This document shows positions 1 to 29,453 of a stretch of 29,453 bases of DNA, piece by piece; positions within the stretch are counted from its first letter, which is position 1; each line of letters starts with the position of its first letter. Position numbers and translations under genes: made by a program. The stretch covers positions 1 through 29,453 of IMG/VR virus record IMGVR_UViG_3300020221_000083. One strand, 5' to 3'. This DNA is from a virus. Below the pieces are notes generated by a model that did no database searches, was not told where the DNA came from, and saw nothing but the letters and a program-made list of their open reading frames with translations.

Positions 1-3000
1 CCCCTTTTTTGTCTATCTTTTCTTCCATACAGATTTCCTGCAAAAGAGCCAATTCCAGTACCAACAACGGCTCCGATTTTTGTTCCAAGTGCTGCACCTG
101 CAACCGTACCCGCTCCAGGAATAACAGATCCTATAAGCGCTCCAAGTCCTCCTCCAGCAATGGCTCCTCCAAGGGCTCCTGCTCCAGCCCCTGCTAATGT
201 GTATCCGCCAGCAACACCTATATCTTTAAGGCCTCTCATACTCGCAAAAGATCCTGCCTCTTTTGCTTTATCTGTAGCGAGATTCATCTTATCTCTTGTA
301 TCTGTAAGAAGTTTTACTCTAATACCTATTGGATCTTTTAATAAATTTTCTCCGTTTGGACCAAGCAATGCTATTAAATCTGCATTTACTTTAATGCCAA
401 ATGAATAATCTCCAAGTTCTTGTGCAAGATTTGCCACAATGCTTCGTGCCTGTGCTGGGGTAAGTGCTCCAGATGCAACTGCAGTTGCCATTTGATTTGC
501 AACTTGGCCTTGTGCCATATCTTTGCCACCCAACTTCATGCTTTGTGAAACATTTTTTAGCATGGCTTTACCTTGTTCTCCAGCCATGAATGATTGACCA
601 AATGTTGTTTTTCCAGTTTGAATCTGAAAAGGAGAAAACCTTTCTTTTCTTTTTCTATCCATAATCTCACCAGCAGACACAGTGTTTGCAAATTTTGATA
701 AACCTCTTATTGCTTGAGATCCAGAACCTAATGCTTCTGTAAGTTCTATTGCAGCATCCTGTGCCCTATCAAACTGTATTTTTTGATATGCGTATGCGGC
801 TACTACTAGACCTACACCAACAGCAAGCGCTGCAAATTTGTTTTGAAGCATTGGCAAAATCATAGCAAGACCCATTAAAGGCATCATTATTTTTTGTGAA
901 ATTTCTCCGACTTTGCCTGGCGCCATTGACCCTATCATGGCCAAACCTGCTACTCCCATAGCAGCACCGCCCATGCCCATGCCTCCTCTAGGCTTTGGAT
1001 TATTTGGGTCATCAGGCTTTGCTTTTGCTGCTTGTCTTGCTTTAAAAGATTCTAAAATTTTTGATGAGGTAGACTTCAACTTTGATTTAACTCCCGCTGC
1101 ACCCATCCCCTGTTTAATAGTTTGTGTCATATTATCAGTTACAACTTTTTGTGTAACTGCAACATCTTTAGCAATAACATTTAATTGTTTGCCAGATTTT
1201 TTTAATGAACCTATTTTTCGTCTTAAGGATTTTTGTTCTGCATCTATTGGACCATCACCATAAAGAGCAGTTCTAGATGCTGCTGCTTTTGCTTGAGAAT
1301 TTGCTTTATCGATTGCAGTTTTTACATCTTGAGAGGAAAGTGGAGCGTCTCCTTTTCCAAGAATTCTTACACCCCTTGGTCCCTGTCTAACTGATGGCGC
1401 TATTGATGCTGGGGCAATTCTTGAATCTGCTGGTCCTCCAGTAGACTTAAACTTTCTATTATTTGGCTCTGATTTTATTTCTTTAACTTTACCGTCTTTA
1501 TCTTCAATAACTTCATCAGGCTTTACTAAAATAGAACTGTGCTTTTGATGTAGTGATTTCCAGTCTACCTTTAATCCTTCTCTAAGTCTGTCGAGCATAG
1601 CAACATATTGTGATTTTAGGGGATTATCTGCAGACATCTTTGCAACATATGACTCTGCATTATTTAATTGCCTTTGAATTTCTGCTTTCATTTGACGATC
1701 ATATTCGGCTGGAGTCAAATTTAGAGCAATATCTTTTGTTGCATTTGCAAACCAATTTGGAGAATTCTTTGCCTGCTTCCCTGGAACACCCTTTAGATTT
1801 TCTTCTGCCATTTCAACCAAAGATGGCATTTTAGTTTCTAATGCAGCAACACCTGACGCTTTACTTAATACTCCAGCACGACCAACATCTGTTAGGGCAT
1901 TGCCACCAAGATTACCCATCTTAAGATCTTTGTCGCCACGAAGATTTGCTGCTACTAGTTGTCTAAAGTATTGTTCTTGTGTAAATGACTTAGACATTAA
2001 TTCAGCATACTTGGGATCATACTTAGATTCTAAAACAATAATTTTTCTCTTACCTTGTGGATCTGTAGGATCAATCATTGTTGCTATTTTTTGTTTTGGA
2101 ACATCTAGACCTTGAACTTTTCTAGCAAAATCTGTTGCTTCTTTTTCTGCAAGAGCGTTTAATTCGCTCATCATAGGCTTTACAAAAACCCTTTGACCGT
2201 TTGGTTTTTCAAAAACTCCACCAATTTCTCTTACATCAAAACTTCTTCCTGTAGTTTTTGATACTTGTTTTCCAAAATTTGTAGGCTTCTTTTGTCCAGT
2301 TTTTGTTTTTGCTGCTTCATCTGCTATAGACTTTAAGGTTGCCTCTTGACTTCTTGCTTTTTCCCTATTGTTTTGAATTAGTTCTGGTGCTGTTACTGCC
2401 CCACCACTTGTAGGCTTTTGACTTATAACTGGAGTTGTTCCTGCTCCAAGTCGATTCATATTTACAACAGTGCCATCATTAAGAGTAACTGTAGAAGATT
2501 TTGTTACAACCTTGTCAGTTCTTCCTTCCCCCGTTCCAAAACCCTCTTTGATATCAAAATCTTTTATAAAACCTTTATCTTTTGCATTTTGAAGTATTCT
2601 TCTGCTCTCTTCTGGAGCACTTCCAAGACCCTTACCCATGTTAAATCTTGAGTCAGTTTGATAAAGTTGCTTTGCTTTTTGATACGCTTTGTCTTCAGGG
2701 TTTATATATTTTGGAACCTGAGTTTTAAAAATATCATCTACTATTCTGTCATTTATATATGGGCTAGTGCTTAACTTAAATGAGTCTAGGAATGCTTTAT
2801 CTAAGGCTGCAGCCTGTGTTGCATTCATTCCAGATGGTTTCCATTTTTCTGGACCTCTTCTTTCCCACTCATCTATAAATTCTTGAACTGGAACACCAGT
2901 AGTAAGGCTTGGCATTGCTTTGTTCATCCACTCAGGGAAGTCAAACACTAGGCCGTGCTTAGTTGTTGTAGTAGTAGGTATACCTTGAGATTTAAATATT

Positions 3001-5306
3001 TGTTCCATAGCAAGAAGTTTATTTTTTTGATCTTGCGTCATATATGGATTATTTTTTATAATATCTTGTATTGCTTTTGGAGTGCTCTTTCCTCCAACAT
3101 GTGTCTTGTTTGTTACATTGTTATCTTTTTTAATTTCAGGGGTTCCATTGTTAAACCCTGGAATTGTTCCGCCTGCAACCATGTGCCTAATGAATGGTTT
3201 GTTTGCTGGATCCTGTGCTGGTCCTGCTGGAATAACTGCCTCTCCAGGAGAAGCAAGAATTGGAACAATATCTCCTGCACCCTTTGGTCCTGGAATGCTC
3301 GTAATACCAGTAGAATACTTTTTGCTTTGTGGCATTCTGCCTTTACCAACTGGGCCAACAAATCCTAATTGAGAAGCAATTGCATTTTTATATGCTGCTG
3401 CTAACGCATTTACTGCTGCAGTCTCAGATGTAAATGTTTGTCTTAGTTTTTGATGAACCTGATCAAGAGATGCTGCTACGGCAGATGCTTCAAGTTGTTG
3501 CTGAGTTAAATAGTCTGTCTGATTTCCAAGTATCTGTGTTGATGCTCCAGTCCTATTAAATGCAGACTTTAAGGTTGTAAATAACTTAATTATATTAGCA
3601 AGACCATTCATTAATAGACCAAATGACATTAGTGCTACTGGCCCAATTGCACCAAGAGCAACAGTCATTATTGTCAAAAACTTTTTACTTCCATCTCCCA
3701 AGTTATTAAATTTTTCTAAAATTTTTCCAACAAACTCAACTACAGGGGTAAGTGCTTTTAAGAACTGCTCTCCAACTGGTGCAAGAGTTACCTTTAAATC
3801 TTCTATCGATTTCTTAAATTTATAAGTTGTTGACTCTTCTATTCTTGCCAATTCTCGCTCTGAAAGAATTGCAAGTTCTTCTGTAGTTGCTTTTGTTAGT
3901 GTTAAAACACGACTTGCCTGATTGCCTTCTCTTACAACATTTTGAAACAGAGTTGATAATCTTGAAAACTGAAACTTACCAAACAACTGTTCAATTGCAC
4001 GAGCACGATTAAGAGGATCTAAGGTATCTAGGGCATGTGCAAAACTTACTACTGTTGCTGCTACATCTCCCTGATTTGCCTCAACAATTCCCTTAATGTT
4101 GATGCCCATCTCGCCAAGCATTTTGGCTGCTTTATCAGATGGATTAATCAATGATGCTAAACCAGACTTAAGTGCGTTGGCACCTTCTGATGCATTGATA
4201 CCGCCTTCTTTCATGGCAGTTAGGAAGAACGCTAAGTCTTCTACATCTCCACCAAGTTGCTGTACAACTGGTCCTGCTTTAGGAATAGCGATAGTTAAAT
4301 CTTCAATAGATACAACGGTTTGGTTTTCAACTGCGTTAAGGAAGTCAATCTTTTTTGCTAAATCTTCTGCTGCTACACCAAACGCATTAGTTACAGATAT
4401 TGTTGTTTCCAGGGCTTGCTCTTGCTCAACACCACCAAGAACAGCAAGTCTTGTTGCTTGGGAAACCTGTGCTGTAAGGTCTGCACCCATCTTGCCCATC
4501 GCTGCAGCGTTTGCTGCCATTTCCATGGTTTTTTCTACTGCAACTCCATATTTGGTATATTCCTTGGCAAGTAGTTGAATGTTTTTAACCATTTCATTTG
4601 TTTCTTCTTGAGTGGTAAACATTTCACCATAAACACGCTTAAATCTAATTGTTTGCTCTTCAAGTTTCATGAAAGTTTTTGCAGCGACAGACCCAAGAAG
4701 CATAAGCGGAACTGTGAAACCAACCATCAACTGACGGCCAGCCCATTGAGTATTCTTACCAAAGTTTAGAAGATTTGTTGATCCCTGTCTTAGTAATTGA
4801 TTTAAAAGTTGTTGGCGCTGTGCTGCTATTTGTGTCTGGGTTGCTAGATTTTTCATGTCCAGCGTAAGCGGTCTTACCGCAATGGCCTGAAGTGCTCCAT
4901 TGGCACCACGACCCATTTTTATATATTGAGTCTGTATGTCTTTTACACGCTCTCGTGCAACTTTATTTATTGTTTCAAATTCAGACTTAAAAAGCCTACC
5001 AAAAGTTTTAGTGGCTGCCCCAGTATATCTAAAATATTCTCTGGAGGATAGTTTATTCTTTTCTAAAGCATTAGTAAAGTGCTCTGTGCTTGTAGCAACC
5101 GTTCTCATAGTTGCTTGGAACTTGCCAGTAGCATTTATACTGTTCATCAAGTTTTGTGCTTGATTTGCTGCTACCGCTGACGCTGCTGCGCCAGACTTTG
5201 CCATCTGTGTATGGAAGGCCGATATTTGACGCTGTAGCAGTTTTAGACTTGCTAAAGCATCTGACGTATCAATATTTACATGAATATTGGATTGAACATC
5301 AGCCAT
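1..5306 (-). CDS. Tail tape measure protein (C-terminus cut off by window edge)
   Basis: The reading frame opens with ATG at 5306 behind AGAGGTG and stays open for 1768 codons to the window edge, so the C-terminus is missing. Tape measure proteins set tail length and pass through the tail tube during DNA injection. Residues about 220-470 resemble the PhageMin_Tail/TIGR01760 core. A hydrophobic stretch lies near 539-575 and a second near 1445-1510. A glycine-zipper-like segment at about 1690-1755 suggests membrane insertion. Residues 684-725 carry the P-G-E-A-V-I-P pattern often seen in such proteins. Residues 1028-1142 carry kinase-like motifs (K1043, E1054/E1056, D1127..N1132, D1140-V-G), which are unexpected here. 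Its place directly after two chaperone-like genes is the standard siphophage order. Family assignment is secure; the kinase-like reading is inference. Confidence 0.95.
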   Translation of the reverse strand, partial: MADVQSNIHVNIDTSDALASLKLLQRQISAFHTQMAKSGAAASAVAANQAQNLMNSINATGKFQATMRTVATSTEHFTNALEKNKLSSREYFRYTGAATKTFGRLFKSEFETINKVARERVKDIQTQYIKMGRGANGALQAIAVRPLTLDMKNLATQTQIAAQRQQLLNQLLRQGSTNLLNFGKNTQWAGRQLMVGFTVPLMLLGSVAAKTFMKLEEQTIRFKRVYGEMFTTQEETNEMVKNIQLLAKEYTKYGVAVEKTMEMAANAAAMGKMGADLTAQVSQATRLAVLGGVEQEQALETTISVTNAFGVAAEDLAKKIDFLNAVENQTVVSIEDLTIAIPKAGPVVQQLGGDVEDLAFFLTAMKEGGINASEGANALKSGLASLINPSDKAAKMLGEMGINIKGIVEANQGDVAATVVSFAHALDTLDPLNRARAIEQLFGKFQFSRLSTLFQNVVREGNQASRVLTLTKATTEELAILSERELARIEESTTYKFKKSIEDLKVTLAPVGEQFLKALTPVVEFVGKILEKFNNLGDGSKKFLTIMTVALGAIGPVALMSFGLLMNGLANIIKLFTTLKSAFNRTGASTQILGNQTDYLTQQQLEASAVAASLDQVHQKLRQTFTSETAAVNALAAAYKNAIASQLGFVGPVGKGRMPQSKKYSTGITSIPGPKGAGDIVPILASPGEAVIPAGPAQDPANKPFIRHMVAGGTIPGFNNGTPEIKKDNNVTNKTHVGGKSTPKAIQDIIKNNPYMTQDQKNKLLAMEQIFKSQGIPTTTTTKHGLVFDFPEWMNKAMPSLTTGVPVQEFIDEWERRGPEKWKPSGMNATQAAALDKAFLDSFKLSTSPYINDRIVDDIFKTQVPKYINPEDKAYQKAKQLYQTDSRFNMGKGLGSAPEESRRILQNAKDKGFIKDFDIKEGFGTGEGRTDKVVTKSSTVTLNDGTVVNMNRLGAGTTPVISQKPTSGGAVTAPELIQNNREKARSQEATLKSIADEAAKTKTGQKKPTNFGKQVSKTTGRSFDVREIGGVFEKPNGQRVFVKPMMSELNALAEKEATDFARKVQGLDVPKQKIATMIDPTDPQGKRKIIVLESKYDPKYAELMSKSFTQEQYFRQLVAANLRGDKDLKMGNLGGNALTDVGRAGVLSKASGVAALETKMPSLVEMAEENLKGVPGKQAKNSPNWFANATKDIALNLTPAEYDRQMKAEIQRQLNNAESYVAKMSADNPLKSQYVAMLDRLREGLKVDWKSLHQKHSSILVKPDEVIEDKDGKVKEIKSEPNNRKFKSTGGPADSRIAPASIAPSVRQGPRGVRILGKGDAPLSSQDVKTAIDKANSQAKAAASRTALYGDGPIDAEQKSLRRKIGSLKKSGKQLNVIAKDVAVTQKVVTDNMTQTIKQGMGAAGVKSKLKSTSSKILESFKARQAAKAKPDDPNNPKPRGGMGMGGAAMGVAGLAMIGSMAPGKVGEISQKIMMPLMGLAMILPMLQNKFAALAVGVGLVVAAYAYQKIQFDRAQDAAIELTEALGSGSQAIRGLSKFANTVSAGEIMDRKRKERFSPFQIQTGKTTFGQSFMAGEQGKAMLKNVSQSMKLGGKDMAQGQVANQMATAVASGALTPAQARSIVANLAQELGDYSFGIKVNADLIALLGPNGENLLKDPIGIRVKLLTDTRDKMNLATDKAKEAGSFASMRGLKDIGVAGGYTLAGAGAGALGGAIAGGGLGALIGSVIPGAGTVAGAALGTKIGAVVGTGIGSFAGNLYGRKDRQKR

Positions 5307-5324
5307 CCACTAACACCTCTTTAT

Positions 5325-5648
5325 TTAATTATTTACAAGATTGCCAAGTAACGCTGCATCCTGAAGTCTAATTCCAGATGCCTCTTCAACGATCTTATAT
5401 ACTGTAGGAAGATCTATATTTTCTTCTAGGGCTTCCTTGTCTTCCGCCAATTCTGGCTTGTATTGCTGCATTGCGATTTGTACACACTCTATAAGCAAAG
5501 TCATGGACTTTTCATTATCTTCTGCGACCTTGGCAATATCTTCAAACTTTTTCATAAACGGACGAAGTAGCGAGATCTTTAGTGGTCTTACCTTGATCTT
5601 TGTTCCATCAATGAGAGTTACTGTTTTTTCTTCTGTGGCAGTTGCCAT
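5325..5648 (-). CDS. Tail assembly chaperone, short form
   Basis: This 107-residue protein begins with ATG behind AAGGAGGAAT and ends 18 bases before the tape measure start. It matches the N-terminal half of the longer chaperone encoded just upstream: a shared L-I-D-G-T segment near residues 12-16, P-L-K-I near 22-25, an I-A-M-x-Q-Y-x-P segment, and an N-x-D-L-P-T-x-Y segment followed by A-x-G-I. Tail assembly chaperones coat the tape measure protein until the tube polymerises. In many siphophages the short and long forms come from one gene by programmed frameshift (lambda G and G-T). Here they appear to be two separate paralogous genes. The role rests on position and paralogy. Confidence 0.82.
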   Translation of the reverse strand: MATATEEKTVTLIDGTKIKVRPLKISLLRPFMKKFEDIAKVAEDNEKSMTLLIECVQIAMQQYKPELAEDKEALEENIDLPTVYKIVEEASGIRLQDAALLGNLVNN

Positions 5649-5675
5649 TTATTCCTCCTTATAAGGTTAAAGTTA

Positions 5676-5684
5676 ATTATACCA
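5676..5684 (-). promoter_or_regulatory. Extended -10 promoter of short chaperone/tape measure unit
   Basis: TGGTATAAT, a perfect extended -10, lies 28 bases upstream of the ATG, which leaves room for the AAGGAGGAAT ribosome binding site. No convincing -35 is seen. The downstream bases TTAAC match those after the reductase promoter. Confidence 0.55.
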
Positions 5685-5704
5685 TAGCGGAGCGTTATTT
5701 TTGG

Positions 5705-6385
5705 TTATTCAATAACCTCGTAATCAAGGCCAAAGCCGATTCCAAATCCAGCCTTTTCTGCATTTTTACCCTGTAGAGCAAGGATATCATTTCCATTTTC
5801 TGCCTTGCCTTTACTAAACACTCTAGCCTTCATATCTTCCCAAGCATTGCTATTACCTGAATTTTTATCAAGATCAACACCCTGCATTGCAGCAGCAAAC
5901 TTTTTGTCGTTATAGTCTAAATCTCTTTTAACTTTAATAGTTGTCGTTAGTTCTGGCATTGACAAAGACTCTTCAAGTTCTTCATAGTCTTTCCAAATAC
6001 CTATAAGAAAAGCCTCTGCTTCTAGTTTGGCCAAGTCCAACGTCTCCCATGAAGACCCACTATCTACTGCTTGAGACTTTACTGTGTCTTCTGATTTTTG
6101 ATTAATTTTAATACCTGCTGCAATATCTATAACTTGATAAATTGTTGGCAAATCTAAATTGTCCTCAAGGTCTTCAATTGTTTTTATTTGTGGCGCATAT
6201 TGTTTCATTGCTATAAGAGCACAAACTACCAGAACAGATATTGATTCATCATCTGTTTTGGTCGACTTTATTGTTTCAAATTTTCTTAAAAATTCTCTTA
6301 AATATTTTATTTTAAGTGGGGCAGCCTCAATGACTGTTCCATCAATAAAAGAGAAATTTCTTTTTTCATATACGCTTGTTGCCAT
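5705..6385 (-). CDS. Tail assembly chaperone, long form
   Basis: This is a 226-residue protein. Residues 1-95 parallel the 107-residue protein encoded next. A linker near 96-115 leads to a C-terminal part rich in acidic residues, with W-E-T-L, a long E-E-L-E-E-S-L-S-M-P-E-L stretch and W-E-D-M-K-A-R-V-F. This N-plus-C layout is that of a lambda G-T fusion product, but it is encoded in one uninterrupted frame. The start ATG lies only six bases after a TGGTATACT promoter box and has no ribosome binding site, so the mRNA is probably leaderless. The gene lies between the tail tube and tape measure genes, the expected place for a chaperone that recruits tube subunits. Confidence 0.82.
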   Translation of the reverse strand: MATSVYEKRNFSFIDGTVIEAAPLKIKYLREFLRKFETIKSTKTDDESISVLVVCALIAMKQYAPQIKTIEDLEDNLDLPTIYQVIDIAAGIKINQKSEDTVKSQAVDSGSSWETLDLAKLEAEAFLIGIWKDYEELEESLSMPELTTTIKVKRDLDYNDKKFAAAMQGVDLDKNSGNSNAWEDMKARVFSKGKAENGNDILALQGKNAEKAGFGIGFGLDYEVIE

Positions 6386-6391
6386 TATATA

Positions 6392-6400
6392 AGTATACCA
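6392..6400 (-). promoter_or_regulatory. Extended -10 promoter, leaderless start of long chaperone
   Basis: TGGTATACT is followed by exactly six bases and then the ATG of the long chaperone. Transcription would begin at or next to the A of the start codon, and no ribosome binding site is present. Confidence 0.55.
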
Positions 6401-6408
6401 AATGGAAA

Positions 6409-6434
6409 AGCCCAGACTTTCAAGGGTCTGGGCT
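6409..6434 (-). terminator. Hairpin terminator after tail tube gene
   Basis: A nine-base perfect stem, AGCCCAGAC / GTCTGGGCT, with an eight-base loop lies 17 bases after the tail tube stop. A short run of T follows on the minus strand. It probably ends or reduces transcription before the chaperone promoter. Confidence 0.7.
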
Positions 6435-6451
6435 AGTCCTATTAAGTTGTA

Positions 6452-7096
6452 TTATAGAGTACGATCTACGATTTTACCGTATGATGCGTCATCGTTTGGA
6501 AGGAGACGGAACGAAACTTCAAACATTGAAGCCTCATCACGCTTTGCTGATACTGTTACGCTCTCAATTGAGAGTGCACGGTATGCAACATAAATTCTTT
6601 CCTTTGGATCTGCAGCGGAACCAGATCCTGGTCCTACTGCAACAAGGCCACGCTCTAGTGGAACGTCACCAATATCGCCTGCTGACATTTTTAATGTCTT
6701 TAGGGGTCCATCAGTTACCTTGTCTGTATCATCTGCTGCAATTGCAACTAGAAGATTTTCTAATGTTGCCTCTGCAAATGATGTGTTTAGATTAACTGTC
6801 ATACCTTGCTTGAATAGACGAGCAACGTCGAGAAGTTGATCTACTGCCACCTCACCGAAATCTGGTTGGAATGCTAGTTCCAAACCGTTCGATGTGTATC
6901 CTACGTTTGTGAAATCATCATCGCTTGACAATGTTTCTTTGTAGGATCCTGAGACTGGAGTCATTGCTGGAAGATCTGCCACTGCTTGTACGTCAGTGAT
7001 TTTTCCATTTGCGTCCAATCCAATTGGACCATCATACGTAAAAAGTGCTGCTGCACCTACGATAATGTTACTACTTGAACCACGGCTGTATGCCAT
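6452..7096 (-). CDS. Major tail tube protein
   Basis: This 214-residue soluble protein starts with ATG behind AGAGGTGAG and has no signal peptide or membrane segment. It lies between the neck genes and the two chaperones, and a strong hairpin follows it, the arrangement usual for the abundant tube subunit. The N-terminus is Gly/Ser rich and followed by N-I-I-V-G-A-A. The rest alternates short predicted strands and loops and ends with V-S-F-R-L-L-P-N-D-D, in keeping with a tail tube beta-sandwich. Codons look more G+C-ending than in most neighbours, as in the capsid gene, which fits high expression. The call rests on position, length and composition rather than a diagnostic motif. Confidence 0.85.
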   Translation of the reverse strand: MAYSRGSSSNIIVGAAALFTYDGPIGLDANGKITDVQAVADLPAMTPVSGSYKETLSSDDDFTNVGYTSNGLELAFQPDFGEVAVDQLLDVARLFKQGMTVNLNTSFAEATLENLLVAIAADDTDKVTDGPLKTLKMSAGDIGDVPLERGLVAVGPGSGSAADPKERIYVAYRALSIESVTVSAKRDEASMFEVSFRLLPNDDASYGKIVDRTL

Positions 7097-7147
7097 ATAT
7101 TCTCACCTCTTTCATTTTATTAAAAGGGGGTTTGTTTCCTCGCCTTA

Positions 7148-7156
7148 ATTATACTA
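7148..7156 (-). promoter_or_regulatory. Candidate -10 promoter of tail tube gene
   Basis: TAGTATAAT lies 52 bases upstream of the tail tube ATG, in the gap after the tail terminator gene. The -10 hexamer is perfect, but the extended TG is TA here. The leader carries AGAGGTGAG. Confidence 0.45.
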
Positions 7157-7164
7157 CCCTTTTA

Positions 7165-7704
7165 TTAGGAATTTAATGGGTGCCAATCGTAGTCAATTAT
7201 TATCTTATTCCCCGCATAGGTACGGGCCGTGCCAAAGTCTACTATATCTCTGGTTTCTTCTAGTTGATAAATCTTGAAGTTATGAAAGAAACATGGCTTG
7301 GATTCTGCCCATAGGGTTGGGTTGGCTGCTGCCCACTCATTGAGGTCTTTTGCTGAGTCATCTCCCGCATCAAGAAGATCGCTCACCTGTTGCTGAGTTA
7401 TGACCATATTTTTTTGTGCATCATTTCCTACAGAATAAAAATAGTATAGCAGTTGCTCACATTTAATATATGGGAAAGGGGTTCTTCTCATTTTGAACAT
7501 TCTATCGTATACACCAAAAACTCCATTACTGTCTGGGAATGTCTCCGTAAGCGCATCTATTTGTGTTGGCAATGTTGGGAAAAAATATGTTGTTCCAATT
7601 AACTCTGATCCTCCAATAGAGTCGTCAGGATTAAAGCCTGGATCTATTTTTGCTGCCAAGTAAGCATTTATAATTGTAGGTGGATGATGAATTACTGCTG
7701 TCAT
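7165..7704 (-). CDS. Tail terminator-like protein
   Basis: This 179-residue protein lies between the tail-completion gene and the tail tube gene, where siphophages encode the terminator that caps the tube at the head end (lambda gpU, HK97 gp10-neighbour class). Its ATG overlaps the previous stop by four bases (ATGA), so translation is coupled. The N-terminus, with I-I-N-A-Y-L-A-A-K, looks helical. The middle has the motif F-K-M-R-R-T-P-F-P-Y-I-K-C-E-Q-L-L-Y-Y-F-Y. The C-terminus, with N-K-I-I-I-D-Y-D-W-H, looks like strand. No catalytic motif is seen. I assign the role from gene order; another neck or minor tail role is possible. Confidence 0.6.
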   Translation of the reverse strand: MTAVIHHPPTIINAYLAAKIDPGFNPDDSIGGSELIGTTYFFPTLPTQIDALTETFPDSNGVFGVYDRMFKMRRTPFPYIKCEQLLYYFYSVGNDAQKNMVITQQQVSDLLDAGDDSAKDLNEWAAANPTLWAESKPCFFHNFKIYQLEETRDIVDFGTARTYAGNKIIIDYDWHPLNS

Positions 7705-8378
7705 TTAATACCAACTCCTGCATTAGCAATCCAGCGATAGCCAGTAGACAAACCTTTTGATTTACCTATTCGCTTTCCTGCTGCCATGTCTTTCTTATAA
7801 ACTATTGGATTCTCAAGATATCTAGCAATACCACTTACTCGTAAAAATGCTTGAGAAAAATATCTATTAAAGAACATATCAAATACCTTTTCAAACCCAC
7901 CCTGTACTTCTGTTCCTCCAGGATTATCTACCCTTACTTCATTTTTTGTAAACACCGTTTCTCCATTATCTTCAAACGCTAACGCCTGTGCAACTCTTGG
8001 TCTAATTGTAACAGGAATCCCCTCTTCCATAATTCTAGCCTTGTCATAAAATGGAGTTCTTGATCCATTCTTTATTGAAGTAGATTGACGAAACGACGAC
8101 CTAAATGACAAACCAAGGTTGCTCGTTGTATAGGATATGTCATATAGCCTTGCGCTAGGGCTACCTGTTTGATTCCATTCATACACATGATGTAGCATAT
8201 CTGGATTAACTCTAGCGTTAGAGTCTATAAACTCTTTCATTAGTTCTACAGTTTCTAGTCCTACTGTTTTTAAGAATATGGTTTTGCCTCTTTTTATACC
8301 CTCCAAAAACCCCACAGAATAGTCAACTATGTTACTCATGTCTTTTTTAAATTGTGCAGAATTAAATACGGCTCTCAT
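7701..8378 (-). CDS. Tail completion protein, HK97 gp10-like
   Basis: This 225-residue protein starts at an ATG that overlaps the preceding stop (ATGA) and ends in another four-base overlap with the terminator gene. The N-terminal third is helical (F-L-E-G-I-K-R-G-K). The middle holds I-M-E-E-G-I-P-V-T-I-R-P-R-V-A-Q-A-L-A-F-E-D-N-G-E-T-V-F, here split as a glutamate-glycine turn, an I-x-P-K/R-x-A-x-A-L-x-F segment and G-x-x-V-F. That pattern is typical of the HK97 gp10/minor capsid-tail joining family. These proteins act at the head-tail junction. The C-terminal 90 residues, ending in a basic glycine-rich tail, are longer than I would expect and may be phage-specific. Confidence 0.68.
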   Translation of the reverse strand: MRAVFNSAQFKKDMSNIVDYSVGFLEGIKRGKTIFLKTVGLETVELMKEFIDSNARVNPDMLHHVYEWNQTGSPSARLYDISYTTSNLGLSFRSSFRQSTSIKNGSRTPFYDKARIMEEGIPVTIRPRVAQALAFEDNGETVFTKNEVRVDNPGGTEVQGGFEKVFDMFFNRYFSQAFLRVSGIARYLENPIVYKKDMAAGKRIGKSKGLSTGYRWIANAGVGIK

Positions 8379-8824
8379 ACATCACCCGTCTGATTTTCTG
8401 ACCTTCTTATAATTAATTTAAAAGACTCTACTGTTCCAAACGGCCCAACAAATGGCTCATATGTAGCAATCTCAAATAGAGTTCCCTTTCCTGATCTTGG
8501 ACCAGAAGTCTCTAAGTAGATAAGATTTCCTTCTTGATCCTTTATGTCTGTTATAAGAATGTTGGTTAATGAGTTTTTATTATCTCTTAAGGACAACCTT
8601 AAATCTGACTTTGCTCTTCCAACCAATATAGCATTTTGTGTTATATTTACATTTGGCTTAAGTTCTTCTTTAAATGCTGAACCGCCTGCTGAAAAACTGC
8701 ATGCAAATATTCTATCTAAAACCCATTGTTTTTTAATTGCTCCAAAATCACCCTGCTCAACAATTGGATGATATAAAGATGCTTGCATTGGAAACATGAA
8801 GTCTGGAGTTTCGCATATTGTCAT
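8375..8824 (-). CDS. Head closure (stopper)-like protein
   Basis: This 149-residue protein has an ATG overlapping the connector stop by one base (TAATG) and an end overlapping the next start by four. The N-terminus has M-F-P-M-Q-A-S-L-Y-H-P. The middle is beta-rich, with S-K-D/R-D-x-x-L-S and I-L-I-T-D-I-K-D. The C-terminus has G-T-L-F-E-I-A-T-Y-E-P-F-V-G-P-F-G-T-V-E, read here as G-x-L-F-E-I and P-F-x-G-P-F-G. Its size, beta content and place between connector and tail-completion genes match head-closure (stopper) proteins, which seal the portal channel after packaging. There is no motif-level proof. Confidence 0.55.
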   Translation of the reverse strand: MTICETPDFMFPMQASLYHPIVEQGDFGAIKKQWVLDRIFACSFSAGGSAFKEELKPNVNITQNAILVGRAKSDLRLSLRDNKNSLTNILITDIKDQEGNLIYLETSGPRSGKGTLFEIATYEPFVGPFGTVESFKLIIRRSENQTGDV

Positions 8825-9705
8825 TACAACACCCCAAGTTTTTTAATAGACTTTGTATACTTTGAAAGTATCTTGTCTACAAGTATGTTTCCTGTTCCTT
8901 CGAATAAACTTTTGTCAAATTGAATTCTGTATTGATCTGTGTTGTATGAAGAAATAAATCTCTTGTAATAATCTAACTTTCCACAATCTATGTCGTGTAT
9001 TAGCATTTCTGTTGCTCTAACAATATCTGATGGAACAGATGTGTGTCCGTATTCAACTGTTATTCTGTAGTCCCAAGTTTTTCCAAAACCTCTATATATA
9101 AATTGTGGATCAAGCGAGTCTGACGATGCTGCTGGAAGAACTAGTGGGGCTGACTCTGCACGATTAATATTGTCTGTTGACTTTTCAACAATTGCTGTTT
9201 TGTCAGATGTTACTTCGTATTCTCTGTCTGTTACCAATTTGTTATTTTCATATACTGTTAAAACCTTTTTTACATCATCCCAGATAGGCAAGTAGTCTGA
9301 TCCAGTTCCTGTAAAATTCAAAACTTTTTTCTTATAATAAAATCCTTCTCCAACTATTGAATCAATAATTGCTCTTGCTAATTCTTCATTGTCTGCATAG
9401 GAAGAAATGTCTGAGGCTGTATCTCCCTTTGTAGTTGGGTCTACATATGGCCTAACTATTTCGTATGTAGTATCAGAAACAACATCTTCATCAATAATAA
9501 TCTCTACTCTATATTCAGAGTCGTATGTTCCAGGAAGGTTTATTGTTACTATGTCTCCCGTTGAAAGTTCTTGAAATTCAAGAGTAGATACAGAAAGATC
9601 CGCCATGTCAGTTATCAAAACAGTTACATCTTCATCTACAATAGACGAAGGAATTTTATAAGTAACTGGAATGTCTGCGTATGGCGGAACTCTCAATATC
9701 TCCAT
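8824..9705 (-). CDS. Head-tail connector (adaptor)-like protein
   Basis: This 293-residue protein begins two bases after the upstream stop without a clear ribosome binding site, which suggests translational re-initiation. The first 90 residues are acidic and beta-rich (D-E-D-V-T-V-L-I-T-D and I-I-I-D-E-D-V-V), like an immunoglobulin-type or beta-sandwich fold. Residues about 215-293 look helical: V-P-S-D-I-V-R-A-T-E-M-L-I-H-D-I-D-C-G, then Y-Y-K-R-F-I-S-S-Y. They end in a lysine-rich tail (Y-T-K-S-I-K-K). The helical part fits the adaptor that binds beneath the portal; the N-terminal sandwich looks like an addition. The adaptor call is inferred from position and this helical C-terminus. Confidence 0.55.
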   Translation of the reverse strand: MEILRVPPYADIPVTYKIPSSIVDEDVTVLITDMADLSVSTLEFQELSTGDIVTINLPGTYDSEYRVEIIIDEDVVSDTTYEIVRPYVDPTTKGDTASDISSYADNEELARAIIDSIVGEGFYYKKKVLNFTGTGSDYLPIWDDVKKVLTVYENNKLVTDREYEVTSDKTAIVEKSTDNINRAESAPLVLPAASSDSLDPQFIYRGFGKTWDYRITVEYGHTSVPSDIVRATEMLIHDIDCGKLDYYKRFISSYNTDQYRIQFDKSLFEGTGNILVDKILSKYTKSIKKLGVL

Positions 9706-9707
9706 AC

Positions 9708-10103
9708 TTAATTACCAAAAGCCTTTTTTAATTCTTCTGGTGTTGCAATTCTAACATGTGGACGAGTTAACCATTTATCTGCTTGCTCTTTTGTTACAAT
9801 GTTGTAACCTTTAGATACAGACCCTGCCTCTTCCCAACGAACATTCTTTGTTGAGTAGATTGCTACCTTATCTTCGCTTTGATGTTCTGGTTTAATTGTT
9901 TTCTTTGGACCATCTGCTGCCATTGATCCAATAGCGCCTGTTTCTGTAAATCCTAGCGCTTGAACTGGTTCTGCAACTGGCTCTACAACAGGTTCTGGTG
10001 CTACTACAACAGGCTGTACAACTGGCTCTGCTGGTGTTTCAACAACTACTGGCTCTTGTGCATCCTCTGTTACGAATGGCTTATTGTATTCATTATTTTC
10101 CAT
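9708..10103 (-). CDS. Small Pro/Val/Glu-rich head-region protein
   Basis: This 131-residue protein lies directly downstream of the major capsid gene, behind its own promoter and a perfect AAGGAGGAT ribosome binding site. Residues 12-48 are a low-complexity run built from repeats of P-V-V, A-E-P-V and E-P-V, probably disordered. The C-terminal 55 residues look folded, with V-A-I-Y-S-T-K-N-V-R-W, then a turn, I-V-T-K-E-Q-A-D-K-W and a last helix P-E-E-L-K-K-A-F-G-N. Small proteins of this layout often follow the capsid gene in siphophages and may be capsid decoration or neck proteins. The function here is not established. Confidence 0.7.
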   Translation of the reverse strand: MENNEYNKPFVTEDAQEPVVVETPAEPVVQPVVVAPEPVVEPVAEPVQALGFTETGAIGSMAADGPKKTIKPEHQSEDKVAIYSTKNVRWEEAGSVSKGYNIVTKEQADKWLTRPHVRIATPEELKKAFGN

Positions 10104-10121
10104 GATATCCTCCTTATTTGT

Positions 10122-10130
10122 ATTATATCA
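10122..10130 (-). promoter_or_regulatory. Extended -10 promoter of neck operon
   Basis: TGATATAAT lies 19 bases upstream of the ATG of the Pro/Val/Glu-rich protein and just after the hairpin that follows the capsid gene. A perfect AAGGAGGAT lies between the promoter and the start. Confidence 0.6.
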
Positions 10131-10142
10131 CTAAAGTATTAA

Positions 10143-10172
10143 GGGGGACAGGAGAGTGAACTCCCGCCCCCC
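10143..10172 (-). terminator. Hairpin after major capsid gene
   Basis: A GGGGG/CCCCC outer stem and GGAG/CTCC inner stem form a GC-rich hairpin just after the capsid stop. The T-run after it is weak (TTAATACTTT), so it may act partly as a terminator or protect the mRNA 3' end. Confidence 0.55.
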
Positions 10173-10193
10173 ATTAAAGGTTACTGTTACAGA

Positions 10194-11327
10194 TTATGCA
10201 TCTGCAGCAGCGTCAGCGTATGCAATTGCATCCTCTTCTTCCCATTGAAGTCCGAAGCGAACGAATACTGTGTATTCAATTGTATCTTTCTTCGCTACGT
10301 ACTCACGGTTTACAGTAATATCTCTTTGGAATCCCCATACACGGTTGGCAGGGAATGTCAAATCAATATAACCTTCTGGATAGTAAGGAACTTCCTGAAC
10401 TTCGATTCCGAGAACACGAGTTGTACGTGCTCCGCCGAAGGTCTGTCCGATACCATCAAGATAGTTCTGACGGTTTGCTTGAGTGCTTCCTGGAACTTGT
10501 CCAGCAAACGCTTCAGCAACAGCATCAGCGAGTGTACCGTTATTCTTAACGATACCGCCGAATGCATCTGTACCTGCATAGAACTTAAGATTGTTCTTAA
10601 GTGCACGGTACTTACGTGGCATTGCATTGATGATGCCTTGCATGACGCTAGGTGTCCAAGCATTATCTGCTACGGTCACTACTGCCTCGTGTGCATCTCC
10701 GTTTGTCTTTACCTTATTGATAAAGCCTGGCATGATTGACAAGAATGCTCCTGTTGCACCATCACCATTGATAGCGAGATCTTCGATATCATTTGCGAAT
10801 GCGTTGGTCATTAAGCGTACCAAGTGATCTTCTAGAGCATCACCCTCGACACCATCTTCCAAAGATTCTGAAGTTACTTCCCAATCAAGACGAATCTTCT
10901 TGGTAGTAAGTTCAACCTTAGAGAAGGTTGCGCCAGTGTTTGTGTAGTTACCAATTGCCTGTGCTGCTGCACGAATTACACGCTCACCTACGTTAATCTT
11001 CTCAAGTTCCATGGAGTTAGCCTTCATTGTTACACGACGGCCATCCTTTGCTAACACTGTAGCGTCCCAAACATAGTCGATAAAACGACGAGCCTGCTCG
11101 GGGCGCAAAATTCCAGAAGCCGCTGAACCACTAGGGTTAACAGCATTTGCTCCGCTAGTTGTTCCAAGCGTTGCTGTTGGAATGTTTCCAAGTGTATTTG
11201 CACCTGGATTTGTTACTCCACCAATTCCGCCTGATGCGAAAGCACCTTGGCCCTGATAAAGACCTGGTGTTGCTCCACCTAGATCTCCAGCAGCGCCTGG
11301 CTGGTTTTTGATTATTTCTTCTGACAT
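10194..11327 (-). CDS. Major capsid protein, HK97 fold
   Basis: The chosen start is ATG at 11327, seven bases after a perfect AGGAGGTGA; a longer reading from 11354 would put this site inside the gene. The product is 377 residues. Residues 1-75 are Gly/Ala/Asn-rich and flexible. The rest carries HK97-fold traits: E-R-V-I-R-A-A-A-Q-A near residue 117, E-V-T-S-E-S-L-E-D near 150, a D-I-E-D-L-A-I-N-G-D-G segment near 180, and V-L-G-I-E-V-Q-E-V-P-Y-Y-P near 300. It directly follows the protease-scaffold gene, as in HK97-like head modules. Codons are richer in C and G at the third position than in the accessory block, as expected for high expression. Confidence 0.95.
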   Translation of the reverse strand: MSEEIIKNQPGAAGDLGGATPGLYQGQGAFASGGIGGVTNPGANTLGNIPTATLGTTSGANAVNPSGSAASGILRPEQARRFIDYVWDATVLAKDGRRVTMKANSMELEKINVGERVIRAAAQAIGNYTNTGATFSKVELTTKKIRLDWEVTSESLEDGVEGDALEDHLVRLMTNAFANDIEDLAINGDGATGAFLSIMPGFINKVKTNGDAHEAVVTVADNAWTPSVMQGIINAMPRKYRALKNNLKFYAGTDAFGGIVKNNGTLADAVAEAFAGQVPGSTQANRQNYLDGIGQTFGGARTTRVLGIEVQEVPYYPEGYIDLTFPANRVWGFQRDITVNREYVAKKDTIEYTVFVRFGLQWEEEDAIAYADAAADA

Positions 11328-11350
11328 ATTGTCACCTCCTAGTGATTTGT

Positions 11351-11929
11351 TCATTTGAATAGATCGGCTGTTTTGAGGAAACTACCGCCCCATAGGGATT
11401 TTTCAACCGTTTCAGGTTGAGACTGGAAGATATCGCCGATATCCCCAGACTTTCGGAATGCGGTTTCTGCTTCCACAGCGTCTACTCGTTTTCCAAATTC
11501 ATTAAATTCATTTGTAACTGTTGCAATATCTTTTGCAACGGCATCAAATGAATCCTTAACAGTATCAACATCAACCTTTGTAGACTTAAGAAGTTCTACT
11601 TCTGCCTGCAAAGCCTTTACTGTTGACACTAGATCGCTAAAGGCTGATTCTAAAGTATTTTGAGGAGAGGTAATTGCATCAGCAACTACTTCTTCTGATT
11701 TAGATACTTCTACAACTGCCTCGGTTACTGCTTGAATTGCTTCAGCATCTTCTGCCTTAGTAATTTCTTCTGCTACTGCTTCTGTGGTATTAACAACTTC
11801 AGTTGTCTCAACCTCTTCTGCCTTAGCAACTTGTTCAGTAACTTCTGCAACTGATGCATCTGCCTCTGGAGCGACCACAACATCTTCAATTACAACCGTC
11901 TTTTCAACTTGTGTCTTTGATTTTGTCAT
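11351..11929 (-). CDS. Nested scaffold protein from an internal start
   Basis: Inside the protease-scaffold gene and in the same frame, ATG 11929 lies seven bases after AAGGAGGT, one of the strongest ribosome binding sites in the window. It falls exactly where the protease part ends (residue 254). The product would be a 192-residue scaffold beginning M-T-K-S-K-T-Q-V-E-K, with an acidic first half, a coiled-coil middle (about residues 90-160) and a C-terminus ending in L-F-K. This parallels lambda, where Nu3 is translated from within gene C, and it would provide many scaffold copies per protease copy. The ribosome binding site and start are seen directly; expression is inferred. Confidence 0.72.
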   Translation of the reverse strand: MTKSKTQVEKTVVIEDVVVAPEADASVAEVTEQVAKAEEVETTEVVNTTEAVAEEITKAEDAEAIQAVTEAVVEVSKSEEVVADAITSPQNTLESAFSDLVSTVKALQAEVELLKSTKVDVDTVKDSFDAVAKDIATVTNEFNEFGKRVDAVEAETAFRKSGDIGDIFQSQPETVEKSLWGGSFLKTADLFK

Positions 11930-12688
11930 ATGTTGTACCTCCTTGTTCATCTTAGAAGTATTAATGCCTTTAGCACTATCAACTAAGAATTTTATCATTG
12001 TTGTTTTTTCACTATCCGTTTTTTCAACGAATCCTATATTTTCCATTTCTTGACCGCTTACTGGACTAGTTTCTGATTCATTTTCAGATGATATTACAAT
12101 CCCGTTTTCTTTGTCATAAAAAACATTTTCTAGAACAGTTGTATCACCCTTAATAACATCTACGCCGTCAACTTTTTCAACCGAAACAATATTTGCAAAT
12201 TGATTTGCTGGCGAATCTACAAGGCTTAGTTCAATAAGATCATAGTCTTTAATAATTCTAATTTGTGAGTCTGATTTCTCATCATAACCGTCATCCCACT
12301 TGTTCATCTTGCCACCAATAGAAAATCCAGTTAGTGTACCGTCAAGAACCTTTTCCCATGTATCTTGTGCACCTTTAGATACATATGCAGATACAAAAAC
12401 TCCGCTATAAAATTTCTTTGAGTCTGGATCAAAATATTTATCTTCTTTAAAGTTAATCATCTTGCCAACTGCTAGAGGCTGATGCATTTCACGAATGTTT
12501 CCTTTAAACTTTGTAAAAGCCCTCATAGATGCTTCTGCTGTAACTATATCCATTTGCTTATCTAGGTTGTCTAATGATGCAAATCCAGAAACAATGCGTC
12601 TTTCCTTATCTACCTTGCTAAAAGGCATTGATAGACGAAGATTTTCCCCATCTGAGTTCCAGTGGGCTTTGAATACATTACTCACCAC
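11351..12688 (-). CDS. Prohead protease fused to a scaffold domain
   Basis: This 445-residue protein starts at GTG 12688, behind GGAGG (a second GTG follows at once). Residues 1-175 are an HK97-type prohead maturation protease with candidate catalytic H69 (in E-M-H-Q-P), S123 (in T-G-F-S-I-G-G) and E153 in the E-L-S-L-V-D-S-P-A-N signature. Residues about 200-253 link to a C-terminal part, 254-445, that is Glu/Val/Ala-rich and heptad-like (L-V-S-T-V-K-A-L-Q-A-E-V-E-L-L), typical of capsid scaffolds. The protease digests the scaffold and trims the capsid protein during maturation. An internal ATG with a strong ribosome binding site lets the scaffold be made alone (separate entry). The gene lies between portal and capsid genes. 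Confidence 0.9.
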   Translation of the reverse strand: MVSNVFKAHWNSDGENLRLSMPFSKVDKERRIVSGFASLDNLDKQMDIVTAEASMRAFTKFKGNIREMHQPLAVGKMINFKEDKYFDPDSKKFYSGVFVSAYVSKGAQDTWEKVLDGTLTGFSIGGKMNKWDDGYDEKSDSQIRIIKDYDLIELSLVDSPANQFANIVSVEKVDGVDVIKGDTTVLENVFYDKENGIVISSENESETSPVSGQEMENIGFVEKTDSEKTTMIKFLVDSAKGINTSKMNKEVQHMTKSKTQVEKTVVIEDVVVAPEADASVAEVTEQVAKAEEVETTEVVNTTEAVAEEITKAEDAEAIQAVTEAVVEVSKSEEVVADAITSPQNTLESAFSDLVSTVKALQAEVELLKSTKVDVDTVKDSFDAVAKDIATVTNEFNEFGKRVDAVEAETAFRKSGDIGDIFQSQPETVEKSLWGGSFLKTADLFK

Positions 12689-12713
12689 TATATTATAACC
12701 TCCATTTTATACA

Positions 12714-12722
12714 AGTATCACA
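12714..12722 (-). promoter_or_regulatory. Possible promoter of protease-scaffold gene
   Basis: TGTGATACT, and overlapping TATAAAA, lie 20-30 bases upstream of the GTG start in the 52-base gap after the portal gene. The match to the extended -10 is poorer than at the other sites. Confidence 0.3.
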
Positions 12723-12740
12723 TTCTGGACATATCGGACA

Positions 12741-14327
12741 TTAAGGGGTTTTTCTGCCTTCGCCCTTTGGGTTTCTTCCAGAAACTGTTGATGGACTGTC
12801 AGAGTTGCTATTTGTTCTCTCTGAATCTCTGGTTCTTGTAGTTGTTGCTTCGGCTGCTGCCTCTGGCTTTAGATTTAATACGTCATCTCCACCATCTCTT
12901 TGTGGCATATCCAAAACAACTCTTGCTTCGTTGGGGGTCATAATCTGATTCTTTACATATCTCTCAAGAATTTGAGATTGTGCAATTTCATCAGTCAAGG
13001 TTAATTCATTAAATACAAACTCAAGAATGTCTGTCTTTTCACGAATAATTTTATTAATCATTTTTTCTAATTGTCTTTGTGCTGGTCTTGCTACCTGCTC
13101 TTTAAAGGTGCGATCCTGTGCAAGTGCTGCTGCGATAGATCCAGAATCGCCCCCACCTAATTTAGAAAGTGGAACTTGGTGTGCTACCAATATGTCATCA
13201 CGGTTTTGTTTACGATACTCTTTAAATGAGCCGTCCTGTATTCCGTCTTCAATGGGCTCCATCTTAAATTCAACTTTGTTGTTTTCGCTATCACCTGGAA
13301 GTGGAATATATAGCGTTCTGTGTGATTGCCCTCTCAGATTTGTCTGCAAGAATCGGAACATCTTGTCTTCTGCATCTCCAGAAAGTTTTGCACCCTTTAG
13401 CGTTACAACATAACGGGGTACTGCCTTGTTTGCAAAATAGTCAATATTATATTGTGATGCAAGCGAGTCTCCATGTAGTGAGTTAATAGCCGACATAATA
13501 TCTGGCACTCCGTAGAATGTATTGAGAGGTGAGTATTGCTTAAAGTGAATAATCTCGTTTGGTCTAGCGTCTGTTGTTAGTGGGTTTGGATTTTTTGCTC
13601 CAAAGTTACGGAAATAAACAATCTTGTTTCCAATAATCTGTACATATCCATCTTTAATTCTTCTTACTCTCATTGTTGTTGCTGGAATGTGACCAACATA
13701 TCCAATATCTCCACGAGTAGTTCTTCCTATTTCTAAATAACCATTTCCAGTTGATTGTAGGTCTGTATAAACCTTTTCCATGGTAGCAGTAAATGAATCA
13801 TCGTCATTAAGAGACTCTAGCCAATCACGAAGTTCTATCTTTGTTCTTTCAATTCTCTTTCTTGCTTTTTGTGTTGCACTATTATCCTCAGATGCTTCTA
13901 GTCTAAGTATTGTTCTTGGAGAAACCTTAAACTCATAGCCAAGACCTACAATGTTCTCTACCTTTGCATCAATTGCTGCGTGATTTGCAAAAGATGTATC
14001 ATAATAGTTTGCCAACTCATATAAATTCCACGGTGGCGTAATAACATCAAACATTCCATAGCCGTTTACATACACTAGGCCTGGATTTATCTCTTTAGAT
14101 TGTGCTCCATCAATACCGCCTTTTCCAGCCAATGCTGCAGTTGTATATTGTGGAGTTGGCTGTATTACTTTTGTAGAAAGTCGACTTGTTCTTCTTTTAA
14201 AGTTTGCATCTAGCCCATCTAGTGTTTTTAATGTATCCCAATTATTGTTAAATGGATCTGATTTTGAAAATGGGTCTTCCTTTTTTATAGCGTCATCAAT
14301 CTTTGCGCCTATTGTATATTCTTCCAT
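12741..14327 (-). CDS. Portal protein
   Basis: I place the start at ATG 14327 behind GACGAGGAAT, two bases after the upstream stop. A longer frame to 14390 lies inside the upstream gene and lacks a site. The product is 528 residues. It shows the phage portal pattern (HK97/SPP1 type): P-P-W-N-L-Y-E-L-A-N near residue 100, G-N-G-Y-L-E-I near 200, I-I-H-F-K-Q-Y-S near 275, Y-G-V-P-D-I near 290, and S-K-L-G-G-G-D-S-G near 390 in a region of long helices. The C-terminal 45 residues are Thr/Ser/Asn/Pro-rich and probably disordered. The portal is the dodecameric vertex for DNA entry and the tail. Confidence 0.95.
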   Translation of the reverse strand: MEEYTIGAKIDDAIKKEDPFSKSDPFNNNWDTLKTLDGLDANFKRRTSRLSTKVIQPTPQYTTAALAGKGGIDGAQSKEINPGLVYVNGYGMFDVITPPWNLYELANYYDTSFANHAAIDAKVENIVGLGYEFKVSPRTILRLEASEDNSATQKARKRIERTKIELRDWLESLNDDDSFTATMEKVYTDLQSTGNGYLEIGRTTRGDIGYVGHIPATTMRVRRIKDGYVQIIGNKIVYFRNFGAKNPNPLTTDARPNEIIHFKQYSPLNTFYGVPDIMSAINSLHGDSLASQYNIDYFANKAVPRYVVTLKGAKLSGDAEDKMFRFLQTNLRGQSHRTLYIPLPGDSENNKVEFKMEPIEDGIQDGSFKEYRKQNRDDILVAHQVPLSKLGGGDSGSIAAALAQDRTFKEQVARPAQRQLEKMINKIIREKTDILEFVFNELTLTDEIAQSQILERYVKNQIMTPNEARVVLDMPQRDGGDDVLNLKPEAAAEATTTRTRDSERTNSNSDSPSTVSGRNPKGEGRKTP

Positions 14328-14328
14328 A

Positions 14329-14715
14329 TTATTCCTCGTCTCCATATTTTGCAATTGTGTCCTTTGCTGCTTGAACAGCGCCCAAGTCATTTAAAGAAGG
14401 AATGAGTCCAGCCTTGAGTCTGTCAACTTGCTCGCTATATTCTTCTTCAGAAACCCTTGTTCCACCTGGAACAAATATTGCTTGCCCATCTCCTGGATCT
14501 CCATAATGCATTGCTGTATTTTTTAATTCTGCAATCTTAGAAATGTCTCCCTTTTGTGAAGGAATGTTTAAAACAGATCCGTGCCCATCTGTAAACCACT
14601 TTCCATTTGCCTTTTTATATACATACAGGCCCCAGTTATAGTTCTTTTCAATAACCTTACGTCTTACATTTTTTACAATTGGCTTACCAGTTTTTGGGTT
14701 AATTAATGAATCCAT
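14329..14715 (-). CDS. Conserved phage protein of unknown function, next to the portal gene
   Basis: This 128-residue protein has no recognised enzyme motif. It begins V-x-x-V-R-R-K-V-I-E-K-N-Y-N-W-G-L-Y-V-Y-K. A K-G-D-I-S-K-I-A-E-L segment follows near residues 55-64, then A-M-H-Y-G near 69-73 and E-E-E-Y-S-E-Q near 90-96. It ends with I-P-S-L-N-D-L-G-A-V-Q-A-A. From memory, this order of motifs recurs in small proteins near portal genes of environmental phages, but I know no function. The ATG lies seven bases after a TGGTATACT promoter box with no ribosome binding site, so it is probably leaderless. It opens the head operon and precedes the portal start by two bases. A head-assembly role is possible. 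Confidence 0.75.
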   Translation of the reverse strand: MDSLINPKTGKPIVKNVRRKVIEKNYNWGLYVYKKANGKWFTDGHGSVLNIPSQKGDISKIAELKNTAMHYGDPGDGQAIFVPGGTRVSEEEYSEQVDRLKAGLIPSLNDLGAVQAAKDTIAKYGDEE

Positions 14716-14722
14716 GACAATA

Positions 14723-14731
14723 AGTATACCA
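14723..14731 (-). promoter_or_regulatory. Extended -10 promoter, leaderless start of head operon
   Basis: TGGTATACT is followed by seven bases and then the ATG of the 128-residue protein. No ribosome binding site exists. The box and next three bases repeat those of the long chaperone promoter. Confidence 0.55.
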
Positions 14732-14733
14732 TA

Positions 14734-17700
14734 TTAAACTGGATCAACCGTAAATTTATTCCAAAATATGTCATTATATAAAGAATATGCATAGTTTCCT
14801 ACGCTTATTGGAACATTGTCCCCTACGATTATCTTATTGGTCCCAGTATAACTCTTATAAACCTCTGAAGGGTTTACACCGTAATAACTTGTTTCTGCCA
14901 AAACCAAAACCCTATTCCAATTAAACGGACCAACGCTCCAGAACTCCCAGTCTAGCGTCTCTCCAGACAATACCTTTACCCTAAACCATGGTCGCTCTGA
15001 TATATTTTGAACCTCTTGTAGGTTTGTGGCTTGATAATAAGATATGTTGTTAAACAATAATGGACCAGTTAATCTCATGGCCCCTTCAAAATATGAAAAA
15101 TCAAGACTATCAGAAAAGTTAATACCCAAAAACCCCCACTCTTGAAGAGTTATAACTGGTTCTCTAACAATCTTACCGTTCCAATAAAAACCAATTTCGT
15201 TTTGAACTAAACCAGTTTTTGCATCTATTCCATAAATCTTTGCTCTTCGTCCACTAGAATCGTTTGCTACCATATAAAACTTTATATGCGAAGACTTGCC
15301 CTCTACCTCAAATATTTGTGTTGGCGCATATGGGAAATAGTCTCCATCAAACCTTATAGCCATTTGTGATGCAATAACCTTAAAATTATTTGCCCTGCTA
15401 GAGTTAATTGGAATAGCCAATCCACGATTTACAAGTGGATCATGCTGTCCTTTAATTTGTATACCGCTAGTTTTTGTAAGATATAGATATGGAGATGAAC
15501 TAGTGTAAATTGCAAACGGATTGTTCTTTTTAAAATTATAGTAAATTCCAGTTTTAGTATATGGGTAAATCGGCGTTCCAAACCTAGTTCCAATTGGACT
15601 AGCATCCGATTCATTTAATGCTTGAGACGCATAAGAAAGTTTTTTAATATTAACATTGTTTGTTTGAGAATTTTTAACATTAATGTCTATGTGGGTGACG
15701 ATAGATAAATCATTAAAATCAACACCCGCTGGTGGATAAATAATCATATTGTCTACAACTTCATATTTTGTTGTCATCCAGTCTGATTTGGGAATTAGTA
15801 TTCCGTTTCTAGAAGGCCTTTCTGTTTTTGTAAAATAAAATGGGGTTTGGTTTGCACCTAGTTCTGTATACTGAAATGTTATGTATGTTTTTACAATTGA
15901 CCCATCTGTATCATACCTATAATCTTTTGCTATTTTATTTTTTAAATCTTCGTAATCGTTATATCCAGTAAACAAATAATTGTCAAGTGATTCATATGTT
16001 CTTTGAACTGGAAATGCATACTCATTTGCTAACTCGGCATATGTCCATTCTACTGGGTCAGTTTCTAGCGCTATAGTCTTTGATGATATTGGATAGTCAA
16101 TGTTAAATTGAATAAAGTCAAGATCAAAATACTTATCTCCTCTTTTATCCAAAACAGATTCTGCAAAATATGTTAATGGTATTTGGTCTTCCCAATAGGC
16201 ATTTGCTGATACTGTAAGTTTATATGTATCAAAAATTTGATCTGGAACAAGAGTGTAACTAGCAATGTGATCTAAAAGAAAGTCCTCATCTGGAACAATT
16301 ACGCCTCCGCCACTAATTGCACCAGGGGCTGTGCCAGTTATAGATCCATAAGGAGGTAAAGATGTTGTATCTATTCCTCCATCTATATTTATTAGTTGAT
16401 TGTTTTGATAAACAGCAAATAAATCTTCATTCCAAACTGGAACCCCAAGTTCATTAAATAGTGATCTAATTTTTTGAAAATTATATTTAGTACAAAAACC
16501 TATTTTGTATATTTTACCAGTAAAGGTTTCTGTATTATTTTTTTTGCCACCCACATACATTCGCAAATCTGACAAAGACCCAAAGAACTCTGAAACTGGA
16601 TTCCCAAATCTTGAAACAAAGGCTGGAATATTAACTCCAATATCAACTGTTTCTCCTGGCTCTGCTATTAAAGGTGAGTATAGTGTTGTATAAAAATCTA
16701 AAATTCCATTTCCTGGTATGTTTAATCCATAAGAATATTTATCTGCATACGCTTCATTGTCATTTTGATCAAGAGTTATCCATGGGGTTTCTATAGAAAA
16801 AGAGTTTTGATTTATTATTTTAAAAACGCTAACATGAGCATCTGATTTATTAAACTCTGTTTTTTTAAATTGGGTTATTAAAACTTTTGAGTTTTCGGAA
16901 AGTTGATGCGGAACATTTGTGGTGTACGTTGTATTTACAATTCCAGTAGTTGAATTCATAAATGCTTTTGCTTCATTAATTTTTATACTGTCTATACCAT
17001 TTTTATAAAATATGTTAAAGTTTTCTAGTTCTATAGAAAAATAAGAGTTGCTGTTTTCTTTTTCAATTCTAAACAATGTTTGTTTTGTAGAAGAAGACTG
17101 TGGTAATCTAAAACATCCATAAAAAGCAGAAACTGGTTGTTTTAAAAAGTCAAAATTTTCAAAAAACAGATATCCAAATACGTTGTTCCAAGAGGAGTTA
17201 GGTCTAAAAGAAAAAAAGTTAATTGGATCAGATGATTGAACTGATTTACAATCGGACAACAACTCTTCTTTTGTTTTTGAAGACAAGAATATTTTTGGAG
17301 GTGGTGCAGACGCAATAGATAAAGATTTATTAACTACAGAAATATTATCACTAAACGCCTGTTGCCAAGAACCAATTTTTGGATATGAGTAGTTGGCTGT
17401 ATAGTCTGCAAAAGCATAGTCAATAAATACAGAAGTTCCGCTATATGATGTATTTATATTTTCTGGTATTTCAACTCCTTGTCCAAAAACAAATCTTCTT
17501 TTTGCCATCGCAGTTGCTACAACATACGGATAGATACCTACGCAATCAATTTCTATTGGATAAACATCTTCATGTGCATAAAAACCTATCCAGTCCTGAT
17601 TTTTATTATTTTCATTTAGCATGTTTGGAACAACCAAAGATTCTCTATTATAATCTAACGATATAACTTCTTGACCATTGATCAACAGAGATATGGTGTT

Positions 17701-18741
17701 TTTCCCAATTCTTAAATGAATCAACATTGGTCTAGTCCATTCCCCAACATAATAAGTTTTATACTCAGACCCAATCTTTAAACCTATTGAAGGCCCGTCA
17801 ACATATATTCCATCGTTTGAGTTAATTGGACCAATAATTCTTTTAACATCATTTGTATAGGAGTTTATTCTAAGCCAAGTTTCAAGTGTGTACTCTCTAA
17901 ACTTACCAGACTCATTTAAAAATCCAACACCAGGAACTATTAAGGATGGGCTTGATCCATTTGGGTAAAGAGATGTAAGACTTGATGCTCCGTATACCAT
18001 TGGAATACTTAAATTTTTTGCTTTGATCATGTTGTCAGAAATTAAATAATATGCATCAAGATCTTGTAGTCCATAGCATTTCGCAACAACCCCCTTTTGG
18101 GGTGCAATTGATATATCTGATGCAATGTTTATTGGGGTAACTCCTAAAGATGTTGAGGCAAATTCTTCTGACCACTGACCTAGACTTAATCCATTAATAA
18201 GAAAAACATCTTCTTCATCTGAACCACCAACAAAATTAATCTTAAAAACTAATCTAAAACCTACATCTTCTTGTGGTGGATCAAATGTCTCTGACACAAA
18301 GACCCAACTCTTATTCATTATTGTGTCATAGTTTTTTAGATTTGTTATTATTTGACCACTAGTTGTGTCTTCATATCGATAGCCAATTTCAAATCCTGAC
18401 ACATATGCGCTTTGCGAATAAAAAAACGCACCAATAGAAAATGTTTTTAGGTATTGATTTAAGTCTTGGAAATTCATTATTTCATTACTTACTGCAATAA
18501 TTGATGCAGACTGACTGCTAGTTGGGGTTGCTGTTATTTTACCAACATAACTATTTGTAAATGGTTCACCTATTGATTGAGGATAGTCTTCATAAGTACC
18601 GCCAGTTATTGTCCAATTAGAAAGATTTCTATGGCTTTCTGAAATTAAAGAAACATAGTCTGCTTTATCATCTAAAGCCCATAGTGCCGTTGGGTGTTCT
18701 GAGAACACCTTTTCTGCGTATAGGTTTGACGGAGTAGACAT
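14734..18741 (-). CDS. Giant virion protein with LamG-like domains
   Basis: This 1335-residue protein begins with L-Y-A-E-K-V near residues 8-13 and A-L-W-A-L-D-D near 19-25. That opening is typical of large minor tail proteins of actinobacteriophages with concanavalin/LamG-type domains. A clear LamG-like unit lies near 280-365 (E-Y-T-L-E-T-W-L-R-I and S-L-L-I-N-G-Q-E-V). Further beta-rich units follow, including one in the last 200 residues with F-Y-W-N-G-K-I. LamG domains bind sugars, so a role in receptor or glycan binding is likely. The gene is separated from the tail module and lies upstream of the portal. The start follows a TGGTAAAAT box by nine bases without a ribosome binding site. 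A non-adsorption structural role remains possible. Confidence 0.8.
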   Translation of the reverse strand: MSTPSNLYAEKVFSEHPTALWALDDKADYVSLISESHRNLSNWTITGGTYEDYPQSIGEPFTNSYVGKITATPTSSQSASIIAVSNEIMNFQDLNQYLKTFSIGAFFYSQSAYVSGFEIGYRYEDTTSGQIITNLKNYDTIMNKSWVFVSETFDPPQEDVGFRLVFKINFVGGSDEEDVFLINGLSLGQWSEEFASTSLGVTPINIASDISIAPQKGVVAKCYGLQDLDAYYLISDNMIKAKNLSIPMVYGASSLTSLYPNGSSPSLIVPGVGFLNESGKFREYTLETWLRINSYTNDVKRIIGPINSNDGIYVDGPSIGLKIGSEYKTYYVGEWTRPMLIHLRIGKNTISLLINGQEVISLDYNRESLVVPNMLNENNKNQDWIGFYAHEDVYPIEIDCVGIYPYVVATAMAKRRFVFGQGVEIPENINTSYSGTSVFIDYAFADYTANYSYPKIGSWQQAFSDNISVVNKSLSIASAPPPKIFLSSKTKEELLSDCKSVQSSDPINFFSFRPNSSWNNVFGYLFFENFDFLKQPVSAFYGCFRLPQSSSTKQTLFRIEKENSNSYFSIELENFNIFYKNGIDSIKINEAKAFMNSTTGIVNTTYTTNVPHQLSENSKVLITQFKKTEFNKSDAHVSVFKIINQNSFSIETPWITLDQNDNEAYADKYSYGLNIPGNGILDFYTTLYSPLIAEPGETVDIGVNIPAFVSRFGNPVSEFFGSLSDLRMYVGGKKNNTETFTGKIYKIGFCTKYNFQKIRSLFNELGVPVWNEDLFAVYQNNQLINIDGGIDTTSLPPYGSITGTAPGAISGGGVIVPDEDFLLDHIASYTLVPDQIFDTYKLTVSANAYWEDQIPLTYFAESVLDKRGDKYFDLDFIQFNIDYPISSKTIALETDPVEWTYAELANEYAFPVQRTYESLDNYLFTGYNDYEDLKNKIAKDYRYDTDGSIVKTYITFQYTELGANQTPFYFTKTERPSRNGILIPKSDWMTTKYEVVDNMIIYPPAGVDFNDLSIVTHIDINVKNSQTNNVNIKKLSYASQALNESDASPIGTRFGTPIYPYTKTGIYYNFKKNNPFAIYTSSSPYLYLTKTSGIQIKGQHDPLVNRGLAIPINSSRANNFKVIASQMAIRFDGDYFPYAPTQIFEVEGKSSHIKFYMVANDSSGRRAKIYGIDAKTGLVQNEIGFYWNGKIVREPVITLQEWGFLGINFSDSLDFSYFEGAMRLTGPLLFNNISYYQATNLQEVQNISERPWFRVKVLSGETLDWEFWSVGPFNWNRVLVLAETSYYGVNPSEVYKSYTGTNKIIVGDNVPISVGNYAYSLYNDIFWNKFTVDPV

Positions 18742-18750
18742 TATGAGTCT

Positions 18751-18759
18751 ATTTTACCA
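18751..18759 (-). promoter_or_regulatory. Extended -10 promoter of LamG-like gene
   Basis: TGGTAAAAT lies nine bases upstream of the ATG. That leaves a leader of at most a few bases and no ribosome binding site. Confidence 0.42.
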
Positions 18760-18766
18760 CAGAAGA

Positions 18767-20800
18767 CTACTTGTTTATTTTAATTTCACAGTAGTCTGTG
18801 GTGCAATATGACTCTCCCTGAGCCTCAAGATTATCTACACCGTCATAAATAGCACTAAAATCAATATGCTTTAATTTACCAATATATGACTCATACTCTT
18901 CTTCTGTAATTTGAGTATATGGCTGCTGTGGATAAACAGTATTCCCCATTGGAAGGAATGAGACTGCTTTTAATTGTCCCTCGTGCATGTGCAGTGCTGG
19001 AACAACATGCTTTGACTCTGTTTCCTTATCAAATGAAAGAGTTACAGAAACTCCGTTATCTGACCAATATTTTTGAGCAGTTGCAGCAAGAGCAATCTTC
19101 TCAAACAGCGTAACATCCTTTTCAGATCTTCTATGTCCTGACTTAATTGGAAAGTACACAACTGATGTATTTGCTGATACTACATCGTCTTCAATTGTGT
19201 ACCCTGCTGCTTTGAACAAATGCATCATTGGATCTGTGTTTCCAAATCGAACTGCACGAAGGAAAAAGTTTCCTCCAGGTCCCCAGTGAACTCCAGGAGT
19301 TGCACCAGAAAGAATTGATACTGACCCTGATGGCTTAACTGTTGTTACACGAATTGATTCACGAACACATAACCACTCTGAATAAGAATGATCATATTTA
19401 CGAATTGTGGTATATCCCTCATCCATCCATTCACGAACTGATGGTAAACCATTTTGATCTGCAAATGAAGCAATACCAGTTAGGGATGTGCCAATGCGAC
19501 GATTGCGTTGCATGATACCGTTTGTTTGTGGCCAGTGTGTTGGAACAAGTGTTACAGTCTTTCCATAAAGATATGCGAACTTCAGGGTACGCAGGAAGTC
19601 CTCCTTGGATTCATGACGATTTAAGTGCACTTCTACAAGTGTACATAGTTCGTATGATTCCAATGGCTGCTCCGCACATGGGTTGAATCCCATCACACGA
19701 TAATCCTTACCGTCTGGCGCATCCTTTAGTCGTCCATAATTACGAGCAACATCAAGCCAGATAAAACCTGGTTCTCCGTTTTCTGTAATTAAATCTACAT
19801 AGTCTTCGTACCTTGTTCCTACTTCTGCTGAAATAGAATTATTAGACATCCAAGCCCAGCCTGGATTTTCTGGATCAAATGAGTTTCTTTCTGGAAATGA
19901 CTCAGAGTTCTTCAAATTCATAAACACATCATCTCCAGCACTACCCAAAGCAAGGGTTGCTGACCTTCTAACATTTCCTGAAACTACACAAGTTCCAATC
20001 AAATTGACTAGGTCTACAATGGCACGAGAGTCTAGTGTTTCTCCAGCCCTGGAGGGGATCACACGGTCTATCTGGCTGTGCAACCTGATAAGAGGTGCAG
20101 GACCTGATGCAACGCCTCCAAAGCCCTTTATAGGGGCTCCTAGGGGCCTAATTAGATCATAGTTAAACTTCTGTATATTTTGATTTGGCCTGAGATATGA
20201 ATTTATCAAAACTCTCACCGACTCAACCCATCCTTCACGAGTGTCTGGAATTTCATAAATCTGTTCTGGCTCTGTAGGGCTATAAATTGAGAACCCCTTG
20301 TCTTGTCCAATAGTATCAAAACCAACACCAATACCAAGCATTAGGGCATCCATTACCCATGCAAACAATGCACCTGGATCATTTTTGTCAAGGTCCTTTG
20401 TTGATACCATTGCACAGTTTTGAAGTGCTGCAGAGTTCTTTTTCTCCATAGTCATAGGAGTTCCGAATGCCCACATACCACGACCTGGCGGGGTCCACTT
20501 CAAATTAAACATTCTATCAAATGCTTCTTGTGCTGACTTCTGAGCCTTATAGTCATTCCATGGAAGACGATTTTCTTTAGCATGATTTTTTTGAACCGAA
20601 TACATGCCCTCGATTACACGACGACAAACCTCATGCCAGCGTTCTTTAGTTCCATCTTCCTTCATTCGAGAATAAGTACGAATAAAGGTAATTTCTCCAA
20701 GTGAATTTTCTGCTGCATCTTTAAATCCAAATGGACTCTCTACACCTTTATACTTTTCTATAAAATCTTCTGGAAGTTTAAAACTAAAAAAATCTGACAT
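18767..20800 (-). CDS. nrdJ: Adenosylcobalamin-dependent ribonucleoside-triphosphate reductase (class II)
   Basis: The start is ATG 20800, behind AAAGGAC; an upstream extension to 20881 covers the promoter and is rejected. The 677-residue product reduces ribonucleotides to deoxyribonucleotides. The cysteines match the monomeric Lactobacillus leichmannii enzyme in spacing: C129 (in Q-N-C-A-M-V), C375 as thiyl residue in N-P-C-A-E, C386 eleven residues later, and a C-terminal pair C666/C671 five apart. The segment V-K-P-S-G-S-V-S-I-L-S-G-A-T-P-G-V-H is typical of the active-site barrel. The gene appears complete at slightly less than the usual 700-740 residues. It needs host or environmental B12. 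It has its own promoter between the accessory block and the LamG-like gene. Confidence 0.95.
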   Translation of the reverse strand: MSDFFSFKLPEDFIEKYKGVESPFGFKDAAENSLGEITFIRTYSRMKEDGTKERWHEVCRRVIEGMYSVQKNHAKENRLPWNDYKAQKSAQEAFDRMFNLKWTPPGRGMWAFGTPMTMEKKNSAALQNCAMVSTKDLDKNDPGALFAWVMDALMLGIGVGFDTIGQDKGFSIYSPTEPEQIYEIPDTREGWVESVRVLINSYLRPNQNIQKFNYDLIRPLGAPIKGFGGVASGPAPLIRLHSQIDRVIPSRAGETLDSRAIVDLVNLIGTCVVSGNVRRSATLALGSAGDDVFMNLKNSESFPERNSFDPENPGWAWMSNNSISAEVGTRYEDYVDLITENGEPGFIWLDVARNYGRLKDAPDGKDYRVMGFNPCAEQPLESYELCTLVEVHLNRHESKEDFLRTLKFAYLYGKTVTLVPTHWPQTNGIMQRNRRIGTSLTGIASFADQNGLPSVREWMDEGYTTIRKYDHSYSEWLCVRESIRVTTVKPSGSVSILSGATPGVHWGPGGNFFLRAVRFGNTDPMMHLFKAAGYTIEDDVVSANTSVVYFPIKSGHRRSEKDVTLFEKIALAATAQKYWSDNGVSVTLSFDKETESKHVVPALHMHEGQLKAVSFLPMGNTVYPQQPYTQITEEEYESYIGKLKHIDFSAIYDGVDNLEAQGESYCTTDYCEIKINK

Positions 20801-20837
20801 AATATTTGATCGTCCTTTCAAAACGGAATAAGTGTTA

Positions 20838-20846
20838 ATTATAGCA
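20838..20846 (-). promoter_or_regulatory. Extended -10 promoter of ribonucleotide reductase gene
   Basis: TGCTATAAT followed by TAAC lies about 37 bases upstream of the chosen ATG at 20800. This supports the shorter start, because the longer reading frame would overlap the promoter. Confidence 0.55.
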
Positions 20847-20894
20847 GAGTTTTGCAAAAAGTAAAACTCTCCTCTAAACAACAGGTTGAGAGTT
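20846..20894 (-). terminator. Paired hairpins between SDR and reductase genes
   Basis: On the minus strand AACTCTC pairs with GAGAGTT, followed by TTACTTTTTG, like a weak terminator of the oxygenase operon. The middle arm GAGAGTTTT can instead pair with AAAACTCT further on, forming an alternative hairpin that abuts the reductase -10 box. Confidence 0.35.
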
Positions 20895-20899
20895 AAAAA

Positions 20900-21562
20900 C
20901 TATTTACCACTAAGTATATGATTTATCTCTATATGATTTATGTTAACATGTTTAGGTAGACTTGCTACCCATCTTATAGACTCAGCCATATCTTCAGCAG
21001 TTATGGCAATGTCTCTTTTTTCTTCTTGTGTATCAATTGTTCCTGGGCAAATTTCAGTAACTTTAATTCCATACTCTGGAAACTCCAGCCTCATTGTATC
21101 AACAAGTGCCATCATTCCTCTTTTAGCATTTGTATAGTTTCCTCCTGACCTATAAGCAAACTTTCCTCCAAGAGAACTAATGAATATAATGGTGGCAGAC
21201 TCTGATTTTTTCATACAGGGAACAAACAATTGAGACAAATACATTGGCCCAGATACATTTATATCATACGCTCTTCTAAAATTATCCATTGTCTCATTTA
21301 TAATGCTAGTTGGGCCAGAGCCTCCTCCTGCATTGTTCACTAGAAGATCTAGGGTTATATCTTTGTATTTATCATAAAACTTCTTTATTTCGTTAGCACT
21401 TGTAATGTCCATCTGATAAACTTCTACGCTATCTCCAACAAGTCCTGAAACTTTTGACAAGTCTCTTGATACAGCAATAACCTTATATCCACTTTCAGAT
21501 AAAAGTTTTACAGTTGCATAACCAACACCTTTGCTTGCTCCTGTAACAATTGCTGTTTTCAC
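20900..21562 (-). CDS. Short-chain dehydrogenase/reductase
   Basis: This 220-residue protein belongs to the classical NAD(P)-dependent SDR family. The Rossmann signature T-G-A-S-K-G-V-G is at residues 7-14, N-N-A-G-G at 76-80, the catalytic serine at 129-130, and Y143-x3-K147 completes the Ser-Tyr-Lys set. The P-G-T-I-D-T segment after the fifth strand is also usual. The SDR interconverts alcohols and ketones/aldehydes; the substrate is unknown. GTG 21562 overlaps the oxygenase stop by one base (TAGTG), so it is co-translated as the last gene of the oxygenase operon. It could act on a hydroxyl group made by those enzymes, but that is inference. Confidence 0.92.
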   Translation of the reverse strand: MKTAIVTGASKGVGYATVKLLSESGYKVIAVSRDLSKVSGLVGDSVEVYQMDITSANEIKKFYDKYKDITLDLLVNNAGGGSGPTSIINETMDNFRRAYDINVSGPMYLSQLFVPCMKKSESATIIFISSLGGKFAYRSGGNYTNAKRGMMALVDTMRLEFPEYGIKVTEICPGTIDTQEEKRDIAITAEDMAESIRWVASLPKHVNINHIEINHILSGK

Positions 21563-22254
21563 TACATAGACCTATGAAATTCCATATTGTTGTGAATCCA
21601 GTGAGATGGAACCATATACTTAAACTTACTTTTTACCAAATGTGCTGTGTGATAGTATGGAGCAGAAGATGGAAAAATAATAATGCTTCCTGCTTTTGGC
21701 TTAATTCCAAAATCAATTATTTTTTTGTTTCGTTCATCTTCATAGTCTTCAATAGGTCTTATTGCATCATTGTTTTCATAATCATTTAAACTAAAAGATA
21801 TTTCTCCGCCCTCAAAGTCATCATTTAGATACATAACTAAAGAATATCTTAATGTTTTATCACCGTCAAGTTGATCAAAATGAGAACCCATATAGGTTCC
21901 AGTATAATATTTTTTTATGTTAAAGACTGGAAAAAGATTTGGCTCTTCATAGTCACCAATAGATTCTGCATAGTCTTTGGACACAGAATAGAACGAGTCC
22001 ATAATATTGTTATAAACAAAAAGCATTTTTTCTTTATACAAACCGTCAAGGTTATTAATAAGTTTTAAATCAAATGAGACTGTGTCTCCGTATATACATT
22101 CTTTGTCATTTGACGCTGTCCAAGTATCCCACATTTTTTTGCCGTCATTTTTGTATACATCTTCTAATTCAGACAAAGAACTTATCACTTCATCTAAATT
22201 TTTTACAGCATCGTCATAATAATATACCTTGTCGTGAAGTATGGTTTTAATCAT
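21562..22254 (-). CDS. 2-oxoglutarate/Fe(II) dioxygenase 1, paralog of next gene
   Basis: I start this at ATG 22254, which overlaps the previous stop (TAATG), rather than at TTG 22266. The 230-residue product has the double-stranded beta-helix core of the prolyl-4-hydroxylase-like family: iron ligands H125-x-D127, M-Y-L-N-D-D-F-E-G-G-E following it, distal H202, and K212 ten residues on at the place where 2-oxoglutarate is usually held by arginine. P-K-A-G-S-I-I-I-F-P precedes the distal histidine, as in the family. It is about 40 percent alike by eye to the upstream neighbour over the whole length, with matching K-V-Y-Y-Y near residue 9 and N-I-K-K-Y before the first iron ligand. Substrate unknown. 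Confidence 0.9.
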   Translation of the reverse strand: MIKTILHDKVYYYDDAVKNLDEVISSLSELEDVYKNDGKKMWDTWTASNDKECIYGDTVSFDLKLINNLDGLYKEKMLFVYNNIMDSFYSVSKDYAESIGDYEEPNLFPVFNIKKYYTGTYMGSHFDQLDGDKTLRYSLVMYLNDDFEGGEISFSLNDYENNDAIRPIEDYEDERNKKIIDFGIKPKAGSIIIFPSSAPYYHTAHLVKSKFKYMVPSHWIHNNMEFHRSM

Positions 22255-22883
22255 TAGTGAATCCAATGCTGTGGAACCATTATTTTTTCGCCACTTTTAA
22301 CTAGGTGGGCGGTGTGATGATATGGTGGAGATGGTGGAAATACAATAACGCTCCCTGCTTTTGGCTTAATAGCAAAGGTAAAATTTTTATTTTTTTCCGC
22401 TTCTAGAAAGTCTGGCTCAGGGCTTGAATTTTTTAGAACTCCATCTGGAGAAGCAATAGTAAAAGATATTTCTCCTCCCTCATAATTGTCATTTAAGTAC
22501 ATAACAAAAGAGACTTTTAGTCTTTCATCTCCTTCTTGCTGATCAAAATGTGCACCCATAAATGTTCCTGGCTGATACTTCTTAATAGGGTACTGAGGAA
22601 ATAGTTTAGGCTCATCTGTAATTCCTTGTGCCTTAGCGTAATCTTTTGCAACATCATCAAATGCTTTTCTTAATGTTTCATAAATATACTTATTTTTTTC
22701 ATCAGCATCTGGAGTCAGTGCAATAGTTTTATCTGTTCCATAGACATAGTGTTGACCGCTACAGGCCATCCATTCGCCCCAGGGATCCTTGTTGTCATTC
22801 TCAATTGCGTCAACAAGTTTCTTTGGGTCTTCAATTACATTTGTGTAATAGTAAACCTTTTCTTCAAGTATTTCTTTGTCCAT
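22254..22883 (-). CDS. 2-oxoglutarate/Fe(II) dioxygenase 2
   Basis: This 209-residue protein begins with ATG behind GAGGAGA. Iron ligands are H112-x-D114 (in G-A-H-F-D), with the family segment M-Y-L-N-D-N-Y-E-G-G-E next and the distal ligand probably H190 in Y-H-H-T-A-H. K200 occupies the usual arginine position. The C-terminus, V-P-Q-H-W-I-H, matches V-P-S-H-W-I-H of the downstream paralog, so this pair arose by local duplication. The first 95 residues, with W-G-E-W and Y-V-Y-G, are helical and may shape the substrate pocket. No transmembrane segment or signal peptide is visible. The protein target or small-molecule substrate cannot be told from sequence. Confidence 0.9.
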   Translation of the reverse strand: MDKEILEEKVYYYTNVIEDPKKLVDAIENDNKDPWGEWMACSGQHYVYGTDKTIALTPDADEKNKYIYETLRKAFDDVAKDYAKAQGITDEPKLFPQYPIKKYQPGTFMGAHFDQQEGDERLKVSFVMYLNDNYEGGEISFTIASPDGVLKNSSPEPDFLEAEKNKNFTFAIKPKAGSVIVFPPSPPYHHTAHLVKSGEKIMVPQHWIH

Positions 22884-22894
22884 TTTGTGTCTCC

Positions 22895-23557
22895 TCAGTA
22901 TTTATTCTTCTCATAAAAACCTGTTACCTTCATAAATCCCACAGTAACATACCTTATGGGTCCTTCTCCTACAAACCTTACTCCATGCTCATACTCTTCA
23001 TTGCCTGGAAAAATAAGCAATGTCCTTGGCTTTGGTCTCAAGTCTGAGTTTTCCTTATTTTTAAAAAATAAAGTCCCGTCCTTGTAGTCGTCATTGATAT
23101 ATAGTATAGCAGCATATCTAATAGATGGATCTGTATGCTGATCTGTATGAGACTTAAGTTCAACACCCGCCTGCATCCTTTGGAGCGTTCCAAACCCAGC
23201 AAGTTCTAAAGATGGATCTGCCTTTTCTAATAGTCTTCCAAGCCTACCTTGTAAGGTTATGCTTATCTCTTCTGTTGTAATGTTTAGGTTTTTATCTGCC
23301 CAATTTTGAGTGATTTCAAATTTTCCTTCTGCTACAAGATTTTCTACATCGTCCCTTCCAAATTTTTCCATGCAAAATCTAGCAAGATTTTTTGTATATT
23401 CTATTGACCAGTCTTCTTCTGGCGTTCTATTAATTATGTTTAGGATGGTCTGCAACTCTTCTTCGGTCATAAAGTCTTCTATAGACAAAATATGATCATG
23501 AAAAACTTCAGTATTGTATCCAGCGTTGTCGAATTCCTTTTTTAAAAAAACCTCCAT
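22895..23557 (-). CDS. 2-oxoglutarate/Fe(II) dioxygenase 3
   Basis: This 220-residue protein has ATG 23557 directly after the upstream stop, behind AGAGGAG. The iron site is H137-T-D139 with distal H191, and R202 is in place for 2-oxoglutarate. I-L-Y-I-N-D-D-Y-K-D-G-T replaces the more common E-G-G-E form of the conserved loop, a real difference from its neighbours. L-I-F-P-G-N-E-E-Y-E-H-G-V is typical of P4H-like enzymes. The N-terminal 90 residues are acidic and helical, unlike the other enzymes here, so it is a separate lineage and not a recent duplicate. Its function is unknown. Confidence 0.9.
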   Translation of the reverse strand: MEVFLKKEFDNAGYNTEVFHDHILSIEDFMTEEELQTILNIINRTPEEDWSIEYTKNLARFCMEKFGRDDVENLVAEGKFEITQNWADKNLNITTEEISITLQGRLGRLLEKADPSLELAGFGTLQRMQAGVELKSHTDQHTDPSIRYAAILYINDDYKDGTLFFKNKENSDLRPKPRTLLIFPGNEEYEHGVRFVGEGPIRYVTVGFMKVTGFYEKNKY

Positions 23558-24304
23558 CTACAACTCCTCTACCTTGTACCTATTTCCGTTAGCATCAAGT
23601 TTCCACCCTTGCTTTAATAGTTCTTGCCACTCTGCTCTCTCTATTTCCTGCTTGGCTCTTGTCTCTTTCATTTCTGCTGCCCAAGCATCTCTTAGTTCTT
23701 GTGGGTATGCGTCTTCTTCACGATCATCCCAGAATGAACCTATGGTATACCTAACTCCTTTAGTTATAAGAGTTACTTCATGCATATTATTAAATCCCCC
23801 GTCAAATGCAGCAAGCATTCCAACTTTAGGTTGAATATTTATTTCTTGATCTGGGAACTGTAAAAGCCCTCCCTCAAAATTATCATTTAAATATAAGAAT
23901 GCTGCATATCGACTTCTAGTAAAAGCACCAGAATGTCCATGCTCATCTGTATTGTCAGAATGTTTTCTTGCATAAGCACCTGGCTCCCATTTCTGAGTAT
24001 GATATCCAATTTGAGAAATTATCTTAGGATCGAGGTCATGAACGCTTGCAACAGCATCAATGATTCCTTGTTTTATTTGTGAAAATACATCGCTTGGCAA
24101 TCCTTCATTTTCTACATGCTCATCATTATCTTGTGGCAGAACTGAAGAATAAGACTCATAGAAAGATATGGGCATCCAGTTAATCAACCCAAGTTCTGCA
24201 TGCTTATCTAAAACCTTTACAAGTTTTGCAGCAGTTTCTGCATCAATAAAGTTTTCATAAATAACTATATCTTTAGTTATTCTTTTTTTGTTTTCTAGAT
24301 TCAT
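23558..24304 (-). CDS. 2-oxoglutarate/Fe(II) dioxygenase 4
   Basis: This 248-residue protein has an ATG overlapping the previous stop by four bases (ATGA) behind AAGGA. The iron site is H115-S-D117, then a long insert with E-H-G-H-S-G and F-L-Y-L-N-D-N-F-E-G-G. The distal ligand is H175, with canonical R185 ten residues later (G-V-R-Y). After the catalytic core comes a charged helical tail of about 50 residues (E-M-K-E-T-R-A-K-Q-E and W-Q-E-L-L-K-Q-G-W), absent from most neighbours, which may mediate assembly. It is co-transcribed within the accessory operon. The substrate is unknown. Confidence 0.9.
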   Translation of the reverse strand: MNLENKKRITKDIVIYENFIDAETAAKLVKVLDKHAELGLINWMPISFYESYSSVLPQDNDEHVENEGLPSDVFSQIKQGIIDAVASVHDLDPKIISQIGYHTQKWEPGAYARKHSDNTDEHGHSGAFTRSRYAAFLYLNDNFEGGLLQFPDQEINIQPKVGMLAAFDGGFNNMHEVTLITKGVRYTIGSFWDDREEDAYPQELRDAWAAEMKETRAKQEIERAEWQELLKQGWKLDANGNRYKVEEL

Positions 24305-25158
24305 TTTATCCTTCTTTCTTTTTCAGTATTCCATTTATTTGGATTTGCAATTCTAAATGCCTCTAAAATTCCTGGCTGCATTTCTTGCCATTTTTCCTTG
24401 CCATATTTTTCTTCATTTTCAAACCAATCAGGACTTCCCAAAGAATATTTCATCCAATACATTCTTGCCAAGTATTTTGATTTTTTATATGAGGGCATAA
24501 CTCCATGAAGATATATAGAATTTTCAGACATCAAGAGTTCTGGATGACCAGAAGGGAAAACAACCATATCTCCAGCCTCTGGCTTATACATATAGGCTTC
24601 TCCATTTGCTATGAAATCAATCTCTCCACCTTCATAGTCATCATTAAAATATGTTAAGGCAGTAATTGCAAATTTATATCCTGGACTTGTAATTGGCTCT
24701 CGTATATAGTCTGTATGGTATGTCATTGCTACCACATCCTCAACGTTTTCATGATATCTTGCTATTGATGGACCGCTAATCGTCCACTCTTTTACATCAT
24801 AATTTTTTTTATCTTTAATATTTGGAACAATTTTATTTTTATCAAAATCAACATTGTTTTTTAAGACATAGTCTTCTGTTGCTTTATGAAAATTAACAAA
24901 TATTTCTAAAAGAATATCCTTATGCACTTTTTCTTTTTCTGTTTTTGTTTCTATTTTTTTTATTTCTTTAACTGGTAACATATCGCCAAAATTTTTAAAA
25001 GTTGGGGAAAGATATTCTCCAAAATGTGACCACTTAGACCAGGGGGCAAGAAGTCCATCTGTTCCATCTGACTCTTTTAATGTTTGATATATATAGTCAA
25101 TGTCTTTATACAAACCTTTATATACAACAATTTTTGGATATATCTCTACAGCATTCAT
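24301..25158 (-). CDS. 2-oxoglutarate/Fe(II) dioxygenase 5
   Basis: At 285 residues this is the longest of the eight. The ATG overlaps the preceding stop by four bases. The iron site is H148-T-D150 and the conserved loop is T-Y-F-N-D-D-Y-E-G-G-E. The distal ligand is H218 (Y-L-H-G-V), with K228 at the usual +10 place and R232 nearby as an alternative 2-oxoglutarate partner. The N-terminal 140 residues contain a lysine-rich coiled segment near 62-82. The C-terminus (P-D-W-F-E-N-E-E-K-Y and N-P-N-K-W-N) is an extension beyond the usual core. A perfect 24-base repeat is shared with the next upstream gene. Confidence 0.88.
   Translation of the reverse strand: MNAVEIYPKIVVYKGLYKDIDYIYQTLKESDGTDGLLAPWSKWSHFGEYLSPTFKNFGDMLPVKEIKKIETKTEKEKVHKDILLEIFVNFHKATEDYVLKNNVDFDKNKIVPNIKDKKNYDVKEWTISGPSIARYHENVEDVVAMTYHTDYIREPITSPGYKFAITALTYFNDDYEGGEIDFIANGEAYMYKPEAGDMVVFPSGHPELLMSENSIYLHGVMPSYKKSKYLARMYWMKYSLGSPDWFENEEKYGKEKWQEMQPGILEAFRIANPNKWNTEKERRIK
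24622..24645 (-). repeat. 24-base direct repeat, copy 1, in dioxygenase 5
   Basis: This copy is identical to 25413-25436 and encodes the conserved N-D-D-Y-E-G-G-E loop of the oxygenase. A copy with two mismatches is at 26863-26886 in dioxygenase 7. Confidence 0.8.
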
Positions 25159-25916
25159 TGACCATTCCTAATTCCATTGTCTGGGTCCCAGGCTCTTATT
25201 GACTCATCGTTAGGAAAAATTCTATGATATTTTTTATTAAAGTCTGGCTTTTCTTCTCCAGTGTGCCCTAGAATTTCCCAAAAGAATGGGCAGGTATATC
25301 TAGTACCATTTTTAATTTTTGTTACTCCATGAACATAATTCATATCCCCTGGGAAAAAATATGCCGAACCTCTTTTTGGTTTAAACTGTATTCCCTGATT
25401 AGGAAAATACAACTCTCCACCTTCATAGTCATCATTTATATAGAATAAACTTGCAATATCATAGTTTGGAAAATCATTAGGAGTTCCTGCATCTGGGCCA
25501 GAGTGCAACTCTTTGTCTGCATGGGGCAACTGATATTGGCCAGGATTCCACTTTACAATAGTTTGCCCAGTAGGTTGAACACTAACATTAAAAAATTTTT
25601 CAATAACTGGCTGAAGTTTATTAAACAAGCCAACAATTACTGGAACAATATTTGGATCATTTTGGTTAAGAGATGGCGCACTTGCTACTCTATCTTTCCA
25701 GTAGTCTGCATCATAAATGACAGTGCCATTTTCATTTTTATGACTTTGGGTAACATCCCAGATAGTTATGCTTCGTGCTGCATTGTCTAAAAAGTCAACC
25801 TCTGCTTGAGTCATAAAGTTTTCTAACTCAATAATATTTTCTGATCCGCTTCCAAAAAAGCCAGAAGGTGTGCTTGATGGCTTTCTCACTACGGTTATGG
25901 CTTCTTGTGAATTCAT
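25155..25916 (-). CDS. 2-oxoglutarate/Fe(II) dioxygenase 6
   Basis: This 253-residue protein opens the long accessory operon. Its ATG lies six bases after TGATATAAT with no ribosome binding site, so translation is probably leaderless. The iron site is H132-A-D134 (Q-L-P-H-A-D), followed by an insert with N-D-F-P-N-Y, then F-Y-I-N-D-D-Y-E-G-G-E. The distal ligand is H196 (Y-V-H-G-V) with R206 exactly ten residues on, giving a fully canonical active site. P-K-R-G-S-A-Y-F-F-P-G precedes it. The C-terminal 40 residues are charged and rich in N, D and P. It probably hydroxylates a protein side chain or small substrate, but neither is identified. Confidence 0.9.
   Translation of the reverse strand: MNSQEAITVVRKPSSTPSGFFGSGSENIIELENFMTQAEVDFLDNAARSITIWDVTQSHKNENGTVIYDADYWKDRVASAPSLNQNDPNIVPVIVGLFNKLQPVIEKFFNVSVQPTGQTIVKWNPGQYQLPHADKELHSGPDAGTPNDFPNYDIASLFYINDDYEGGELYFPNQGIQFKPKRGSAYFFPGDMNYVHGVTKIKNGTRYTCPFFWEILGHTGEEKPDFNKKYHRIFPNDESIRAWDPDNGIRNGQ
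25413..25436 (-). repeat. 24-base direct repeat, copy 2, in dioxygenase 6
   Basis: Identical to 24622-24645. The repeats fall in the same codons of neighbouring paralogs and could serve as recombination points. Confidence 0.8.
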
Positions 25917-25922
25917 ATTTAA

Positions 25923-25931
25923 ATTATATCA
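25923..25931 (-). promoter_or_regulatory. Extended -10 promoter, leaderless start of main oxygenase operon
   Basis: TGATATAAT is followed by exactly six bases and the ATG of dioxygenase 6. No ribosome binding site lies between. It would drive six oxygenases and the SDR as one transcript. Confidence 0.58.
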
Positions 25932-25951
25932 CAGGCTTTATATCCTATAAT

Positions 25952-26668
25952 TTACATACCTTTCTCAGTATTGTCTTCTACATAAAGTTTTAAAGTTTTT
26001 ACTTCATGGGAGCCAAGGCTTTCTCCCTTTTCATTTATAGCATCTCTGTACCAGTCTGTCCATTGTCCAGAACTATTAACCTCTTGTGCTGCTTGTCCAT
26101 ACTTAATGTTTGCTTGTTCTCTTACTCTACCCTCATCTTCATAATTAACAATTTGAATTTTAGTGTTATTTAAATTTGTTAAAGATATTGGAATAATTGT
26201 TGCTATTGGAGTTCCTGCTTTTATGGTAATTGTTTCATTTGCTTTTTTTGCTTTGATTGCCAATGGTAAGGGATTTTCATAAAAAGATGTACTTATTAGA
26301 TTGGACATTGTTTCAAAATTTTCATTAAAATAGTTAACAGGATTAATCGTCCATATGCTAACATCTTTGTCTGTTTTAAAAACTAAGCCTGTATTAAAAC
26401 TTATAGATGACTGCCCCCTACCTGAATAAGAGCCATCTGGGCCAGATATTATATTTATGTGCTGATCGGTTTGATCATTTACGCCATCCCAAATAAATTG
26501 AATATCTTCTTCACAAAACATATTCCACCCAACAACATTTGCCTGAGTTACGGGGAAACATCTATATGCATGGTTTTCTGATGTTGCATCCATCCAATCT
26601 CTTTTAATTGACATTGGACTAATGTTAAATTTAATACCACGCATTTTTTCTATAGATATATTGAACAC
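25952..26668 (-). CDS. DUF6065-like protein
   Basis: GTG 26668 overlaps the upstream stop (TAGTG). ATG 26644 in the same frame could also be used and gives a 230-residue protein. The family resemblance is in R-x-W-M-D-A-T near residues 24-30, A-Y-R-C-F-P-V near 34-40, G-W-N-M near 48-51, and E-T-I-T-I-K-A-G-T-P-I-A-T-I-I-P near 160-175, all hallmarks I associate with DUF6065. I know no established biochemical role. The 255-residue protein encoded two genes upstream shares the T-I-x-A-G-T-P and P-x-N-x-F segments, so both are probably one fold. They alternate with two oxygenases, which suggests a joint pathway. It is the last gene before the leaderless promoter of the next operon. Confidence 0.75.
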   Translation of the reverse strand: MFNISIEKMRGIKFNISPMSIKRDWMDATSENHAYRCFPVTQANVVGWNMFCEEDIQFIWDGVNDQTDQHINIISGPDGSYSGRGQSSISFNTGLVFKTDKDVSIWTINPVNYFNENFETMSNLISTSFYENPLPLAIKAKKANETITIKAGTPIATIIPISLTNLNNTKIQIVNYEDEGRVREQANIKYGQAAQEVNSSGQWTDWYRDAINEKGESLGSHEVKTLKLYVEDNTEKGM

Positions 26669-27351
26669 TATTCATCTGCCCACTTAGGGTCATACATTTC
26701 TGGAGTATGAAATTTTTTGCTATAGTCTAGCATGGTTACAATTGAATACTTTGTTCCAGAATGAACTGGCATTGCTTGATGAGGATACATAAAGTTGGAT
26801 GGGAATATGTAAAGATCTCCAGCCTTTGGTTTAATATTTAAATTTTGTAGTCTAAAGAACAACTCCCCACCTTCATAATCATCATTAACATAAGCAACTA
26901 AAGATACTGTACAATTGTAAGAAAAGCCATGATCGTGATGCTCCATAAAGTGTTGACCTGGACCGTACTTAATAAAATTAAATGCTTCCCAGTATTTAAG
27001 TGGCATAATGTTATACATTTTCCTGTAGTCTTCTACTGCTGCATATTGTGGATCATATACATCTTGCCAAAGTTCTTGAAGTTTTATTGAATCTTCACTT
27101 TTGTCTTGCTCAATGTCAGTTTTCTTAAATTTAAAATCTACACAGTCTCTATACTCAGGCATAAGTTGCTGATATCCAACATATGCTGGCATCCAGTGAT
27201 ATCTTTTGCCTTCAGGAGATAACTCTCCATATTCAGCGACTGATCCTAGGCTGCTTTCAAGTCGATTTATTACGTCAAACTCTTTTTTAATTACTCCTCT
27301 ATAACAGATAATTCCGTTACCAAGATCTTCTTTTTCTGTCCATGATTGCAT
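26668..27351 (-). CDS. 2-oxoglutarate/Fe(II) dioxygenase 7
   Basis: This 227-residue protein has its ATG behind TAGGAGATA, 11 bases after the upstream stop. The iron site is H138-H-D140, the loop is V-A-Y-V-N-D-D-Y-E-G-G-E, the distal ligand is H181 in Y-P-H-Q-A, and K191 is at the +10 place. It is clearly paralogous to dioxygenase 8: V-D-F-x-F-K near residue 71, E-A-F-N-F-I/V-K-Y before the first iron ligand, and H-G-x-x-Y-N-C-T-V-S after it are shared. The DUF6065-like gene follows immediately. Lysine in place of arginine is not proof of inactivity, since some family members use lysine to hold 2-oxoglutarate. Confidence 0.9.
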   Translation of the reverse strand: MQSWTEKEDLGNGIICYRGVIKKEFDVINRLESSLGSVAEYGELSPEGKRYHWMPAYVGYQQLMPEYRDCVDFKFKKTDIEQDKSEDSIKLQELWQDVYDPQYAAVEDYRKMYNIMPLKYWEAFNFIKYGPGQHFMEHHDHGFSYNCTVSLVAYVNDDYEGGELFFRLQNLNIKPKAGDLYIFPSNFMYPHQAMPVHSGTKYSIVTMLDYSKKFHTPEMYDPKWADE

Positions 27352-27362
27352 TTGTATATCTC

Positions 27363-28130
27363 CTATTTATACTCTCTGCGTGACCAAACTTTTTTAATAT
27401 AAACTCCACCGTCAGGCTGACGATAGAACTTTGCGTTATCTACCATTTTACCATATATAGAAGACTGATCTAAAATCTCTATACTGTGGTCCCAGTTTTC
27501 TCTTTTAAAAGGAAGGATTTGTAAATATGGTGTCCCTGCTGGGATTGTTCCTTCCCATCCCTCCGCAATAAAAAATGGAAAACTGCCAAGAAGATGAACT
27601 TTGTCTGAATCAACAATGCCAGTGGTGTTTAAAAATGGAAGGTCAAACCTATTCATTGGGGTCATAAACAATGCACTATATCCCTCTGGCAACTCTAAGC
27701 CCCATGGAGAACTCCAAGCAAAATGATGCTGATAGTATCCTTTAGGATGTTCAAATTGTGGCATTGGTGATCTTTGAGTACAAAAATCTTTATACTTAGG
27801 ATCATTTATTGTGACATTAATTACCCCTTGAGAATTTTTAGCAAAAATTAAATCGCAAGGAGTTTTAAATACATACCCTGTTGCAAATGCATCCATAATT
27901 GCAGGACATGCTTTCCATGTTGGAATTTTCCCATAGTCGTCAGTTGTGCCTTCTTTAGGGAAAGGACAAACCTCTTTTGGTGCTTTCCAATATTCTCCAT
28001 TTGGCATTTTTGCAAATCTGTCTGCATCTTTGTACCAATCTGGGATTTCTTTTTGTGTAGGAACAGGAACAGAAATATCTTCTTTATTTATCCAAGGCCT
28101 GAAGGATGTAAACTTTGCAATTAGAGACAC
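27363..28130 (-). CDS. DUF6065-related protein of unknown function
   Basis: GTG 28130 overlaps the upstream stop by one base (TAGTG) and has AGGAC nine bases ahead. The 255-residue protein has P-x-x-I-P-D-W-Y-K-D near residues 26-34, W-K-A-C-P-A-I-M-D-A near 72-81, P-E-G-Y-S-A-L-F-M-T-P-M-N near 148-160, T-G-I-V-D-S-D near 168-175 and T-I-P-A-G-T-P-Y-L-Q-I-L-P-F-K near 195-209. The last two blocks match DUF6065 in order, so I call it a distant member. No metal site or nucleotide-binding loop is visible. It is placed between two paralogous oxygenases. The family has no function known to me. Confidence 0.7.
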   Translation of the reverse strand: MSLIAKFTSFRPWINKEDISVPVPTQKEIPDWYKDADRFAKMPNGEYWKAPKEVCPFPKEGTTDDYGKIPTWKACPAIMDAFATGYVFKTPCDLIFAKNSQGVINVTINDPKYKDFCTQRSPMPQFEHPKGYYQHHFAWSSPWGLELPEGYSALFMTPMNRFDLPFLNTTGIVDSDKVHLLGSFPFFIAEGWEGTIPAGTPYLQILPFKRENWDHSIEILDQSSIYGKMVDNAKFYRQPDGGVYIKKVWSRREYK

Positions 28131-28843
28131 TACTTGTGTCCTAGTTCATTAATATCTGTCATTACAACAACACAATATTTACTTCCTTTTTTCATTGGCA
28201 AAGACGCATGCTCATAAATATAGTTTGATGGGCAAAGGATAATATCTCCTATTTTTGGAGTATGTGTATAGTTATCCATTCTTGGAAACTTGATTTCTCC
28301 ACCCTCATAGTCTTCATTTATATAAATAACAGCAGACACTGTACAGTTGTACATTGGGCCATGATCAGCATGAATATTGAAATGTGTTCCTTCTCCTTCA
28401 TACTTTACAAAATTAAATGCTTCATAGTATATTACATTAATTCCCCAATACCGTGCATAATCATCAACGCAAAACTTTAACTTTTGATATATCTCTTCAT
28501 GCAAGTCAATTAATTCAGCATTGTGTTCATCTCTTGGACCTAAATTTTCTTGTTTAAATCTAAAGTCTACAGCATCTCTAGCCTTTTTAATTGGCACATC
28601 TGAGTTAGTTACTTTTGCTTCTGACCATTTATATTTGCCATTACTACCCAAGTTAGATTCAAGAATTTTAATATATCTTTCAGAATCTTCTTTTGAAAAT
28701 ACATTTCTATAAAGATTAATTCCTAATGCGGGGTTTTCAACTAAAATATTATTTCCAATAGTTTTTGATGGATATCTATTTAGAGACGTCTCTGATCTAT
28801 CTTTAGTAAACCAAGGCGTTTCATTTTCATCATAGATTGTCAT
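28130..28843 (-). CDS. 2-oxoglutarate/Fe(II) dioxygenase 8
   Basis: This 237-residue protein starts the first accessory operon behind AAAGGAATAAT and a TGATATACT promoter. The iron site is H158-A-D160, followed by Y-N-C-T-V-S and V-I-Y-I-N-E-D-Y-E-G-G-E. The distal ligand is H212 in Y-E-H-A-S and K222 lies ten residues on. Its N-terminal 45 residues are longer than in its closest paralog, dioxygenase 7, and look flexible. Position +27 after the distal histidine is the end of the protein, so there is no C-terminal extension. It lies upstream of the DUF6065-like gene, with TAGTG linking the two. The substrate is unknown. Confidence 0.9.
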   Translation of the reverse strand: MTIYDENETPWFTKDRSETSLNRYPSKTIGNNILVENPALGINLYRNVFSKEDSERYIKILESNLGSNGKYKWSEAKVTNSDVPIKKARDAVDFRFKQENLGPRDEHNAELIDLHEEIYQKLKFCVDDYARYWGINVIYYEAFNFVKYEGEGTHFNIHADHGPMYNCTVSAVIYINEDYEGGEIKFPRMDNYTHTPKIGDIILCPSNYIYEHASLPMKKGSKYCVVVMTDINELGHK

Positions 28844-28871
28844 ATTATTCCTTTGTTTTGGTTATGACTAT

Positions 28872-28880
28872 AGTATATCA
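28872..28880 (-). promoter_or_regulatory. Extended -10 promoter of first oxygenase operon
   Basis: TGATATACT lies 28 bases upstream of dioxygenase 8 in the gap after the 142-residue gene. The leader contains AAAGGAATAAT. Confidence 0.55.
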
Positions 28881-28881
28881 C

Positions 28882-28904
28882 AAAAAAAATACTATTAATA
28901 TTTT
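28882..28904 (-). terminator. Weak AT-rich terminator after 142-residue protein gene
   Basis: AAAATA/TATTTT forms a six-base stem with a seven-base loop followed by a run of T on the minus strand. The stem has no G or C pair, so it is marginal, but the T-run directly after it is typical. Confidence 0.3.
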
Positions 28905-28905
28905 A

Positions 28906-29334
28906 TTAGATTAATGTTATTTCTCTAGTTGTTTCATTATATGAAACTGTTGCTCCTCTAATTGCAAAAGGGCACTTTACAAGAAAAACTTCACCAGAAA
29001 ATGCTGCATCATACAAAGATGCTCTTGCTGAGTCAGACTCAGCGCTTAGTCTAAGAATTATTTTATTATCGCACAAAAATGCATATTGTTTATACGCATC
29101 TTTTTCTTCTTGCGATAGTTCAGAAAATCCTGAATTTGCAGTTCCATCAAAAGATGTTCCGTTCCAAGTAGCACCCTTGGTTGCTGTTGATTTGTAGTCA
29201 GATATGTTCATACCGATGAAATGAAGACCTTTATCCCACTCAGAGTCAAGAGATGCCCTTACTGCTTCGTCAGTTTGAATTACCGAAAGTACCTCGTAAG
29301 TATCTGCAGTATCTTTAACAATTATTGCATACAT
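28906..29334 (-). CDS. Small protein of unknown function, perhaps virion-associated
   Basis: This 142-residue protein starts with ATG behind AAAAGGAGA. The start is preceded by a TGATATACT box. The sequence contains T-W-N-G-T-S-F-D-G near residues 56-64, a phrase common in small tail-fibre-associated phage proteins, then a charged helical part (L-S-Q-E-E-K-D-A-Y-K) and an alternating segment F-S-G-E-V-F-L-V-K. The end, Y-N-E-T-T-R-E-I-T-L-I, looks like a terminal strand. No signal peptide or enzyme motif is visible. I do not recognise the family; a minor virion role is one guess from the tail-fibre-like phrase. Confidence 0.6.
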   Translation of the reverse strand: MYAIIVKDTADTYEVLSVIQTDEAVRASLDSEWDKGLHFIGMNISDYKSTATKGATWNGTSFDGTANSGFSELSQEEKDAYKQYAFLCDNKIILRLSAESDSARASLYDAAFSGEVFLVKCPFAIRGATVSYNETTREITLI

Positions 29335-29356
29335 ATTTTGTGTCTCCTTTTATCAT

Positions 29357-29365
29357 AGTATATCA
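29357..29365 (-). promoter_or_regulatory. Extended -10 promoter of 142-residue protein gene
   Basis: TGATATACT, identical to the box at 28872, lies 22 bases upstream of the ATG, with AAAAGGAGA in between. It follows the stop of the cysteine-rich frame by six bases. Confidence 0.55.
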
Positions 29366-29371
29366 TGTCTG

Positions 29372-29453
29372 TTAGCACCCACAATGACCGCAGCAAGCGG
29401 GACATGCTTGCCAACAATAATTTCTAGTACATCCACTGCAACTACTTTGGGGG
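29372..29453 (-). CDS. C-terminal end of a cysteine-rich protein (start outside window)
   Basis: The last 26 codons of one minus frame encode a cysteine-dense tail with eight cysteines (C-x2-C-x4-C-x3-C-x2-C-C-x2-C-x-C, including a Tyr-Cys-Trp), ending with TAA at 29372. It stops just before the promoter of the next gene, as expected for a real gene end. A second frame is also open here and ends at 29353, which would run through the promoter; I prefer the cysteine-rich one for that reason. Such spacing could bind metal or form disulfides. Too little is visible for a firm call. Confidence 0.4.
   Translation of the reverse strand, partial: PQSSCSGCTRNYCWQACPACCGHCGC

Follow-up and report, generated by a model that had tools for sequence, protein, structure and literature searches.

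Co-occurrence of a phage 2-oxoglutarate/Fe(II) oxygenase array with a Phe/Pro adhesin-tip repeat suggests a dedicated maturation cassette

What do eight 2-oxoglutarate (2OG)/Fe(II) oxygenases encoded side by side in one virus act on? The question arises from a 29,453-nucleotide stretch of viral DNA (the window), in which eleven consecutive genes, A to K, lie contiguously on the minus strand with intergenic gaps of -13 to +35 bases (Table 1). Eight of the eleven exceed the curated cut-off of the PF13640 profile with their iron and 2OG ligands kept, in agreement with the eight oxygenases counted in an earlier sequence-only reading. That reading had set three other genes apart; they do fall outside the oxygenase set, comprising two phrog_7084/DUF6065-type proteins (B and D) and a dehydrogenase (K), but B and D are cassette members. 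The eight oxygenases are distinct paralogues (among those pairs that were compared, identity is 45% for I/J and 40% for A/C). The only 13-base overlap, between I and J, drops to 1 base when J is started at an ATG four codons in, the point where J aligns with I. The two transcription units proposed earlier are unsupported, since all the genes share one strand, promoter-like matches are near chance (46 found vs 42.7 expected) and each of the four coding-strand terminator-like sites falls within a gene, even though such sites overall exceed expectation (11 vs 5.4). For the product of "up", the gene preceding A, Pfam and PHROG searches at the limits used gave no match.

Table 1. Features of the adhesin and oxygenase locus (positions in the window)
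Feature	Assignment	Coordinates	Strand	Details
Adhesin	repeat adhesin, last 26 codons and stop	29372..29453	-	translation ends in QSSCSGCTRNYCWQACPACCGHCGC, then stop
up	142 aa, unknown	28906..29334	-	between adhesin and array; same place in many relatives
A	2OG-Fe(II) oxygenase	28130..28843	-	PF13640 38.8 bits; H158, D160, H212, K222
B	phrog_7084 family, dUTPase-like fold	27363..28130	-	phrog_7084 E 3e-35; model pLDDT 78.6
C	2OG-Fe(II) oxygenase, prolyl-4-hydroxylase-like, recurring core	26668..27351	-	PF13640 56.3 bits; model pLDDT 93.9
D	DUF6065 protein, distant B relative, recurring core	25952..26668	-	PF19541 108.6 bits; phrog_7084 E 2.9e-10
E	2OG-Fe(II) oxygenase, recurring core	25155..25916	-	PF13640 37.2 bits; H132, D134, H196, R206
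F	2OG-Fe(II) oxygenase, missing in some relatives	24301..25158	-	PF13640 37.3 bits; H148, D150, H218, K228
G	2OG-Fe(II) oxygenase	23558..24304	-	PF13640 39.3 bits; H115, D117, H175, R185
H	2OG-Fe(II) oxygenase	22895..23557	-	PF13640 37.8 bits; H137, D139, H191, R202
I	2OG-Fe(II) oxygenase	22254..22883	-	PF13640 44.7 bits; H112, D114, H190, K200
J	2OG-Fe(II) oxygenase, I paralogue, probable start ATG at 22254	21562..22266	-	PF13640 41.3 bits; H129, D131, H206, K216
K	short-chain dehydrogenase (FabG-like), accessory, subset only	20900..21562	-	PF00106 143.6 bits

An alignment of the eight oxygenases revealed an invariant HxD motif and distal His, with a Lys or Arg 10–11 residues past the distal His in each. 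The refuting condition set at the outset, that profiles might place several genes outside the superfamily or that most might lack iron ligands in a structural model, finds no support in profiles or alignment: all eight match PF13640 and keep HxD...H together with the basic 2OG-binding residue. Moreover, all four ligand residues are kept in 581/590 distinct orthologues encoded at related loci (scores of 90 or more, 180–360 aa), the other nine having a gap at a key column and no substitution; for C orthologues the figure is 107/107. C was the oxygenase modelled, and the remaining seven were assigned by profile. On its model, C folds like prolyl 4-hydroxylases (P4Hs), as a double-stranded beta-helix. 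Its best structural match is the algal P4H 3gze, solved with a (Ser-Pro)5 peptide (VIA Z 20.7), and nearly all of the 50 matches listed, a re-ranking of Foldseek's top 1000, are prolyl hydroxylases; by sequence, the nearest solved proteins are bacterial P4Hs. The algal protein is a eukaryotic enzyme of cell-wall proteins and, unlike the present cassette, comes without an array or a phage adhesin. The fold of C is also related to that of a virus-encoded collagen P4H, vCPH of PBCV-1 (5c5t, Z 17.9), which is a single enzyme from an algal virus and is reported to take proline-rich peptide substrates. The present loci differ from it in having up to eleven oxygenases per locus (custom profile), DUF6065 partners and a phage adhesin repeat.

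The virion genes that the sequence-only reading had placed beside the block are indeed there. The end of a neighbouring tail adhesin gene lies at the window edge. The edge cuts this gene, and the PFFP repeat itself lies beyond it. The encoded end, QSSCSGCTRNYCWQACPACCGHCGC, is identical to the adhesin end in a near-identical 52-kb contig (G027), where the visible 255-residue part of the adhesin holds 52 FFP-type motifs. In relatives, the fibronectin-III (FN3) adhesin has a terminal PFFPPFFPFFP repeat (median length 85 residues; Phe 56%, Pro 43%), and a Cys-rich tail ends many of these adhesins. The repeat protein is a putative adhesin, judging from its FN3 domains and position. Searching environmental relatives, as had been suggested for the block, revealed the array in 80 loci retrieved with gene B, to the extent that each locus reaches, and again in contig G027; it is consequently no artefact of a single assembly. 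Genes F, J and K are variable, K by lineage (8/47 repeat loci), whereas C, D and E are each present in 37–40 of the 47 repeat loci that extend 5 kb downstream; these three together also adjoin adhesins without FN3 homology.

Among relatives, the enzyme genes co-vary with one type of adhesin tip. In a sample of 121 adhesin hits, with oxygenases counted within 13 kb downstream, the FFP repeat was found in 58/58 hits with three or more oxygenases and in 0/63 others (42 and 36 distinct sequences); 59 of the 63 repeat-less hits had zero oxygenases downstream and four had one. Similarly, at 85 loci with the ribonucleotide reductase (RNR) gene in view, four or more oxygenases accompanied 29/29 repeat loci and 0/56 repeat-less ones. 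On an RNR DNA tree (59 rows), repeat and array switched together in 7/7 independent pairs taken on well-supported branches (p = 0.0156). The tips of array-less relatives carry GAF repeats, GAF or FSFTP tips go with at most one oxygenase there, and other genes fill the cassette slot. Furthermore, gene A occurs with 26/29 mixed repeats vs 1/18 pure-PP repeats, a spacer pattern that few independent changes underlie.

We consider it likely that the array serves as a maturation cassette dedicated to the phage's own adhesin, whose PFFP tip repeat it hydroxylates. Up to eight prolyl-hydroxylase-like oxygenases would act on the repeat forming the tip, and many of its prolines would be hydroxylated, perhaps by position or spacer type per enzyme. 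B and D, and sometimes the dehydrogenase K, may assist the oxygenases. Hydroxylation could make the otherwise insoluble Pro/Phe tract a rod that is stiff, soluble or able to bind the host, and the repeat tip and its enzymes would be swapped between phages as a single module. A virion protein was among the substrates listed previously, and that suggestion fits this reading; the accompanying statement that the substrate cannot be read from sequence needs changing, because the Pro/Phe-repeat adhesin lies past the window edge and makes the substrate inferable. Different substrates, which had been deduced from the differing N-terminal parts, are not required, as many positions in one polypeptide fit equally. 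The enzymes probably act together, as had been supposed, but the supposed ordering of their steps into a pathway goes further than the data. Eight enzymes for one repeat seems excessive for adhesin maturation.

Adhesin and cassette are neighbours, and joint transfer could therefore inflate their association. Cassette and tip might be one exchangeable island whose oxygenases target something else (a glycan of the host surface, a lipid or a different virion protein); because array-less relatives have other genes in this slot, joint exchange is likely, and variable host-recognition islands have already been listed with Fe(II)-dependent oxygenases (PMC3909814). Viral contigs were scanned with the repeat DNA as the only query, the loci being dereplicated and 3 kb or more downstream required. 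Two or more oxygenases lay beside 57/70 repeat loci, vs 2/59 Pro-Thr and 0/45 Gly-Ala-Phe (GAF) controls (Fisher p about 3e-21 and 2e-20, respectively); the corresponding oxygenase densities per 10 kb were 3.29, 0.08 and 0.07. The repeat also finds oxygenases on scaffolds without FN3-adhesin homology, where 29 of 36 loci had one and 25 had two or more; by scaffold cluster, an oxygenase was in the record for 13/14 (10 of the clusters consist of one locus each, and a match below the cut-off accounts for one of the 13). No oxygenase was in view at 8/70 dereplicated repeat loci, and by whole-record count 10/118 repeat loci had none, three of them on contigs of 19–38 kb; yet 22 of 32 records with none in the fetched stretch still carry one elsewhere (21 over the cut-off). 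Since the GAF-tipped adhesins within this phage group also come without the array, we regard mere co-transfer as rather unlikely.

A metabolic or DNA role, in which 2OG use steers host nitrogen signalling or the enzymes modify or repair DNA or nucleotides, has been put forward for cyanophage 2OG oxygenases (PMC3037559; PMC9146016). RNR adjoins the locus, E alone matches the Tet_JBP profile (21.6 bits, below the cut-off of 34.9), and the model of B has a dUTPase fold (VIA Z 11.2, rmsd 2.9, 126 aligned; all 50 listed matches are dUTPases). B-like genes lie near RNR in cyanophage S-RIM4, with no annotated fibres or oxygenases in view, and in halovirus HRTV-17; B could therefore be a gene of nucleotide metabolism. 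The catalytic motifs of dUTPases comprise the Asp of motif 3, its Tyr, Arg-Ala-Gln and Arg-Ser-Ser. In B, which is 84–100% identical across the best 80 relatives kept, D174 and D176 are invariant, and the Tyr, Arg and RSS were not seen by eye in B or its alignment. B thus shares the dUTPase fold but, on inspection by eye, lacks most of the motifs, and it sits in an oxygenase cassette. Against the cassette reading, cellular DUF6065 genes are rarely beside such oxygenases (1/116 loci, custom profile). Neither metabolic nor DNA role predicts the repeat–cassette association, array-less relatives also have RNR, and C resembles protein prolyl hydroxylases; such roles seem distinctly improbable.

P4Hs classically act on collagen, and the phage has a gene for a collagen-like (GXY)14-tract protein close to the fibres. 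A published link between viral collagen and P4H also exists (PMC9301287). Nevertheless, across the 18 scanned records, four with the array encode the (GXY)14 protein (G004, G006, G043 and G047), as do eight without it (G009, G010, G011, G012, G015, G018, G021 and G024); the array therefore does not track it, and there is very little chance that the substrate is this protein, or a further fibre of the phage, rather than the PFFP adhesin. It is just as improbable that the targets are the repeat phenylalanines, which outnumber the prolines, or the Cys-rich tail, even if eight enzymes suggest several kinds of site, because the best structural matches of C are prolyl hydroxylases and aromatic hydroxylation is, to our knowledge, not a usual reaction of this oxygenase branch.

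The literature already documents phages with many 2OG oxygenases, the clustering of these genes and their occurrence in host-recognition islands, and the number is not without precedent, although it had been called remarkable. Cultured cyanophage S-SCSM1 is reported with 24 (PMC9602691) and pelagiphages with eight distinct ones, often close by but not adjacent (PMC9599517); record G049 has 11 PF13640 matches, nine over the cut-off, within 18.7 kb. In S-SCSM1, seven oxygenases lie in about 9 kb, which also encodes a short tail fibre containing a Pro/Arg/aromatic insert. The cyanophage and pelagiphage enzymes (phrog_61 and relatives) share the superfamily with the array, and C is at most 38% identical to them among the best 25 of 215 matches. 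They have been described as metabolic, DNA-repair or ferrochelatase-partnered (PMC9602691, PMC3037559, PMC9146016, PMC9599517). For marine metaviromic islands, Table 1 of the source files eight Fe(II)-dependent oxygenase genes under host recognition, in a section that gives them without substrate, repeat or mechanism (PMC3909814). No prior report tying 2OG oxygenases to one repeat peptide was found in the literature searched. Tail-tip adhesins of the S16 gp38 type carry polyglycine-type repeats; as here, a low-complexity tip lies near fibre genes, Gly-rich there and Pro/Phe-rich here, and they are not known to be accompanied by oxygenases.

2OG-Fe(II) oxygenases are frequent yet unexplained in aquatic phages, and a Baltic Sea virus paper of 2022 states that viral use of prolyl 4-hydroxylase "remains cryptic" (PMC9301287). 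Maturation of an adhesin tip would give them a concrete job and would offer a mechanism for the older remark on oxygenases in host-recognition islands (PMC3909814). The model of B gives phrog_7084/DUF6065 a first structural clue, and the cassette could be a source of prolyl hydroxylases that work on aromatic-proline repeats. With the array tied to one defined repeat peptide, the question becomes directly testable with one peptide, two or three enzymes and one mass shift. More speculatively, and leaning against it ourselves, we can picture many uncultured phages building an oxidised, mussel-foot-like tip, in which a swappable Phe-Pro repeat and up to eleven oxygenases would yield dense hydroxyproline, and maybe oxidised Phe, that sets host binding, while a repurposed dUTPase-fold partner presents or clamps the repeat. 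If this were true, much of the "mystery" set of 2OG oxygenases in aquatic phages would consist of adhesin-maturation enzymes and not metabolic ones.

The array in the window consists of eleven consecutive genes, A to K, eight of which (A, C, E, F, G, H, I and J) exceeded the PF13640 cut-off in a Pfam profile search. Alignment of the eight proteins showed no variation in the iron ligands, HxD and the distal His (8/8), and each protein has a Lys or Arg behind the distal His. This bears out the sequence-only reading of eight 2-oxoglutarate (2OG)-Fe(II) oxygenases in one block; the two transcription units it also proposed found no support in the window's sequence. The two pairs of paralogues compared directly, I/J and A/C, share 45% and 40% identity. 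The other members were assigned by profiles: B to phrog_7084, D to DUF6065 (PF19541) and distantly to phrog_7084, and K to a FabG-like dehydrogenase. Downstream of the array come the gene for a class II ribonucleotide reductase (RNR), one for a protein of 1335 aa with no profile match, and those for the portal, a protease of the head and a structural protein of the virion. The RNR is listed from a TTG codon (704 aa) and its relatives start at MSDFF (676–677 aa); by this comparison, the true start is probably near position 20800. Separately, phrog_3531, labelled "ferrochelatase", matches A and C at its profile end, and some phage "ferrochelatase" labels may denote 2OG oxygenases.

Coordinates of the features discussed, in the window and in fetched loci or records
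Feature	Locus or record	Position	Remark
Genes A to K	window (29,453-base record)	28843 to 20900	minus strand
Gene A	window	28130-28843	2OG oxygenase
Gene C	window	26668-27351	2OG oxygenase
Class II RNR, as listed	window	18767-20881	
Adhesin end	window	29372-29452	last 26 residues
Tail-fibre protein preceding the adhesin	L170	2661-5129	Mtd_N domain
Extra gene between D and E	L170	9526-9981	about 151 aa
(GXY)14 protein	G047	10470-11201	collagen-like
Array-less adhesin	L202	2134-3648	GAFGAF repeats, then Hint-like domain
Short tail fibre of S-SCSM1	L739	16084-17349	Pro/Arg/aromatic repeat
B-like gene region of S-RIM4	L740	3681-8762	cyanophage
B-like gene region of HRTV-17	L741	2679-8824	halovirus

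Relatives were fetched with the portal and with gene B as queries, and the best 80 loci were kept for each. In the 80 B-fetched loci, the gene order A-B-C-D-E-(F)-G-H-I/J-(K)-RNR is found again over whatever part of the array a locus covers, F, J and K being variable; the diverged relatives G004 and G022 show an order shifted to A-C-D-B-E. An extra gene of about 151 aa, for which no Pfam or PHROG match was found, lies between D and E in G047 and G006; many relatives have a gap of this size at that place, and the window has none. Among 47 records searched with PF13640 (48 of the 160 loci, picked for long contigs and counted per record, not per array), 42 had a match, 33 had five or more and 32 had six or more. 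The 26 records picked by the portal alone included 12 with five or more matches and 5 with none; thus, the array is common, not universal, in this phage group. Among the orthologues of these oxygenases (590 distinct sequences), 581 keep both His residues, the Asp and the basic residue, and the remainder have gaps. The best 30 of 270 portal-matching records are Streptomyces phages (46–47% identity), which hints at an actinobacterial host, and the 270 span several hosts. Among GenBank phage records (E of 1e-5 or better), gene E matched 14 and gene C 215, every one below 60% identity, and D matched none.

In long relatives, the array is placed between tail-fibre genes and the RNR. Next to gene A lies a 142-aa gene, and upstream of it a gene for a fibronectin-III protein (the two array-bearing examples checked both match Pfam fn3); its domains and position make this protein a putative adhesin. 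Its C-terminus is a Pro/Phe repeat (PFFP/FFP), e.g. PFFPPFFPFFPPFFP. A repeat block could be delimited in 41 of the 42 distinct sequences; its median length is 85 residues, and Phe makes up 56% and Pro 43% of it. The window ends inside the adhesin gene, and the residues encoded there are identical to the adhesin end in G027, a contig of about 52 kb nearly identical to the window. In G047, the gene preceding the adhesin encodes a tail-fibre protein with the N-terminal domain of the major tropism determinant. Where relatives lack the array, their version of this adhesin terminates in FSFTP-type repeats or in GAF repeats and a domain that by eye is Hint-like (hedgehog/intein-type), as in L202 and similar loci; self-processing of the GAF tip is possible. 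In several array-less relatives, the slot before the RNR is occupied by two small genes together with a single B-like gene; in G021, other genes occupy it. A collagen-like (GXY)14 protein, present in G047 and 11 other records of the 18 scanned, was discarded as the substrate, since it occurs near fibres both with and without the array.

The co-occurrence of array and repeat was assessed in 121 adhesin hits from loci fetched by the portal, by B and by the B-like gene of array-less genomes, and from whole records; the loci had been chosen by array state and not by the type of repeat, and some hits were present twice. The oxygenase profile used for these counts and for those of the repeat scan derives from the eight proteins of the window itself. 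The FFP repeat was present in all 58 hits with three or more downstream oxygenases and in none of the 63 others (42 and 36 distinct sequences, respectively). Likewise, among 85 loci with the RNR in view, the array accompanied 29/29 PFF tips, 0/44 GAF tips and 0/12 other tips. The RNR protein tree was poorly resolved (three supported pairs, p = 0.25) and too weak, so the DNA tree was used; its 59 rows contained seven independent pairs on supported branches, 7/7 concordant (p = 0.0156). A 40-row tree of C gave 3 changes of A, 4 of spacer grammar and one pair on supported branches; because these independent events are few, the relation between spacer grammar and enzyme set was left out of the evidence, though its raw counts are strong.

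Viral contigs were also scanned, blind to oxygenases, for DNA encoding PFFPPFFP, which yielded at least 120 stretches, 118 of them counted as new loci; control scans gave at least 120 loci with Pro-Thr repeats and 101 with GAF repeats. Among the matches listed, oxygenases per 10 kb numbered 3.29 for PFFP, 0.08 for Pro-Thr and 0.07 for GAF. Since some PFFP stretches lie on one contig (e.g. L425 and L442), dereplicated figures were used, again among the matches listed and for loci extending 3 kb or more downstream. At least one oxygenase occurred in 62/70 PFFP, 6/59 Pro-Thr and 1/45 GAF loci, two or more in 57/70, 2/59 and 0/45 (Fisher p = 2.9e-21 versus Pro-Thr and 1.9e-20 versus GAF), and five or more in 32/70, 0/59 and 0/45. 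Whole records were checked with Pfam for the 32 PFFP loci whose fetched stretch contained no oxygenase, 22 of which had one elsewhere (21 over the cut-off), and for 48 of the 120 Pro-Thr loci, where 4 had one. In all, 108 of the 118 PFFP loci among the matches listed have an oxygenase, a count that combines two detectors (our own profile and Pfam) and includes one match below cut-off. Seven of the ten PFFP records lacking one are contigs no longer than about 12 kb, and three measure 19, 37 and 38 kb. One record from the scan, G049 (18.7 kb, containing L403), holds 11 PF13640 matches, 9 over the cut-off, and is denser than the window's array.

The repeat is not confined to the fibronectin-III adhesin. 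Among the matches listed, 97 loci with enough scaffold fell into 14 scaffold clusters, 10 of them single loci, and 13 of the 14 had an oxygenase in the record, one through a match below cut-off. An oxygenase was found in 29 of 36 listed loci without homology to this adhesin (at least 3 kb downstream). PASTA is one of the scaffolds; of two such proteins tested, one exceeds the Pfam cut-off and the other falls short of it. In the 47 listed repeat loci with 5 kb downstream, C and E were each present in 40 and D was present in 37; these three also occur where no fibronectin-III adhesin was seen, and loci with larger enzyme sets have further members among A, B, F, G, H, I, J and K. The association of array and repeat is strong and recurs on several scaffolds.

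A structural model of C was built from a 42-sequence alignment (pLDDT 93.9), and structural comparison re-ranked Foldseek's best 1000 matches. The best among these was an algal prolyl 4-hydroxylase (P4H) whose structure includes a (Ser-Pro)5 peptide (Z 20.7; 173 residues aligned at rmsd 2.1), followed by HIF-type prolyl hydroxylases (Z about 19–20), a Pseudomonas P4H (19.0) and the viral collagen P4H of PBCV-1 (17.9); the solved sequences closest to C are bacterial P4Hs. The fold of this one model among the eight oxygenases makes proline the likeliest predicted target, though a fold does not by itself establish function.

The model of B (pLDDT 78.6) has a dUTPase fold (Z 11.2, 126 residues, rmsd 2.9), and all 50 matches listed are dUTPases; Foldseek gave no match at 0.001 or better (best E 3.2e-3). 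By eye, B keeps the Asp pair of motif 3 but not other catalytic motifs of dUTPases, which makes it an improbable canonical dUTPase. PDB sequence searches with B and D returned weak ribosomal-protein matches only. Cellular DUF6065 (L235–L353) occurs in many Proteobacteria, including Xanthomonas, in Planctomycetota and in others. Among the matches listed (at least 119 loci, 116 with a hit) it is mostly a lone gene, and the largest neighbour cluster comprised 7 loci; with no recurring partner there, assigning its function from cellular neighbourhoods was abandoned. Our literature search did not find the word DUF6065.

B-like genes also lie in 53 of the 101 GAF loci. As in the window, one is found near RNR genes in the cyanophage S-RIM4 (no annotated fibre or oxygenase in view) and in the halovirus HRTV-17, where it is flanked by a class II RNR and a putative adhesin rich in Gly and runs on the opposite strand. 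B-like proteins may be chaperones or presenters of adhesin tips, or RNR partners. Because of their proximity to RNR in S-RIM4 and HRTV-17, our confidence in adhesin hydroxylation was lowered slightly and that in a metabolic or nucleotide role of the oxygenases raised slightly; even so raised, the latter is very improbable.

Clusters of oxygenase genes in phages, and the presence of such genes in host-recognition islands, have been published before. Earlier reports describe 24 2OG oxygenases, of uninvestigated function, in the cultured cyanophage S-SCSM1 (PMC9602691), eight distinct ones in pelagiphages, often close though not adjacent and often beside "ferrochelatases" (PMC9599517), and a metaviromic-island gene table with Fe(II)-dependent oxygenases under host recognition (PMC3909814). 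Other papers propose 2OG-level control or DNA repair (PMC3037559, PMC9146016, PMC5628999), mention P4H with viral collagen, its use called cryptic (PMC9301287), or note widespread phage proteins resembling EGLN3 (PMC12774648). No oxygenase terms were found in a freshwater phage paper (PMC6802176), and the link between repeat and oxygenases was not named in the literature searched, which left out most subscription journals and preprints. In GenBank, four tandem and three more oxygenases lie within about 9 kb around the short tail fibre of S-SCSM1, whose middle is a long RQPRNFRQPR-like repeat. Among five cyanophage oxygenase loci, a fibre gene is annotated beside an oxygenase in S-SCSM1 and ACG-2014f, Sf-FS3 has an S74-domain protein there, the fibre gene of S-T4 is about 7 kb off, and S-SCSM2R has none in view; with fibre sequences read for S-SCSM1 alone, this proximity is anecdotal.

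The unknown pathway of the sequence-only reading, its substrate not readable, thus narrows to an exchangeable cassette that hydroxylates the Pro/Phe repeat adhesin, an explanation we consider the best and fairly probable: it starts from a strong association and infers from it both chemistry and purpose. The oxygenases would hydroxylate the repeat, and the cassette would be exchanged between phages. The model is specific and testable, and S-SCSM1 provides a culturable test case.
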